Source: Myroides sp. JBRI-B21084 (GTDB lineage: Bacteria > Bacteroidota > Bacteroidia > Flavobacteriales > Flavobacteriaceae). From it: DNA of 64,000 bases. Positions 1 through 64,000 of this stretch are shown piece after piece. Position 1 is the first letter of the stretch; each line of letters begins with the position of its first letter. The notes beneath the pieces were generated by a model that ran no database searches, was not told the DNA's origin, and saw nothing but the letters and a program-made list of their open reading frames with translations. The stretch covers positions 1,054,001 through 1,118,000 of the forward strand of contig NZ_CP120653.1 in assembly GCF_030545015.1 (NCBI RefSeq), given 5' to 3'. The position numbers and the translations under genes were made by a program.

Positions 1-353
1 TTTGTTAGTTCAATAACTTCTTCAATACGTTTTTTATCAACCTTATAAACATCGGCATTAAAAGCCAAATATTCACGCACGTACAAATCTAAATACAATG
101 GGTTGTGTTCAGGTAAATATCCAATAGATTGTTGTACTTCTTTTTGATGCGTTAATACATTAAAGCCATTCACAAGTGCAATACCATTGTCGGCATCAAT
201 ATAAGTGGTTAAAATTTTCATTAAAGTTGATTTTCCAGCTCCATTCGGACCTAAAAAACCTACAATTTCACCTTTATTTACTTTAAAAGTTATGGCATTT
301 AACGCTTTTTGCGTTCCGTAACTTTTAGATATATTTTGAACTTCTATAGACAT
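1..353 (-). CDS. gldA: Gliding-motility ABC transporter ATP-binding protein GldA (partial, N-terminus only)
   Basis: This is the first ~117 residues of an ABC ATPase; the gene runs off the left edge. The start is the ATG at 351-353, giving MSIEVQNISKSYG. A Walker A motif GPNGAGKST lies near residue 40, followed by a Q-loop region (SIGYLPEHNPLY). The opening and the PEHNPLY motif match GldA, the cytoplasmic ATPase of the GldAFG transporter required for flavobacterial gliding; that assignment rests on family resemblance. The signature motif and Walker B lie outside the window. It is divergent from the aromatic-biosynthesis gene at 496. A related but less specific label would be a DrrA/CcmA-type ABC ATPase. 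Confidence 0.8.
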   Translation of the reverse strand, partial: MSIEVQNISKSYGTQKALNAITFKVNKGEIVGFLGPNGAGKSTLMKILTTYIDADNGIALVNGFNVLTHQKEVQQSIGYLPEHNPLYLDLYVREYLAFNADVYKVDKKRIEEVIELT

Positions 354-371
354 AGAATGGATTGTTTTTTA

Positions 372-379
372 CAAAAGTA
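372..379 (-). promoter_or_regulatory. Probable -7 box of gldA
   Basis: On the minus strand this reads TACTTTTG, a perfect match to the Bacteroidota -7 consensus TAnnTTTG, 18 bases upstream of the gldA ATG. No convincing -33 box was seen. Confidence 0.5.
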
Positions 380-483
380 AATAATTTTCAATCTTAATGC
401 ACTAATTTTTAAATTAGATTTTTTAAACAATTTTAAAGTGCAACCATGCAATAAATAAACTTCACTATTAAAGGAAATATCTG

Positions 484-491
484 TAAATTTG
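484..491 (+). promoter_or_regulatory. Probable -7 box abutting the DAHP synthase start
   Basis: TAAATTTG matches TAnnTTTG and ends only four bases before the ATG at 496. If it is used, transcription would begin at or next to the start codon and give a leaderless message. No clear -33 box was seen, so this is tentative. Confidence 0.4.
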
Positions 492-495
492 CTGT

Positions 496-1578
496 ATGAC
501 AAAAGTGAACGAAAAAGCTTTGTGGTTTAAAGATTTAACAGCTAACAAGCCTTTGTTAATTGCAGGGCCATGTAGTGCCGAAACACCCCAACAGGTGTTA
601 GAAGTTGCGCATGCCATTAAAAACACTGCAAAAATATTCCGCGCAGGTATTTGGAAACCTCGTACACGCCCTGGTGGTTTTGAAGGGGTAGGCGCCATTG
701 GACTTAAATGGTTGCAACAAGTAAAGGCCGAAACAGGAATGCTTTTAGCTACCGAAGTTGCAACGGCAGAACATGTTAACCTTGCCTTGGCGCACGATAT
801 TGATATGCTTTGGATTGGCGCACGCACTACTGTAAACCCTTTTGCGGTGCAAGAAATTGCCGATGCTTTAAAAGGTACCAACAAAATGGTGTTTATTAAA
901 AACCCAGTAAACCCCGATTTAAGTTTGTGGATTGGCGGTTTTGAACGTTTACAAAATGCAGGTATTGAAAAATTAGGATTTATTCACCGTGGATTTTCTA
1001 GCTATGAAAAAGTAAAATATCGTAACAATCCTGAATGGCAAATACCTATCGATTTACAGATTCGTTTTCCTGAAGTTCCGTTAATTAACGATCCATCGCA
1101 CATAACGGGTAATCGCAATTTAATTCAACATGTGGCCCAAAAAGCTTTAGATTTAAATTTTGATGGGTTAATGATAGAAACGCATTGTACCCCAGATTTA
1201 GCTTGGAGCGATGCCGCACAGCAAGTAACGCCGCAACAATTAAACAATATTGTTACCAATTTAGTACAGCGCGATTTAATTAATGAAGAAGATTCGTACG
1301 TTCACCAAATGCAACTTTTTAGAACACAAATTGATGAAATTGATACGCAAATTTTAAATCTTTTAAAAAACCGCATGCAAATTGCCGATGAAATTGGGCT
1401 GCTTAAAAAAGCAAAAAATGTATCGGTTTTACAACCTGAACGTTGGCAAGAAGTTTTAGTTAAAATGCGTCGCGAAGGCAAAGAAAATAAATTAGGCGAA
1501 GTGTTTATTACATCGTTATTCAAAGCAATTCACGATGAAAGTATTACACGCCAAGACCATATCATCAACCCAAAATAA
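496..1578 (+). CDS. Bifunctional 3-deoxy-7-phosphoheptulonate synthase / chorismate mutase
   Basis: A 360-residue fusion for two steps of aromatic amino acid synthesis. Residues ~15-260 are a KDO8P-synthase-like DAHP synthase barrel: GPCSAE near 24, KPRTRPGGFEG near 54-64, DPSHITGNR near 199 and IETHCTPDLAWSDAAQQ near 228. This half condenses PEP and erythrose 4-phosphate. Residues ~272-350 are an AroQ-type helical chorismate mutase (FRTQIDEIDTQILNLLKNR), which makes prephenate. The C-terminal mutase order is typical of Bacteroidota and probably couples prephenate feedback to the synthase. The stop is seven bases before rsgA, so the genes are probably co-transcribed; aroA of the same pathway lies 2.1 kb downstream. 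Confidence 0.93.
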   Translation: MTKVNEKALWFKDLTANKPLLIAGPCSAETPQQVLEVAHAIKNTAKIFRAGIWKPRTRPGGFEGVGAIGLKWLQQVKAETGMLLATEVATAEHVNLALAHDIDMLWIGARTTVNPFAVQEIADALKGTNKMVFIKNPVNPDLSLWIGGFERLQNAGIEKLGFIHRGFSSYEKVKYRNNPEWQIPIDLQIRFPEVPLINDPSHITGNRNLIQHVAQKALDLNFDGLMIETHCTPDLAWSDAAQQVTPQQLNNIVTNLVQRDLINEEDSYVHQMQLFRTQIDEIDTQILNLLKNRMQIADEIGLLKKAKNVSVLQPERWQEVLVKMRREGKENKLGEVFITSLFKAIHDESITRQDHIINPK

Positions 1579-1584
1579 ATTGGA

Positions 1585-2550
1585 ATGACCGGAATTGTTT
1601 ATAAATCTACAGGTAGCTGGTACACCGTTAAGGCACAAGATAACCAGTTTTTTGAATGTAGAATAAAAGGAAAATTTAGAATAAAAGGTATTAAAAGCAC
1701 CAATCCGGTTGCTGTTGGCGATGTGGTTGATTTTGACCTTGATACGTCGGCTGATGTTGTTACTGGGGTTATTACTAAAATCCACGATCGTAAAAATTAT
1801 CTTATTCGTAAATCGGTTAATTTATCTAAGCAAGTGCATATTATTGCCGCTAATATTGATACCCTTTTTGTATTAGTTACCATTGATAATCCTGTTACAA
1901 CTACCAGTTTTATTGACCGTTTATTGGTTACGGCCGAAGCTTATGATATAAATGCGGTTTTAGTTTTTAATAAGGTTGATACTTTTTCTGAAGATACGTT
2001 AAACGATCAATTGTACTTGCAATATATTTACGAAACCATTGGTTATAAATGTTTGCGTGTTTCTGCTGCCGAAGGTAAAGGCTTGGATACTCTAAAAGCA
2101 GAAATGACTAATAAAGTTTCAATGTTTACAGGACATTCAGGTGTTGGTAAATCAACATTAGTGAATGCTTTAGAACCGGGTTTAAATTTAAAAACGAAAG
2201 AAATATCAGAACAACATCAACAAGGCCAACATACTACCACTTTTGCCGAAATGTATGATTTAAGCTTTAATGCTAAAATTATTGATACCCCCGGAATTCG
2301 TGGTTTTGGTATTGTAGATATGGAGCCGCAAGAAGTAGGTGATTATTTTCCTGAATTTTTTAAGTTGAAAGATCAATGTAAGTTTAACAATTGTTTACAC
2401 CGCGAAGAACCACATTGCGCTGTAAAAGATGCTTTAGATAATGACGATATTTCTTGGTCGCGTTACAAAAGTTACATTCAAATTTTAGATGGCGACGAAG
2501 AAAATTACCGTACAGATGTATATGGTAATGGAAAAAATCCTGAAGAATAA
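1585..2550 (+). CDS. rsgA: Ribosome small-subunit-dependent GTPase A
   Basis: A 321-residue circularly permuted GTPase that helps late 30S maturation in the cytoplasm. An OB-fold N-terminus (~1-80) is followed by G4 NKVD at 129-132, then G1 GHSGVGKS at 183-190, and G3 DTPG at 234-237, the order diagnostic of the RsgA/YjeQ family. The C-terminal zinc knuckle is intact (C265, C270, H272, C278). The stop codon directly touches the dtd start codon, so translation is probably coupled. Confidence 0.96.
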   Translation: MTGIVYKSTGSWYTVKAQDNQFFECRIKGKFRIKGIKSTNPVAVGDVVDFDLDTSADVVTGVITKIHDRKNYLIRKSVNLSKQVHIIAANIDTLFVLVTIDNPVTTTSFIDRLLVTAEAYDINAVLVFNKVDTFSEDTLNDQLYLQYIYETIGYKCLRVSAAEGKGLDTLKAEMTNKVSMFTGHSGVGKSTLVNALEPGLNLKTKEISEQHQQGQHTTTFAEMYDLSFNAKIIDTPGIRGFGIVDMEPQEVGDYFPEFFKLKDQCKFNNCLHREEPHCAVKDALDNDDISWSRYKSYIQILDGDEENYRTDVYGNGKNPEE

Positions 2551-3003
2551 ATGAAAGCTGTAATACAACGTGTCTTACAAGCATCGGTAACCATAAACAA
2601 TATAACAGTAGCCAATATTAGCGCAGGTTTGCTTGTGCTTGTTGGAATTGAAGATGCCGATTCACAAGAAGATATCAATTGGTTAACAACAAAAATAGCT
2701 CAATTGCGTATTTTTAATGATGAAAACGATGTAATGAATAAATCGGTACAAGATATTAATGGCGATATTATAGTTGTGAGTCAATTTACGCTGCATGCTT
2801 CCACCAAAAAAGGAAACAGACCATCGTACATAAAAGCTGCAAAACCTGATGTTGCCGTGCCTTTGTACAAAAATTTTGTTGCTACTTTAGAAAAATCTAC
2901 CCAAAAAAAGATACAAACCGGAGAATTTGGCGCCGATATGAAAGTTGCATTAATAAATGATGGACCAGTAACTATAATTATTGATACAAAGAATAAAGAA
3001 TAA
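2551..3003 (+). CDS. dtd: D-aminoacyl-tRNA deacylase
   Basis: A 150-residue protein that hydrolyses D-amino acids from mischarged tRNA. Both family signatures are present: SQFTLHA at 77-83 and the Gly-cisPro motif in NDGPVT at 136-141, which together form the chiral proofreading pocket of the dimer. Length is normal for bacterial Dtd. It starts immediately after the rsgA stop and its own stop overlaps the next gene by one base (TAATG), making a tight cassette. Confidence 0.95.
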   Translation: MKAVIQRVLQASVTINNITVANISAGLLVLVGIEDADSQEDINWLTTKIAQLRIFNDENDVMNKSVQDINGDIIVVSQFTLHASTKKGNRPSYIKAAKPDVAVPLYKNFVATLEKSTQKKIQTGEFGADMKVALINDGPVTIIIDTKNKE

Positions 3004-3203
3004 TGCTAAAAAAAATAATTTTATACACTATTATATATATTGTTGTTTCGTTTTTAATAAGTTTTAACGAAATTCAATGTGCCCTAAACGGCGAAAATTT
3101 ATGTTGGTATAATTTAATTGGTAAATACATTATTTTTTTACTTGCAATTACATTGTATGATAAAGTATTAAAACCTAAAATTTTTAAAAATAATGAAAGA
3201 TAA
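3003..3203 (+). CDS. Small hydrophobic protein, unknown function
   Basis: A 66-residue protein with two likely membrane segments: ~4-22 (IILYTIIYIVVSFLI) and ~39-56 (LIGKYIIFLLAITLY), ending in a Lys/Asn-rich tail. The ATG overlaps the dtd TAA by one base and the 3' end overlaps the next small gene by 11 bases, which supports real translation within the operon. I do not recognise a family; a small inner-membrane protein is all that can be said. Confidence 0.6.
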   Translation: MLKKIILYTIIYIVVSFLISFNEIQCALNGENLCWYNLIGKYIIFLLAITLYDKVLKPKIFKNNER

Positions 3204-3372
3204 AATAGCACATTTTGCAGCTGCATTTTTTGTATATGGCTTGTCTATGTTGGCAATTATTTACATGTTTCAAAATAAATTAGAATGGTTTCAAAGTATA
3301 TTTTTTGCTGTAGTAATGGCTTTTGCCGATTTGTTTATATTGAAAAAATTACGCGATAGAAAAAATAAATAA
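3193..3372 (+). CDS. Small membrane protein, 59 residues, unknown function
   Basis: Starts MKDKIAHFAAAF and ends KKLRDRKNK. Two hydrophobic stretches (~6-25 and ~35-50) are separated by a short polar loop (QNKLEWFQS), and the C-terminus is basic, suggesting an inner-membrane hairpin. It overlaps the upstream small gene by 11 bases and ends two bases before the MazG-like gene, so it sits in a close-packed operon, the main evidence that it is real. Family not recognised. Confidence 0.6.
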   Translation: MKDKIAHFAAAFFVYGLSMLAIIYMFQNKLEWFQSIFFAVVMAFADLFILKKLRDRKNK

Positions 3373-3374
3373 CT

Positions 3375-3701
3375 ATGGATATAAAAAACGCACAACTTGC
3401 AGTAGATAATTGGATAAAAGAACACGGCGTTCGTTATTTTAACGAATTAACCAATATGGCGCAACTTACCGAAGAAGTAGGTGAGGTTGCTAGGATTATT
3501 GCACGCAGATACGGCGAACAAAGCGAAAAAGAAAGCGATAAGAACAAAGATTTAGGCGAAGAATTAGCCGATGTTGTTTTTGTGGTACTGTGTTTAGCAA
3601 ACCAAACCGGTGTTAACTTGCAAGAATCGTTTGATAAAAAAATGGATTTAAAAACCAAACGCGATCACGACCGTCATCACAACAACCAAAAGCTTAAATA
3701 A
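3375..3701 (+). CDS. MazG-like nucleotide pyrophosphohydrolase
   Basis: A 108-residue all-alpha NTP pyrophosphatase of the MazG-like superfamily. The Mg-binding motif is visible as EEVGE near 33-37 followed by EELAD near 63-67 (the ExxE-x(n)-ExxD pattern). Family members hydrolyse (d)NTPs to monophosphates and are thought to clear damaged nucleotides; the actual substrate is unknown here. It follows two small membrane-protein genes and precedes aroA by eight bases, so it is part of the same operon. Confidence 0.82.
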   Translation: MDIKNAQLAVDNWIKEHGVRYFNELTNMAQLTEEVGEVARIIARRYGEQSEKESDKNKDLGEELADVVFVVLCLANQTGVNLQESFDKKMDLKTKRDHDRHHNNQKLK

Positions 3702-3709
3702 GGTTAAAA

Positions 3710-4939
3710 ATGCACTGTAAACTTGCAAAAAGTACGTTAAAAAGCAATCAACAAATCATCATTTCGGGTTCAAAGTCCGAAACCAACAGGTTGTTGTTGC
3801 TTCAAGCATTATATCCTAATTTAAAAATTGAAAACGCTTCAAATGCAGACGATACTTTAGTTATGCAAAAAGCCTTACAATTTGTAGGTAAAGTAGGCGA
3901 AATAAATGTACACCATGCAGGCACCGCCATGCGTTTTTTAACCGCTTTTTTTGCAATGCATGAAGGGTTAGAAGTCATTCTTTCGGGTTCTTATCGAATG
4001 CATGAACGACCAATAAAAATACTTGTTGAAGCCTTAAAACAATTAGGTTGCAATATATCGTATTTAAAAGAAGAAGGTTTTCCGCCTATAAAAATAATCG
4101 GAAAAATTCCACAAAACAACAACGTTTTAATTAATGCAAACGTAAGCAGCCAGTACATTACAGCTTTAATGTTGGTTGGGGCAAGTTTACCAAACGGACT
4201 TCAAATATCGTTACAAGGTACAATTACATCATTGCCTTATATAAGTATGTCGCTACAAATTTTGCAAGAAATTGGCATTCAAGCAACGTTTCAAAAAAGC
4301 ACCTTACATATACCACCTACAAAGCAATTATCAAAAAACACATTTGTGGTAGAATCAGATTGGTCATCGGCATCGTATTTTTATAGTTTTATAGCTTTAT
4401 CGGCACTTGGTACACAAATTAGTTTAGGATATTTTAAGCAAAACAGTTTACAAGGAGATGCGTATTTGGCTAAAATATATGAGCAATTTGGTGTTCAAAC
4501 TACATTCGTTAACAATAAAATCATCGTTAAAAAGGTTCAAAATCACACAATAAAAAAAATAGATTTAAATCTTAATAACACCCCTGATATTGCGCAAACA
4601 ATCATTGTAACCTGTTTAGGTTTAGGTATTACTTGTAATTTAACAGGTTTGCATACCTTAATTATAAAAGAAACCAACCGATTGCAAGCTTTAAAAACCG
4701 AATTGCAAAAATTTAATACTAAAGTATCTATAACTAACAATTCAATTCAGTTGCTAAACACCGTATCATTTACTCAAAATGCCGTTGTAATTGATACTTA
4801 TAACGACCACCGCATGGCAATGGCATTTGCACCATTAGCTTTAAAACAACAAATGGTTATAAATAATGCAAGTGTTGTAACAAAATCGTATCCTGACTTT
4901 TGGAACGATATAGATACTTTATTGGTTGATATTGAGTGA
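3710..4939 (+). CDS. aroA: 3-phosphoshikimate 1-carboxyvinyltransferase (EPSP synthase)
   Basis: A 409-residue enzyme transferring enolpyruvate from PEP to shikimate 3-phosphate. Visible signatures are SGSKSETNR near the N-terminus (the usual site is SKSxTNR), AGTAMRFL near 65-72, the NTPDIAQ segment carrying the catalytic Asp, KETNRLQAL, and NDHRMAMAFA near the C-terminus. Length is slightly short but both inverse alpha/beta domains are present. It closes the operon that begins with DAHP synthase/chorismate mutase, linking two steps of the same pathway. Confidence 0.95.
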   Translation: MHCKLAKSTLKSNQQIIISGSKSETNRLLLLQALYPNLKIENASNADDTLVMQKALQFVGKVGEINVHHAGTAMRFLTAFFAMHEGLEVILSGSYRMHERPIKILVEALKQLGCNISYLKEEGFPPIKIIGKIPQNNNVLINANVSSQYITALMLVGASLPNGLQISLQGTITSLPYISMSLQILQEIGIQATFQKSTLHIPPTKQLSKNTFVVESDWSSASYFYSFIALSALGTQISLGYFKQNSLQGDAYLAKIYEQFGVQTTFVNNKIIVKKVQNHTIKKIDLNLNNTPDIAQTIIVTCLGLGITCNLTGLHTLIIKETNRLQALKTELQKFNTKVSITNNSIQLLNTVSFTQNAVVIDTYNDHRMAMAFAPLALKQQMVINNASVVTKSYPDFWNDIDTLLVDIE

Positions 4940-4975
4940 TTTAAAAGTGTTTTTTTAAAATAAACACGTATTTAC

Positions 4976-5007
4976 TTGACAAACCCTAATTGCAAGTTGT
5001 ATATTTG
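4976..5007 (+). promoter_or_regulatory. Bacteroidota-type promoter of queA
   Basis: TTG at 4976-4978 and a perfect -7 box TATATTTG at 5000-5007, spaced 21 bases, in line with the Bacteroidota TTTG/TAnnTTTG promoter. It lies ~47 bases upstream of the queA ATG in an otherwise empty gap. Confidence 0.7.
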
Positions 5008-5054
5008 CACACTTAATTTTTGAATTAAGCTCACTAAAACGGACTTTTATTTTT

Positions 5055-6104
5055 ATGAAGTTATCAAATTTTAATTTTAATTTACCAACCGAATTATTAG
5101 CAGAATTTCCTGCTGAAAATCGCGACGAATCTCGTTTAATGGTTGTAAACCGCAAAACAGGAACTATCGAGCATAAATTTTTTAAAGATTTAATCGATTA
5201 TTTCGATGAAGGTGATGTAATGGTTTTAAACAATACCAAAGTATTTCCAGCACGTTTATATGGTAATAAAGAAAAAACCGGCGCACGTATCGAAGTTTTC
5301 TTATTGCGCGAATTAAACGCAGAACAACGTTTATGGGACGTTTTGGTTGATCCTGCCAGAAAAATACGTATTGGTAATAAATTATATTTCGGCGACGATG
5401 ATTCGTTAGTAGCCGAAGTAATTGATAACACTACATCACGCGGTCGTACACTTCGCTTTTTATACGATGGTTCTTACGAAGAATTTCGTTTAAAATTACG
5501 CGAATTAGGCGAAACACCTATACCTAAATACATTAACCGCGAGGTAACCCCTGAAGATGAAGACCGTTACCAAACCATTTACGCTACCGAAGAAGGCGCT
5601 GTTGCAGCACCAACTGCGGGCTTACACTTTTCTAAGCACCTATTAAAACGTTTAGAAATTAAAGGAATCGATTTTGCTAAAATTACGCTACACATAGGTT
5701 TAGGAACCTTTAACCCGGTTGAAGTAGAAGATTTGTCAAAGCATAAAATGGATTCTGAAGAGCTTATCATTACCCAAGAAGCTTGTGATGTGGTAAACAA
5801 AGCAAAGCAAAACAAAAATAAAGTTTGTGCGGTAGGTACCACCTCAATGCGTGCATTAGAAAGTTCGGTCTCATCAAACAGCACCCTAAATCCATACGAA
5901 GGTTGGACAAACAAGTTCATCTTCCCTCCGTACGATTTCAGTATAGCCGATTGTATGGTAACTAATTTCCATATGCCAAAGTCAACACTTTTAATGATGA
6001 TTTCAGCATTCACAGGTCACGATTTAATGATGAAAGCCTATGATGAAGCCGTTAAAGAAGGATATAAATTTTACTCATATGGCGATGCCATGCTAATTTT
6101 ATAG
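5055..6104 (+). CDS. queA: S-adenosylmethionine:tRNA ribosyltransferase-isomerase
   Basis: A 349-residue enzyme of queuosine synthesis that transfers the ribosyl group of SAM to preQ1 in the tRNA wobble position, giving epoxyqueuosine. The family hallmark [10 protein letters not shown] is present mid-protein, with [13 protein letters not shown] near the C-terminus. Length is normal. It has its own promoter and a following terminator, so it is probably monocistronic. A QueD homologue lies far away at 44691. Confidence 0.96.
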
Positions 6105-6132
6105 TTTTTTTATTTAGTTATATAGTTAAAAG

Positions 6133-6164
6133 AAACTCATCTTTAATAAGGTGAGTTTTTTTTA
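6133..6164 (+). terminator. Rho-independent terminator after queA
   Basis: AAACTCATC pairs with GGTGAGTTT across an 8-base loop, followed by a T-rich run, 28 bases after the queA stop. Confidence 0.8.
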
Positions 6165-6174
6165 TTTTCTTTTT

Positions 6175-6345
6175 GGGCGTTCCCCTTACAAACTACCTTA
6201 GCACTAAATACAAGTAAAAATAACCAAGCAGTACAACAAAACATAGCGTTAAATAGGCGGGTCGGGCTGTATACTCATAGCTTTTATCGGCGCTTCGAGT
6301 GCCTCAGCCGCCAATAAAAGGCTATCCGCTGCCATCCCTAACGCA
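6175..6345 (+). repeat. Structured intergenic repeat, copy A (possible ncRNA)
   Basis: A GC-rich element in AT-rich surroundings. It begins GGGCGTTCCCCT (6175), contains GCGGGTCGGGCT (6257-6268) and ends CCATCCCTAACGCAG. The first and last blocks pair as GCGTT (6177-6181) with AACGC (6340-6344). An internal hairpin pairs 6278-6291 with 6310-6324, with one bulge and one mismatch. A second copy in the opposite orientation lies at 14265-14364 and shares the same three blocks in the same order. The architecture recalls flavobacterial dispersed structured elements such as the Rfam flavo-1 motif, but I could not run a covariance search. It lies just upstream of the RHS remnant. Confidence 0.65.
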
Positions 6346-6399
6346 GGCTTGCAGTTTTTAAAGTTGTTTAAGACTTAATATTCCTTTTGTGAAAAAAAC

Positions 6400-7488
6400 A
6401 TGCATTTCATTCTAAATGCAAATTCAAAAAAACCAATTTGGTGGTATCATACCGACCATTTAGGTAGTTCAACTTATTTGACTGATTATTTCGGAAGACC
6501 TTCTCATTATTATGAAACATTGCCGTTTGGTGAGATGATGGTAGAACACAACCAAAGTGCCAATGTGCCGTCTGGTGTGGGTTATGACAACAAGTTTAAG
6601 TTCAACGATTTCGGAGGAGAAAGCGGGCTGAGCTTTGGACGAACGAACCGCGCAAAGCGCTGAGTTAGACGACGCCACCCAAATGTATTATTACGGCGCA
6701 CGTTATGGAGTTTATGCTGAGCCCGACGAAGTAACCCAAGAATCAGTATATTTGTAAGTGTGGATCCGCTGGCGGAACATCCAAAACAAATTGGATCATC
6801 ACCTTATATTTATGTTGCTAATAATCCTATCAATCTAATAGATCCTACGGGAATGATTTGGGAAAGACCGGAAGATAAAAGGCGTCTAGAAAGTGATATT
6901 AAAAGTAAGATTAAAAGTAAGATTAAAAGTCATGAGGGAGAAATTGCTAATCTTACTGAATCCTTAACAAAGGAAACAAAAGAAAAGAAAATCAATTCAA
7001 TAAATAGTCAGATTAACGACTATAAAGAAAGGATAGGCTTGTTAAATCAATCTTTAAATGATGTTGAAATGTTAGATCAGGATTCTAGAAGTTATTTTCT
7101 AGAAGATTTGCCTGAAAATGCAACTAATGCTTTTGTACATGCAGACGGAGGTAATATATATATACAGGGAACAAATACGAGCGAGCATTTACATGAAATT
7201 AGACATATTGGACAGTTTTTAGAAAATGGAAGACAGTTATCTACTATTCCCAAAGATGGATTTAATAGATTGAAAAATCCGGGTAAAACACTCGAACAAG
7301 CAACTTTTAATGAAGTTCAAGCATATCAAATCCAAGCAGCTTATGGAGGGAATGGAAGTGTTGGAATGCAAAATGTAAATTTTATAAAGGACATAGATGC
7401 GGCTAAAATTAACAGGAATAAGCGTCATTCAGACGGTACGGCTATGTATAAATTTATAGAAGATTATTTAAAAGGACAGAAGAAGTAA
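6400..7488 (+). pseudogene. RHS-repeat toxin C-terminal tip, interrupted; HExxH metallopeptidase-like end
   Basis: Only the last part of an RHS/YD-repeat protein remains. The core end starts near 6400 with WWYHTDHLGSSTYLTD and LPFGEMM. It continues in another frame as ELDDATQMYYYGARY (6664-6708) and returns to the first frame as NPRISIFVSVDPLAEHP, then NNPINLIDPTGM. Two GC-rich insertions split the core; in-frame stops are TGA at 6661-6663 and TGA at 6718-6720. The variable tip (~6850-7488) has a coiled-coil-like Lys/Glu region, then LHEIRHIGQ (an HExxH motif) and FNEVQAYQIQAAYGG, which could supply a third zinc ligand. The GTG at 6760 is a chance start inside the old frame. A full RHS protein is far longer, so this is an orphan tip or relic. 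The tip itself is intact. Confidence 0.75.
6898..6930 (+). repeat. 12-bp tandem repeat inside the RHS tip
   Basis: ATTAAAAGTAAG is repeated 2.75 times, encoding the IKSK-IKSK-IKSH run of the tip. As a multiple of three it keeps frame and can expand or contract by slippage. Confidence 0.8.
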
Positions 7489-8201
7489 TGAAAAACTATT
7501 TTATATTAATAATATTTTGCGTTTATTTTAAATCATTTGCTCAAGAAGTATATTTAAATGATTCCTACGAATTTAAAATTGTAGGGGAAACTTTTGAATT
7601 AAATCATCTATATGATGTAGAGGAGTTTCTTTATGAAAGAAGAAAATCATTTTGCTCAATAATAGCAAAAGGAAATATTAAAAAGGAAGATAAATTTTAT
7701 TATAGACTTACTTCTATAAGTTCATCTGAATTATTTAAAACTAAATTACTAAAGTCTCATTTTAAAGAGGGTTTAAAAGATTCGATAACCATAACTGTTA
7801 AGATCGCTAACTTTAAATCATTAGATTACCAAAATTTTACATTTTCAACGTTTGGTAGTTCTTATGAGCCACATCTCAAAGAGATTAATAATCGTGTTGT
7901 AGAATTGAGTTTTACAATTCCAAAAATAAGAGTGTTTAATGTGGAACTGCGAGCTTATCCAGAAAATAAAAATCTTTTGTTATCAGACGACGGAATAAGT
8001 TTGTCATTTAGTAATCAATTAAATATTAATCTTTTTCAATACGATTTGTCATCGTTAAAGCATCAGTATAATGATTTTTATTTTGAAATAGAGAACTTTA
8101 ATCCATGTAATTTATATTTAAAATATTTTGATGGAGATTTTGTAAAAATAAAAAATAATAAACTGTATTGGAAAGATATGGTTTTTGAGAAGAGGTGGTA
8201 G
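7488..8201 (+). CDS. Secreted protein of unknown function, candidate immunity partner of the RHS tip
   Basis: A 237-residue protein with an N-terminal signal peptide (MKNYFILIIFCVYFKSFAQ, probable cut after the SFAQ region), so it is likely periplasmic or membrane-anchored. The rest is beta-strand-rich with many aromatic residues and no motif I recognise. Its ATG overlaps the RHS-tip stop (TAATG), a coupling typical of polymorphic toxin and immunity pairs. The immunity role is inferred from position only. Nothing like it is seen elsewhere in the window. A gene-free stretch follows. Confidence 0.6.
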   Translation: MKNYFILIIFCVYFKSFAQEVYLNDSYEFKIVGETFELNHLYDVEEFLYERRKSFCSIIAKGNIKKEDKFYYRLTSISSSELFKTKLLKSHFKEGLKDSITITVKIANFKSLDYQNFTFSTFGSSYEPHLKEINNRVVELSFTIPKIRVFNVELRAYPENKNLLLSDDGISLSFSNQLNINLFQYDLSSLKHQYNDFYFEIENFNPCNLYLKYFDGDFVKIKNNKLYWKDMVFEKRW

Positions 8202-8570
8202 TGTCCCCCACGATAACTATGGTTTATCAAAATAAGAAATGTTAAAATTCCACTGGCGCGGGCATCTTGCCCGTGCAATAAGCAATAAAAACCAACAGCC
8301 TCTATACACATGTATGAAGACTGTTTTACTATAAAACACTTTACTGTAAATATAAAATCCGTGCCAATGAGTGTAAACTGTTGTAAAAAAATAAAAATTT
8401 TCAAAACCAAAAGCCCCGAGCGAAGCGAACAGGCAAAGTAATATTACATATAGTAAGTATGTTTTATTTAGTAAAAACACGCCAACAACAATTGTAATTC
8501 AAAATTCATAATTCGTAAATTACTACAATTAAGTAGGTTATAAAAAAACTAAAAAAACATTTGCAAAAAG
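8202..8570. other. Gene-free accessory stretch
   Basis: About 370 bases with no supportable gene on either strand; the short open frames here are unlike known proteins. It holds a GC-rich palindrome at 8256-8276 and another GC-rich patch near 8413-8434 (CCCCGAGCGAAGCGAACAGG), of the kind scattered in flavobacterial intergenic DNA. It looks like decayed sequence between the RHS relic and the rRNA operon. Confidence 0.5.
8256..8276. repeat. REP-like palindrome
   Basis: GCGCGGGCA pairs with TGCCCGTGC around a TCT loop, giving a 9-bp stem with one G-T pair. It has no T-run, so it is unlikely to be a terminator. It is much more GC-rich than its surroundings. Confidence 0.55.
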
Positions 8571-8603
8571 TTTGCAAAAGCCAAAAAAAGGGTGGTATAT
8601 TTG
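8571..8603 (+). promoter_or_regulatory. Upstream promoter of the tRNA-Val/rRNA region (P1)
   Basis: TTTG at 8571-8574 and TATATTTG at 8596-8603, spaced 21 bases, a perfect Bacteroidota promoter. No gene follows for 114 bases, so it probably adds to transcription of tRNA-Val and perhaps the rRNA operon. Confidence 0.6.
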
Positions 8604-8660
8604 CACCCGCTTAGCAGCACAGCAAGCAACACGTTCCTAGAAAAAAAAGTAAAAAATAAA

Positions 8661-8693
8661 TTTGGATGGTATTACAAAAGGTTGTTATCTTTG
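8661..8693 (+). promoter_or_regulatory. Promoter of tRNA-Val (P2)
   Basis: TTTGG at 8661-8665 and TATCTTTG at 8686-8693, spaced 20 bases, ending 24 bases before the tRNA. Confidence 0.7.
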
Positions 8694-8717
8694 CAATCCG
8701 TTCAAAAAACAAAATAG

Positions 8718-8792
8718 GGGCGATTAGCTCAGCTGGTTCAGAGCACCTCGTTTACACCGAGGGGGTCAGGGGTTCGAATCCCTTATCGCCCA
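8718..8792 (+). tRNA. tRNA-Val (anticodon TAC)
   Basis: A complete cloverleaf: acceptor GGGCGAT pairs with ATCGCCC, the anticodon loop is TTTACAC (TAC), the T arm is GGTTCGAATCC, and the discriminator is A at 8792. CCA is not encoded. It sits 200 bases upstream of 16S between two promoters of the region. Confidence 0.93.
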
Positions 8793-8825
8793 CAAAAAAA
8801 ACTTTTTCAAAAAAAACTAAAAAAG

Positions 8826-8857
8826 TTTTGGTAGATTAGAAAAAGTTACTACTTTTG
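8826..8857 (+). promoter_or_regulatory. rRNA operon promoter (P3)
   Basis: TTTTG at 8826-8830 and TACTTTTG at 8850-8857, spaced 19 bases, about 135 bases upstream of 16S. It matches the Bacteroidota consensus and is the closest promoter to the rRNA operon. Confidence 0.65.
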
Positions 8858-8895
8858 CAACCGCTTTAAGAAACAAAGCGACAGAAGAAGAGACA

Positions 8896-8912
8896 AGTTC
8901 ATAGACATATTG
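8896..8912 (+). promoter_or_regulatory. boxA-like antitermination site in the 16S leader
   Basis: AGTTCATAGACATATTG resembles the rRNA boxA (TGYTCTTTAACA), a site for NusB/NusE antitermination complexes. A near-identical copy (one base different) lies at 10868-10884 before 23S, the two places boxA is expected. The function is inferred from position and sequence. Confidence 0.5.
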
Positions 8913-8991
8913 GATTAACAGAAAAAAAAGAGTAAGAGCGTAAGAGATTACGTTTTTAAACGACACATCAAAAAATATAAAAAACATACGA

Positions 8992-10505
<1,514 letters not shown>

Positions 10506-10570
10506 CTAGAGATGGTTTAAAAATCTCTTACTCTTAACTGTTAGTTCAAAAAAAAGGTAAAAAATTACAG

Positions 10571-10644
10571 AGTCTCGTAGCTCAGCTGGTTAGAGTACTA
10601 CACTGATAATGTAGGGGTCGGCAGTTCGAGTCTGCCCGGGACTA
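10571..10644 (+). tRNA. tRNA-Ile (anticodon GAT)
   Basis: Acceptor AGTCTCG pairs with CGGGACT (one T-G pair), the anticodon loop is CTGATAA (GAT), the T arm is GCAGTTCGAGTCTGC, and the discriminator is A. It sits in the 16S-23S spacer. Confidence 0.95.
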
Positions 10645-10772
10645 CTTTTAATTACGAAATAGAAAATTACGAATTAAAAAGCTGTGAAAAATACCATAAA
10701 AGGAAATTTTAGAAGTTGAGTTATCAACAATCCGCTGAAAGCTAACGGCTGATAACTGAAAGCTAAAAGAAT

Positions 10773-10846
10773 GGGGGATTAGCTCAGCTGGCTAGAGCGC
10801 CTGCCTTGCACGCAGGAGGTCATCGGTTCGACTCCGATATTCTCCA
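10773..10846 (+). tRNA. tRNA-Ala (anticodon TGC)
   Basis: Acceptor GGGGGAT pairs with ATTCTCC (two G-T pairs), the anticodon loop is CTTGCAC (TGC), the T arm is ATCGGTTCGACTCCGAT, and the discriminator is A. It is the second spacer tRNA; the Ile-Ala pair is the usual arrangement. Confidence 0.95.
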
Positions 10847-10867
10847 CAATTCGCATCAAGCGAAAAA

Positions 10868-10884
10868 AGTTCATTGACATATTG
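10868..10884 (+). promoter_or_regulatory. boxA-like site before 23S
   Basis: AGTTCATTGACATATTG is the second copy of the leader motif at 8896-8912. A boxA in the spacer upstream of 23S is normal in bacterial rRNA operons. Confidence 0.5.
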
Positions 10885-10961
10885 AGATACATTTAAAAAG
10901 TAGAATAATATTAGAAATAATATAAAGCACATTTAATCTTTAGGGATTAAAGTAGAGCACA

Positions 10962-13840
<2,879 letters not shown>

Positions 13841-13968
13841 CTCTAGGAATTGCTTTATAAAAATAATATTGAGAATTTAGTATTAAGACTAAACTTGAAA
13901 TAATCTACAAAAAGTATCGAAAATATGTTAACAAAATAGTTTGTTACAAGTGTAATAAACCAAAAGCT

Positions 13969-14079
<111 letters not shown>

Positions 14080-14086
14080 TTTTAGT

Positions 14087-14124
14087 AAAACCCCAATCTG
14101 AAAAGATTGGGGTTTTCTTTTTTT
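14087..14124 (+). terminator. rRNA operon terminator
   Basis: A 13-bp perfect stem (AAAACCCCAATCT with AGATTGGGGTTTT) with a GAAA loop, then CTTTTTTTT. It follows 5S by about ten bases. Confidence 0.92.
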
Positions 14125-14151
14125 ATAGGTGCGGCGTGTCCCTTTGGTCAA

Positions 14152-14198
14152 GTCGTCGCCTTTTTTTAAATCCTCATCAGTAATGATGAGGATTTTTT
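14152..14198 (+). terminator. Possible 5S-tail remnant with a second terminator
   Basis: GTCGTCGCCTTTTTTT (from 14153) closely copies the end of 5S (GTCGCCGCCTTTTTTT), and is followed by a strong hairpin, AATCCTCATC with GATGAGGATT around a six-base loop, and a T-run. It reads like the tail of a lost second 5S gene with its own terminator. Confidence 0.6.
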
Positions 14199-14264
14199 GT
14201 TTTACCACAGATTGCACTAATTACCACTGATTTTTTTACAATCTATTGAATACAATCAACAATC

Positions 14265-14364
14265 TGCAATAGGGATGGAGCGTTTGTTGGAGCTATTTGT
14301 TTTTGCTAAAAAACAAAAGCGACTCGCGAGAGCCCGACCCGCAACGTAGTGGAGGGGATTGCCC
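14265..14364 (-). repeat. Structured intergenic repeat, copy B (possible ncRNA)
   Basis: Read on the minus strand it begins GGGCAATCCCCT, contains GCGGGTCGGGCT and ends CCATCCCTATTGCAG, the same three blocks as copy A at 6175-6345. The outer stem is GCAAT with ATTGC, so both strands differ from copy A (GCGTT with AACGC) while pairing is kept. The internal hairpin pairs TTTGTTTTT with AAAAACAAA around TAGC. The spacer between the first and second blocks is only about ten bases, against about 70 in copy A. Confidence 0.65.
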
Positions 14365-14390
14365 AAATGTAAAACACTTAACTTAGGATA

Positions 14391-14420
14391 AAAAAATCCA
14401 ACCGAAATGGGCTGGATTTT
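14391..14420 (-). terminator. Terminator of the methyltransferase gene
   Basis: On the minus strand AAAATCCAGCC pairs with GGTTGGATTTT around a short loop, followed by further T residues, and overlaps the end of the gene's stop codon. Confidence 0.75.
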
Positions 14421-15189
14421 AATTTTTATAACAAACTGGAATAATTTCGTTTTTTGCTAAGCTGTATTTTTCAATTTCTTGCTTTGTGAATTTTTTAGTG
14501 TAGTCTATTTCTTCAACTGTAAAGCCTATAGATCGTAATTTATTAAAGTAATCGCGTCCGTAGATTCGTACATGATCGTACTGACCAAATATTTTAGTAC
14601 GTTCTTTTTTGTTGGTTATGGTGTTGTCTTCAAATGTATGTTCGCGGTTTAAATCTTGTGGGATTTGTAAAATTGCAAACCCACCGGGTTTTAATACACG
14701 AAATAATTCTTGCATTGCAAGTGTATCGTTAGGTATGTGTTCCAATACGTGATTACACAAGATAACATCGTACATGTTACTTTGAAAAGGTAAGTTGCAA
14801 ATATCGGCCTTTACATCTGCTAGTGGTGAATTTAAATCGGTAGTAGTATAATCTAAATTTGATTGATTTTTAAATTTCTTATAAAAGGCTTGTTCGGGTG
14901 CAAAATGCAATACTTTAAGAGGAGCTTTAAAGAAATTAGTTTCGTTTTGTAAATACAACCAAAGTAAGCGATGACGCTCTAACGAAAATGTACTAGGAGA
15001 CAGTACATTTGCACGTTGGTTTGCATATCCGTAAGGTAAAAAAGTTCTAAACGATTTATTATCAATAGGATCAGTGAATTTATTACCTTTTAAAAAAACT
15101 ATTAAAAAAGGTTTAATAAAATAACTCGCCCGTATTAATATTGGGCGAGGTATGATATTTAAAATAATTTTAAATGCTTTTTTTATCAT
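14419..15189 (-). CDS. Class I SAM-dependent methyltransferase
   Basis: A 256-residue methyltransferase of the type 11 family. After a basic, hydrophobic N-terminus (~1-35), the Rossmann core includes VLHFAPEQAF near 93, the acidic TTDLNSP near 117, DVILCNHVLEHIPND near 140 and RVLKPGGFAILQIP near 164. The substrate is unknown; HFAPEQ in place of the usual ExGxG glycine loop is a variant seen in some glycan or lipid methyltransferases, so the function stays open. Its ATG directly follows the map stop, so the two are co-transcribed. Confidence 0.82.
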   Translation of the reverse strand: MIKKAFKIILNIIPRPILIRASYFIKPFLIVFLKGNKFTDPIDNKSFRTFLPYGYANQRANVLSPSTFSLERHRLLWLYLQNETNFFKAPLKVLHFAPEQAFYKKFKNQSNLDYTTTDLNSPLADVKADICNLPFQSNMYDVILCNHVLEHIPNDTLAMQELFRVLKPGGFAILQIPQDLNREHTFEDNTITNKKERTKIFGQYDHVRIYGRDYFNKLRSIGFTVEEIDYTKKFTKQEIEKYSLAKNEIIPVCYKN

Positions 15190-16011
15190 TTATGATAGAA
15201 CTAAAGGATTTTGACGGAAAGGAGCTTCTTCGTTTGATTCAATACCTAAAGCTTTGTATATGTAAGCAAAAGTAGAAAGGAGTTCTGGTTTTCCATCGAT
15301 AATTGCTACATCGTGTTCAAAATGTGCTGAAGGTTTTCCATCGCGTGTTACAATTGTCCAACCATCTTTTAATTGTTTAATGTTTTTTGTACCCATGTTA
15401 ATCATAGGTTCAATTGCAACTGTCATTCCTTCCTGAAATAGTTTTCCACGCCCTTTTTTGCCATAATTTGGCATTTCTGGACCTTCGTGCATTTTTTTTC
15501 CGATGCCATGTCCAACTAATTCACGTACTACTGAATATCCGTTGCTTTCTGCATATCGTTGTATCGCATTACCTACATCTTCAACTCTGTTACCTAATTT
15601 AAACTCGCTAATTCCTATATAAAGAGATTCTTTTGTAACTTGTAATAGCTTTTTTGTTTCATCGGCTACATTTCCAACTTCAAAAGTATAACAATGATCG
15701 CCATAAAATTCGTTAACAATAGCACCTAAATCACAAGAAACAACATCACCGTCTTGTAAAGGAGTATTTGTTGGTAAACCATGTACAATTTGATCGTTTA
15801 CACTGGTTAATAAGGTACAAGGACAACCATATAGTCCTAAAAAACCTGGAATACCACCATTATCACGTATGTATTGTTCTGCTAATTTATCTAAATGTAA
15901 TGTAGTAACGCCTGGTTTTATTTCGGTTGCTAACATTCCTAAAGTTTTAGAAACCAATAAAGCAGCTTGACGCATTATTTCGATTTCTTCTCTTGTTTTA
16001 AGTACAATCAT
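15190..16011 (-). CDS. map: Type I methionine aminopeptidase
   Basis: A 273-residue cytoplasmic metalloenzyme that removes the initiator methionine. All metal ligands are recognisable: Asp in SCDLGAIVNEFYGDHCYTF (two Asp), His in GHGIGKKMHEGP, Glu in AIEPMI and Glu in AHFEHDVAI, with the substrate His in QIVHGLP. Here it is separate from the ribosomal-protein operon that carries map in some relatives. The downstream methyltransferase starts right after its stop. Confidence 0.96.
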   Translation of the reverse strand: MIVLKTREEIEIMRQAALLVSKTLGMLATEIKPGVTTLHLDKLAEQYIRDNGGIPGFLGLYGCPCTLLTSVNDQIVHGLPTNTPLQDGDVVSCDLGAIVNEFYGDHCYTFEVGNVADETKKLLQVTKESLYIGISEFKLGNRVEDVGNAIQRYAESNGYSVVRELVGHGIGKKMHEGPEMPNYGKKGRGKLFQEGMTVAIEPMINMGTKNIKQLKDGWTIVTRDGKPSAHFEHDVAIIDGKPELLSTFAYIYKALGIESNEEAPFRQNPLVLS

Positions 16012-16030
16012 TTGTTAAAATTTTGTTTTG

Positions 16031-16038
16031 CAAATTTA
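16031..16038 (-). promoter_or_regulatory. Probable -7 box of map
   Basis: Reads TAAATTTG on the minus strand, 19 bases upstream of the map ATG, with no other gene between. Confidence 0.55.
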
Positions 16039-16081
16039 CTTAATTTGACTTGAATATATACTTTTACTAAATAGTTTAAAC

Positions 16082-17599
16082 TTAAATTAATGATTTTCCT
16101 GTCATTACTTCGGGTTGATGAACCCCCAATAATTTTAAAACTGTAGGAGCAACATCTGCTAAAACCCCGTTACTGATTTGTTTAATATCTTTATCAATTA
16201 ATATTACCGGAACCGGATTTGTAGTATGTGCCGTATTAGGGCTGCCGTCTTCGTTAATCATGGTTTCACAATTGCCATGATCGGCCAAAATAATTATTGA
16301 ATAATTATTTAATATTGCAGTTTCAACAATTTCTTTTGTGCAAATATCTACTGTTTCACAAGCTTTAATTGCAGCAGGCATACTACCTGTATGCCCTACC
16401 ATATCACCATTTGCAAAATTAAGAACAATAAAATCGGCATTTTGTTTTTGCAATTCAGGTACTAAAGCATTTTTTAGTTCGTAGGCACTCATTTCGGGTT
16501 TTAAATCGTATGTTGCAACTTTAGGAGAAGGACATAAAATGCGTTCTTCACCAATAAAAGGTTCTTCGCGTCCGCCTGAAAAAAAGAATGTTACATGAGG
16601 GTATTTTTCGGTTTCAGCCATACGAATTTGCTTTTTACCAGCAGTTTCAAGTACTTCACCTAATGTATTAGTAATATTATCTTTATTATAAATTACCTTT
16701 ACGTTTTTATAATTTTCATCGTAATTTGTTAAGGTAACATAATACAAATCAAGTGTGTGCATTCCAAAGTCAGGTAAATTTGTTTGGGAAAGCACTTCGG
16801 TTAATTGTCTGCCTCTATCGGTTCTAAAATTAAAAAACACTACTACATCACCATTTTCAATTGTTGCCAAAGGTTTGTTGTTGGTATCAACCATTACAAT
16901 TGGTTCAATAAACTCGTCGGTAATATTATTATTATAATTTTCTGTGATAGAATGAAATGCGTTATGTGAGTATGTGCCCAAACCATTTACTAATAAGTTA
17001 TATGCTTTTTGAACCCTATCCCAACGTTTATCACGATCCATTGCGTAATACCTACCAATTACTGATGCTAATTTTCCACCTGAAGTTTTCATGTGATTTT
17101 CTAAAGCTTGAATGTGGTTTGCACCAGATTTAGGATCAACATCACGACCATCGGTAAAAGCATGTACAAAAACGTTTGATAAACCAAATTCGTTGGCAGC
17201 ATCTAGTAACCCAAATAAATGATTAATGTGCGAGTGAACACCACCGTCTGATACTAAACCTAAAAAGTGAACAGCTTTATTATTGTTTTTTGCATATTTA
17301 AACGCATTTTGCAGTTCAATTTCGGAATTTAATGTATTGTTTTGTACAGCTAAATTAATTTTAGCTAAATCTTGGTATACAATTCTTCCAGCACCTAAAT
17401 TCATGTGCCCAACTTCGGAATTTCCCATTTGGCCCTTAGGTAAACCTACATTTAAACCATCGGTGCGTAATTGAGCAAAAGGATATTTTTTATATAAATG
17501 ATCTATGAAAGGTGTTTGCGCGTGATCTATTGCAGAAACTTTTGGATCAGGTGAATTTCCCCATCCATCTAATATCATTAAAAGTACTTTTTTATTCAT
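16082..17599 (-). CDS. gpmI: 2,3-bisphosphoglycerate-independent phosphoglycerate mutase
   Basis: A 505-residue glycolytic enzyme of the alkaline phosphatase superfamily that interconverts 3- and 2-phosphoglycerate. The N-terminus MNKKVLLMILDGWG carries the first metal Asp. The phospho-serine lies in GQMGNSEVGHMNLGAGR. Further metal ligands are visible in GDMVGHTGSM and LADHGNCE. The frame is open eight codons further (17623), but a -7 box at 17621-17628 makes that upstream ATG unlikely to be transcribed, so the ATG at 17599 is chosen. Confidence 0.95.
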   Translation of the reverse strand: MNKKVLLMILDGWGNSPDPKVSAIDHAQTPFIDHLYKKYPFAQLRTDGLNVGLPKGQMGNSEVGHMNLGAGRIVYQDLAKINLAVQNNTLNSEIELQNAFKYAKNNNKAVHFLGLVSDGGVHSHINHLFGLLDAANEFGLSNVFVHAFTDGRDVDPKSGANHIQALENHMKTSGGKLASVIGRYYAMDRDKRWDRVQKAYNLLVNGLGTYSHNAFHSITENYNNNITDEFIEPIVMVDTNNKPLATIENGDVVVFFNFRTDRGRQLTEVLSQTNLPDFGMHTLDLYYVTLTNYDENYKNVKVIYNKDNITNTLGEVLETAGKKQIRMAETEKYPHVTFFFSGGREEPFIGEERILCPSPKVATYDLKPEMSAYELKNALVPELQKQNADFIVLNFANGDMVGHTGSMPAAIKACETVDICTKEIVETAILNNYSIIILADHGNCETMINEDGSPNTAHTTNPVPVILIDKDIKQISNGVLADVAPTVLKLLGVHQPEVMTGKSLI

Positions 17600-17620
17600 T
17601 TTATAAGCTAAAATATTTGT

Positions 17621-17628
17621 CAAAGTTA
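17621..17628 (-). promoter_or_regulatory. -7 box of gpmI, decides the start
   Basis: Reads TAACTTTG on the minus strand, 21 bases upstream of the ATG at 17599. It overlaps the more distal ATG at 17623, which would therefore not be in the transcript. Confidence 0.6.
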
Positions 17629-17712
17629 CTTATAGAATTTTACAAATGCGCTTATTTTTTTAACATTTTAACACAATCAAATGTTAAATGTTTCATTTTT
17701 AAAGTTGTTTAA

Positions 17713-17744
17713 TTGTCTGATTCATAATAAAGTTGCTATATTTA
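17713..17744 (+). promoter_or_regulatory. Probable promoter of the L,D-transpeptidase-domain gene
   Basis: TTG at 17713-17715 and TATATTTA at 17737-17744 (one mismatch to TAnnTTTG), spaced 21 bases, 37 bases upstream of the ATG. Confidence 0.5.
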
Positions 17745-17781
17745 CGTTTACATATTACAAACAAAATAATTATAAGAACAA

Positions 17782-18591
17782 ATGAAGTTGAAAATTTTGC
17801 CTTTTATGATGCTGGGATTTTTATCGTTTAAACCTTTAACGATTAACCCAAACGGAGACAATAATGGAAATGGAAACGGTAAAAAAAAGGTTACAGTTGT
17901 AACAAAATCGTCAACAATTAAATCAAAAGAAATTGCAGCTGTAAACAAATCAAACTTAAAAACAGCATCGTCTGGTAATTTAAGTACTTTTGATCGAATG
18001 GTTTTATCTGAATATTTAGATATTAACGAAAAAAATTACGACAAACCCGAATTAGAAAGTTTTAAAGCCGCTTTTAAAGGATACAATAAGCTAAAAGAAC
18101 AAGGCAAAATTAAAAAGGAAATTCTTACGATTTTAGATTTTACCAAATCGTCTACAGAAAGACGTATGTGGGTAATTGATATGAAAAATCATGAAATTTT
18201 ATTCCAAACTGTAGTTTCACACGGAAAAAACAGTGGAAAAGAGTTTGCAACTGATTTTTCTAACGAAATAGAATCGTATAAAAGTAGTTTAGGGTTTTAC
18301 ACTACAGGTGAAACGTACAATGGTAAACATGGTTTATCATTACGATTAGATGGTTTAGAAGTTGGTATAAATCACAACGCCCGAGAACGTGACATTGTTA
18401 TGCATGCGGCAGATTATGCAAATGAAAATTTAGGTAAAAGCCAAGGGTATTTGGGCAGAAGTTTAGGTTGCCCTGCGTTGCCAGAAAATGTTGCTTTTAA
18501 AATTATTAATTTAATTAAAGACGATAGTTGTTTGTTTATATACCATGCCGATAAAAAAGATTATTTGGAAAAATCTAAATTATTGAATTAG
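17782..18591 (+). CDS. Murein L,D-transpeptidase catalytic-domain (YkuD_2-type) protein
   Basis: A 269-residue protein with a short hydrophobic N-terminus (~1-20, probable signal) and a low-complexity Asn/Gly/Lys linker (~23-40). The catalytic part ends in VMHAADY (H208) and GRSLGCPALP with the nucleophile Cys at 230, the S-x-G-C pattern of L,D-transpeptidases. The domain variant is the YkuD_2 family common in Bacteroidota. It likely acts on peptidoglycan in the periplasm; its exact reaction is unknown. Its 3' end overlaps the convergent L,D-transpeptidase gene by 12 bases. Confidence 0.82.
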   Translation: MKLKILPFMMLGFLSFKPLTINPNGDNNGNGNGKKKVTVVTKSSTIKSKEIAAVNKSNLKTASSGNLSTFDRMVLSEYLDINEKNYDKPELESFKAAFKGYNKLKEQGKIKKEILTILDFTKSSTERRMWVIDMKNHEILFQTVVSHGKNSGKEFATDFSNEIESYKSSLGFYTTGETYNGKHGLSLRLDGLEVGINHNARERDIVMHAADYANENLGKSQGYLGRSLGCPALPENVAFKIINLIKDDSCLFIYHADKKDYLEKSKLLN

Positions 18592-19926
18592 TTTTTTGTA
18601 TAACACATTATCTAACGAGTAAACGTCGTTTAGGATTTGTATTTTACCCGAATCAGTAACAACTGCGGTAAAATACACCTGATGGACGTTTACTTTTTTA
18701 TTTAAGTTAATTTTTTTGGTTTTTTCTTTTAAAGCCAAAGTATCAATATCGGCTTTTGTAATGTTTTTTTCTTCTATTTTAAAAATGCTTTCAGCTAAGC
18801 GAAAAGGATCGTGAACACGTACACATCCAGAACTTAACGCTCTGTTTGAATCGTTAAATTGCGTTCTATTATTAGTGTCGTGTAAATAAACCATGTGTTT
18901 ATTTGGAAAATCGAATTTTATTTGACCTAAAGCATTCAATCTTCCCGTTTTTTGTACATATCTGTAAGATTGGTAATTTGCTGCACTCCATTCACTAGGG
19001 GTCACATGTTTACCCGTTTTTTTGTTGTAAATAGTTAATCTGTTTGAAGCAAAATAGCCTAAATTAGCAGTTGCTTTTGGTACTAAATCATTTTTAAGAA
19101 TTGTAGGTGGAACAGTCCATGTTGGGTTTATAATAATACCGTTAAAAGCAGATGATAAAATTGGAGTTTTTCTAGTTTTTTTTCCAATAATAACATTGTG
19201 GCTATCAATTACCGAATTGTTTTCTACCACTTCTAATTTAAAAGTTGGTAAGTTTATCCACACATAATTTTTGCCTAAGTTAGGTTGTAACCATTTGGTG
19301 CGTTCAAAATTTACCCAAATTTTTTTCTGCAATAAACCCTCATGTGTTAGTGTATCAAAATTTTTTATAGGTACATATTTAGCAAATGCATTTTTATATT
19401 TTAAATACATTTCACTTGAAGGTTTCATGTTTTCTATAGTTTGATAAACAGAACCTTGGGCAAGAGCTTCTTTCAATAACAAATCGTAGTTAATAGTTGG
19501 TTGATAAGGTTCCCAGTCGCCATGTAACTTTTTAGGGTTAATTTTGCCTAAAGTAAGTTGTTTAGCCAATTTAAAATAAACTTCGGTAAAGTTTAAATCG
19601 GCATTTTTAAGTTGTTCAATTGTTAAATAGTTATAATTTCTATGTGCTTTTAAAAGTTTAGAAATTGGATATTTTTCAGGTAAAACACCATCAAATCTAC
19701 TATCAATAACAGCAGAAATTAATTGTGAGCGGTTGGTGCTATCTTGCCAAACTGTTTTAAAATTATTGTTTGCGTAAAAATTATACGTATGTATTGCTTT
19801 ACCAAAAAACAAAAGATTTTCTATTTTAAATATTTTTTCGGTGTTTGTTGGTACTTTTTTTATTTCGTTAGTAGTACAAGCCGTGAAGCATAATACGCTA
19901 ACAATAATTTTTTTCCAGTTATTCAT
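18580..19926 (-). CDS. L,D-transpeptidase lipoprotein (YcbB/LdtD-like)
   Basis: A 448-residue protein. A lipobox (CFTAC near residue 17) suggests an outer- or inner-membrane lipoprotein facing the periplasm. The YkuD domain lies in the C-terminal half, with LPTFKLEVVENN, HNVIIGKKTRKTP, NPTWTVPPTIL and the active site ALSSGCVRVHDP (Cys ~368). The N-terminal part (~30-200) resembles the scaffold of LdtD/YcbB enzymes that make 3-3 peptidoglycan cross-links. It is convergent with, and overlaps by 12 bases, a second L,D-transpeptidase-type gene. The GNAT gene upstream ends 11 bases from its start, so the two may share a transcript. Confidence 0.88.
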   Translation of the reverse strand: MNNWKKIIVSVLCFTACTTNEIKKVPTNTEKIFKIENLLFFGKAIHTYNFYANNNFKTVWQDSTNRSQLISAVIDSRFDGVLPEKYPISKLLKAHRNYNYLTIEQLKNADLNFTEVYFKLAKQLTLGKINPKKLHGDWEPYQPTINYDLLLKEALAQGSVYQTIENMKPSSEMYLKYKNAFAKYVPIKNFDTLTHEGLLQKKIWVNFERTKWLQPNLGKNYVWINLPTFKLEVVENNSVIDSHNVIIGKKTRKTPILSSAFNGIIINPTWTVPPTILKNDLVPKATANLGYFASNRLTIYNKKTGKHVTPSEWSAANYQSYRYVQKTGRLNALGQIKFDFPNKHMVYLHDTNNRTQFNDSNRALSSGCVRVHDPFRLAESIFKIEEKNITKADIDTLALKEKTKKINLNKKVNVHQVYFTAVVTDSGKIQILNDVYSLDNVLYKKLIQ

Positions 19927-19937
19927 TAATTTTTTGG

Positions 19938-20387
19938 TTAATCTTCTTTGTTTACAAATTTAAACATAATTCTATGCGAACCAATATGCGGAATTACTAC
20001 TTGTTGTACATTTAATTGATACCCGTTTTTTTTGTAAAAAGGTACGGCATAATCACGTGCAAAACACCATATTAAAACGGTTCCTTTTTTTGATATGTTA
20101 TCTTCAGCAAAATGCAATAAACGTTTCCCTATATTGTTGTTTTGGTTTTCTGCTAAAATAGATAAACCTGTAAGGCGGTAAACTGGATGTGCTTTATACG
20201 TATTTGTTTTTTTTAGCATCATGGTAACTGCACCAACTAAATTATTATTTAAAAAAGCACCAAAATGTTTTGTTCCTTCATCTAAATCGCCATCAAAATA
20301 ACATGTTTCAACAGGTTGACCTATTTTTAAAACTTTATGACGCATTTTTACTACATCATCTACTTTTATTTGTTTAAATGTTAACAT
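19938..20387 (-). CDS. GNAT family N-acetyltransferase
   Basis: A 149-residue single-domain acetyltransferase. The acetyl-CoA binding motif A is visible as RLTGLSILAENQNNNIGKRL (~71-90), followed by the beta-bulge and FYKKNGY near 118. Substrate unknown. It lies 11 bases upstream of the L,D-transpeptidase gene on the same strand. Confidence 0.82.
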   Translation of the reverse strand: MLTFKQIKVDDVVKMRHKVLKIGQPVETCYFDGDLDEGTKHFGAFLNNNLVGAVTMMLKKTNTYKAHPVYRLTGLSILAENQNNNIGKRLLHFAEDNISKKGTVLIWCFARDYAVPFYKKNGYQLNVQQVVIPHIGSHRIMFKFVNKED

Positions 20388-20482
20388 ACTGATTTAAATT
20401 TTTACAACAAGATACTAAATAAATATGTTACTTTAATAGTTAATTGTTTATTTTTATACAGATTAAGCGAAATACTTTTTTT

Positions 20483-21064
20483 ATGAAAAATTTATTGTTA
20501 CAAAATATAGCTAAACACGTTTCACTAAATGCTGAAGAAGAAGAAATTATATTGAAATATTGTACACAAAATTCGTTTAAAAATAAAAGCGTATTAATAA
20601 AGCCAGGAGATGAAGCCCATTTTACCTATTTTGTGTTAAAAGGTATTTTGCGAAGTTTTACAATAGATGACAACGGAACTATTCATATTTTAAGTTTTGC
20701 AACTCCAGGTTGGTGGGTGGCCGATATGTACAGTTACTTATCAAACAAACCTGCAATTTTATATGTTGATACTTTAGAAGATAGTGAAGTTTTTATTTTT
20801 CAAAAATGTGATATTGAACAGTTGTATGAAAAGGTGCCTAAATTGGAACGCTTTTTTAGAATTTTAACCGAAAATAACCTTATTGCAAATCAACAACGTG
20901 TTTTAGATAAAATGGCATTAACTGCCGAAGAACGATACGAAAAATTTTTACAAAAATATCCAACAATTGTTAATTGTTTACCCCAAAAATACATTGCATC
21001 TTATATAGGAGTTACACCTGAATTTTTTAGTAAAATGAAAAGTAATTTATTGCGTAAAAAATAA
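20483..21064 (+). CDS. Crp/Fnr family transcriptional regulator
   Basis: A 193-residue regulator with an N-terminal cyclic-nucleotide-binding-like beta roll (~20-115; KPGDEAHFTYFVLKGILRSF) and a C-terminal helix-turn-helix (QKYIASYIGVTPEFFSKMKSNLL, ~165-188). Cysteines for an FNR-type iron-sulfur cluster are not evident, and the cAMP-contact residues cannot be confirmed. The frame is open 13 codons upstream, but MKNLLLQNIAKHVSL at 20483 is the usual N-terminus. It precedes pirin and YceI genes on the same strand with a 102-base gap, and may regulate them. Confidence 0.85.
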   Translation: MKNLLLQNIAKHVSLNAEEEEIILKYCTQNSFKNKSVLIKPGDEAHFTYFVLKGILRSFTIDDNGTIHILSFATPGWWVADMYSYLSNKPAILYVDTLEDSEVFIFQKCDIEQLYEKVPKLERFFRILTENNLIANQQRVLDKMALTAEERYEKFLQKYPTIVNCLPQKYIASYIGVTPEFFSKMKSNLLRKK

Positions 21065-21166
21065 AAGTTGCAACAAAATTAAAAAAAAATTTACTTCTTA
21101 ACATAGATTAATAGCTACTAAAAAGATCCTTTTTACCTTTACATTGTAATTTAAAAAAGGATTTTA

Positions 21167-21883
21167 ATGGCACAATATACCTTACATAAATCAGCAACTC
21201 GTGGATATGCCAATCACGGCTGGTTAAAATCGCATCACACTTTTTCATTTGCAGGTTATTTTAATCCTGAACGAATAAATTTTGGAGCTTTACGTGTTTT
21301 TAACGACGATTTTGTTGAAGCAGGAATGGGTTTTGGCAAGCATCCACATGAAAACATGGAAATCGTTTCAATTCCTTTAGAAGGTAAATTAGCTCATAAC
21401 GATAGTACAGGTGCAAATGGAATCATTCAAAAAGGCGAGATACAAATTATGAGTGCAGGAACTGGAGTTACTCACAGCGAAATGAATGCAAGTGCAACCG
21501 AAGATGTTAAATTTTTACAAATTTGGATCATTCCAAACAAAATGAATATTACCCCACGATACGGACAAATGGAATATTTTGTGAACAACAACGAAATAAA
21601 AACATTAATACAACCAAATACTGCCGAAGGTACCTTAAGATTGCAACAAAATGCTTGGTTTAAAATGGCTAAATTTTCAGGAAACGAATCATTTGATGTG
21701 TTTTTAGAAGATGCACAAAACAATGGTTTGTATCTGTTTTTATTAAATGGATCGTTAGAAGTTGATGGCCATAAATTAGAAACCAGAGATGCAATTGGTA
21801 TTTGGGATACCAATAAAATAAGCATACAAACAACAACAAATAGTGAATTTCTTTTAATTGAAGTTCCAATGAATTTAAACTAA
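21167..21883 (+). CDS. Pirin family protein (YhhW-like bicupin)
   Basis: A 238-residue bicupin. The N-terminal cupin holds the pirin metal motif: FGKHPHENMEIVSIPLEG (two His and a Glu) and GTGVTHSEMN (His), normally binding Fe, Ni or Zn. YhhW-like members show quercetinase activity in vitro; the physiological role is uncertain. It follows a Crp/Fnr regulator and ends 13 bases before a YceI gene, a common flavobacterial trio. Confidence 0.92.
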   Translation: MAQYTLHKSATRGYANHGWLKSHHTFSFAGYFNPERINFGALRVFNDDFVEAGMGFGKHPHENMEIVSIPLEGKLAHNDSTGANGIIQKGEIQIMSAGTGVTHSEMNASATEDVKFLQIWIIPNKMNITPRYGQMEYFVNNNEIKTLIQPNTAEGTLRLQQNAWFKMAKFSGNESFDVFLEDAQNNGLYLFLLNGSLEVDGHKLETRDAIGIWDTNKISIQTTTNSEFLLIEVPMNLN

Positions 21884-21896
21884 AAATTGTAAAAAA

Positions 21897-22424
21897 ATGA
21901 AAAAATGGACAATTGATACAACCCACACCGAAATTGGGTTTAAAGTGAAACACATGATGTTTACAAACGTAAAAGGTTTTTTTAATGATTATTCTGCAGA
22001 TATTGAATTAAACAACAATTTTACAGATGCTAATTTAGCTTTTCAGGCTCAAATAAATTCAATATTTACCAATAATGCAGACAGAGATAATCACCTTAAA
22101 AGTGCTGATTTTTTTGATGCAGATCAATATCCTACAATAAATTTTAAATCAACAAAAATTGAAGAACACGGAAGTGAATACAAAATTATTGGCGATTTAA
22201 CAATTAAAGATGTTACAAAACCTATTACATTAAATACCGAATTTAGCGGTTTAATGACTGATCCGTGGGGTAACACCAAAGTAGGATTAAATTTAACGGG
22301 TAAAATAAACCGTAAAGATTTTGGTTTAACGTATAATGCAGCTCTTGAAACTGGTGGTGTTTTAATTGGAGAAGAAGTACACTTACACGCCGAAATTCAA
22401 TTAGTTGAACAAAAGTTAAGTTAA
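21897..22424 (+). CDS. YceI family lipid-binding-like protein
   Basis: A 175-residue lipocalin-like beta barrel, recognised from the start KKWTIDTTHTEIGFKVKHMM, FFDADQYPTINFKST, GDLTIKDVTKPI and NRKDFGLTYN. YceI proteins bind isoprenoid-type lipids. E. coli YceI is periplasmic, but this one has no signal peptide, so it is predicted cytoplasmic. It is probably co-transcribed with pirin 13 bases upstream. Confidence 0.92.
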   Translation: MKKWTIDTTHTEIGFKVKHMMFTNVKGFFNDYSADIELNNNFTDANLAFQAQINSIFTNNADRDNHLKSADFFDADQYPTINFKSTKIEEHGSEYKIIGDLTIKDVTKPITLNTEFSGLMTDPWGNTKVGLNLTGKINRKDFGLTYNAALETGGVLIGEEVHLHAEIQLVEQKLS

Positions 22425-22469
22425 TTTTAATTGTTTTTGATTTTGTACAATTATTTATTTTGTACAATT

Positions 22470-22510
22470 AAATGCCCCAAATATTGATACATATTTAGGG
22501 CATTTTTTAT
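22470..22510. terminator. Bidirectional terminator between convergent genes
   Basis: AAATGCCCCAAATAT pairs with ATATTTAGGGCATTT around a short loop, with a T-run on the plus side and an A-run on the other. It lies between the YceI and peptide-binding protein genes. Confidence 0.85.
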
Positions 22511-24099
22511 TGTTTTTTCACATACTTCAAATTTAAACTATTCATTGCATTTGGTTGTAAATTATGTACGTTTTTCTGAGTAAATCGGGCAATTTTATCA
22601 TAAAACAAAATAATAACAGGTACTTCTTGGGCAATTATTGCGTCCATTTGTTTGTATAAATGTATGCGTTCGTTTTCATCTACAGTTTGTAAAGCTTTTA
22701 AATACAAATTGTCAAACTGTTTATTTTTAAAATGCGTATAATTGGGCCCATTCGGAGTAAAGTTTTTGCTATAAAATAACGAAAGGTAATTTTCTGCATC
22801 TGGATAATCGGCAATCCAACTACCTCTAAAAAAACTCAATTTATTGGTTGCAATAGCTTGGCGTAAAGTACTTGGTGGCATTACATCAACAGTAACTTTT
22901 ATACCTAATTTTTCCCATTCACGTTGTAAATATTCAGCAATATCTAAATAGGTATTGTTTGTGCTTAATGTAATTTTTATAGGTACTTTTCTATTGCGCT
23001 GCGCTTCGGTTATTAATGCTTTGGCTTTAGCAGGATTATACAATAGATCTTTAGCAGACTGAAAACCTAATAAACCTTCAGGGATCATTCCGTTTACCTT
23101 TCCGTTGCCCATACCGTTACGTAAATAAGCTACTAATTTTGTTCGATCAAACCCATAATTTAATGCTTGTCTTATCCTAATATCACTCATTAAAGCATCG
23201 TTCATATTAAATCCTAAATATTCGGTATTCAAATAAGGGCCAGAAAGCATATTTATTTTGCCTTGATATTTTTCTTGCAAATTACCGTTTGGTTGTAATA
23301 ATTCATCTTTATAAGATGGATCTAAGCCCGAAATCATGTCAATTTTTCCTTGAATAAATTGCATAAAACCACTTTGCTTATCCGGTAAAAATGATATTGC
23401 TACACTTTCTAAATACGGTAATCTATTCCCGTTTTTATCTTTTTCGTGGTAATTTTCGTTCTTTCGCAAAACAAGTTTTACATTTTCTTCCCAGATTTTA
23501 AACTTAAAAGGACCCGTGCCAATTGGGTTTGATCTAAAATCAATAGTTAAATCTTCGGTAATTTCTTTTGGTACAACCGACGCGTATTTCATAGAAAGTA
23601 GACTTAAAAATGCTGGAAAAGGCGTTTTTAAATTCATTTGAAAAACACTGTCGTTAACTGCCTTAAAATTATTAACATTCTGAAAAATCCAAGTTCCGGG
23701 TGATGCTAACTTACTGCTTAATAATCTGTTAAAGCTGTATTCAAAATCGTGTGCAGTAACAATTCGTGTGCTGTCTTTTCCAAAATTTTTATGTTTATGA
23801 AAATACACATCATTTCTAAGGGTAAATTCATACTGCAAACCATCGTTAGAAATATTCCAGCTTTTAGCAATATCAGGCTGTACTAATAGCGAATCGTTTA
23901 ACTGTACCAATCCATTAAAAAGTTGTGTGCAAGGCCAAATAATAGCCATGTTGCGTGCAAATGCCGGATCTAAAGTTTGAATATTAGCACTTTCATTGTA
24001 TCTAAATACATCTTTATCGTTATAAAATTGCTTTTTTTTATTGCAACTAACTAAAAATAAGCTACTTAAAAATAAAAGGTAGATATACGGATATTTCAT
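22507..24099 (-). CDS. Peptide-type ABC transporter substrate-binding lipoprotein (SBP family 5)
   Basis: A 530-residue protein with a lipobox (FLVSC near residue 19) and the family-5 solute-binding fold seen in OppA and DppA. Recognisable parts are SANIQTLDPAFARN, DIAKSWNISNDGLQYEFTLR, SNPIGTGPFKF, IRQALNYGFDR and WIADYPDAENYLSLFYS. It likely delivers peptides to a permease not encoded nearby. The gene stands alone, with a terminator after it. Confidence 0.9.
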   Translation of the reverse strand: MKYPYIYLLFLSSLFLVSCNKKKQFYNDKDVFRYNESANIQTLDPAFARNMAIIWPCTQLFNGLVQLNDSLLVQPDIAKSWNISNDGLQYEFTLRNDVYFHKHKNFGKDSTRIVTAHDFEYSFNRLLSSKLASPGTWIFQNVNNFKAVNDSVFQMNLKTPFPAFLSLLSMKYASVVPKEITEDLTIDFRSNPIGTGPFKFKIWEENVKLVLRKNENYHEKDKNGNRLPYLESVAISFLPDKQSGFMQFIQGKIDMISGLDPSYKDELLQPNGNLQEKYQGKINMLSGPYLNTEYLGFNMNDALMSDIRIRQALNYGFDRTKLVAYLRNGMGNGKVNGMIPEGLLGFQSAKDLLYNPAKAKALITEAQRNRKVPIKITLSTNNTYLDIAEYLQREWEKLGIKVTVDVMPPSTLRQAIATNKLSFFRGSWIADYPDAENYLSLFYSKNFTPNGPNYTHFKNKQFDNLYLKALQTVDENERIHLYKQMDAIIAQEVPVIILFYDKIARFTQKNVHNLQPNAMNSLNLKYVKKQ

Positions 24100-24190
24100 T
24101 AAACCAAATATTGTTTGTAAATTTACAGATTGCTAACTGCTATACGTTTAGCAAGTAAAGATAATTTATTTTTTTGCACTACTTGTAGAT

Positions 24191-25516
24191 ATGAATATAG
24201 AAAACAGAAAAAAAGTAGCGTTTTATACTTTAGGATGTAAACTGAATTTTTCGGAAACATCAACAATTGCGCGCAATTTTAAAGAGGAAGGTTTTGATAG
24301 AGTTGATTTTGAAGATATTGCCGATATTTACGTTATTAACACTTGTTCTGTAACCGATAATGCCGACAAACAATTTAAACAAATTGTAAAAAAAGCCTTA
24401 AAAATAAATGAGAAAGCTTTTGTTGCGGCAGTTGGTTGTTACGCCCAATTAAAGCCTGAAGAATTGGCTGCAGTTGATGGCGTTGACTTAGTTTTAGGTG
24501 CTACTGAAAAATTTAAGATTACCGACTATATCACTGATTTATCTAAAAATGATATGGGAGAAATACATTCGTGCGAAATTGAAGAGGCCGATTTTTATGT
24601 TGGTAGTTATTCTATTGGCGATAGAACCCGTGCATTTTTAAAAGTACAAGATGGTTGCGATTATAAATGTACTTATTGTACAATACCATTGGCTAGAGGT
24701 ATTTCTAGATCAGATACAATGGAAAATGTAATGAAAAATGCCAAAGAAATTTCTGAAAAAGGTATCAAAGAAATTGTTTTAACAGGAGTGAATGTTGGTG
24801 ATTATGGTAAAGGTGAATTTGGTAACAAAAAACATGAACATACTTTTCTTGATTTAGTTAAGGCCTTAGATACCGTTGAAGGTATAGAGCGTTTAAGAAT
24901 TTCATCGATAGAACCAAACCTTTTAAAAAACGAAACGATTGATTTTGTTGCAAACAGTAAAACATTTGTTCCGCATTTTCACATACCATTGCAATCTGGT
25001 TCAAACACCATTTTAAATAAAATGAAACGTCGTTATATGCGTGAATTGTATGCAGAACGAGTTGAAAAAATTAAACAAGTAATGCCAAATGCTTGTATTG
25101 GTGTTGATGTTATTGTTGGTTTTCCTGGAGAAACAGACGAATTATTTTTAGAAACGTACCATTTTTTAAACGATTTAGATATTTCGTATTTACACGTTTT
25201 TACTTATTCTGAGCGTGATAATACAGAAGCTATTCACATGGATGGAGTTGTGCCAGCAAATGTGCGCAATAAACGCAGTAAAATGTTACGAGGATTATCT
25301 GTAAAAAAACGCCGAGCTTTTTATGAAAGTCAACTAAATAATAAATGTACTGTACTTTTTGAAAACGAAAATAAAGAAGGTTATATTAATGGATTTACTG
25401 AAAATTATGTAAAAGTAAAAACACCTTGGAACCCTGATTTAGTAAATACTCTTCACAATATTACCTTAACAAAAATAGATGAAGACGGTTTAGTACGCTT
25501 TGATTTTGTTTCATAA
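24191..25516 (+). CDS. mtaB: tRNA t6A37 methylthiotransferase MtaB
   Basis: A 441-residue radical-SAM methylthiotransferase that converts t6A37 of tRNA to ms2t6A37. The N-terminal UPF0004 domain has its three cluster cysteines (LGCKLN near 15, NTCSVTD near 51, VGCYAQ near 83). The radical-SAM motif CDYKCTYC lies near 153-160, and a C-terminal TRAM domain closes the protein. LGCKLNFSET and the lack of MiaB-specific features favour MtaB over MiaB or RimO. Confidence 0.94.
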   Translation: MNIENRKKVAFYTLGCKLNFSETSTIARNFKEEGFDRVDFEDIADIYVINTCSVTDNADKQFKQIVKKALKINEKAFVAAVGCYAQLKPEELAAVDGVDLVLGATEKFKITDYITDLSKNDMGEIHSCEIEEADFYVGSYSIGDRTRAFLKVQDGCDYKCTYCTIPLARGISRSDTMENVMKNAKEISEKGIKEIVLTGVNVGDYGKGEFGNKKHEHTFLDLVKALDTVEGIERLRISSIEPNLLKNETIDFVANSKTFVPHFHIPLQSGSNTILNKMKRRYMRELYAERVEKIKQVMPNACIGVDVIVGFPGETDELFLETYHFLNDLDISYLHVFTYSERDNTEAIHMDGVVPANVRNKRSKMLRGLSVKKRRAFYESQLNNKCTVLFENENKEGYINGFTENYVKVKTPWNPDLVNTLHNITLTKIDEDGLVRFDFVS

Positions 25517-25531
25517 ATTAATTCAACATAA

Positions 25532-25566
25532 AAAAAACATCTCAAAATTAATGAGATGTTTTTTTT
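25532..25566. terminator. Bidirectional terminator between mtaB and the wzc-like gene
   Basis: AACATCTCA pairs with TGAGATGTT, flanked by an A-run and a T-run, between convergent genes. Confidence 0.85.
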
Positions 25567-25577
25567 GTTACAATTTA

Positions 25578-27899
25578 TTATTTTAATCCTAATATTTTTT
25601 TCCAAAATGGTTTTTCTTCAGTTTTAGCGCCGTAGCCATATCCGTAGCCATATCCGTAACCTTTAGTAACATCAGAATCGTTAAGTACAAAAGTTAATTT
25701 GTTAAGCTTTTTATCTCTGTATAATTCGTTAGGTATACGTAACATTTCTTTATCAATTTTATTTGCTCTAACCACATAAATAGTTGCGTCGGCATATTTA
25801 CTAATTAACAATGTATCGGTAACTAAACTTACAGGAGCTGTATCAACAATAATATAATCGTACTGCGATTTTAATGTTTCAAAAACTTCTTTAATTTTTT
25901 TACTCATTAAAATTTCTGTTGGGTTAGGAGGGATAGAACCTGATGAAAGTACATCAAAATTTTCATACCCTTCTACTTTTAAAATGTAATCATTAAGAGA
26001 TTTATTGTTAGATGTAACAAAATTTGAAATTCCTAATGGATTAATTTTTAGATATTCATATAACTTTGGATTTCTTAAATCTAAACCAACTAATAATACT
26101 TTTTTGCCCGATAGTGAGAAAGTTGCAGCTAAGTTTGATGAAACAAAGGTTTTACCTTCACCTGATATGGTAGATGTTAAGAAAATTACTTTACACTCGT
26201 CTTCTGCTTTTTCAGATAAGATAAAATCTAAGTTTGTACGAACAATTCTAATTGCTTCGGCAGCACTAGAACGGCTACTAACTTCCATTAATTTATCGCT
26301 AGTTTCAGATGTTGGAATATCACCCAAAAACGGAATGTCTGAATTATCAGTGATATCAAATCTGTTTTTAACTTTTGTGTCAATTAAATTTCTAACATAA
26401 ATAACTATGAAAGGAATAATTGCACCTAAAATTAATGCAGCTAATAAAATAATCATTGATTTTGGTGCAACTGGCTTGTTAGTTACAATTGCTTTGTCAA
26501 TTACTTTTGCATTCAAATCAGTTGCAGCTAAAGTAATATTTGTTTCTTCACGTTTTTGAAGTAAAAATAAGTACAAAGCCTCTTTAACTTTTTGTTGACG
26601 GTCAATAATTCTAAACTCTCTTTCTTGGCGTGGAACTTGCGAAAGTTTTGCTTGCATTTCATTTTCTTGACGCTTGTAATCGTTTTTAACTATTTGCAAA
26701 GAACTTAAATTTCTACGTAAACTTGCAGATAGGTTTGATTTTAAAGATCTAATTTGATCTTCTAAAAGAATATAAGCAGGGTTTTCTGAAGTTGCGTTAA
26801 CTGCTCTTTTTTGTTTTTCTAAAATTAATTGATTGATTTCTTGTATGATACTTTCAGAACCAGCATCATCGGTTAACAAGCCGCCAGGAACTAATTCGTC
26901 TTGTTTTGCTCTGCTAACGTGTTGTATTAAGCTATTTACTACATTAATTTTAGTTTCGTTTTCTAAAACCGATTTTTCAAACGAAGATAAGTTGTCTAAA
27001 TATAATTTAACTTCGGTTTCAATGTCTGATAGATTATTATTGTTTTTATAACCTTCAACTTGCGATTCCACATCACCTAATTCAGTCGCAATTAAATTTA
27101 ATCTTTCAGAAATAAAGTTTGCAGTATTTTCAGAAATGAAACGTTTGTCTTTTATACCACCTAAGTTGTAATTATAAACTAATGTGTTTAGAAAATCTGC
27201 AGCTTTTTCAGGGGTTTTGTCAATAATTGACACATCAATAACACTTGATGTTTTACTTGCAGGAGCAACATTAACAGCGCCTCTATAACTTTCAGCTAAT
27301 TGTATTTTTGGAAAAATATTTATTTTTAACTCATTACTTTTATTAATAGAACCTGTTTTTTTTATTATAAAACTGCCATGTTCTGTATTAATGTTTTTAC
27401 CAAAACTACCATTACCTATATCATTTCCGTTAATACTTACATGAAAGTTATTTCCTTCAATATTAGTTAATTCAATAGAAACAACATTTTGAATATTTTC
27501 GTTATTCCAAAGTACATTAATAGGTGATTTTTTGTATAAATCTACTTCAGTTACTTCTGATACATCTAAGTACTGAATATTTAAATTTAAAGAATCAAGT
27601 GTATTTAATATTAACGTTCTTGACTTTAAAATTTCTACTTCGTTTTCAATATTGTTTTTAGAATTACCTAATAATCCTGCTTCAGAGAAAGCACTTAATT
27701 GATTAGCTAAATCGTTGCTTTTTTCGTCTTTTATTAAAATTTTTGTTGAAACACTATAGCTTTTTGGAGTTACTTTTAAATAAACAAAAGCACAAATTAA
27801 CGAAACAAATACACTTAGTACAAACCAACGCCAATGAGCTAAATATTTAAATAATTCTTCTTTAATATTTATTACATTTTCTTTATCTTCTAACATCAT
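25578..27899 (-). CDS. Polysaccharide biosynthesis tyrosine autokinase (Wzc-like)
   Basis: A 773-residue inner-membrane BY-kinase controlling capsule or exopolysaccharide chain assembly. A Wzz-type chain-length domain lies between membrane segments near 29-48 and ~490-510, with coiled coil between. The C-terminal kinase has Walker A STISGEGKTF (near 575), Walker A' LLVGLDLRNP and Walker B YIIVDTAPVS. The tail carries a (GY)n tract that could be the autophosphorylated tyrosine cluster. The start codon touches the stop of the Wza-like gene; last gene of the polysaccharide operon. Confidence 0.92.
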   Translation of the reverse strand: MMLEDKENVINIKEELFKYLAHWRWFVLSVFVSLICAFVYLKVTPKSYSVSTKILIKDEKSNDLANQLSAFSEAGLLGNSKNNIENEVEILKSRTLILNTLDSLNLNIQYLDVSEVTEVDLYKKSPINVLWNNENIQNVVSIELTNIEGNNFHVSINGNDIGNGSFGKNINTEHGSFIIKKTGSINKSNELKINIFPKIQLAESYRGAVNVAPASKTSSVIDVSIIDKTPEKAADFLNTLVYNYNLGGIKDKRFISENTANFISERLNLIATELGDVESQVEGYKNNNNLSDIETEVKLYLDNLSSFEKSVLENETKINVVNSLIQHVSRAKQDELVPGGLLTDDAGSESIIQEINQLILEKQKRAVNATSENPAYILLEDQIRSLKSNLSASLRRNLSSLQIVKNDYKRQENEMQAKLSQVPRQEREFRIIDRQQKVKEALYLFLLQKREETNITLAATDLNAKVIDKAIVTNKPVAPKSMIILLAALILGAIIPFIVIYVRNLIDTKVKNRFDITDNSDIPFLGDIPTSETSDKLMEVSSRSSAAEAIRIVRTNLDFILSEKAEDECKVIFLTSTISGEGKTFVSSNLAATFSLSGKKVLLVGLDLRNPKLYEYLKINPLGISNFVTSNNKSLNDYILKVEGYENFDVLSSGSIPPNPTEILMSKKIKEVFETLKSQYDYIIVDTAPVSLVTDTLLISKYADATIYVVRANKIDKEMLRIPNELYRDKKLNKLTFVLNDSDVTKGYGYGYGYGYGAKTEEKPFWKKILGLK
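25630..25660 (-). repeat. 12-bp tandem repeat encoding the YG tail of the Wzc-like kinase
   Basis: CCGTAGCCATAT (plus strand) is repeated 2.5 times, encoding the GYGYGYGYGYG tract. The unit is a multiple of three, so copy changes would add or remove tyrosines without breaking the frame. Confidence 0.75.
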
Positions 27900-28676
27900 C
27901 TATTTTTTGGTATTTGTAAGTATTAATGCGGTTGTTGTTAATAAAAGCGAAATTGCTGTCATGTAAATTGAGACATTTGGTCCAACAGCTGAAGAATTCA
28001 CAGCCACTTTATTAGGCTCTACATAAACTACATCGTTTTGTTTTAAATAATAAAAATCAGAATTTATGAAATCTGCTTTAGTTAGATCAACTCTGTGTGA
28101 TTTTATTTCGCCATTTTCTTCACGTAAAACTAAAATATTATCGCGTTTACCATAATTAGTTAAATCGCCCGAAAGTGTAATGGCTTCCATTAAAGTAATT
28201 CGTTCTGAATTAATTTTGTGCATACCAGGCATTTTGACTTCGCCTTGTACGGTAACCTTAAAATTCATAATACGTAAATTTATTATAGGATTTATTACGT
28301 ATTTTGAAATTCGTTTTTGTAAATCATCAACAATTTGTGCTTTGGTTTTATTAGCAACTTCAATTTTACCTAATGTAGGAAAATCAATAAATCCCTTGTC
28401 ATCAACTAAATAAAGTTGTTGTTGCATTTGACCTCCACCAGCTTGGTTTGTTGGATCAACAGTTAAGTTCGACATTAGGTTAAAAGGTTGTACAGCAACA
28501 GGATCTTGTGCAGATACAATAATCATTAACAAGTCATCGTTTTTAATTTTGGTTTCAAACTTTTTGTTTACAATTTCGGTTTGATCGATGTTCTGGTAAT
28601 AAGCAATTTTTTCTCTTGATGCACAAGATGTAAGTAATAAACCTGAAAAAATTACTGGGATAATTATCTTTTTCAT
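27900..28676 (-). CDS. Polysaccharide export lipoprotein (Wza-like)
   Basis: A 258-residue outer-membrane lipoprotein (lipobox LLTSC near residue 18) with a Poly_export domain (NDDLLMIIVSAQDPVA, near 47-62) and one or two SLBB repeats (KVTVQGEVKMPGMHKI and following). The C-terminal hydrophobic segment (~234-254) is likely a membrane helix. It should form the export channel for the polymer controlled by the Wzc-like kinase that follows directly. Confidence 0.93.
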   Translation of the reverse strand: MKKIIIPVIFSGLLLTSCASREKIAYYQNIDQTEIVNKKFETKIKNDDLLMIIVSAQDPVAVQPFNLMSNLTVDPTNQAGGGQMQQQLYLVDDKGFIDFPTLGKIEVANKTKAQIVDDLQKRISKYVINPIINLRIMNFKVTVQGEVKMPGMHKINSERITLMEAITLSGDLTNYGKRDNILVLREENGEIKSHRVDLTKADFINSDFYYLKQNDVVYVEPNKVAVNSSAVGPNVSIYMTAISLLLTTTALILTNTKK

Positions 28677-28681
28677 AAATT

Positions 28682-30607
28682 TTAATCTAGTTTTTCAAAT
28701 TTTGAATTTAAACTTTTAAATTCAGGTACAATTTTTTTCATAACAGCTACGGTATCTAAAATTAAGTATGCCGATGCCATTTTTTTTAGTTCTTCTATTT
28801 GGTTTGATATAAATTCATAATCTTCATGAATGTCTTGCGCAATCATTATTTTTTCGTGATGAGTAGGTAATGTAGTTGCACTATCATTCAATAGTTCTTC
28901 ATATAATTTTTCACCTGGTCTTAAACCAACAATTTTAATTTCAATATCAACATTTGGTTCAAGGCCGGCTAATTTAATCATTTTTGTAGCTAAATCAATA
29001 ATTTTTACAGGTTTCCCCATGTCAAAAATATAAATTTCGCCTCCATTTCCCATTGATCCAGCTTCAAGTACTAACTGACATGCTTCGGGAATTGTCATAA
29101 AGTATCGAATAATATCAGGGTGTGTTATAGTTATGGGTTCGCCGTTTTCAATTTGTTTGGTAAATAATGGAACAACTGAACCATTAGAACCCAAAACATT
29201 ACCAAAACGTGTTGTAATGTATTTAGTTGTTGTAATACCTTCACTTTTTAATTTTTGAGCCAATGATTGTACGTACTTTTCGGCAATACGTTTACTAGCA
29301 CCCATAACGTTGCTAGGGTTTACAGCTTTATCTGTAGATACCATAACAAAACGTTCTGATTTGTATTTTAAAGCTAAATCGGCCATGTATTTACTACCAA
29401 GTACATTAGTAAAAATAGCTTGCTGCGGATTCATTTCCATAAGCGGTACGTGCTTATAGGCTGCGGCATGGTATACAATATTAGGCTTGTAATCGTTAAA
29501 TATTTTTTCTAAACAGCTGTAATTTCTAACATCTGCAATAATACAGTGAATTTCTGCAGTTGTTTTAGATTTAGCAATTTCTAACGAAATTTGATGTAAA
29601 GGAGTTTCGGCTTGATCAACTAAAATTAATTTTGAAGGATTAAAATTAGCAACTTGCCATACAATTTCGCTACCAATTGACCCAGCAGCACCTGATACCA
29701 ATACTACTTTATCTTTAATTTGTTCAGAAATTATTGTATTGTTTATTTGTATTGGTTTGCGTTCTAATAAATCTTCAATTTTTATTTTTCTAATGTTTGA
29801 AGCAACCTTTTTTTGGTTGTTAATATCTGTAATTTGAGGTAAATTGTATACTTTAATATTGTATTTTAAGCAATCTTCAATAATTTCAATTTTATCGTCT
29901 TTAGTTAAATTCCCATCAGCTAAAATAATAGTGTTTGCACCTAAAGTACGTACTAAAACGGGTACTTTTCTTATCTTACCTATTACGGTTAAATTTAATA
30001 TTCTATTAAACGAGCTTTTTGTGTTTGGGTTAATAAAACCTTTTAATTTATATTTTCTTGGAACTTCGGCAATAATAGCGTTTGCAACTGCAATAGCACG
30101 TTCATCACTTCCATAAATTACAGTGTTAATCAGTTGGTTTTCATTTAAATAGTTTGAAAGTAAATCGAAAGTTACTTTAACAGCTAAACGAAACAAAAGT
30201 AATAATGCAAAGGTAGATGTAATACTTATTAATAATTGAGTATTTAAAAAAAGACGTTTTCCGTAAATTAAAGTTCCAGCAATATTTACCGTATATAACA
30301 AAAGAAAGCACAAAACTTCAACAAAAAATAATTTTGCAGCATCGTTCAATGTTGTGTGTCTTACTATGCCTGTAAATGTTCTAAAATAAATAAATAAAAA
30401 AAGATGTGCTGTAAAGAATAAACCTAAAGTGTAATAAGTTGGTAACAATAATTTAAATTCGATACCAATTCCATCTAAAATAAAATATCCCAAAAAGGCC
30501 GAAAATAAAACAATAAATATATCTATAGCAAAAATTATCCACCTAGGTAGATAATGTATTGATCGTAAATACGAGATTTTTTTTTGTATTTTTTCAGTTA
30601 ATAACAT
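28682..30607 (-). CDS. Nucleoside-diphosphate sugar epimerase/dehydratase (CapD/WbpM-like)
   Basis: A 641-residue membrane enzyme with four N-terminal membrane segments (~18-130), a CoA-binding-like middle part, and a C-terminal SDR domain with SGAAGSIGSEIVWQ near 315 (Rossmann glycine motif) and GMASKR-like NVMGASKRIAEKY. It likely makes a modified UDP-sugar (4,6-dehydratase or epimerase) for the surface glycan. The frame is open 11 codons upstream to 30640, but a -7 box at 30638-30645 lies there, so the ATG at 30607 is the start. First gene of the three-gene operon. Confidence 0.9.
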   Translation of the reverse strand: MLLTEKIQKKISYLRSIHYLPRWIIFAIDIFIVLFSAFLGYFILDGIGIEFKLLLPTYYTLGLFFTAHLFLFIYFRTFTGIVRHTTLNDAAKLFFVEVLCFLLLYTVNIAGTLIYGKRLFLNTQLLISITSTFALLLLFRLAVKVTFDLLSNYLNENQLINTVIYGSDERAIAVANAIIAEVPRKYKLKGFINPNTKSSFNRILNLTVIGKIRKVPVLVRTLGANTIILADGNLTKDDKIEIIEDCLKYNIKVYNLPQITDINNQKKVASNIRKIKIEDLLERKPIQINNTIISEQIKDKVVLVSGAAGSIGSEIVWQVANFNPSKLILVDQAETPLHQISLEIAKSKTTAEIHCIIADVRNYSCLEKIFNDYKPNIVYHAAAYKHVPLMEMNPQQAIFTNVLGSKYMADLALKYKSERFVMVSTDKAVNPSNVMGASKRIAEKYVQSLAQKLKSEGITTTKYITTRFGNVLGSNGSVVPLFTKQIENGEPITITHPDIIRYFMTIPEACQLVLEAGSMGNGGEIYIFDMGKPVKIIDLATKMIKLAGLEPNVDIEIKIVGLRPGEKLYEELLNDSATTLPTHHEKIMIAQDIHEDYEFISNQIEELKKMASAYLILDTVAVMKKIVPEFKSLNSKFEKLD

Positions 30608-30637
30608 GGTGATTTTTTTAGCATTTTTTTGGCTTTG

Positions 30638-30645
30638 CAAAAGTA
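30638..30645 (-). promoter_or_regulatory. -7 box of the polysaccharide operon, decides the start
   Basis: Reads TACTTTTG on the minus strand, 30 bases upstream of the ATG at 30607. The distal ATG at 30640 falls inside the box and cannot be in the transcript. Confidence 0.65.
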
Positions 30646-30698
30646 CGTTTTTAAAAATTAGTTTTAAAAAATCTACTTAAAATTTCATTAAAATTTCA

Positions 30699-31439
30699 TT
30701 AAAATTCTAACTTCTTTTTTCTTAATTCAAAGTTTTGCCCTAAATATACTTTTCGTACCATTTCGTCTTCAGCAAGTTCTTCAGGGATTCCAGCTTTTAA
30801 TATTCCACCTTCAAACATTAAAAAGGTTTTGTCAGTAATTGCTAAGGTTTCTTGAACGTTATGATCGGTAATTAAAATACCTATGTTTTTGTTTTTTAAT
30901 TGTGCTACAATTTTTTGAATATCTTCTACGGCTACTGGGTCTACCCCTGCAAAAGGTTCATCTAATAAAATAAATTTAGGATCGGTTGCTAAAGCACGTG
31001 CAATTTCGGTCCTTCTGCGTTCACCACCTGATAGTAAATCACCACGGTTTGTACGTATATGTTGTAAGCTAAATTCATCTATTAACGATTCCATTTTAGC
31101 TTCTTGTTCTTTTTTAGAAAGTTTTGTAAGTTGTAAAACCGATAGTATATTATCTTCGATACTTAATTTTCTAAATACCGATGCTTCTTGTGCCAAATAG
31201 CCAATGCCGTTTTGGGCACGTTTGTACATTGGGTAGTTGGTAATGTTTAAATCATCTAGATAGATATTGCCTGCATTTGGTTTTACTAAGCCTACAATCA
31301 TGTAGAATGATGTTGTTTTTCCTGCACCATTTGGTCCTAATAAACCAACAATTTCACCTTGATTTACCTCAACCGAAATGCCTTTTACTACTTTACGACC
31401 TTTATATGTTTTTATTAAATTTTCAGCTCTTAATTTCAT
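30699..31439 (-). CDS. lptB: LPS export ABC transporter ATP-binding protein
   Basis: A 246-residue cytoplasmic ATPase powering the Lpt bridge that moves LPS to the outer membrane. Walker A GPNGAGKTTS lies near 35-44, the signature LLSGGERRRTEIARA near 135-149 and Walker B FILLDEPFAGVDP near 155-167. GVDPVAVEDIQ is diagnostic of LptB. It ends the operon kdsD-tatC-lptB, 10 bases after tatC. Confidence 0.95.
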   Translation of the reverse strand: MKLRAENLIKTYKGRKVVKGISVEVNQGEIVGLLGPNGAGKTTSFYMIVGLVKPNAGNIYLDDLNITNYPMYKRAQNGIGYLAQEASVFRKLSIEDNILSVLQLTKLSKKEQEAKMESLIDEFSLQHIRTNRGDLLSGGERRRTEIARALATDPKFILLDEPFAGVDPVAVEDIQKIVAQLKNKNIGILITDHNVQETLAITDKTFLMFEGGILKAGIPEELAEDEMVRKVYLGQNFELRKKKLEF

Positions 31440-31449
31440 TTTAATTTTT

Positions 31450-32277
31450 TTAAACTTGCTTTACTTCATTTTGCAAATTGCGTTTAGTAATAAATTTTGC
31501 AATAATTATACTGCATTCGTAAAGTATAATTAAAGGTATTGAAACAATTAATTGACTAATAACATCAGGTGGGGTTACAATTGCTGCAATAATTAAAATT
31601 AATAAATACGCATATCGGCGGTATTCTTTTAAAAAAGCATCGGTAATTAACCCTAAATAAGCTAAAAAAAAGATTATTATAGGTAATTCAAACACCAAAC
31701 CTGTTGCTAACGATGTTGTTTTTACTAAACTTATGTATGAGTTGATATCTATTTGATTTTCAACTACTGAACTGATGGTAAAATTAGCTAAAAAATTAAT
31801 TGATAACGGTACTAAAATAAAATATCCAAAAAGTACCCCTAAAAAAAACAAAAAGCTTGAAACTATAATAAACGATTTTGCATATTTGCGTTCTTTTTCA
31901 TACAAAGCTGGACTAATGAATTTCCAAAATTCCCATAAAATAAATGGAAATGCCATTATAAAACCAGCAGTTAAACATGTCCAAATCATTACAGATAATT
32001 GTCCGTCCATGGTTCTGTTTTGTATTACAAAGGGTAATTCATTATTGCAAAACGATTGATCTAAATTAAAACGTTGCGCTATATCACAAAAAAATTGATA
32101 CGTAACAAAACTACCTTGTTTGGGTCCAAAAATAATTACATCAAATATAAATTGGTTAAAATAAACGGCAATTACCGATGTAATTAAAATTGCAATACTA
32201 CTGCGTACCAATAACCATCTTAGTTCTTCTAAGTGGTTTAAGAACGACATTTCTTTGTTTGTGTTTTTGTTTTTCAC
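31450..32277 (-). CDS. tatC: Sec-independent protein translocase subunit TatC
   Basis: A 275-residue inner-membrane protein with six membrane helices. The N-terminus MSFLNHLEELRWLLVRS is the classic TatC signature for twin-arginine signal recognition. The hydrophilic periplasmic insert near 45-80 (IIFGPKQGSF...DQSFCNNELPF) is longer than in E. coli, as often in Bacteroidota. The start is GTG at 32277, overlapping the kdsD stop (GTGA). TatA/B are not in the window. Confidence 0.95.
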   Translation of the reverse strand: MKNKNTNKEMSFLNHLEELRWLLVRSSIAILITSVIAVYFNQFIFDVIIFGPKQGSFVTYQFFCDIAQRFNLDQSFCNNELPFVIQNRTMDGQLSVMIWTCLTAGFIMAFPFILWEFWKFISPALYEKERKYAKSFIIVSSFLFFLGVLFGYFILVPLSINFLANFTISSVVENQIDINSYISLVKTTSLATGLVFELPIIIFFLAYLGLITDAFLKEYRRYAYLLILIIAAIVTPPDVISQLIVSIPLIILYECSIIIAKFITKRNLQNEVKQV

Positions 32278-33242
32278 GATACAATTCCTTCTTTTAAAAT
32301 ATCGTGCAAGTGAATAATACCTGCATATTCATTATTATTTGTAACAACTAATTGGGTAATTTCAAAAGATTCCATAATATTTAAAGCATCTTCTACTTTT
32401 GAATTGCTGTTAATTACCTTTGGATTTAGAGTCATAATATCCATAGCAGTAATTTCTGCTAAATTGGTAGTTTTAGCCAACATTCTTCTAATATCTCCAT
32501 CGGTAATAATGCCTTTAATTTCTTTGCCTTCTAAAACTGCGGTAACACCTAAACGTTTGTTCGAAATTTCAAAAATCACTTCCTGTATGCTCGAAGTTGT
32601 TTTTACAAATGGTTTATTGTTTTTATCTAAAATGTCATGAACTTTTAATAATAATTTTTTGCCTAAAGCACCACCGGGATGATATTTAGCAAAATCGTTT
32701 GCAGTAAAGTTGCGCATTTCAATTAAAGCAACAGCCAAAGCATCGCCTAAAGCTAATTGAACGGTAGTGCTGGTTGTTGGTGCTAAATTATTTGGGTCGG
32801 CTTCTTTTTCTACAAAAGCATTTATTACAAAATCAGAATTTTTTCCTAGGAACGATGCACTATTTGCAGTCATACCTATTAAAGTATTTCCATCGCGTTT
32901 TAAAAGTGGAACCAAAACTTTAATTTCTGGACTGTTTCCACTTTTTGAAATACATAAAATAGTATCGTTATTTGTTATCATTCCCAAATCGCCATGAACA
33001 GCCTCGGCAGCGTGTAAAAACATCGACGGGGTGCCTGTTGAGTTTAAAGTTGCAACAATTTTTTGACCAATATGTGCACTTTTGCCAATTCCTGTTACAA
33101 TTAAGCGTCCTTTTGTGTTAAAAATCGCTTCAACTGCATGTGAAAAATCATCGTTTAAAAAGTCTATTACCTTTGTAATTGCATCGCTTTCAGCTTTTAA
33201 AGTGCTTGTTGCAGCTGCTAATATGTTAAAATTGTTGTTCAA
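32274..33242 (-). CDS. kdsD: Arabinose-5-phosphate isomerase (KpsF/GutQ family)
   Basis: A 322-residue SIS-CBS protein converting ribulose 5-phosphate to arabinose 5-phosphate for Kdo synthesis. The SIS domain has VTGIGKSAHIGQK near 49 and CISKSGNSPEI near 97, the C-terminal half is a CBS pair. The only suitable start is TTG at 33242; an in-frame stop lies shortly upstream and no ATG is available near the conserved N-terminus. It leads an operon with tatC and lptB, tying Kdo supply to LPS export. Confidence 0.92.
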   Translation of the reverse strand: MNNNFNILAAATSTLKAESDAITKVIDFLNDDFSHAVEAIFNTKGRLIVTGIGKSAHIGQKIVATLNSTGTPSMFLHAAEAVHGDLGMITNNDTILCISKSGNSPEIKVLVPLLKRDGNTLIGMTANSASFLGKNSDFVINAFVEKEADPNNLAPTTSTTVQLALGDALAVALIEMRNFTANDFAKYHPGGALGKKLLLKVHDILDKNNKPFVKTTSSIQEVIFEISNKRLGVTAVLEGKEIKGIITDGDIRRMLAKTTNLAEITAMDIMTLNPKVINSNSKVEDALNIMESFEITQLVVTNNNEYAGIIHLHDILKEGIVS

Positions 33243-33302
33243 AATGCAAACGTGTTATGTAAATTTTGATAAAACTAAAAGATTTGTGTATCTTTATAAT
33301 TG

Positions 33303-33310
33303 CAAATTTA
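33303..33310 (-). promoter_or_regulatory. Probable -7 box of the kdsD-tatC-lptB operon
   Basis: Reads TAAATTTG on the minus strand, 60 bases upstream of the kdsD TTG start, in the divergent gap with recQ. Confidence 0.5.
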
Positions 33311-33333
33311 GATAAAATAGCATAATTAAAAAC

Positions 33334-35529
33334 ATGAAATCAATCGAAATTGACTTACATAAAGAATTAAAAAAATATTTCGGATTCAGTCAGTTCAAAG
33401 GATTGCAAGAGCAAGTTGTAAATAGTATCATTTATGGCAACAATACTTTTGTAATAATGCCAACTGGCGGGGGTAAATCTTTATGTTACCAATTACCTGC
33501 ATTAGTGTTAGAAGGTACGGCTATTGTGGTTTCACCACTTATAGCTTTAATGAAAAATCAGGTAGATGCAGTGAGAAGTTTATCAAACGAAATTGGTGTA
33601 GCGCATGTATTAAATTCATCTTTAACTAAAACCGAAATTACTCAAGTTAAAGAAGATATTAAAAAAGGAATTACAAAACTTTTATATGTAGCACCTGAAT
33701 CGCTTACAAAAGATGAGTATGTAGATTTTTTAAACTCGGTACCTTTATCATTTATTGCTATTGATGAAGCCCATTGTATATCGGAATGGGGGCACGATTT
33801 TAGGCCCGAATATAGAAACTTACGAAACATTATTCGTAAACTAGGCGACATTCCTATAATTGGGTTAACTGCAACCGCAACACCAAAAGTACAAGAGGAT
33901 ATACTTAAAAATCTTGAAATACCCGATGCGAACGTTTTTAAAGCATCTTTTAATCGTCCAAATTTATACTACGAAGTACGTCCTAAAACCAAAAATGTTG
34001 AATCGGATATTATAAAATTCATCAATCAATTTAAAGGTAAATCGGGGGTAATATATTGTTTAAGTCGAAAAAAAGTTGAAGAAATTACTCAAGTTCTTCA
34101 AGTAAACGGGATTTCGGCAGTAGCTTATCACGCTGGTTTAGACGCAAAAACCCGTGCAAAACATCAAGACATGTTTTTAATGGAAGATGTAAATGTTGTG
34201 GTTGCTACAATTGCATTTGGTATGGGTATTGACAAGCCCGATGTAAGATTTGTAATTCACCACGATATACCAAAATCATTAGAAAGTTATTATCAAGAAA
34301 CAGGTCGTGCTGGTCGTGATGGAGGCGAAGGTTATTGTTTGGCTTATTATGCTTATAAAGATATTGAAAAGTTAGAAAAATTTATGGCAGGCAAACCACT
34401 AGCCGAACAAGAAATTGGATATGCCTTACTGCAAGAAGTGGTAGCTTATTCAGAAACTTCAATATCGCGACGAAAATTTTTATTACATTATTTTGGTGAA
34501 GAGTTTGATGAAGTAAATGGTGAAGGTGCCGATATGGATGATAATGCGCGCAATCCTAAAAACAAAACCGAAGCACAAAACCAAGTTTCACTTTTATTAA
34601 AAACAATAAAAGATACTAAACAAATTTATAAATCAAAAGAAATTGTACTTACCTTATTAGGTAAAATAAACGCTGTAATTAAATCGTACAAAACAGATAC
34701 TCAAAGTGTTTTTGGTTTAGGGAAAGATTTTACAGATAAATACTGGATGGCTTTAATAAGACAAGTTTTGGTTGCTGGTTTTATTTCTAAAGATATAGAA
34801 AGTTACGGAGTACTTAAATTAACTACACTTGGTGATGCTTTTTTAAAAAATCCTTCATCGTTTTTAATGACAGAGGATCATAACTACGAAGATGTTAATG
34901 ATGATAGCATTGTTGTTAACAGTAAATCATCAAACGTAGCCGATGAAGTATTGGTTTCAATGTTAAAGGATTTACGTAAAAAAGTTGCAAAAAAAATGAA
35001 TGTACCACCGTTTGTGGTTTTTCAAGATCCTTCGTTAGAAGACATGGCACTAAAATATCCAATTAAAATGGAAGAATTAGCAAATGTTCACGGCGTAAGT
35101 GAAGGAAAAGCAAAAAAATACGGTAAAGAATTTTTAGAATTAATTCAAAGATACGTTGAAGAAAACGATATAATCCGTCCTGATGACTTAGTAGTAAAAT
35201 CAACAGGAGCAAATTCGGCCTTAAAATTATTCATTATTCAAAGCGTTGATAGAAAATTATCGTTAGAAGATATCGCATCGGCCAAAAGTTTAGACATGGA
35301 TGCACTTTTAAAAGAAATGGAACAAATTGTTTATTCAGGAACTAAACTAAATATCAATTATTGGCTTGATGAAATTTTAGATGAAGACCAACAAGAAGAA
35401 ATTAAAGATTATTTTATGGATGCCGAAAACGATTCTATAAAAGCTGCTTTAAAAGAATTTGATGGTGATTATGATATTGAAGAATTGCGTTTAATGCGCA
35501 TAAAATTCATTAGCGAAGTTGCAAATTAA
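33334..35529 (+). CDS. recQ: ATP-dependent DNA helicase RecQ
   Basis: A 731-residue 3'-5' DNA helicase for recombinational repair. Motif I MPTGGGKSLCYQLPA lies near 45-59, DEAH (AIDEAHCISEWGHDFR) near 146, and motif VI QETGRAGRDG near 325. RQC and HRDC regions follow. The zinc-binding cysteines that normally follow the second helicase lobe are absent; that stretch reads GEGADMDDNARNP. The length is longer than the 609-residue E. coli enzyme because of the extended C-terminus. Confidence 0.94.
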   Translation: MKSIEIDLHKELKKYFGFSQFKGLQEQVVNSIIYGNNTFVIMPTGGGKSLCYQLPALVLEGTAIVVSPLIALMKNQVDAVRSLSNEIGVAHVLNSSLTKTEITQVKEDIKKGITKLLYVAPESLTKDEYVDFLNSVPLSFIAIDEAHCISEWGHDFRPEYRNLRNIIRKLGDIPIIGLTATATPKVQEDILKNLEIPDANVFKASFNRPNLYYEVRPKTKNVESDIIKFINQFKGKSGVIYCLSRKKVEEITQVLQVNGISAVAYHAGLDAKTRAKHQDMFLMEDVNVVVATIAFGMGIDKPDVRFVIHHDIPKSLESYYQETGRAGRDGGEGYCLAYYAYKDIEKLEKFMAGKPLAEQEIGYALLQEVVAYSETSISRRKFLLHYFGEEFDEVNGEGADMDDNARNPKNKTEAQNQVSLLLKTIKDTKQIYKSKEIVLTLLGKINAVIKSYKTDTQSVFGLGKDFTDKYWMALIRQVLVAGFISKDIESYGVLKLTTLGDAFLKNPSSFLMTEDHNYEDVNDDSIVVNSKSSNVADEVLVSMLKDLRKKVAKKMNVPPFVVFQDPSLEDMALKYPIKMEELANVHGVSEGKAKKYGKEFLELIQRYVEENDIIRPDDLVVKSTGANSALKLFIIQSVDRKLSLEDIASAKSLDMDALLKEMEQIVYSGTKLNINYWLDEILDEDQQEEIKDYFMDAENDSIKAALKEFDGDYDIEELRLMRIKFISEVAN

Positions 35530-35536
35530 AATATAA

Positions 35537-35568
35537 AAAAATCTGGTTAATATCCAGATTTTTTTTAT
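35537..35568. terminator. Bidirectional terminator between recQ and a small conserved gene
   Basis: AAATCTGG pairs with CCAGATTT around a seven-base loop, flanked by A- and T-runs. Confidence 0.85.
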
Positions 35569-35810
35569 GTTGTTACACTATACAATTCACCACGGTGTGG
35601 TTTTAAAATATCGCGTAATTTTCGCATTAAATCATCATTAACAACAATAAAAGCAATTGCATGCATTTCGTTTACAGCATTAAAGCCCGTAATTGTAATT
35701 GGCAAACCTTCAATATGTATAAACTCTTTTAAATGTATTTCTTGATGTTCGGCTGTTTTTAAGGCATCTGGTCCTCTAAAATCCCAAATTAATTTTATTT
35801 GTCTATCCAT
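35565..35810 (-). CDS. Small conserved protein of unknown function (81 residues)
   Basis: Starts MDRQIKLIWDFRGPDALKTA and is soluble with no membrane segment. One His-rich stretch (AEHQEIHLKEFIHIE, ~21-35) and a C-terminal basic helix (LMRKLRDILKPHRGE) are visible. The frame extends three codons to a TTG at 35819, but the ATG at 35810 is preferred. I do not know a function; it has the look of a Bacteroidota-restricted conserved protein. Confidence 0.6.
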   Translation of the reverse strand: MDRQIKLIWDFRGPDALKTAEHQEIHLKEFIHIEGLPITITGFNAVNEMHAIAFIVVNDDLMRKLRDILKPHRGELYSVTT

Positions 35811-35868
35811 TGTTGTCAAATTTCTGTAAATTTAAAACATCCGTATCAAATCAAAACTATAATTAATG

Positions 35869-35876
35869 TACTTTTG
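35869..35876 (+). promoter_or_regulatory. -7 box of the FAD oxidoreductase gene, decides the start
   Basis: TACTTTTG ends at the GTG (35876) that would open the longest frame, so that GTG is not a usable start. The ATG at 35903 lies 26 bases downstream. Confidence 0.55.
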
Positions 35877-35902
35877 TGTTTTCAAATTTGCTTTATAACA
35901 AA

Positions 35903-37474
35903 ATGCCTCAAGAAATACAAATACAAGTACTACCCCAAATAGCAGCAAACAATGATTTGCTGGTAGATTATGTGTCAAAATTAACACACACGTCTGTTAA
36001 TGAAATTCAACATATTACCATTTTAAAACGATCTATTGATGCACGCCAAAAGCAAGTAAAAATAAATCTTAAAGTACAAGTTTTTTATCAAAACGAAGAA
36101 ATCATACATCGCAACATACAATTTCCACATTATAAAAATGTACAAAATGCACCTGTTGCCATTGTTGTAGGGGCAGGTCCGGCTGGATATTTTGCTGCTT
36201 TGCAATTAATAGAATTAGGTGTAAAACCAATTGTTGTTGAGCGTGGAAAAGATGTGCGCGGACGCCGTAGAGATTTAAAAGCTATAAATGTAGATCATGT
36301 AGTAAACCCTGATTCTAATTACTGTTTTGGAGAAGGTGGGGCAGGAACATATTCTGATGGTAAACTTTATACTCGTTCTAAAAAAAGAGGTGATGTAAAC
36401 CGTATTTTAGAACTTTTAGTTGCATTTGGTGCATCTCAAGATATTTTAGTTGAAGCTCATCCGCATATTGGTACAAACAAACTTCCAAAAATTATGGAAG
36501 ATATGCGTTGTAAAATTATTGAATATGGAGGTGAAGTTTTATTCAACAAAAAAGTTGTTGATTTTAATATAAAAGGCAACCAAATAAATGGAGTAGTGTT
36601 GCACACAGGTGAAACAATTGACGCCAATCAGGTAATTTTAGCAACAGGCCATTCGGCGCGCGATATTTTTGAATTATTAAACAATAAACAAGTTTTAATA
36701 GAGGCTAAGCCTTTTGCTTTAGGCGTACGTGCCGAACATCCACAAACTTTGATAGACAGTATTCAATACTCATGTGATTTTAGAGGCGATTTCCTTCCAC
36801 CAGCACCTTATTCTATTGTAAAACAGGTAAACGGTAGGGGTATGTATTCGTTTTGTATGTGCCCAGGTGGTGTAATTGCTCCATGTGCGACAGATGTTGA
36901 AGAGGTTGTTACAAATGGTTGGTCGCCTTCAAAACGTGATCAAGCAACTGCAAACTCGGGTATAGTTGTTGAGTTAAAATTAGAAGATTTTAAACCCTAC
37001 CAAAAATACGGTGCTTTAGCCGGAATGTATTTTCAAAAAGAAATCGAAAATACGGCTTGGCAAGTTGCAGGTAAAACGCAACAAGTGCCTGCACAACGCA
37101 TGGTTGATTTTTCTAACAAAAAAATATCAGAATCATTGCCTAAAACATCATATGTTCCTGGAGTTGTATCAGCAGAATTAGGTGATGTTTTTCCTAAATT
37201 TTTAACAGGAATTATGCGTCAAGGTTTTCAAGAATTTGGTAAAAGCATGAAAGGCTATTTTACAAACGATGCCATTTTACACGCACCAGAAAGTAGAACG
37301 TCGTCACCAGTACGTATTCCAAGAAACAATGAAACACTAGAGCATTTACAAATAAAAGGTTTGTATCCATGTGGCGAAGGGGCTGGTTATGCAGGTGGAA
37401 TTATATCGGCTGCTATTGATGGTGAAAAATGTGCTATTAAGTGTGCCGAACAAATTTTTGGATATAGAAATTAA
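35903..37474 (+). CDS. NAD(P)/FAD-dependent oxidoreductase (COG2509-like)
   Basis: A 523-residue flavoprotein. An N-terminal ~80-residue region precedes the FAD motif IVVGAGPAGYFAALQL (near 93-108), and FGEGGAGTYSDGKLYTR near 155 is characteristic of this family of uncharacterised dehydrogenases. The C-terminal GLYPCGEGAGYAGGI closes the FAD domain. The substrate is unknown. The ATG at 35903 (MPQEIQIQVLPQ) is chosen over the upstream GTG on promoter position. Confidence 0.85.
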   Translation: MPQEIQIQVLPQIAANNDLLVDYVSKLTHTSVNEIQHITILKRSIDARQKQVKINLKVQVFYQNEEIIHRNIQFPHYKNVQNAPVAIVVGAGPAGYFAALQLIELGVKPIVVERGKDVRGRRRDLKAINVDHVVNPDSNYCFGEGGAGTYSDGKLYTRSKKRGDVNRILELLVAFGASQDILVEAHPHIGTNKLPKIMEDMRCKIIEYGGEVLFNKKVVDFNIKGNQINGVVLHTGETIDANQVILATGHSARDIFELLNNKQVLIEAKPFALGVRAEHPQTLIDSIQYSCDFRGDFLPPAPYSIVKQVNGRGMYSFCMCPGGVIAPCATDVEEVVTNGWSPSKRDQATANSGIVVELKLEDFKPYQKYGALAGMYFQKEIENTAWQVAGKTQQVPAQRMVDFSNKKISESLPKTSYVPGVVSAELGDVFPKFLTGIMRQGFQEFGKSMKGYFTNDAILHAPESRTSSPVRIPRNNETLEHLQIKGLYPCGEGAGYAGGIISAAIDGEKCAIKCAEQIFGYRN

Positions 37475-37509
37475 ATATTAAAGTTTTTAATAAAACCGAA
37501 ACAAGATAT

Positions 37510-38283
37510 ATGGAATTAAAATTAAATCGTCCTATTTGTTTTTTCGATTTAGAAACAACAGGAATCGATGTTGCTAAAGACCGCATTGTTGAAATATCAA
37601 TACTAAAAATTTTTCCAAACGGAAATAAAGAAAGTAAAACGTGGTTGGTAAACCCAACTATTTCAATACCAGCACACGCAACTGCTGTTCATGGAATTAC
37701 AAATGAAAAAGTAGCAAACGAACCAACATTTAAAGAGTTGGCAACACAAATACACAATATGATAAAGGATTCTGATTTGGCTGGATACAATTCAGACCGA
37801 TTTGATATTCCTTTACTAGCAGAAGAATTATTGCGTGCCGATGTTGATTTTGATATGAAAAATCGCGTTTCGGTTGATGTGCAAACAATATTTCATAAAA
37901 AAGAAGAGCGAACCTTAAGTGCTGCGTATAAATTTTATTGCAATCAATCGTTAGAAAATGCACATTCAGCTGCAGCTGATACCGAAGCTACTTACGAAAT
38001 TTTAAAAGCACAATTAGATCGTTACGATGATTTAGAAAATGATACCAAAGCACTTTCTGTATATACAACTCGTAAAAAATCGGTTGATTTTGCAGGATTC
38101 ATCGCCTTAAATGATAAAGGGCAAGAGGTTTTTACCTTTGGAAAACACAAAGGCGCTTTGGTAGAAGATGTTTTAGATAAAGAACCAGGGTATTTTGGTT
38201 GGATACAAAATGCCGATTTTCCTTTATACACAAAAAAAGTGCTTACAGCTATAAAATTGCGTAAACTAACCAATAAGTTTTAA
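37510..38283 (+). CDS. 3'-5' exonuclease (DnaQ-like, DEDDh) with ExoX-like C-terminal region
   Basis: A 257-residue nuclease. DEDDh residues are visible: Asp and Glu in FFDLETTG (~12-19), Asp in GYNSDRFDIPLL (~92-103) and His and Asp in NAHSAAADTEAT (~149-160). The C-terminal ~50 residues (FTFGKHKGALVEDVLDKEPG) form a motif also found at the end of exodeoxyribonuclease X-like proteins. It could be a repair or proofreading-type exonuclease. The next gene starts one base after its stop. Confidence 0.87.
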   Translation: MELKLNRPICFFDLETTGIDVAKDRIVEISILKIFPNGNKESKTWLVNPTISIPAHATAVHGITNEKVANEPTFKELATQIHNMIKDSDLAGYNSDRFDIPLLAEELLRADVDFDMKNRVSVDVQTIFHKKEERTLSAAYKFYCNQSLENAHSAAADTEATYEILKAQLDRYDDLENDTKALSVYTTRKKSVDFAGFIALNDKGQEVFTFGKHKGALVEDVLDKEPGYFGWIQNADFPLYTKKVLTAIKLRKLTNKF

Positions 38284-38284
38284 T

Positions 38285-38896
38285 ATGAAAATTATTTGCG
38301 TAGGTAGAAATTATATCGATCACATTAACGAATTATCAAATCAAAAACCAACCGAACCGGTACTTTTTATTAAACCCGATTCAAGTGTTTTAATTAACGG
38401 TTCGCCTTTTGTAATACCTGAATTTTCTAATGATGTACATCATGAGGTAGAAGTTTTGGTAAAAATTTGTAAAGTAGGTAAGTATATTCAACCTAAATTT
38501 GCCGATAAATACTATAATCAAATTGGTTTAGGTATTGATTTTACAGCGCGCGATATTCAATCAAAATTAAAAGAAAAAGGATTGCCTTGGGAAATTTCAA
38601 AAGGTTTTGACGGATCTGCCGTTATTGGAAATTTTGTTGATAAAACACATTTTCAAGACTTGCAAAATGTATCGTTTGAATTGAAGAAAAACAATGAAAT
38701 TGTTCAAAAAGGGAATACAAAAGATATGTTGTGGCAAATTAATGAACTAATTGCTTATGTGTCACAATTTTTCACTTTAAAAACTGGTGATATTATTTTT
38801 ACAGGTACACCAAGCGGTGTATCTAAAGTAAATCCTAACGATGAATTAGAAGGGTTTTTAGAGGGTGAAAAAATGTTTAGTATTAAAGTGATGTAA
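38285..38896 (+). CDS. Fumarylacetoacetate hydrolase family protein
   Basis: A 203-residue single-domain FAH protein. The metal ligands are visible in VHHEVEVLVKI (two Glu) and the following GIDFTARDIQ (Asp), with FTGTPSGVSKV near the C-terminus. Family members act on acyl-pyruvates or 2-keto acids; this one's substrate is unknown (acylpyruvate hydrolase or oxaloacetate decarboxylase activity would be typical). It is packed between the exonuclease and cinA. Confidence 0.9.
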   Translation: MKIICVGRNYIDHINELSNQKPTEPVLFIKPDSSVLINGSPFVIPEFSNDVHHEVEVLVKICKVGKYIQPKFADKYYNQIGLGIDFTARDIQSKLKEKGLPWEISKGFDGSAVIGNFVDKTHFQDLQNVSFELKKNNEIVQKGNTKDMLWQINELIAYVSQFFTLKTGDIIFTGTPSGVSKVNPNDELEGFLEGEKMFSIKVM

Positions 38897-38900
38897 CCTT

Positions 38901-40163
38901 ATGAAAGCAGCAATAATTACCATTGGCGATGAACTTTTAATTGGTCAAGTAGTTGATACAAATAGCGTTTTTATTGGTCAACAATTAGAATCTATTGGTT
39001 GTAAAGTGGTAGAAAAGATTGCTGTTCAAGATCAATTGAATCAAATAATTACAACTTTTGAAAAGTACCAAAATAAAGTTGATCTAGTTGTAATAACAGG
39101 TGGTTTAGGACCAACTAAAGATGATGTTACCAAAAAAACCTTTACACATTATTTTAAGGACGAATTGGTTTTAAATAATAATGTTTTAGAACACGTTACT
39201 CAATTAATTGCCAATTATTACAATCGCCCATTAAACGAAATGAATAGGCAACAGGCAATGGTTCCAAGTACTTGTCAGGTACTTTTTAACAATGTTGGTA
39301 CCGCACCAGGTATGTTAATGGTTAAAGAGCAAACCGTTTTTGTGTCGTTGCCAGGCGTGCCTTATGAAATGAAGTTTTTAATTACCGAACGTTTACTGCC
39401 TTATATTAAACAACAATTTAAGTTAGACGCTATTGTGCATAAAACGGTTTTAACTGTAGGTATTGGTGAAAGTATGTTGGCAGAAAAAATAGAAAATTGG
39501 GAAAATAGCCTACAAGCGCTAGATATACATTTAGCTTATCTGCCGCAATTTGGGATGGTACGTTTGAGATTAAGTAAAACAGGGGCTTCAGTAGAAACGA
39601 TTTCAAATGAAATTGATGAAAAAATTGATGAATTACAACAATTAATTCCTGAATACTTTATAGGTGTTTCAACAACCGATTCGTTGTATGATGAGGTTTT
39701 AAAATTAATAAAAAGCAGTAGTTTAACAATTGCAACTGCTGAAAGTTGTACTGGTGGAAGTATCGCTCAAAAATTATCGAGTGAAGCAGGAGCATCGGTT
39801 TATTTTAAAGGTAGTGTTGTTGCTTATGCTACCGAATCAAAAATAAAAGTGTTAGGTGTAAAACAGCAAACAATTGATGCTTTTAGTGTTGTAAGTGAAC
39901 AAGTTGCAAAAGAAATGGCAATTAATGTAAAAAGTATTTACAACACAGATATTGGAATTGCAACAACAGGAAATGCAGGGCCGCAAAAAGGCGACGCCGA
40001 CGCCGATGTTGGTACCGTTTGTATTGCAATTGCAATTGATGATTTTGTTGAAACATTCACTTTTAATTTTGGGCAACCACGCAGTAAAGTTATCCAAGCA
40101 AGTGTAGAAAAAGTGTGGTTGTTGCTTTATAAACATCTACAAAAACATTTAAAAAAGAATTAA
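38901..40163 (+). CDS. cinA: Competence/damage-inducible protein A (CinA)
   Basis: A 420-residue two-domain protein. The N-terminal MoCF-like half (IITIGDELLIGQVVDTNS, TGGLGPTKDDVT, SLPGVPYEM) is followed by the C-terminal CinA/PncC half (TAESCTGGSIAQKLS, ATTGNAGPQKGDADADVGTV). CinA proteins deamidate nicotinamide mononucleotide and hydrolyse ADP-ribose. The gene follows the FAH gene by four bases. Confidence 0.95.
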   Translation: MKAAIITIGDELLIGQVVDTNSVFIGQQLESIGCKVVEKIAVQDQLNQIITTFEKYQNKVDLVVITGGLGPTKDDVTKKTFTHYFKDELVLNNNVLEHVTQLIANYYNRPLNEMNRQQAMVPSTCQVLFNNVGTAPGMLMVKEQTVFVSLPGVPYEMKFLITERLLPYIKQQFKLDAIVHKTVLTVGIGESMLAEKIENWENSLQALDIHLAYLPQFGMVRLRLSKTGASVETISNEIDEKIDELQQLIPEYFIGVSTTDSLYDEVLKLIKSSSLTIATAESCTGGSIAQKLSSEAGASVYFKGSVVAYATESKIKVLGVKQQTIDAFSVVSEQVAKEMAINVKSIYNTDIGIATTGNAGPQKGDADADVGTVCIAIAIDDFVETFTFNFGQPRSKVIQASVEKVWLLLYKHLQKHLKKN

Positions 40164-40195
40164 AAGTAAAAAATATTAAAAAAAAGAAGATTAGG

Positions 40196-40228
40196 TTTGT
40201 TTAAGTAAATATAAATTTGTTACTTTGC
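40196..40228 (+). promoter_or_regulatory. Probable promoter of the L28-L33 operon
   Basis: TTTG at 40196-40199 and TTACTTTGC ending at 40228 (a one-base-short version of TAnnTTTG), about 20 bases apart, 25 bases upstream of rpmB. Confidence 0.5.
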
Positions 40229-40253
40229 ACCCTGATTTTAAAAGTAAGAAATA

Positions 40254-40490
40254 ATGTCAAGAGTTTGTCAAATTACAGGTAAGCGCGCGATGGTTGGTAA
40301 CAACGTATCACACGCTATGAACAAAACTAAGAGAAAGTTTTCTGTTAACTTAGTTAAAAAGCGTTTCTACATCGCTGAAGAGGATAGATGGGTAACTTTA
40401 AAAGTATCAACATCTGCATTAAAAACAATTAACAAAAAAGGTATTGCAGCAGTTTTAAAAGAAGCTAAAGCAAACGGATTATTAAAATAA
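40254..40490 (+). CDS. rpmB: Ribosomal protein bL28
   Basis: A 78-residue ribosomal protein with the signature [27 protein letters not shown] in shortened view ([17 protein letters not shown]). It leads a three-gene ribosomal operon with rpmG and a DUF4295 gene. Confidence 0.97.
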
Positions 40491-40518
40491 TTCAGTTCAC
40501 CATTAAAATTTTATCAAG

Positions 40519-40707
40519 ATGGCAAAGAAAGCAAAAGGAAATAGAATTCAAGTAATTTTAGAGTGTACTGAGCATAAAGCAACTGGATTACCAGGTACAT
40601 CACGTTACATTACAACAAAAAACAAAAAAAATACTCCAGATAGAATGGAAATTAAAAAATTCAACCCTATCTTAAAGAGAGTAACTGTTCATAAAGAAAT
40701 TAAATAA
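40519..40707 (+). CDS. rpmG: Ribosomal protein bL33
   Basis: A 62-residue ribosomal protein ([19 protein letters not shown], then [20 protein letters not shown]). Only one cysteine is present, so it is the zinc-free (C-) form rather than the four-cysteine type. It is 28 bases after rpmB and 11 before the DUF4295 gene. Confidence 0.97.
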
Positions 40708-40718
40708 TTTAGTTAGTC

Positions 40719-40871
40719 ATGGCAAAGAAAACCGTTGCAACATTACAAGGAGCTTCAAAAAAATTAACCAAAGCTATTAAAATGGTTAAATCTCCAAAAA
40801 CAGGAGCTTACACGTTCGTTGAGTCAGTTATGGCTCCTGAATTAGTTGATGAATTTTTAGCAAAAAAATAA
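40719..40871 (+). CDS. DUF4295 family protein, probable ribosome-associated small protein
   Basis: A 50-residue basic protein, MAKKTVATLQGASKKLTKAI through SVMAPELVDEFLAKK. It belongs to the DUF4295 family, found next to rpmG across Bacteroidota. Its basic nature and fixed place in a ribosomal operon suggest a ribosomal or ribosome-binding protein; a lineage-specific large-subunit protein has been reported from flavobacterial ribosome structures, but I cannot confirm from sequence that it is this one. Confidence 0.88.
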   Translation: MAKKTVATLQGASKKLTKAIKMVKSPKTGAYTFVESVMAPELVDEFLAKK

Positions 40872-40891
40872 TCAATCAACAGTAAAGCATT

Positions 40892-40923
40892 AAAGCTATC
40901 TAATTTTTTAGATAGCTTTTTTT
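40892..40923 (+). terminator. Terminator after the ribosomal operon
   Basis: AAAGCTATCTAA pairs with TTAGATAGCTTT around a short T-rich loop, followed by a T-run. Confidence 0.88.
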
Positions 40924-40970
40924 ATTTAACTTGAAATGATATTTATCAAAAATTGTTAAATTAATATCTG

Positions 40971-40978
40971 TATATTTG
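40971..40978 (+). promoter_or_regulatory. -7 box of ftsY
   Basis: TATATTTG, a perfect -7 match 19 bases upstream of the ftsY ATG, with an ATTG at 40952-40955 as a possible -33 element at short spacing. Confidence 0.6.
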
Positions 40979-40997
40979 TTCCTTAAAATAAAAGAAT

Positions 40998-41951
40998 ATG
41001 AGTTTTTTTAAGCGTTTATTTTCATCTGATAAGAAAGAAACACTTGATAAAGGTCTTGAGAAATCAAAAACCTCTTTTTTTGATAAATTAACCAAAGCTG
41101 TTGCAGGTAAATCGAAAGTTGACGACGATGTTTTGGATAATTTAGAAGATGTTCTAATTACATCAGACGTAGGAGTAAACACTACACTGAAAATAATTAA
41201 TCGTATTGAAAAGCGTGTATCTGAAGATAAATATTTAGGTACAGAGGAATTGAATAAAATACTTCGCGATGAAATTTCAGGCTTACTTTCTGAAACAAAA
41301 TCTGGCGAAGCTACTGAATTTGAAGTACCTGCTAATAAAAAACCATACGTAATTATGGTTGTAGGTGTGAACGGTGTAGGTAAAACCACAACCATTGGTA
41401 AATTAGCCTATCAATTTAAAAAAGCAGGGCATAAAGTTGTATTAGGTGCAGCAGATACTTTTAGAGCAGCTGCTATTGATCAGCTACAAATTTGGGCAGA
41501 TCGCGTTCAAGTGCCTATTGTAAAACAGCAAATGGGTTCAGATCCTGCTTCGGTTGCTTTTGATACATTAGAGTCGGCTGTGGCTCAAAATGCCGATGTG
41601 GTAATTATTGATACTGCAGGACGTTTACACAATAAAGTTGGGTTAATGAATGAGCTAACCAAAGTGAAACGCGTTATGCAAAAAGTAATTGGCGATGCAC
41701 CACACGATGTAATGTTGGTTTTAGATGGATCAACCGGCCAAAATGCTTTTGAACAAGCAAAGCAATTTACCGCTGCAACTGAGGTGTCGTCATTAGCAGT
41801 TACAAAATTAGATGGTACTGCAAAAGGCGGGGTTGTTATAGGTATATCAGATCAATTCCAAATTCCTGTAAAATACATAGGGGTTGGCGAAGGTATTGAA
41901 GATTTACAAGTGTTTAATAAATATGAATTTGTTGATTCATTCTTTAAATAA
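40998..41951 (+). CDS. ftsY: Signal recognition particle receptor FtsY
   Basis: A 317-residue SRP-receptor GTPase that docks ribosome-nascent chain complexes at the inner membrane. The NG domain is complete: G1 GVNGVGKTTTIGKLA near 123, DTFRAAAIDQL near 155, G3 DTAGRLHNK near 208 and G4 TKLDGTAKGG near 273. The acidic A-domain is very short, as usual in Bacteroidota. Its stop overlaps the next start by one base. Confidence 0.96.
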   Translation: MSFFKRLFSSDKKETLDKGLEKSKTSFFDKLTKAVAGKSKVDDDVLDNLEDVLITSDVGVNTTLKIINRIEKRVSEDKYLGTEELNKILRDEISGLLSETKSGEATEFEVPANKKPYVIMVVGVNGVGKTTTIGKLAYQFKKAGHKVVLGAADTFRAAAIDQLQIWADRVQVPIVKQQMGSDPASVAFDTLESAVAQNADVVIIDTAGRLHNKVGLMNELTKVKRVMQKVIGDAPHDVMLVLDGSTGQNAFEQAKQFTAATEVSSLAVTKLDGTAKGGVVIGISDQFQIPVKYIGVGEGIEDLQVFNKYEFVDSFFK

Positions 41952-42373
41952 TGAAAAAGTTAATTAGTCTGCTTTTTTTAGGTTTTATTGTACTTTCATG
42001 TTCTAAGCCAATAACTACGGAAGAATTGAAAAATTTGAACGGTTATTGGGAGATTAGTGAAGTTAAAACTGAAGAAGGTAATAAAAAGGAATTTCAATCA
42101 AACAATAATGTCGATTTTTTTCAATTGCAAAACAAAGTTGGTACACGTACAAAAGTAGTTCCACAATTTAACGGTAAAGCGCAATCAAATGGTATTGTGG
42201 AAAAATTTACGGTTATTGATTCTGCAAATGCTACCTATTTAAAATACCAAACAGATTTTGCTAAATGGACCGAAAAAATTGAAGAAGTGACTAATGAAAA
42301 GTTAGTAATTATTAATAATAATAAAATAAAATACACTTACAAACGCTTTACGCCCGTAACTATCAATGAATAA
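41951..42373 (+). CDS. Lipoprotein of unknown function
   Basis: A 140-residue lipoprotein (lipobox VLSCS near residue 17). The mature part opens LKNLNGYWEISEVKTEEG, the kind of start seen in lipocalin-like proteins, and is probably a small beta barrel. Function unknown. It overlaps ftsY by one base and the DUF721 gene by eight, so it is co-transcribed. Confidence 0.7.
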   Translation: MKKLISLLFLGFIVLSCSKPITTEELKNLNGYWEISEVKTEEGNKKEFQSNNNVDFFQLQNKVGTRTKVVPQFNGKAQSNGIVEKFTVIDSANATYLKYQTDFAKWTEKIEEVTNEKLVIINNNKIKYTYKRFTPVTINE

Positions 42374-42683
42374 TAAAAAATTTAATCCGCATAAAAGGTT
42401 ACACGAAGAATCATCGATACAAGACGTTTTAGGAAAAATGATAGAAGGCTATAATTTAGAAAAAGGCTTTAATAAACTAAATGTACGTGAAGCTTGGGTA
42501 AATTTATTAGGGCCTGGTATTGCAAATTATACAAAGCAAATAGAATTGCGTAACAATACCTTGTTTGTTGAACTATCATCAAATGTTTTAAGAGAAGAAC
42601 TAAGTTACGGTATTGACAAAATTATTAAAATGATAAACGAAAGTTTAGGTAAAGAAATTGTAAAAAAAATTATATTAAAGTAA
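42366..42683 (+). CDS. DUF721 (DciA-like) protein
   Basis: A 105-residue protein with the DUF721 pattern: LREAWVNLLGPGIANYT then LRNNTLFVELSSNVLREELSYG. DciA of this family loads or recruits the replicative helicase in bacteria lacking DnaC; that role is possible here but not shown. It overlaps the lipoprotein gene by eight bases. Confidence 0.85.
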   Translation: MNNKKFNPHKRLHEESSIQDVLGKMIEGYNLEKGFNKLNVREAWVNLLGPGIANYTKQIELRNNTLFVELSSNVLREELSYGIDKIIKMINESLGKEIVKKIILK

Positions 42684-42710
42684 CTCATATTTTTATGAGT
42701 TATTTTTTTT
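42681..42710 (+). terminator. Terminator after the ftsY operon
   Basis: TAACTCATA pairs with TATGAGTTA around a short T loop, followed by eight T residues, overlapping the DUF721 stop. Confidence 0.85.
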
Positions 42711-42727
42711 GGCATTAAAAAAAATTG

Positions 42728-42735
42728 TATATTCG
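42728..42735 (+). promoter_or_regulatory. Probable -7 box of the T9SS cargo gene
   Basis: TATATTCG, one mismatch to TAnnTTTG, 18 bases before the ATG. Confidence 0.4.
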
Positions 42736-42753
42736 ATTAAAATATAATGCATT

Positions 42754-44064
42754 ATGAAAAGAACAATACTTTTAACAGCAGTTTTATTAACAACAATTTC
42801 AGTTGGAGCTCAAAATTTTGGAAGCCGTGCAACGTTTTGGTTAAAGCCAGAAAAAATTAGAAATACAAAAAGCGCATTAAATAAAAATGCAATTTTAAAT
42901 GGCAATACCAATCAATCGTTAACAGCACCAATCGGTCAAGGGCAATCAAACGTTTATTTTGTTTTTAAATCAGAAGATGATGTTGAGAAAGAGTTAATGA
43001 ACTACACTTTTACTTGTACGCAACACAGTGTTACAACGCAAACAATTAATTATCCCGATCCAGTTGCAAAGGAATTAAAACGTAGAACAGGAGCAATTGT
43101 ACGCTATAATTTTAATTATCCTAACGCAACAGGCGATAAAAATTACGTAACTGTAATAGATCAACCAAACGATTTAACCAATATTTACGAAGTAATTTAT
43201 GTAAACGATGCCTTTACAGAATTAGATCATAAAAAAATTCAAAGTTATTTAACGGTTAAGTACGGAATTTCTTTAGTAAATCCAGCTAATTACGTTGATT
43301 CTAACGGTAATCAAACTTGGAATAATCAATTAAATACTACCTACAATAATTTTATTACAGGTGTAGGCCGTAGTGATTATTTTGGTTTAAATAAATTAGA
43401 AACAATCAATTCTATAGACAATCGTTTAGCCATAAGCTCAGAAGGTTTTGCTGATAATGAATTTGTGTTTTTTGGAACCAACAATCAAAATACAAATTTT
43501 AAAGCCGAAAACGGTGTTGAATTGTTAGATTCATCATGGTTGGTGCAAACAAATCAAAAACCAGCAGTTACAACTTTACGTTTTAATGTTGGGCAACCAA
43601 AAACAACAGGTACTTATCAACTGTTAATTAATCAAACAGATTCTTCATTCACAAATAATGAAAAAGTATTGAAAGTTGAAGGTAAGGTAGAAGATAATCA
43701 AATTGTTTTTGAAAATGTTGTTTTTGATACCGACGGTAATGGATACGATACATTTACTATAGCTCATTCTACACAAGCTAAACAAACAACAAAACCTGAA
43801 GTGGTTATAAATAAAGGTGCAAAAGTAAATGCTTTTCCTAACCCAGCGAATATTAACGAAACAGTTAGTGTAACTTATGATTTTGGTAAACCAACCGATT
43901 TAAATATTCATGTTTTTACTTTAGATCGTAAACTAGTTACTAAAAAAGAAGTTAATAATATTGAAAATTATGTGTTTGATACTCAATTTACATCAAACGG
44001 AATTTATTTAATAGTTTCAACATACAATGGCGAAGTTACAACAAGCAGAATTGTAGTTAAATAA
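42754..44064 (+). CDS. Secreted protein with type IX secretion C-terminal domain
   Basis: A 436-residue exported protein. An N-terminal Sec signal (MKRTILLTAVLLTTISVGAQ) is followed by an unrecognised body with LTVKYGISLVNPANYVDSNGN and NFITGVGRSDYFGLNK, a pattern common in large flavobacterial surface proteins. The C-terminal ~80 residues (AFPNPANINETVSVTYD, ending NGIYLIVSTYNGEV) are a type A T9SS sorting domain. It is likely released or surface-bound; the function of the body is unknown. Confidence 0.85.
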   Translation: MKRTILLTAVLLTTISVGAQNFGSRATFWLKPEKIRNTKSALNKNAILNGNTNQSLTAPIGQGQSNVYFVFKSEDDVEKELMNYTFTCTQHSVTTQTINYPDPVAKELKRRTGAIVRYNFNYPNATGDKNYVTVIDQPNDLTNIYEVIYVNDAFTELDHKKIQSYLTVKYGISLVNPANYVDSNGNQTWNNQLNTTYNNFITGVGRSDYFGLNKLETINSIDNRLAISSEGFADNEFVFFGTNNQNTNFKAENGVELLDSSWLVQTNQKPAVTTLRFNVGQPKTTGTYQLLINQTDSSFTNNEKVLKVEGKVEDNQIVFENVVFDTDGNGYDTFTIAHSTQAKQTTKPEVVINKGAKVNAFPNPANINETVSVTYDFGKPTDLNIHVFTLDRKLVTKKEVNNIENYVFDTQFTSNGIYLIVSTYNGEVTTSRIVVK

Positions 44065-44085
44065 GCCAAGCTTAATTATAAACTT

Positions 44086-44116
44086 AACACCCTTTGTAAA
44101 AAGGGTGTTTTTTTTT
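44086..44116 (+). terminator. Terminator after the T9SS cargo gene
   Basis: AACACCCTTT pairs with AAAGGGTGTT around GTAA, then a T-run. Confidence 0.92.
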
Positions 44117-44130
44117 CGTTTTAATTATTG

Positions 44131-44138
44131 TACATTTG
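44131..44138 (+). promoter_or_regulatory. -7 box of idi, decides the start
   Basis: TACATTTG, 15 bases upstream of the ATG at 44154. A more distal ATG (44136) sits inside this box and would not be transcribed. Confidence 0.6.
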
Positions 44139-44153
44139 ATTTTTGTACAAAAT

Positions 44154-44687
44154 ATGGCAAGTGAAGAACAAGTAATATTGGTTAACCATAACGACGAACC
44201 TATTGGTTTAATGGAAAAAATTGAAGCACACGAAAAAGCTTTATTACATAGGGCGTTTTCAGTTTTTGTTTTAAACAATAAAAATCAAATCATGTTACAA
44301 CAACGCGCCGCTCATAAATACCATTCCCCGTTATTGTGGACAAACACGTGTTGCAGTCATCAGCGGGTTGGTGAAACAAATTTACAAGCAGGTACACGCC
44401 GTTTACAAGAAGAAATGGGATTTACAACACCTTTGAAAGAGGTTTTTTCATTTATTTACAAAGCACCTTTTGATAATGGACTCACCGAACATGAATACGA
44501 TCATGTAATGATAGGTTATTATAATGATGAGCCAATAATTAATAAAAACGAAGTTGAAAATTGGAAATGGATGAATGCAGAAGATATTAAAAACGATATG
44601 CAATTAAATCCTCAAAATTATACCGCTTGGTTTAAAATAATTTTCGATAAATTTTATCATTACATTCAGCAAGCAAAGCAAAGTTAA
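44154..44687 (+). CDS. idi: Isopentenyl-diphosphate delta-isomerase, type I
   Basis: A 177-residue Nudix-fold isomerase interconverting IPP and DMAPP. The catalytic Cys lies in WTNTCCSHQ (near 62-70) and the Nudix-like Glu residues in RRLQEEMGF (near 82). Metal His residues appear in ALLHRAFSVF and CSHQR. The start MASEEQVILVNHNDE at 44154 is chosen because the promoter lies over the earlier ATG. queD follows three bases after its stop. Confidence 0.95.
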   Translation: MASEEQVILVNHNDEPIGLMEKIEAHEKALLHRAFSVFVLNNKNQIMLQQRAAHKYHSPLLWTNTCCSHQRVGETNLQAGTRRLQEEMGFTTPLKEVFSFIYKAPFDNGLTEHEYDHVMIGYYNDEPIINKNEVENWKWMNAEDIKNDMQLNPQNYTAWFKIIFDKFYHYIQQAKQS

Positions 44688-44690
44688 GGT

Positions 44691-45101
44691 ATGAGAGTTA
44701 CAGTTTGCAGAAATGCGCACTTTAATGCAGCGCACCGTTTACACAGAAAAGATTGGACAAACGAACAAAATCAGCTAGTATTTGATAAATGTAACAATCC
44801 TAATTTTCACGGTCATAATTATGAATTAATTGTTGAAGTTACTGGTACTGTAAACCCAGAAACAGGTTATGTTATTGATATTAAAGAACTAAGTAACCTT
44901 ATTTATGAAGAAGTAGAGGTGCCTTTTGACCACAAAAATCTGAATTTAGATGTTCCAGAATTTAAAGAGTTAAATCCAACGGCAGAACATATTGCCTATG
45001 TAATTTGGCATAAATTACGCAAACGTTTACCACTAAAATTAGATTTAGAAATAATATTATACGAAACACCTAGAAATTTTGTAAAGTATTGTGGTTTATA
45101 A
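44691..45101 (+). CDS. queD: 6-carboxytetrahydropterin synthase (QueD/PTPS family)
   Basis: A 136-residue enzyme of the pterin/queuosine route. Zinc ligands and active site are visible: FNAAHRLH (His near 15), KCNNPNFHGHNYEL (Cys near 36, two zinc His near 42-44), DHKNLN and a C-terminal Glu (LYETPRN). The KCNNPNFHGHNYEL form is the standard bacterial QueD signature. queA, of the same modification pathway, lies at 5055. Confidence 0.93.
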   Translation: MRVTVCRNAHFNAAHRLHRKDWTNEQNQLVFDKCNNPNFHGHNYELIVEVTGTVNPETGYVIDIKELSNLIYEEVEVPFDHKNLNLDVPEFKELNPTAEHIAYVIWHKLRKRLPLKLDLEIILYETPRNFVKYCGL

Positions 45102-45170
45102 TAATTTTAAAAAAAAGCAAAACATAAAATTTGTAAATTGCAACCTTAAAATATTGGAATAAGAAAAAAA

Positions 45171-46184
45171 TTGAATTCTACAAACAAACATATAAATAAC
45201 CAACCCAATTCTAATCAATTTATAGCATATCCGCTGTACTTTAAACCAATTTTAAAAGATAGAATTTGGGGTGGCGATAAATTAAAAAACTTAGGAAAAG
45301 AATTACCAAACAATAATATTGGCGAAAGTTGGGAAATTTCAATGATTGATACCAATACAAATTTGGTAACAAATGGCTTTTATCAGGGCAAAAGCTTAGC
45401 AGAATTAATACAAATGTTTCCAACACAAATTTTAGGAACAAAAGTATTTCAAAAATACGGTAGCCAATTTCCATTACTATTTAAATTTTTAGACGCTAAA
45501 ACCGATTTATCAATTCAGTTGCATCCAAATAATGAATTAGCACAAAAACGTCATAATTCATTTGGAAAAACCGAAATGTGGTATATCATGCAAGCCGATG
45601 AAAATGCAAGAATAATAGTAGGTTTTAAAAACGATAGTTCGTCAACAGAATATTTATCGCATTTAAAAAATAAAACACTACCAAGTGTTTTACAAGAATA
45701 TTATGTAAAAAAAGGCGATGTTTTTTTTATTGAAACGGGTACAATTCATGCAATTGGTGGTGGTATATTATTAGCAGAAATTCAACAAACATCAGATATT
45801 ACGTATCGTGTTTATGATTGGGATAGGGTAGATGAGCAAGGAAATGCACGTGAATTGCACGTAGATTTAGCTTTAGATGCAATTGATTATAAGTTCAAAA
45901 ATCCTAAAATAGACTACCCAAAAACAACCAATGAACAAGTAAATTTAGTAAGTTGTCCGTTTTTTACAACCAACATAATTAGTTTAACAGCATCTTACCA
46001 AATACAAAAAAATAACGACTGTTTTTTGGTGTATATTTGCACCGAAGGAAACGCACAGATTAACATAAACAATCAAGTTTTTGAATTAAACGCAGGAAAA
46101 ACAATTTTAATACCTGCACAACTTACAAATCTTGAATTTACAGGTAATGCAACCTTATTAGAAGTATTTATTAACGAAATATAA
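45171..46184 (+). CDS. manA: Mannose-6-phosphate isomerase, class I
   Basis: A 337-residue zinc isomerase linking fructose-6-phosphate to mannose-6-phosphate for GDP-sugar supply. The cupin core shows KDRIWGGDKL, LSIQLHPNNELA (zinc Gln/His), GKTEMWYIM (zinc Glu) and ETGTIHAIGGGILLAEIQQ (zinc His). No ATG lies near the conserved start; TTG at 45171 is the only plausible initiation codon, giving a ~20-residue polar lead. The 88-residue gene follows six bases after its stop. Confidence 0.93.
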   Translation: MNSTNKHINNQPNSNQFIAYPLYFKPILKDRIWGGDKLKNLGKELPNNNIGESWEISMIDTNTNLVTNGFYQGKSLAELIQMFPTQILGTKVFQKYGSQFPLLFKFLDAKTDLSIQLHPNNELAQKRHNSFGKTEMWYIMQADENARIIVGFKNDSSSTEYLSHLKNKTLPSVLQEYYVKKGDVFFIETGTIHAIGGGILLAEIQQTSDITYRVYDWDRVDEQGNARELHVDLALDAIDYKFKNPKIDYPKTTNEQVNLVSCPFFTTNIISLTASYQIQKNNDCFLVYICTEGNAQININNQVFELNAGKTILIPAQLTNLEFTGNATLLEVFINEI

Positions 46185-46189
46185 TTATT

Positions 46190-46456
46190 ATGGCAAATGT
46201 TAGAAATTTAAAGAAAGACATTAATTTTGTTTTAGGAGATATTATTGAAGCAGTTTATATTTGGGAAATGTCTACCCAAGGAAAACCAACAGATAAATCG
46301 CAAGCTATAATTGATGAAGCTATTGAAAAGTTTGATTCTTTAATTACTAAAGTAAACGAAAAAAAGGTTGAAAATAAAAAATCACATTTCAAAGCAATTT
46401 ATTCAGATTTAGAAGAAACTGCAAATCAATTAGTTGAAAAAATTAACGAATTATAG
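46190..46456 (+). CDS. Small conserved protein of unknown function (88 residues)
   Basis: Starts MANVRNLKKDINFVLGDIIE. It is helical and charged, soluble, with heptad-like spacing in its C-terminal half (KSHFKAIYSDLEETANQLVEK). No catalytic motif is seen. It is coupled closely to manA (six-base gap). I know no function. Confidence 0.65.
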   Translation: MANVRNLKKDINFVLGDIIEAVYIWEMSTQGKPTDKSQAIIDEAIEKFDSLITKVNEKKVENKKSHFKAIYSDLEETANQLVEKINEL

Positions 46457-46489
46457 AGAAAAAAATCTATAAAAAATTTACGGAAACCC

Positions 46490-46519
46490 TTGTAAAATCA
46501 AAAAACAGCAGTATATTTG
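46490..46519 (+). promoter_or_regulatory. Promoter of the tRNA-Thr array
   Basis: TTG at 46490-46492 and TATATTTG at 46512-46519, spaced 19 bases, 16 bases upstream of the first tRNA. Confidence 0.7.
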
Positions 46520-46535
46520 CATCCGTAAATGAGTC

Positions 46536-46609
46536 GCCTCTGTAGCTCAGCTGGCTAGAGCAGCTGATTTGTAATCAGCAGGTCGTGGGTTCGAGTCCCT
46601 CCAGAGGCT
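46536..46609 (+). tRNA. tRNA-Thr (anticodon TGT), copy 1
   Basis: Acceptor GCCTCTG pairs with CAGAGGC, the anticodon loop is TTTGTAA (TGT), the T arm is GTGGGTTCGAGTCCC-like, and the discriminator is T. CCA is not encoded. Confidence 0.95.
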
Positions 46610-46642
46610 CAAGTTCTTTTAAAATTGAAAAAATTAAGTTTT

Positions 46643-46716
46643 GCCTCTGTAGCTCAGCTGGCTAGAGCAGCTGATTTGTAATCAGCAGGTCGTGGGTTCG
46701 AGTCCCTCCAGAGGCT
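46643..46716 (+). tRNA. tRNA-Thr (anticodon TGT), copy 2
   Basis: Identical over 74 bases to copy 1, with a 33-base spacer of different sequence between them. Confidence 0.95.
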
Positions 46717-46749
46717 CAATTTTCAATTTAAAATAATACATTTACATTT

Positions 46750-46823
46750 GCCTCTGTAGCTCAGCTGGCTAGAGCAGCTGATTTGTAATCAGCAGGTCGT
46801 GGGTTCGAGTCCCTCCAGAGGCT
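46750..46823 (+). tRNA. tRNA-Thr (anticodon TGT), copy 3
   Basis: Identical over 74 bases to copies 1 and 2, with a 33-base spacer before it. A terminator follows at once. Confidence 0.95.
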
Positions 46824-46828
46824 CAAAA

Positions 46829-46860
46829 AAACTTCTAAAGAAATTTAGAGGTTTTTTTTT
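46829..46860 (+). terminator. Terminator of the tRNA-Thr array
   Basis: AACTTCTAAA pairs with TTTAGAGGTT (one G-T pair) around GAAA, then a T-run, six bases after copy 3. Confidence 0.85.
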
Positions 46861-46887
46861 GCTTTAAACTTTTGTAATAAGACATAA

Positions 46888-46922
46888 AAAAATCGGAAGT
46901 TTTCTACTTCCGATTTTTTTTA
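46888..46922. terminator. Bidirectional terminator serving ppa
   Basis: AAATCGGAAG pairs with CTTCCGATTT around TTTTCTA-type loop, flanked by A- and T-runs, just before the ppa stop. Confidence 0.85.
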
Positions 46923-46935
46923 TTTTAAACCTTTA

Positions 46936-47463
46936 TTATTTAACAATACTGAATGATTGTTGTTTTTCTACAGGTAATTGCGCAAAACGCTCTTGGCATT
47001 CTTTAATCATTGCAATTGCAGCAGCTTTATCGCCAAAACCGTTAATTTCAACTTTTTTGTTTTCTAAATCTTTGTAAACTTTAAAGAAATGTTCAATTTC
47101 TTTAATTAAGTGTTTATTTATGTCGTTTAAATCGTTTAATTCACGCATTAAAGGATCTCCAGTAGGAACACATATAATTTTTTCGTCGTTACCTTTATCA
47201 TCTGCCATATAAAAAACGCCAATTGGTTTTACTTCCATTAATAAACCTGGAATTGTAGGTTCGGTTGTTAAAACTAAAACGTCTAATGGGTCGTTATCTA
47301 AAGCTAAAGTTTCAGGAATAAAACCGTAATCTGTTGGATATTTCATTGAAGAAAATAATAAACGATCAAATCGCATCATTTTCAAATCAAAATCAAATTC
47401 GTATTTATTTCTACTTCCTGCAGGAATTTCGATGAATACATCGAATTGTTCAACGTTTGTCAT
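46936..47463 (-). CDS. ppa: Inorganic pyrophosphatase (family I)
   Basis: A 175-residue soluble pyrophosphatase. EIPAGSRNKYEFD (near 12-24), YPTDYGFIPETL (near 43-54) and the metal cluster DNDPLDVLVL (near 57-66) are the family-I signature. It drives biosynthetic reactions by removing PPi. Confidence 0.96.
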   Translation of the reverse strand: MTNVEQFDVFIEIPAGSRNKYEFDFDLKMMRFDRLLFSSMKYPTDYGFIPETLALDNDPLDVLVLTTEPTIPGLLMEVKPIGVFYMADDKGNDEKIICVPTGDPLMRELNDLNDINKHLIKEIEHFFKVYKDLENKKVEINGFGDKAAAIAMIKECQERFAQLPVEKQQSFSIVK

Positions 47464-47496
47464 ATCTGTATATTTTCTTTATTTCAAAATTGGTTG

Positions 47497-47504
47497 CAAA
47501 AGTA
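47497..47504 (-). promoter_or_regulatory. -7 box of ppa
   Basis: Reads TACTTTTG on the minus strand, 33 bases upstream of the ppa ATG. Confidence 0.6.
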
Positions 47505-47528
47505 CGTTAAAATTCAGTTTCTTACAAA

Positions 47529-50003
47529 TTAAAAATGGAAACCAAATACTACATTTACACCAAATTTGCGAACGTTTGGATTTTCTAAATAATTTCCGCG
47601 CCAATTAAGGTCAACGCGCATGCATTTAAAAATATTTCCTACCCCAACAAAGTACTCGTAATACACTTTATCGTTAGGTGCTATGTATGGGATATTTGAT
47701 GCATTAATATCGATATTTTTTTGTGATACATCGCCCCAAACACCTCTGATTCCTACAAACTCGCGAAGACCTAATTTTCTTATGCCCGGAATTCTAGAAA
47801 AAATTCTACCATTAAAATTGTGTTCTAAATGTAATGCAACGTATTGGTCGGTAATAAATTCGTAGTAATTCATTTGGCTAAATGCGTTTTCAATAATAAA
47901 ATACGACTGATTACCTGGTATCACACTCATTAAGCCTAAAGGTACTTGACCAAAAGTTTTTCCGGCTTCTAAAGTAGGGGTTAATCTGCCAAAGCCACCT
48001 ACTAATATTGGATGGCGATATAAAAGTTGTATTTTTTTATAATCGAAATCGCTGTTAAGCATACCTTTTACACCTAATGAATAATTTAAGAACAAACGCG
48101 CGTAATTAAAATCAACATCGGTTCTATCAACTCCATATCCTACTGTTTTACGTCGCGGTGTGTAATCAACTGAAAGGTTTATTTCGGCTTGATTTAATTC
48201 TTTTTGTATGTTATTGTTTTCATCGTAAAAAGCCAATGAAAAAGTTGGTGACGCTGTTTTTAATGTTTTAAAATTAAATGATGATAAGAATTTTAAATTT
48301 TTAAGAGGTTCAATTTCAAATCCCGTTGAAGTTAAATTAATGTTTGATAATTTAGAATTATCACCACTTGCAAGTAGTGCACTAGATGCAAAACTTCTAC
48401 CTAAAACATCGGTGATTGGTGAAAGGGTAGCGGCAATTTGTTCTACATCGCGGCGATTGCCTGCAAAAAATATAAAGCGCGAATCTTTATCAAGCATTAC
48501 TCTACCCGATATACCGTATTTAAACTTATTATCTCTAAATCCGTAAGCAGTGTACCCTTCTAAACGCCACATATCGTTTTGGCCAAAATAGGTTCTGCCA
48601 CCTGCACGTAATCTAAATCCTTCAATGTCGTTAAAACCAAATGATGAAAAAATAGGGCCGTAATCAAACTTGCCAATTTGTACATAATCACTTGCTAATA
48701 TGGTACCTAAATTTACATACGTTTGAAAGCGTTTGTTTTCTTTTAACTGTCCAAGCATTGTGTAAATGCCTTTTTCTTCTTCTGATAAGGGTTCAAAACG
48801 GTAACCTTCCCAAAACTCATCAGGTCGATTCATTAACGTTTCGTTGTAACTGTTTACTTCGCTTTTATAAAAGTTGATTGGTTTTTGTTTATTAAATTCA
48901 AATTGCTTGTAATAGGTTGTTCTTTTACCGTACATTCCCTTCGATTTTTCGTTTTGGCGAATACTAAAATCGGTCATTAAATGATCTTTGGTTAGTAAAA
49001 AAACCGAATCGTTCAGTACATCAAATTCTTGTTCAATATAAATATCGCGCACCCAGTTAATGTTAGCATCTTTGCTAATTGCCATGTTTATTTTCTTAAT
49101 GGCCCAGGTTTTATCGTTTACCCAAAAATCGCCTTTAAAAGTAAGTTCTCCTTTTCTTCGAGGGTAATACACAATGTTGTAGCACAGTTTGTCGTCAATA
49201 TAAGCAGTATCGGTAAGTACATAATTGTACACGTTTATGCCTGTACGCGAAAGTGGACTAACAAAATCTTTATCAAAAAGTTTTAAATAATTATCGTATA
49301 TATCGTATTCTATATACAAATCTTTTAAAAACGCCATGATGTGCTGGTTGTTTTCAAAACCTGAATTTTTGTTACCTGCTAAAATTTCTTTTTTAAGTTT
49401 TGCAACATTATCGCCGTAAACATTAGATGCTTGTTCGTTTATAAAAATTGGTAAGTAGGTTTTACCAGTAATTTTTGAAGTATCAACTTTATCAAAAATA
49501 AATTCCATGCCTTTAAACAATCTGTTTTTCATATAGGTACTGTCAATTGAATTTAAGTCGAATTCAATTTTTTCGTATTTTTGATAAGTGTATTGATTGA
49601 ATTTATGCAAACCGTTTTTTCTACGATTTTCCCATATTTTACGTAGAATATCTAAAGCCGGATTGTCTTTTTTTGATGTTTTGCCCGTATAAATTTTAAT
49701 TTCATCAAGAACATTATCAAACTTTAATTCAATATTTAAATCTAAATTTACAGATTTAGTAATGGGAAGTTCAAGGTCGTCATATCCTGTAAACGATATT
49801 ACTAAGGTGTCTTGAGTAGCATCAGATTCTAAATAAAATTTTCCGTCCTCGTTTGTAATTACACCTTCGGTTGTGTTTTTAAAATACACACTTGCGTAAG
49901 AAATAGGATCTTTTTTTTCATCTAAAACAATACCGCCCACTTTAGTTTGTGCAAAGCTTAGTAGCGATACACAGGTAAAAATAATTAATAACAATTTTTT
50001 CAT
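47529..50003 (-). CDS. DUF5686 outer-membrane protein with carboxypeptidase-regulatory-like domain
   Basis: An 824-residue exported protein. Signal peptide MKKLLLIIFTCVSLLSFAQ is followed by a carboxypeptidase-regulatory-like (CarbopepD_reg_2) domain, TKVGGIVLDEKKDPISYASV and TNEDGKFYL (~20-105). The DUF5686 body has many alternating aromatic strands and ends KFGVNVVFGFHF, as expected of an outer-membrane beta barrel. Function unknown. The frame is open 34 codons upstream into pdhB, but the start is placed at the signal peptide. A terminator hairpin ends four bases before the start codon. Confidence 0.85.
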   Translation of the reverse strand: MKKLLLIIFTCVSLLSFAQTKVGGIVLDEKKDPISYASVYFKNTTEGVITNEDGKFYLESDATQDTLVISFTGYDDLELPITKSVNLDLNIELKFDNVLDEIKIYTGKTSKKDNPALDILRKIWENRRKNGLHKFNQYTYQKYEKIEFDLNSIDSTYMKNRLFKGMEFIFDKVDTSKITGKTYLPIFINEQASNVYGDNVAKLKKEILAGNKNSGFENNQHIMAFLKDLYIEYDIYDNYLKLFDKDFVSPLSRTGINVYNYVLTDTAYIDDKLCYNIVYYPRRKGELTFKGDFWVNDKTWAIKKINMAISKDANINWVRDIYIEQEFDVLNDSVFLLTKDHLMTDFSIRQNEKSKGMYGKRTTYYKQFEFNKQKPINFYKSEVNSYNETLMNRPDEFWEGYRFEPLSEEEKGIYTMLGQLKENKRFQTYVNLGTILASDYVQIGKFDYGPIFSSFGFNDIEGFRLRAGGRTYFGQNDMWRLEGYTAYGFRDNKFKYGISGRVMLDKDSRFIFFAGNRRDVEQIAATLSPITDVLGRSFASSALLASGDNSKLSNINLTSTGFEIEPLKNLKFLSSFNFKTLKTASPTFSLAFYDENNNIQKELNQAEINLSVDYTPRRKTVGYGVDRTDVDFNYARLFLNYSLGVKGMLNSDFDYKKIQLLYRHPILVGGFGRLTPTLEAGKTFGQVPLGLMSVIPGNQSYFIIENAFSQMNYYEFITDQYVALHLEHNFNGRIFSRIPGIRKLGLREFVGIRGVWGDVSQKNIDINASNIPYIAPNDKVYYEYFVGVGNIFKCMRVDLNWRGNYLENPNVRKFGVNVVFGFHF

Positions 50004-50006
50004 AAC

Positions 50007-50036
50007 AAAAAACTCCAACCTTATGGTTGGAGTTAC
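50007..50036 (-). terminator. Terminator of pdhB lying in the leader of the DUF5686 gene
   Basis: On the minus strand AACTCCAACC pairs with GGTTGGAGTT around ATAA, then TTTTTTG. It follows the pdhB stop by about 20 bases and ends four bases before the next ATG, so it could also act as an attenuator. Confidence 0.85.
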
Positions 50037-50055
50037 AAATGTAAATGAAATTTTA

Positions 50056-51036
50056 TTATTTTTTGTATATAACTTTTTTAACAGCTTTAATAACATCTTG
50101 TGCATTAGGCAACCATTCTTTTAACAAAGCTGGTGAATAAGGTGCAGGAGTATCGGCAGTTGTAATACGTTGAACAGGTGCATCTAAATAATCAAAAGCG
50201 CGTTCTTGTACCATATATGTAATTTCAGATGCTACCGATGCAAAAGGCCAAGCTTCTTCTAAAACAACTAAGCGGTTTGTTTTTTGTACCGATTTAATAA
50301 TTGCATCGTAATCCATTGGGCGAACGGTACGTAAATCTATAATTTCACACGAAATATTTTCTTTAGCAAGCTCGTCTGCAGCTGCGTATGCTTCTTTAAT
50401 AATTTTACCGAAAGATACAATAGTAACATCGGTACCTTCGCGTTTTATATCAGCAACGCCTAATGGAATAGTATATTCGCCTTCAGGTACTTCGCCTTTA
50501 TCGCCATACATTTGTTCCGATTCCATAAAAATAACAGGATCGTTATCGCGTATTGCCGATTTTAATAATCCTTTTGCATCGTATGGGTTAGATGGAACAA
50601 TTACTTTTAAACCAGGTGTGTTTGCAAACCAGTTTTCAAAAGCTTGTGAGTGTGTTGCAGCTAATTGTCCTGCAGAAGCTGTTGGGCCACGAAAAACAAT
50701 TGGCATGTTAAACTGTCCACCACTCATTTGGCGCATTTTTGCTGCGTTGTTAATGATTTGATCGATACCTACTAAAGAGAAGTTAAATGTCATAAATTCT
50801 ACAATAGGACGTAAACCATTCATTGCAGAGCCCACTGCAATACCTGCAAAACCAAGTTCGGCAATAGGTGTGTCAATTACACGTTTTGCACCAAATTCGT
50901 CTAACATTCCTTTACTGGCTTTGTAAGCTCCGTTATATTCGGCAACTTCTTCACCCATTAAGTATATTTTATCATCGCGGCGCATTTCTTCGCTCATTGC
51001 TTCGCAAATTGCCTCTCTAAATTGAATTGTTTTCAT
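50056..51036 (-). CDS. pdhB: Pyruvate dehydrogenase E1 component, beta subunit
   Basis: A 326-residue thiamine-diphosphate enzyme subunit of the pyruvate dehydrogenase complex. GEEVAEYNGAYKASKGML, DTPIAELGFAGIAVGSA (active-site Glu) and the C-terminal VVLEEAWPFASVASE are typical of the beta chain. The alpha subunit and E2 are not in the window, so the complex is encoded in pieces. A branched-chain 2-oxoacid E1 beta is the main alternative. Confidence 0.92.
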   Translation of the reverse strand: MKTIQFREAICEAMSEEMRRDDKIYLMGEEVAEYNGAYKASKGMLDEFGAKRVIDTPIAELGFAGIAVGSAMNGLRPIVEFMTFNFSLVGIDQIINNAAKMRQMSGGQFNMPIVFRGPTASAGQLAATHSQAFENWFANTPGLKVIVPSNPYDAKGLLKSAIRDNDPVIFMESEQMYGDKGEVPEGEYTIPLGVADIKREGTDVTIVSFGKIIKEAYAAADELAKENISCEIIDLRTVRPMDYDAIIKSVQKTNRLVVLEEAWPFASVASEITYMVQERAFDYLDAPVQRITTADTPAPYSPALLKEWLPNAQDVIKAVKKVIYKK

Positions 51037-51057
51037 ATTATCTTATTGATAGGTGCA

Positions 51058-51065
51058 CAAAAATA
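51058..51065 (-). promoter_or_regulatory. Probable -7 box of pdhB
   Basis: Reads TATTTTTG on the minus strand, 21 bases upstream of the pdhB ATG. Confidence 0.5.
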
Positions 51066-51123
51066 TAAAATTATAATTTGTTACGCTTTATTTTATTAAT
51101 AAAAAATATTGAAGTTGATGTTT

Positions 51124-51954
51124 TTAGTTTACACCTTTATATATAAATGCTTCACCATTCCATTCATAAATTAAATTTTTGTTAGTTACACTTAATGTAT
51201 TATCAACTAATGCAATTTTAAGTGTTTTGTTTTCAAGTGTAATTAATTCAACGGGACGTTCAGGTCTATCAACTACACTAAAAAAATCATATTCAACCGA
51301 AATTTGATTTAATGTTCTGTTTTTTGTTTTAAATACATTTACATTTTTTAAATTTTCTGAAGTAATTTTATATGCATTTATATGTTGAACTACATTTTTA
51401 CTAGAAAGGATACTATTTGATATTACCAAATAAATGGATTCGTTGGTTATGGTTTGAACTTCGTAAATATTTGAAAAGAAAGCTTGTGGATCATTTGTTG
51501 CTAAACTTTCGTTTATTACTATGTTTCCGTTTGCATTAAATTGATAGATCTGATTAAAAAAACGCATGGTTCCGCCTAAATTAGTATCCCAACTGTAAAC
51601 TCGAAGTTTTTTATCTCTTGATGTTGCCATTTTTAATGCATTTTCTTTCTGCAATTTTTCAAACGGATAATTTAGCGTGCTTTTATTGTTTTTAATTAAA
51701 AAAGATAACGAATCGCTAAATTTTTGACTATATAAAGCAATCAAACTATCATTGCGAACATTTTCTGTTGAAGCAGAACTATCGTTATATATATTTAGCA
51801 ATTTTTTTTCTTCTTTAGATATATCAATCGTATCGGTTTCTTCAACCAATTGATTCATTTCTGTTGAAGTCTTTGATGTGATTTTGGTTTTGTCTGTTTT
51901 TTTATTGCAGGCAAAAAGTAAAATAGAAAATAATACGAAACATGATTTTTTCAT
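51124..51954 (-). CDS. Lipoprotein of unknown function (276 residues)
   Basis: Start at the signal MKKSCFVLFSILLFACNKK; the lipobox Cys is near residue 16. The frame extends 15 codons upstream but the signal peptide fixes the start. The mature part has an N-terminal Ser/Thr/Lys stretch, then a beta-rich region with RDKKLRVYSWDTNLGGTMRF and TYDFFSVVDRPERP-like segments. I do not recognise a family. Confidence 0.7.
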   Translation of the reverse strand: MKKSCFVLFSILLFACNKKTDKTKITSKTSTEMNQLVEETDTIDISKEEKKLLNIYNDSSASTENVRNDSLIALYSQKFSDSLSFLIKNNKSTLNYPFEKLQKENALKMATSRDKKLRVYSWDTNLGGTMRFFNQIYQFNANGNIVINESLATNDPQAFFSNIYEVQTITNESIYLVISNSILSSKNVVQHINAYKITSENLKNVNVFKTKNRTLNQISVEYDFFSVVDRPERPVELITLENKTLKIALVDNTLSVTNKNLIYEWNGEAFIYKGVN

Positions 51955-52100
51955 TAAGCAAATACTTTTAAATAAGTTGCTTAAATGTTTTTTTAGCATT
52001 GTAAATATACTTTAAATCAGGAATTAAATTTGTGTGTTAAATTTATTATTTAAGCAAATAATTTATATGCACGCATAGTATTTTTGTTTGAAATTTTTTT

Positions 52101-52108
52101 TATCTTCG
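52101..52108 (+). promoter_or_regulatory. Probable -7 box of etfBA
   Basis: TATCTTCG, one mismatch to TAnnTTTG, 38 bases upstream of the etfB ATG. Confidence 0.4.
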
Positions 52109-52146
52109 TAGCTCATTAAGAATAAATCTAGTAAAACGTAAAATAA

Positions 52147-52893
52147 ATGAAAATATTAGTTTGCATCAGCCATGTGCCTGATACTACTGCAAAGATTAAC
52201 TTCACAAACGGTGATACAGAATTTGATACAAACGGTGTTCAATTTGTAATTAATCCAAACGATGAGTTTGGTTTAACACGTGCCATTTGGTTTAAAGAAA
52301 AACAAGGTGCGCATGTTACAGTTGTAAACGTTGGTGGTGCCGATACCGAAGCTACTATTCGTAAAGCATTAGCAATTGGTGCTGATGAAGCTATTCGTGT
52401 AAACACTGTACCTACTGATGGTTTTGCAGTTGCTAAACAATTGGCCGAGGTTGTAAAAGCAGGTAAATATGATGTAGTTATTTGTGGAAAAGAATCGTTA
52501 GATTACAACGGTGGAATGGTTCCAGGGATGTTAGCTTCAATGTTAAGTTACAACTTTGTAAATTCTTGTGTTGGTGTAGAAATTGAAGGTTCAAATGCTA
52601 CTTTAGTACGTGAAATTGATGGTGGTAAAGAAACTTTAACTACAAATTTACCATTGGTAATTGGCGGACAAAAAGGTATTGTTGAAGAAAAAGATTTACG
52701 TATACCTAATATGCGTGGAATTATGACAGCACGTACCAAAGCTTTAAATGTATTGGACCCTGTTGCTGCTGATGCTAAAACAAAAGCAGTTAAGTTTGAA
52801 AAACCTGCACCTAAGTCGGCTGTAAAATTAATTAGTCCAGATAATTTAGACGAATTAATCAGTTTGTTACACAACGAAGCAAAAGTAATCTAA
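52147..52893 (+). CDS. etfB: Electron transfer flavoprotein, beta subunit
   Basis: A 248-residue subunit binding AMP in the ETF dimer, which passes electrons from acyl-CoA dehydrogenases to the quinone pool. The start MKILVCISHVPDTTAKINF and ICGKESLDYNGGMVPGMLASML (shortened) are family marks. It pairs with etfA 27 bases downstream; an acyl-CoA dehydrogenase lies 3 kb away. Confidence 0.95.
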   Translation: MKILVCISHVPDTTAKINFTNGDTEFDTNGVQFVINPNDEFGLTRAIWFKEKQGAHVTVVNVGGADTEATIRKALAIGADEAIRVNTVPTDGFAVAKQLAEVVKAGKYDVVICGKESLDYNGGMVPGMLASMLSYNFVNSCVGVEIEGSNATLVREIDGGKETLTTNLPLVIGGQKGIVEEKDLRIPNMRGIMTARTKALNVLDPVAADAKTKAVKFEKPAPKSAVKLISPDNLDELISLLHNEAKVI

Positions 52894-52920
52894 TTCTAAT
52901 TTCATTTAAAATTTAAAAGT

Positions 52921-53889
52921 ATGTCAGTTTTAATATATGCAGAGTTTGCAGAAGGAAAATTTAAAAAAGTAGCTTTAGAATTAGCTTCTTACGCAAAAAA
53001 AGTAGCCGAAACATTAGGGACAAATGTAACAGCAGTTACTGTTAACGCAACAGATGTTTCTGAGTTAGGGAAATATGGTGTTGATAAAGTTTTAAAAGTT
53101 ACCAACGCTAAGTTAGACAAGTTTAATGCAAAAGCTTATGCCGATGTTGTTAAACAAGCAGCACAAAAAGAAGGATCAAAAGTGGTGATTTTATCTTCAA
53201 CCACCGATTCATTATATTTAGCACCAATTGTAGCAGTAGGTTTAGATGCAGGTTACGCATCAAATGTTGTTGCATTACCTGTTTCTACAAATCCGTTTCA
53301 AGTAAAGCGTAATGCTTTTTCAAGCAAAGGTTTTAACATAACAGAATTAACTTCAGATGTGAAAGTTATTGCTTTAGCTAAAAATTCATTTGGTTTAGCA
53401 GAAGCAACTGGAGCAGCATCTGCAGAAGATTTTGCTGTATCGTTAAACGATACCGATTTTAATGTACATATTCAAAGTCAAGAAAAAGCTTCTGGAAAAG
53501 TATCAATTGCCGATGCAGAAGTTGTAGTTTCAGGTGGTCGTGGTTTAAAAGGCCCAGAAAATTGGGGAATGATTGAAGAATTAGCTAATGTTTTAGGAGC
53601 TGCAACTGCTTGTTCTAAACCAGTTTCTGATTTAGATTGGAGACCTCACTCTGAGCACGTTGGACAAACAGGAAAGCCTGTTGCTTCAAACTTATATATT
53701 GCAGTTGGTATTTCGGGTGCTATTCAGCACATTGCAGGTATCAATGCTTCTAAAGTAAAAGTTGTAATTAATACCGATCCTGAAGCGCCTTTCTTTAAAG
53801 TTGCCGATTACGGTATTGTAGGTGATGCTTTTCAGGTTGTACCAGAATTGACTAAAAAATTAAAAGAATTCAAAGCGAATAACAACTAA
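52921..53889 (+). CDS. etfA: Electron transfer flavoprotein, alpha subunit
   Basis: A 322-residue FAD-binding subunit of ETF. The C-terminal FAD motif is clear: VVSGGRGLKGPENWGMIEEL, DWRPHSEHVGQTGKPVASNL-like and YIAVGISGAIQHIAG. It is co-transcribed with etfB. Confidence 0.95.
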   Translation: MSVLIYAEFAEGKFKKVALELASYAKKVAETLGTNVTAVTVNATDVSELGKYGVDKVLKVTNAKLDKFNAKAYADVVKQAAQKEGSKVVILSSTTDSLYLAPIVAVGLDAGYASNVVALPVSTNPFQVKRNAFSSKGFNITELTSDVKVIALAKNSFGLAEATGAASAEDFAVSLNDTDFNVHIQSQEKASGKVSIADAEVVVSGGRGLKGPENWGMIEELANVLGAATACSKPVSDLDWRPHSEHVGQTGKPVASNLYIAVGISGAIQHIAGINASKVKVVINTDPEAPFFKVADYGIVGDAFQVVPELTKKLKEFKANNN

Positions 53890-53908
53890 AATTCTTTTTA
53901 AAAATAAA

Positions 53909-53945
53909 AAAACAGCCGAATTTTAAAATTCGGCTGTTTTTTTTA
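53909..53945. terminator. Bidirectional terminator after etfA
   Basis: A 16-bp perfect stem, AAAACAGCCGAATTTT with AAAATTCGGCTGTTTT, flanked by A- and T-runs, one of the strongest hairpins in the window. Confidence 0.93.
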
Positions 53946-53960
53946 TCTATTTCAAAAAAG

Positions 53961-54077
53961 TTATTGTTTTTTATCTTTTTTAGGAAGATATTCATCTGTT
54001 TTTTTTGTTGCAGTTAATTTTTTATAAGCAAACAAAAATAAAACAATAGCCGCCATGGCTAAATAAACGTACTGCAT
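53961..54077 (-). CDS. Small single-pass membrane protein, 38 residues
   Basis: Reads MQYVYLAMAAIVLFLFAYKK followed by a charged tail TATKKTDEYLPKKDKKQ. One N-terminal membrane helix and a lysine-rich cytoplasmic tail. It lies 23 bases downstream of the hybrid histidine kinase on the same strand and before the strong terminator, so it is probably in that transcript. Its shape is like CcoQ-type small subunits, but there is no oxidase gene here. Function unknown. Confidence 0.55.
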   Translation of the reverse strand: MQYVYLAMAAIVLFLFAYKKLTATKKTDEYLPKKDKKQ

Positions 54078-54100
54078 AATTCTAAGTTTTAAATTCAAAT

Positions 54101-56578
54101 TTAATTTATTTTTGTTACAAAATCTTCTATTTGTTTTAAAATTATCGGAGTTTCTTTTGCAATAAAATCTATATTGTTTTTTATTTCGTTAGTGGTTAAT
54201 TCACTTGTTTTTTTCTCTAAATCAATTAATTTAATTGTAATTCGCTCCATTTTTAATTGTTTAAACATAGGTAGCATTTTATGTGCTGTTTGTTTAACCA
54301 ATTCTAAATTATTTGCGGTATATGCATTTTTTATAACTTCAATATCAGCTTCTACACTTGTATAAAAAATATTTAAAATTTGTTTTATTGCCTGTGTATC
54401 ATTCTCTAACATTACAAACAAATCGGTTAAATTAAAATCTTTGTGTATCAAATTTTTGGTAACTTTTGTTTCTTCAGTAGTTTTATTATCAACTTTTATT
54501 CGTAACATTTTATAAATAATATTGTATAAAGTGTTTATATTTAAGGGCTTTTGTAAGTAAAAATCAAAACCTAATTTTTTGTATTCTTCGTCGTCAAAAT
54601 CAATTTTACCAGTAAGTGCAATTACTGGCGTATCCTTGTAATTTTCTAATGCGCGAATATCTTTTATAACTTGTATACCGCTGTATAAAGGCATTTGCAT
54701 ATCGGTTATAATTAAATGGTATTGTTCATTTTGCAGTAATGTAGTTACTAATTTACCGTTTTCTAAAGTTGTAAGTTTTTTTACTTTACCAATTAAAATT
54801 TCTTCAATTAATTTTAATTGTATTGGATCATCGTCTATAACTAAAATTTGTTTGTTTTGTAACTTTTTATTGTTATCGTATGTAAATGTGTCATTTTTTG
54901 TGTCATTTGTATCGTTTGTAAAAAGTTGCAAAGGTATATCTATATAAAATGTGGTTCCTTTGTTTATTTCGCTATTAAATGAAATACTGCCTTGTAATAA
55001 ATTTATTAATCGTTTAGAAATATTTAAACCTAAGCCTGATCCACCATAATTATAATCGGTGTTGTTGTGCACTTGTACAAATTCGGTAAATAAGCTGTCT
55101 TTATTTTCGGTTTTTATACCAATTCCAGTATCGGTAATTATAAATTTAGCAATATTGTTTTCGTAAGTTGCGTTTAAAGTTACGCTGCCTGAATGCGTAA
55201 ATTTTATAGCGTTTGAAAGTACGTTAGTAAGTATTTGTTGCATTCTAAAAGAATCGGCATAAAAAAAGTTATTTAATTGTGGATTAATTCTAAAAATTAA
55301 ATCAATTTTTTTGTTTTCTGCGCTGGTTTTTAGGTTGTTGTAGATGTTTTTTAATAAATCGTTTGCGTTAAATTTTTGATTTTTAAGTTTGATTTTGTTG
55401 TATTCAAGATTTGAAAACAATGATAAATCATCAACCATTTTTTTTATGTATTCGGTTGAATGAATAATGTTTTGTAAATATTCGTTTTGTTTTGAGGTTT
55501 TCAACGAATTTTTTAACAACGTAGAAAAACCCATTAAAGAATTAATTGGCGATACCATATCATGTGAAATGGTAGCCATAAAAAAACTTTTTTGTTTAAT
55601 TAAACGCTCCATTTCAAGGTTAAGGCTTTCTAATTTTCTTTTATTACGTGCCGATTTATTTAAATCATTTAAAATAATTAAACCAAAAATAAACGCAATA
55701 ATTGCAATGGCAATACCTAGTTTTGCAATGTTGTTGCTTATTGTATTTATTTGTTTTCTTGAAGTTTCGTGTTTTATGTTTGATGTTTCTATTACTATTT
55801 TTTCAACTTCGGACAATAAGTCTCGTAATTGATTGCTTAGTTCTTGATTTTTTTTAATTAGGAAAGCTTCTTTGTCGTAGTATTTTTTTAAAAGTTTTAG
55901 TTCATTTTTCTTTGCTTTAGAAAAGATAATTTCAGTAGCGCTGTTAATTTTTTCTTGCTTCTCTTTTTCATAGGCTTCTTGCTGCTCAATTATTTTAGCG
56001 TTTTGATTTTCTAATTGTGCTTTTTTTTCATCATCTTTATTTTTGAAAGATTCTAAAAACCTGTTAAAAAATGTTGTTTTTTCTACAGTTGTATCAATTT
56101 TTATTGTTTGATTGGGTTGTTGGTTATAAATGGTTTTAATTTTGCTTTCTGCTTCGTTAAAAATATTAAAAGATGCATATTTAGATTGTATTTCTAAAAC
56201 TTGATCAAAGGTTACACTTTTTAAATTTACAATGTTAATTATGGTATCTAATTTTGTATTTAAGCTTTTATTATCAGTGTTTTTTTCTTTCAAAGTATTA
56301 ATTCGTACAACTAGAGAATCTAATTGGTTGTGATAAATTTTTGCAGTTTCTTTATTGTAAGAAAGTAAAGCTAATCTGCCCGAATTTTCTGCCGCATACA
56401 ATTCGCTAACAATATTACCAACTTCAATTACATTTGTGTTTTCGGTTAGAAGATCATTTTTAGAAACATTAAATTTTTTAACTTCTTTTAAAATATAAAA
56501 GATAGCTGCCGAAAATAAGGCAATAAGTAAAACCGATCCAAAGGTTAATTTTACTTTTAAGTTTTGTTCGGTATTCAT
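54101..56578 (-). CDS. Hybrid sensor histidine kinase with receiver and Hpt domains
   Basis: An 825-residue multidomain sensor. Membrane segments near 11-30 and 286-303 enclose a mostly helical periplasmic region (~31-285). The kinase follows with the phospho-His in SFFMATISHDMVSP (His 339), N-box NVLSNAIKFTH, DTGIGIK and GGSGLGLNISKRL. A receiver domain (ILVIDDDPIQ, phospho-Asp in LIITDMQMP) and a C-terminal Hpt domain (His in QTAHKMLPMF) complete a phosphorelay. The input signal and partner regulator are not visible. Confidence 0.94.
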   Translation of the reverse strand: MNTEQNLKVKLTFGSVLLIALFSAAIFYILKEVKKFNVSKNDLLTENTNVIEVGNIVSELYAAENSGRLALLSYNKETAKIYHNQLDSLVVRINTLKEKNTDNKSLNTKLDTIINIVNLKSVTFDQVLEIQSKYASFNIFNEAESKIKTIYNQQPNQTIKIDTTVEKTTFFNRFLESFKNKDDEKKAQLENQNAKIIEQQEAYEKEKQEKINSATEIIFSKAKKNELKLLKKYYDKEAFLIKKNQELSNQLRDLLSEVEKIVIETSNIKHETSRKQINTISNNIAKLGIAIAIIAFIFGLIILNDLNKSARNKRKLESLNLEMERLIKQKSFFMATISHDMVSPINSLMGFSTLLKNSLKTSKQNEYLQNIIHSTEYIKKMVDDLSLFSNLEYNKIKLKNQKFNANDLLKNIYNNLKTSAENKKIDLIFRINPQLNNFFYADSFRMQQILTNVLSNAIKFTHSGSVTLNATYENNIAKFIITDTGIGIKTENKDSLFTEFVQVHNNTDYNYGGSGLGLNISKRLINLLQGSISFNSEINKGTTFYIDIPLQLFTNDTNDTKNDTFTYDNNKKLQNKQILVIDDDPIQLKLIEEILIGKVKKLTTLENGKLVTTLLQNEQYHLIITDMQMPLYSGIQVIKDIRALENYKDTPVIALTGKIDFDDEEYKKLGFDFYLQKPLNINTLYNIIYKMLRIKVDNKTTEETKVTKNLIHKDFNLTDLFVMLENDTQAIKQILNIFYTSVEADIEVIKNAYTANNLELVKQTAHKMLPMFKQLKMERITIKLIDLEKKTSELTTNEIKNNIDFIAKETPIILKQIEDFVTKIN

Positions 56579-56602
56579 TGGGCAAATTTTTTAATAAAAA
56601 TA

Positions 56603-56636
56603 AAAAAAGACTATCGGTTTGATAGTCTTTTTTTTC
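56603..56636. terminator. Terminator between the acyl-CoA dehydrogenase and histidine kinase genes
   Basis: AAAAGACTATC pairs with GATAGTCTTTT around GGTTT, with T-runs. On the minus strand it ends the acyl-CoA dehydrogenase transcript. Confidence 0.87.
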
Positions 56637-56652
56637 AAAATATTTTTTTTTA

Positions 56653-57792
56653 TTATTTAGAAATTCCTCTAGAAATAACAATTTTTTGAATCTCTGAAGT
56701 TCCTTCGTAAATCTGAGTAATTTTTGCATCGCGCATCATTCTTTCAACATGGTATTCGGCAACATAACCGTTACCACCGTGAATTTGAACAGCTTCAATT
56801 GTAGTATCCATAGCAGTTTGCGAAGCGAATAATTTTGCCATAGCACCTGAAATTGAAATATCTTCACCGTTGTCTTTTTCTGAAGCAGCTTTCATACATA
56901 ACATACGTGCAGCAGTAATGTTCACTGCCATATCAGCTAATTTAAATGCAATAGCTTGGTGGTTAATAATTTCGGTTTTAAAAGCTTTACGCTCTTTTGC
57001 ATATTTTAAAGCTAATTCATAAGCACCTTGTGCAATACCTAATGCTTGTGAAGCAATACCAATTCTACCACCGTTTAAAACATTCATAGCAAAAGCAAAA
57101 CCAAATCCATCTTCGCCAATTCTGTTTTCTTTTGGAACTTTAACATCAGTAAACATTAATGAATGTGTATCGCTTCCACGAATACCCATTTTCTTTTCTT
57201 TAGGACCAATTTCAAAACCTTCCCAACCTTTTTCAACAATAAAAGCATTAATTCCTTTATGACCTTTTTCAGGGTGTGTATGTGCAATTACTAAGTAAGT
57301 TGATGCTGTACCACCATTGGTAATCCAGTTTTTTGTACCGTTTAATAAGTAATAGTCACCCATATCAACAGCCGTAGTTTTTTGCGATGTAGCATCTGAA
57401 CCTGCTTCTGGTTCCGACAAACAAAACGCACCAATAACTTCACCTGATGCCAATGGCACTAAGTATTTTTGTTTTTGCTCTTCAGAACAGTATTTTTCCA
57501 TTCCAGCACAAACTAACGAGTTGTTAACCGACATTACAACTGCTGCCGATGCATCAACTTTAGCAATTTCCTCCATTGCCAAAACATAAGAAACGCTGTC
57601 TAATCCGGCACCGCCATATTTTGGATCAACCATCATTCCTAAAAATCCAAGCTCTCCCATTTTTTTCACTGCTTCGGCAGGAAATATAGAATGCTCATCG
57701 CGTTCAATAACTCCAGGTAATAATTCGGTTTGAGCGAAATCACGAGCAGCTTGTTGAATCATTAATTGCTCTTCTGTTAATTTAAAGTCCAT
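56653..57792 (-). CDS. Acyl-CoA dehydrogenase (short-chain type)
   Basis: A 379-residue FAD enzyme of beta-oxidation. FCLSEPEAGSDA (flavin/substrate contact) lies near 129, KNWITNGG near 153, and the catalytic Glu is in QIYEGTSEIQ near 367. The Glu position marks it as a short-chain/branched-chain-like member. It likely passes electrons to the ETF encoded nearby at 52147-53889. Confidence 0.94.
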   Translation of the reverse strand: MDFKLTEEQLMIQQAARDFAQTELLPGVIERDEHSIFPAEAVKKMGELGFLGMMVDPKYGGAGLDSVSYVLAMEEIAKVDASAAVVMSVNNSLVCAGMEKYCSEEQKQKYLVPLASGEVIGAFCLSEPEAGSDATSQKTTAVDMGDYYLLNGTKNWITNGGTASTYLVIAHTHPEKGHKGINAFIVEKGWEGFEIGPKEKKMGIRGSDTHSLMFTDVKVPKENRIGEDGFGFAFAMNVLNGGRIGIASQALGIAQGAYELALKYAKERKAFKTEIINHQAIAFKLADMAVNITAARMLCMKAASEKDNGEDISISGAMAKLFASQTAMDTTIEAVQIHGGNGYVAEYHVERMMRDAKITQIYEGTSEIQKIVISRGISK

Positions 57793-57883
57793 TTTTATTT
57801 TGTTTTTGTAAACACATTAATTTTCAGCTTCAAATATAATTGAATATTGCTAAATTTTCAAAAAATATGCGTATTTTTAATTT

Positions 57884-58969
57884 ATGAAAGCAGAAAAATT
57901 TACTGTGCTAGGGGTTATGTCTGGTACTTCTTTAGATGGAATTGATTGTGCAATTGTTGAATTTAAACTTAAGCAAAACAATTGGCAATTTAATTTAATA
58001 CATGCACAAACATTAGATTATACTTTAGATTGGAAAAACAAATTAAGCAACGGCATTAATCTTTCGGCAACCGATTTACATTTACTAAATATAGAATATA
58101 CCTTTTTTTTAGGTGAATTATTAAACGATTTTTTAAACGATAATAAATTTAAAGTTGATTTTATATCATCACATGGTCACACCATTTTACATCAGCCTCA
58201 AAACGGTATTACTTTACAAATAGGAAACTTACCAATAATTAGCGATTTAGTTTCGTTGCCGTTTGTTTGTGATTTTCGTGTACAAGATGTTCAGTTAGGT
58301 GGGCAAGGTGCACCTTTGGTTCCAATTGGCGATCGACTGCTTTTTTCAAATTATGATTATTGTTTAAATTTAGGTGGATTTTCTAATATTTCCTATGAAG
58401 AAAACAATCAAAGAATTGCTTTTGATATTTGTCCGGTAAACACCTTATTAAATTATTTTGCTGAACAATTAGGCAAAGAATTTGATGAAAACGGAAATTT
58501 TGCATCCAAGGGAAAAATGCATCAACCTTTATTTAAAGCATTAAATGAATTAGCCATTTATGAACAAAAAGGACCAAAATCATTAGGGGTAGAACAAGTT
58601 AAAAGCATTTTTTTACCATTAATTTTAAATTATAAGATATCGGCATATGATGTTTTAGCAACTTTAACAGAACATATGGCCTATCAAATTTCAAAAGTTA
58701 TAACCAAAACAAAGGCTAATTTATTAGTTACTGGTGGCGGCGCTTTTAATACCTATTTAATAGGTAGAATAAAATTTTACGCTCCAAATATTAATATTCA
58801 ATTAGAAAGTAACGAAATAATAGCGTTTAAAGAAGCCATCATTTTTGCTTTCTTAGGCGTTTTAAAAGTAAAAAACATAAACAATGTATTAAGTAGCGTT
58901 ACAGGCGCAATAAAAGATCATTGTTCAGGTGTAATTTTTAATGAGGATTTATTACAAAGGAATTGCTAA
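57884..58969 (+). CDS. anmK: Anhydro-N-acetylmuramic acid kinase
   Basis: A 361-residue sugar kinase that phosphorylates and opens 1,6-anhydro-MurNAc released by cell-wall turnover. VLGVMSGTSLDGIDCAIVEF is the family opening, DFRVQDVQLGGQGAPLVPIGD the active-site stretch (shortened) and LLVTGGGAFNTYLI the C-terminal ATP region. Together with two L,D-transpeptidases it points to active peptidoglycan remodelling. Confidence 0.95.
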   Translation: MKAEKFTVLGVMSGTSLDGIDCAIVEFKLKQNNWQFNLIHAQTLDYTLDWKNKLSNGINLSATDLHLLNIEYTFFLGELLNDFLNDNKFKVDFISSHGHTILHQPQNGITLQIGNLPIISDLVSLPFVCDFRVQDVQLGGQGAPLVPIGDRLLFSNYDYCLNLGGFSNISYEENNQRIAFDICPVNTLLNYFAEQLGKEFDENGNFASKGKMHQPLFKALNELAIYEQKGPKSLGVEQVKSIFLPLILNYKISAYDVLATLTEHMAYQISKVITKTKANLLVTGGGAFNTYLIGRIKFYAPNINIQLESNEIIAFKEAIIFAFLGVLKVKNINNVLSSVTGAIKDHCSGVIFNEDLLQRNC

Positions 58970-58994
58970 TTTTATTTGTAATGAATTATATTTG
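58963..58994 (+). promoter_or_regulatory. Promoter of the Glu/Leu/Phe/Val dehydrogenase gene
   Basis: TTG at 58963-58965 and TATATTTG at 58987-58994, spaced 21 bases, 26 bases upstream of the ATG. The -33 element overlaps the end of anmK. Confidence 0.65.
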
Positions 58995-59020
58995 TGCAGA
59001 AATAAAAAGTAATCAATAAA

Positions 59021-60247
59021 ATGAAGGATTTATTAAAAAAGTTCGAAGATAAAAAACCTGAAGTTGTTTTCCATTGGTCTGATTCTGAAACAGAAGCAGA
59101 AGGTTGGACAGTAATTAACTCATTACGCGGTGGTGCTGCAGGTGGTGGTACACGTATGCGCAAAGGGTTAGATATGAACGAAGTTTTATCTTTAGCTAAA
59201 ACAATGGAAGTGAAATTTACCGTAGCTGGCCCAGCTATTGGTGGTGCAAAATCAGGTATAAATTTTGATCCTGCCGATCCACGTAAAGAAGGTGTTTTAA
59301 AGCGTTGGTATAAAGCAGTTTTTCCTTTGTTAAAAAATTATTACGGTACAGGTGGCGATTTAAATGTTGATGAAATTCACGAAGTAATCCCTATGACTGA
59401 AGATTGTGGATTATGGCATCCGCAAGAAGGTGTTTTTAACGGACACTTTAAGCCAACCGAAGCTGAAAAAATTAACCGTATTGGTCAATTACGCCAAGGA
59501 GTTTTAATGGAAGTTTTAGATACAAACTACACGCCAGACGCAACTAAAAAAATTAAAGTAGCCGATTTAATTACTGGTTACGGTGTTGCCGAAGCTGTTC
59601 GTCATTTTTACGATATTTATGGTGGAAATGTAGCTGGTAAAAAAGTTATTGTACAAGGTTTTGGTAACGTTGGGGCTGCAGCAGCTTACTATTTTGCTCA
59701 AATGGGTGCAAAAGTAGTTGGTATTATTGATCGCGATGGTGGTATCATGAATGCTGAAGGGTACACTTTTGAAGAAATTAAAACCTTATTTTTAAATAAA
59801 AACGGAAATACATTAGTTGCTGCAAATATGATTCCTTTTGCAGAAATTAATGGTAAAATTTGGAGCATGGGTGCCGAAGTATTTGCACCTTGTGCAGCAT
59901 CACGCTTAATTACTAAAGAACAAGTTGATGCTATGATTACTGCAGGTTTAGAAGTAATTTCTTGTGGTGCAAATGTGCCATTTGCAGATAAAGAAATTTT
60001 CTTTGGACCAATTATGGAATATGTTGATGCTAAAGTTAGTTTAATCCCAGATTTCATTTCAAACTGTGGTATGGCTCGTGTTTTCGCATATTTTATGGAG
60101 AATAGAGTTGAAATGAACGATTCAAAAGTATTTGAAGATACATCAAACACTATTAAAAAGGCGTTACAAAATGCACATTCATTAAACGCTTCTAAAACCG
60201 ATATTTCGGCAGCTGCGTTTGAAACAGCTTTAAAACAATTAGTGTAA
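59021..60247 (+). CDS. Glu/Leu/Phe/Val family amino acid dehydrogenase
   Basis: A 408-residue oxidoreductase. The N-terminal dimerisation domain contains RGGAAGGGTRMRKG and the catalytic-Lys region AGPAIGGAKSGINFDP (near 77-92); the NAD domain has VIVQGFGNVGAAAAYYF (near 207-223). It interconverts an L-amino acid and its 2-oxo acid with ammonia. Which amino acid is used cannot be told by eye. It has its own promoter and terminator. Confidence 0.92.
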   Translation: MKDLLKKFEDKKPEVVFHWSDSETEAEGWTVINSLRGGAAGGGTRMRKGLDMNEVLSLAKTMEVKFTVAGPAIGGAKSGINFDPADPRKEGVLKRWYKAVFPLLKNYYGTGGDLNVDEIHEVIPMTEDCGLWHPQEGVFNGHFKPTEAEKINRIGQLRQGVLMEVLDTNYTPDATKKIKVADLITGYGVAEAVRHFYDIYGGNVAGKKVIVQGFGNVGAAAAYYFAQMGAKVVGIIDRDGGIMNAEGYTFEEIKTLFLNKNGNTLVAANMIPFAEINGKIWSMGAEVFAPCAASRLITKEQVDAMITAGLEVISCGANVPFADKEIFFGPIMEYVDAKVSLIPDFISNCGMARVFAYFMENRVEMNDSKVFEDTSNTIKKALQNAHSLNASKTDISAAAFETALKQLV

Positions 60248-60261
60248 ACTAAATATTCAAT

Positions 60262-60294
60262 AAAAAAAGCAAGTAGTAATACTTGCTTTTTTTA
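60262..60294 (+). terminator. Terminator after the amino acid dehydrogenase gene
   Basis: AAAGCAAGTA pairs with TACTTGCTTT around GTAA, then a T-run. Confidence 0.88.
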
Positions 60295-60363
60295 TGATCA
60301 ATTTTAAATAAAATTAATCTTTATCATGTATATTTACCTAAAATTTAGCTTTTAAAAGTAATT

Positions 60364-61242
60364 ATGATGCATTTTACAACAGAAGAAAAAAAATCAATGG
60401 TTTTAACAACTGCAGTTGCAGGCGTTTTATTGTTGATTTTACTATTTATTCGCTTTGCAAATGCTACAACGTTTCCAAATTTAGCTGGTGGCGGTGGTGG
60501 CGGTGTTGAAATTAATTTTGGAGATAGTGAGTTGGGAATGGGACCTGATTTTTCAAGCGAAATTTTAAATGTAACTGAATCTAGCAAAAATAAAACCACA
60601 CAAGCTGAATCTGTTGAGGAGGAGGAAATTTTAGCTCAAGAAAATACAACTGATGCGCGTGATTTTACCGTTGTTAAAAAAACAACTACGCCAAAAGAAA
60701 AATTAAAAACGGTAACGCAACCTGTTAAGAATATACAAACAAAAAATAAAGTTTCAGATTTTACTAAAAATGCTTTAAGTAGTTTAAACGGTAATAAATC
60801 AGGAGGTGATGGAAACGATAATGTAGCGGGTAATAAAGGTAAGAAAGACGGATCGTTGTCATCAAATAATTATTATGGCGATGGTGGTTCTGGTGGCGGA
60901 ACAGGTGGTGGACATGGAACTGGCAATGGTACAGGTGTTGGTGCAGGTTCTGGATCGGGTACCGGAGGTGGAAATGGGTACTCTTTGTCAGGTAGAAAAG
61001 CTACAACAAGACCAACGCCTCAAAATAATTGTAATGAAGCTGGTACCATAGTAGTTAGAGTTACAGTTGATAGAAACGGAAATGTTATAAGTGCTTTACC
61101 TGGTATTAAAGGATCAACCAATACTTCAAGTTGTTTAAAAGCTATAGCTAAAGATGCAGCATTACGTACCAAATGGGAACCAAAATCTACAGCGCCAGAT
61201 AACCAAATTGGTAGTATTGTTTACAATTTTAAATTAAGGTAA
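60364..61242 (+). CDS. TonB-like energy transducer protein
   Basis: A 292-residue protein with one N-terminal membrane segment (~13-32, LTTAVAGVLLLILLFI), a Lys/Thr-rich linker, a long Gly/Ser/Asn tract (~140-205) and a C-terminal domain of about 80 residues (TIVVRVTVDRNGNVISA, ending GSIVYNFKLR) typical of TonB C-terminal folds in Bacteroidota. It should span the periplasm and contact outer-membrane receptors. No ExbB or ExbD gene lies next to it. The Met pair at the start leaves the exact initiation codon open (60364 or 60367). Confidence 0.8.
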   Translation: MMHFTTEEKKSMVLTTAVAGVLLLILLFIRFANATTFPNLAGGGGGGVEINFGDSELGMGPDFSSEILNVTESSKNKTTQAESVEEEEILAQENTTDARDFTVVKKTTTPKEKLKTVTQPVKNIQTKNKVSDFTKNALSSLNGNKSGGDGNDNVAGNKGKKDGSLSSNNYYGDGGSGGGTGGGHGTGNGTGVGAGSGSGTGGGNGYSLSGRKATTRPTPQNNCNEAGTIVVRVTVDRNGNVISALPGIKGSTNTSSCLKAIAKDAALRTKWEPKSTAPDNQIGSIVYNFKLR

Positions 61243-61260
61243 AAATAAATAAAAAGTATT

Positions 61261-61301
61261 AAAAAAATCCGGTAATGATTGCTCGTTACCGGATTTTTTA
61301 G
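61261..61301. terminator. Bidirectional terminator between the TonB-like and endonuclease genes
   Basis: AAATCCGGTAA pairs with TTACCGGATTT around a 10-base loop, flanked by A- and T-runs. Confidence 0.87.
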
Positions 61302-61307
61302 TTCTTA

Positions 61308-62426
61308 TTATTTAACAATTACTTGCTTTGTGCTTGTTTTAAAACCTGCTTTTAATTTTAATAAATACGTTCCACTTTTTAAATTATTTATCATGAACAC
61401 TTCATCATAAAATGGTGGATTCGATATCTTTTTAATTAATTTTCCTTGTATGTTATAAAGGGTAATAACATCTATTTTTTCTTTGGTAGAAATAAAAATG
61501 GTATTTTTTGGCGCTGGATTTGGATACACATTAAACTCTACCAGTTCTGCTTTGTTTGTATTTAATAATTGTGGGAACCAAACGGCTGTTACATACGTTG
61601 GATTATCAATATATGGATTGCGATTGCCTTGTACGCTATAAATGTAATCGTTTAAATTTGTTTCGCGAATACTAACCGGATCTTGCAAATGCCATTGGTA
61701 TAAAACATCTAAAAAGCCTGTTACAAAAACTTTATCAATAGATCCATCAAACATTGCACGTACTTGTGTTTGGGTTTGAGTTGATCCATTAAAAAAGTCA
61801 TCCATTAAATCTTCGTAACGAGTTGCAAAGTAAAAATATGCACGAGCAATATCGCCTTTAAACTCGTCAATTGGTTCAACCACAGTACCACTAAAACCAT
61901 TAACAGCGCTTGATCCGCGTTTGGTACCGTTTAACGATGTGTAATTAGCAGTTGCTACTTTACCAAAAGGTAAATTTCCGCGTTCATTGTTAACTTTTCC
62001 ATCACTAGGCCAAACATGAAAAGCATCAGTACGCATAGGTGTTTGGTCGTTAAAATATGATTGAGGTACCAAATGCTCTCTATTATAACAATCACCTTCT
62101 TTACCGTAATTACCACACTGATCAGAAATTACAGTATATACATAAGGGTCTGCAGCTGTTGGTTTTTCAGAATAAATGTCTAAAATTGTTTGGTCGTTTT
62201 CATAATACTTATCTCTAAAACCATTTTTAGCATTATTGTTGCTGTACAAATCCCAAAGCCCAGGTGTGTATGTTAAAACATTGTGATTGTTAGTAATTAT
62301 TGTTTTTAATTGTGATTTTAACACATAGCCCGTTCCTGTAGCATTATTGTAATAATTAGCAGGGATTTGAGCCAACATTGCAACCGAACAACAAACGGTT
62401 ACAAATAAAGTTGATATTTTTTTCAT
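61308..62426 (-). CDS. Secreted endonuclease I family nuclease with T9SS sorting domain
   Basis: A 372-residue exported nuclease. Signal peptide KKISTLFVTVCCSVAMLAQ is followed by the endonuclease I domain with DCYNREHLVPQSYF (catalytic His/Asn region, ~116-130), HVWPSDGKVNNERGNLPFG and EFKGDIARAYFYFATRY. The C-terminal ~75 residues (EFNVYPNPAPKNTIF, ending SGTYLLKLKAGFKT) are a T9SS type A sorting domain. It likely degrades extracellular DNA or RNA for nutrients. rsmB lies just upstream on the same strand. Confidence 0.92.
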   Translation of the reverse strand: MKKISTLFVTVCCSVAMLAQIPANYYNNATGTGYVLKSQLKTIITNNHNVLTYTPGLWDLYSNNNAKNGFRDKYYENDQTILDIYSEKPTAADPYVYTVISDQCGNYGKEGDCYNREHLVPQSYFNDQTPMRTDAFHVWPSDGKVNNERGNLPFGKVATANYTSLNGTKRGSSAVNGFSGTVVEPIDEFKGDIARAYFYFATRYEDLMDDFFNGSTQTQTQVRAMFDGSIDKVFVTGFLDVLYQWHLQDPVSIRETNLNDYIYSVQGNRNPYIDNPTYVTAVWFPQLLNTNKAELVEFNVYPNPAPKNTIFISTKEKIDVITLYNIQGKLIKKISNPPFYDEVFMINNLKSGTYLLKLKAGFKTSTKQVIVK

Positions 62427-62433
62427 TTTAAAA

Positions 62434-63648
62434 TTAATTAATACGTTCCATTAAACACATGTAAAAACCATCGAAGCCCGATTGCGATGCTAAAACCTTT
62501 TCGTCTTTAATAAATTTAAAGTTTTTACCAAAATCGGTTTTTAAAAAAAGTTCAATTTGTTTTTCGTTTTCAGAAGGTAAGATAGAACAAGTTGCGTAAA
62601 CCAATTTTCCACCTAGTTTTACCATTTTAGAATAATTTGCTAAAACTTCTTGTTGGGTTTTCTTTATGTTTTCAATAAACTCTGGTTGTAATTTCCACTT
62701 GCTATCAGGGTTACGTTTTAATACGCCTAAGCCCGAACATGGAGCATCAAGTAAAACACGATCGGCTTTATCGTAAAGTTTTTTAATAACTTTTGTTGAG
62801 TCTATTATGCGGTATTCCACATTAAAAACACCGTTGCGTTTTGCCCTAATTTTCAACTGCTTTTGTTTACTTTCATATAAATCTAAAGCAATAATTTGTC
62901 CTTTATTCTGCATTTTTGCAGCAATATGCAATGTTTTACCACCGGCTCCAGCACATGTGTCAATAACACGCATACCCGGCTGTACATCTAACAAAGGCAC
63001 TACTTTTTGCGATGAAGCGTCTTGAACTTCAAAATAACCTTCTTTAAATAAATCGGTCATAAAAACGTTTGCACGTTCTTTTAAAATTAAAGCGTCGGGA
63101 TATTTGTCATCTAAAATTGTCTCAATATCCAAATCCATCAGTTGTGCACGCAATTTTTGTTTAGTAGTTTTTAACGTATTTACCCTTAAAACTACTTGTG
63201 CCTGTTGGTTTTGGGCTTCTAATTCTTTAGTCCAAACTTCTTCACCTAGTTCTTGAACACCTAATTCATCCATCCAATCAGGAATAGATTCACGGTATTT
63301 CCTAATTTTAGAAAGTTCGTCAAATTTACCTTTAATACGTCTAATAGGTGTATTTTCAAAATACTTCCAATCGGGTAGGGTAATTCCTCTTAAAACCGCC
63401 CAAACAGCAAAAATGCGCCAAACGGCATCACGCGTAAAAGGTTCCTTTACTTCGGCAATTTCGGTATATAATCTTTTCCAACGAACAATTTCATAAATTG
63501 TTTCGGCAACAAACTTACGGTCTTTTGCACCCCAACGTGGGTCTCTTTTTAGGGCTTTTGCTACTTCTTTATCGGCATATTCGCCATCGTTAAAAATATT
63601 TAACAACGAATCGATAACCGCAAAAACCAAATTTCTATGTAATCGCAT
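62434..63648 (-). CDS. rsmB: RsmB/NOP family rRNA cytosine-C5 methyltransferase
   Basis: A 404-residue RNA m5C methyltransferase. The SAM site reads VIDTCAGAGGKTLHIAAKM (near 222-240), and the two catalytic Cys lie in DAPCSGLGVLKRNPDSK and YATCSILPSENE. The N-terminal NusB-like extension (~1-140) supports the RsmB type, which methylates 16S C967, over YebU-like relatives. The nuclease gene follows seven bases after its stop. Confidence 0.88.
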   Translation of the reverse strand: MRLHRNLVFAVIDSLLNIFNDGEYADKEVAKALKRDPRWGAKDRKFVAETIYEIVRWKRLYTEIAEVKEPFTRDAVWRIFAVWAVLRGITLPDWKYFENTPIRRIKGKFDELSKIRKYRESIPDWMDELGVQELGEEVWTKELEAQNQQAQVVLRVNTLKTTKQKLRAQLMDLDIETILDDKYPDALILKERANVFMTDLFKEGYFEVQDASSQKVVPLLDVQPGMRVIDTCAGAGGKTLHIAAKMQNKGQIIALDLYESKQKQLKIRAKRNGVFNVEYRIIDSTKVIKKLYDKADRVLLDAPCSGLGVLKRNPDSKWKLQPEFIENIKKTQQEVLANYSKMVKLGGKLVYATCSILPSENEKQIELFLKTDFGKNFKFIKDEKVLASQSGFDGFYMCLMERIN

Positions 63649-63722
63649 TTTAAATTAAATAAGCTTACAAAGTTACAATTTATATGTTGGCTGTGAAATA
63701 CTTTTTTTAGATAAGCTTTTTA

Positions 63723-63730
63723 TAAATTTG
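63723..63730 (+). promoter_or_regulatory. Probable -7 box of the HAD hydrolase gene
   Basis: TAAATTTG, 14 bases upstream of the ATG at 63745, in the divergent gap with rsmB. Confidence 0.5.
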
Positions 63731-63744
63731 CAAAAATTTTTTTT

Positions 63745-64000
63745 ATGGTTAAAACCGTTATTTTTGATATGGATGGAGTTATTGTTGATACAGAACCTGT
63801 TCACAAATATGCATATTTTAAACATTTTGAGGAGTTAGGAATTAATGTTTCTGAAGAATTGTATGCTACTTTTACTGGAAATTCTACTCGAAATGTTTTT
63901 CAAAAATTGAAAGATCAATTTGGATTGAACGCCGATGTTGAAGATTTAATTTTAAGAAAACGATCGCTTTTTAACGATGCATTTGATACAAAACCCGATT
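63745..64000 (+). CDS. HAD family hydrolase, beta-phosphoglucomutase-like (partial, N-terminus only)
   Basis: The first 85 residues of a HAD hydrolase, cut by the window edge. Motif I is FDMDGVIVDTEP (near 7-18) with the nucleophile and acid Asp, followed by a helical cap (~20-85). The D-x-D-G-V-(I/L)-x-D-(S/T)-E pattern fits the phosphatase/beta-phosphoglucomutase subfamily. The other HAD motifs are beyond the window, so substrate cannot be judged. Confidence 0.85.
   Translation, partial: MVKTVIFDMDGVIVDTEPVHKYAYFKHFEELGINVSEELYATFTGNSTRNVFQKLKDQFGLNADVEDLILRKRSLFNDAFDTKPD

Follow-up and report, generated by a model that had tools for sequence, protein, structure and literature searches.

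The window analysed here (64,000 nucleotides of contig NZ_CP120653.1 from Myroides sp. JBRI-B21084) carries two copies of a structured element, A and B, whose extents were taken from matches to the model R1, described below. Copy A (6172 to 6347, minus strand) is neighboured on one side by queA and on the other by reading frames with a weak match to the Rhs core, and copy B (14263 to 14367, plus strand) follows a 5S rRNA gene (13969 to 14080, plus strand). Four near-identical copies, B among them, are situated 162, 183, 183 and 318 bp beyond a 5S rRNA gene; the B type thus recurs after four 5S genes of the genome and travels with the rRNA operons. The Rhs-core remnants beside A extend over 6400 to 7488 (22.4 bits, under the cut-off of 32.5), and an Rhs motif, DDATQMYYYGARYGV, adjoins five related copies of this genome (L007 to L011). 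Elsewhere in the window, three tRNA-Thr (TGT) genes stand in tandem at 46536 to 46824.

Both copies contain three sequence blocks in the order given by the preliminary description, GGGCGTTCCCCT, GCGGGTCGGGCT and CCATCCCTAACGCAG in A and GGGCAATCCCCT, GCGGGTCGGGCT and CCATCCCTATTGCAG in B, with a hairpin of differing sequence between the second and third, as described there. The outer stems could be located as well. In A, the 5' strand of this stem P1, GCGTT (6340 to 6344), pairs with AACGC (6177 to 6181), and in B GCAAT (14266 to 14270) pairs with ATTGC (14358 to 14362). Inside P1 of A, a stem P2 joins GGG (6336 to 6338) to CCC (6264 to 6266), an upper hairpin P3 that varies among copies covers 6281 to 6321, and a further arm P4 (6182 to 6262) brings GACCC (near 6260) and GGGG (near 6182) together around some 70 nt of T-rich sequence, all on the minus strand; P3 of B was placed at 14292 to 14320 on the plus strand by its minimum free energy (MFE) fold. 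The strands had initially been assigned the other way round, since A folds as the minus and B as the plus strand. The plus strand of B folds better than shuffled sequences (z -2.35), unlike its minus strand (z 0.09). For A the MFE was no better than that of shuffles (z 0.22), and the outer stem as first drawn is missing from the MFE folds of both copies.

Copy A belongs to the Rfam family Flavo-1 (RF01705), with a minus-strand match at 6256 to 6353 that scores 43.1 bits against a gathering cut-off of 42. The earlier suggestion of a flavo-1 relationship thus holds for A, while B lies below the reach of this model and gave no RF01705 match even at E<=5. The two sites are no chance resemblance: model R1, for which 14 class II relatives were aligned with A and B left out, recovers both A (51 bits, E 9.6e-11) and B (38 bits, E 1.9e-7) and found no third site in the window at E<=10, its E-values being rough; the assignment of B to class II is through R1 and not through RF01705. 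That A and B are copies of a Flavo-1-type element is very probable. They are members of a family of short, dispersed, structured non-coding repeats found across Flavobacterium and its relatives, which comprises Rfam's Flavo-1 (class I) and a form with a three-way junction (class II) that stands outside Rfam's model. Flavo-1 itself is known: a 2010 publication includes it as a candidate RNA of Bacteroidetes (PMC2864571), it is counted among abundant sRNA families (PMC9029176), and a transcriptome study of 2021 reported no real clue to its function (PMC9723704). The structural class II and the evolutionary evidence presented here are new; a literature search, which covered few subscription papers, found neither class II nor its spread described.

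Class I has the sequence TAGCCCNGAT-N-GNA-RY-GGM-ATC-C-(hairpin P3)-GAT..GNA-RY-GNA-N-AGCNGG..GCTCC, with an A-rich stretch after it. The ends of class II differ from this in the outer stem P1 (GCGTT/AACGC and variants), AGGGAT and the second hairpin P4, which comes after GCCCGACC; its terminus is CGCCC followed by A-rich DNA. Both classes are thus built on one common arm, to which class II adds P1 and the second hairpin to form a three-way junction. Inspection by eye shows that the internal purine loops are conserved, as is an extrahelical C. P3 is widely variable, some types such as CCACGC-T(n)-GCGTGG recurring. A second motif, AGAGCGACCRRAGGAAGCTCC, with a variant in L196, is nested in P3 of five class I copies (L183 and L195 to L198).

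The common arm covaries, and this covarying arm belongs to Flavo-1. Among 109 class I copies, 100 could be parsed and 9 could not; the pair at position n is Watson-Crick in 99 of these 100 (shuffles: mean 35.8, maximum 52), as A-T in 44, G-C in 37, T-A in 15 and C-G in 3 copies, and the pair at position b is Watson-Crick in 92 and uses all four types (shuffles: mean 36.8, maximum 52). In class II (42 copies) parsing failed at the 5' arm in B and at the 3' arm in 7 of the other 41, and the n pair is formed in 34 of the 34 copies parsed. The proposal that the outer stem covaries is borne out by these 41 copies, which all pair through four stem types (GCGTT/AACGC 22, GCGTG/CACGC 17, GCGCT/AGCGC 1, GCGTG/CATGC 1), the 3' strand having been picked partly by its pairing. 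In 20 further copies, mostly from more distant genomes, 97 of 100 cells of P1 pair (shuffles: mean 76.5, maximum 88) with ends taken from the R1 match, which lean towards pairing because R1 itself models the P1 pairs; in this set, both sides of the stem change at four of its five positions. The class II seed alignment, scored with 17 pairs that we had written from that same alignment, has 100% of cells paired against 91.5% in shuffles and a covariation of 0.253 against 0.099, while its further pair types are as many as in shuffles (9 vs 9.0).

Mismatches within the stems are strongly strand-dependent. Lone non-Watson-Crick pairs amid good pairs of the upper stems, read on the Flavo-1 strand, are G.T in 32 cases, A.C in 1, A.G in 9 and others in 7, counted over 121 distinct stems with identical stems taken once and seven copies, B included, not delimited. 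The lower arm has 16 G.T and 2 A.C. If both strands or neither mattered, G.T and A.C should be alike in number, so that the excess of G.T shows that one strand matters. Since the ratio is 15:1 also where both neighbouring genes run antisense, the folding of the Flavo-1 strand does not depend on the genes around it. Clearly, one strand evolves to retain its fold. The conserved fold of the preliminary description is thus supported as a one-strand fold, with RNA and single-stranded DNA both compatible. Counts relative to replication were 25:31 and 41:37, without bias, with origin and terminus guessed from the GC skew of the fetched loci; single-stranded DNA of the lagging strand is therefore not supported.

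Further copies are numerous in this genome and in related ones, and the supposed multicopy state is evident. In the 2.51-Mb genome of the strain RF01705 matches 13 sites (E<1e-5) and R1 18 (E<0.01), four of the latter being of the B type, and three relatives assembled in one contig have 78, 56 and 15 RF01705 copies at E<=1e-4. Altogether 40 of 60 genomes, the strain's own included, were positive, with copy numbers from 0 to 78 within one genus. At E<=1e-5, R1 matched 18 of the 118 Bacteroidota genomes drawn; of these 18, seven come from beyond the order, in other families of the same class, and one from another class. From a set of 142 copies (50 of the 78 of G036, 50 of the 56 of G010, 10 of the 15 of G022, 14 of G000 and 18 from other genomes; L018 and L024 were excluded as too short) 134 are intergenic. 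Distances to gene starts are rough, because the gene calls came from a simple script that takes the longest frame, and gene names such as lepA, maleate isomerase and PASTA were read from translations, without family search. In 20 of 53 cases an opposing gene has its stop codon within 12 nt of the class I 3' end, compared with 16 of 151 for the other sides, the limit of 12 nt having been set after the distances were seen. A role as intrinsic terminator is not supported, the element lying between divergent genes 25 times and between convergent genes 14 times. No transposase was seen among the 25 largest clusters of recurrent neighbour genes, which are mostly loci common to several species. A search of phage and plasmid records with one class I copy gave no match, and a class I pattern that fits only 32 of the 109 known copies matched no viral contig. 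A class II pattern matched 8 viral contigs, of which 7 look element-like by eye, two of them with identical sequence, and one (L310) chance-like.

At some orthologous sites the element is inherited. Between G010 and G036, with 50 copies each, 17 pairs share homologous flanks on both sides and the same orientation; in another set the orientation is opposite (L036 vs L088 and L144). Upstream of a PASTA-like gene, the element was seen by eye in 22 of 29 readable intergenes of close orthologues and is absent from 7, three of the 22 being displaced with only the 3' end in view. At this site 17 of the 18 orthologues that could be parsed have CG as the outer pair, compared with 32 of 100 copies overall (p 5e-8). 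At a maleate-isomerase locus class II is present in three genomes (G000, G022 and G027; L105 to L107), and no class II was seen in the other readable loci there, several of which have another upstream gene. The presence and absence at orthologous sites is compatible with past copying and so with the mobility suggested earlier, as is the sharing of hairpins set out below; neither a precise empty site nor a target duplication was seen, and no mobiliser was found. In one close pair of copies, conservation above the flanks was not significant (0/67 vs 8/163 changes, p 0.11).

P3 differs between orthologous copies while the structure is kept. In the strain's own genome the upper hairpins of the class I copy L001 and the class II copy L011 are identical at 36 of 38 positions, and L001 and its orthologue L077 agree at 22 of 39 positions of the hairpin and at 51 of 60 of the 3' flank. 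An upper hairpin common to both classes implies copying. The exchange of hairpins may have run in either direction, and two copies of G022 (L095 and L098) also carry the L001 type. On the sequences compared, the simplest account would be that the outer arm is passed on by descent and the inner hairpin by exchange; the alternative is a very rapid change of P3 under pairing constraint.

Several functions could account for such a repeat. As a cis-acting RNA, the Flavo-1 strand would bind a regulatory protein within untranslated regions and the copies would form one post-transcriptional regulon, a reading we hold to be possible, if rather unlikely. The strong bias of G.T over A.C and the retention of the structure at orthologous sites agree with it, and so does the position of class II before lepA, where by eye it lies in sense, 10 to 100 nt past a TAnnTTTG motif, in at least 7 of 17 loci of Flavobacterium or Flavobacterium-like genomes (L210 to L226); the same order recurs by eye in two Aquimarina loci (L230 and L272). 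Orientation is mixed, however: where the neighbours are co-directional, antisense copies outnumber sense ones by 60 to 33 (p 0.007), a count that includes eight closely related class II copies of this genome, and for class I alone the ratio is 41:26 (p 0.09). The TAnnTTTG motifs are no better support for such a regulon, entering the 109 class I copies within 120 nt 12 times in sense and 23 times from the 3' side, and leaving them within 150 nt 20 times from the 5' side and 42 times from the 3' side. In the F. psychrophilum study the hits are reported to be sense and antisense alike, many of them outside transcribed regions (PMC9723704). A trans-acting small RNA gene we regard as very unlikely in spite of Rfam's typing (Gene; sRNA) and the strand-specific fold: there are dozens of copies with differing upper hairpins, TAnnTTTG is not consistently upstream (12 motifs for 109 class I copies, at varied distances), and transcription was reportedly mixed or absent in that one published transcriptome (PMC9723704). 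A DNA feature of the host chromosome, an extruded hairpin that is immobile today and to which a nucleoid or repair protein binds, would fit the intergenic copies at orthologous sites across species, and also the fact that the searches of phage, plasmid and viral collections did not turn up class I. It is nevertheless improbable, since the wobble bias is confined to one strand, the copy number of 0 to 78 in one genus marks the element as dispensable, and the upper hairpin common to both classes implies copying.

A further candidate is the cognate REP of a Bacteroidetes RAYT transposase of subclass 2.6, which we consider quite improbable. In its favour, strings like the class I 3' end stand beside two RAYT genes (GGGATAGCTCC at L074/L290 and GGGAAATAGC at L072/L301), and Flavo-1 copies of G036 lie 1.2 kb from a RAYT-like gene (gene 127731 to 127967, copy 129179 to 129279) and 0.7 kb from an IS200-like Y1 gene, neighbours that would not be very unlikely by chance with 78 copies in 3.49 Mb. 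Apart from this one G036 gene, no copy was found flanking a RAYT gene in the loci scanned or read by eye. Several RAYT genes are instead flanked by another hairpin family of the GGCACGGATTGCAAATCCGCGCTATCGGG type, and some genomes rich in Flavo-1, among them G004, G029 and G030, lack any Y1 match. RAYT-like hits, after manual sorting, occurred in 12 of 24 copy-rich and 4 of 12 copy-poor genomes (p 0.48). In eight loci (L069 to L076), five of them with a readable RAYT-like frame, RF01705 gave no match at E<=0.01, and in 20 Y1 loci scanned it gave one, by an IS200-like gene (L053); 20 further regions, 15 with a readable frame, had their flanks judged by eye. RAYT genes between inverted GGCACGGATTGCAAATCCGCGCTATCGGG-type hairpins were seen at L297, L298, L303, L304 and L307. 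Since RAYT-like hits do not track copy number and Y1 genes are rarely close to copies, a RAYT or other Y1 transposase as current partner is weakened. Reverse transcriptases were considered as well, RVT_1 matching 10 of 14 chosen genomes (9 of 10 copy-rich, 1 of 4 copy-poor); an association with copy number may exist, if weak. None of ten such loci, two of them group II introns, has an R1 match at E<=0.1 or Flavo-1 above its cut-off, and the copy-rich G013 lacks an RVT_1 match, so that we rejected this partner too. Four Flavobacterium genomes (L397 to L400) encode a reverse transcriptase of 350 to 366 aa with a conserved leader, which we read as retron-like.

We tentatively favour, while giving it somewhat less than an even chance, a non-autonomous, REP-like dispersed repeat that is recognised as a folded single strand and copied in trans. 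The folded Flavo-1 strand, working as single-stranded DNA or RNA, would be recognised by a factor through its internal purine loops (GNA/GNA, A.G) and the extrahelical C, independently of base-pair identity. Copying by this factor would seed elements between genes, in many cases directly after a stop codon, and might still swap the inner hairpin of resident copies, selection on the fold keeping copies intact between such events. We infer both the recognition through loops and the copying by a trans-acting factor. Against copying, no mobilising gene was found; the absence of class I from the phage, plasmid and viral collections is odd for an actively jumping element, and copies retained at old sites fit a function for the host as well as a selfish one. 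More specifically, and doubtfully, classes I and II could be two forms of an unrecognised element found throughout Bacteroidota that moves as a folded single strand, homes into resident copies and overwrites their inner hairpin while the outer arm is inherited vertically, by an enzyme unlike RAYT. Given that the wobble bias is strand-specific, orientation is mixed, copies persist at orthologous sites and inner hairpins are shared, the question shifts from which sRNA this is to what recognises the folded strand. Since the class II model finds members missed by Rfam, the family becomes countable and testable.

Compared with Rfam's Flavo-1, the elements share the common arm, the strand and the occurrence in Bacteroidetes, and A exceeds the gathering score, whereas the 76-position model of RF01705 includes neither P1 nor the P4 hairpin and misses B; what Rfam types as a small RNA gene appears here as a dispersed repeat in either orientation. 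With the REP/RAYT (TnpAREP) systems of subclass 2.6 they have in common short imperfect intergenic palindromes in many copies, and REP hairpins are recognised as single strands (PMC6006769). They differ from these in that a cognate RAYT was not found, the RAYT genes here lie beside another hairpin family, and copy number has no significant link to RAYT. Integron attC sites are recognised as a folded single strand in which base-pair identity is free and unpaired loops and an extrahelical base matter, and are defined by an R box (GTTRRRY/RYYYAAC) together with an integrase gene. Flavo-1 may be likened to them in the folded strand, the free base-pair identity, the unpaired loops and the extrahelical base.
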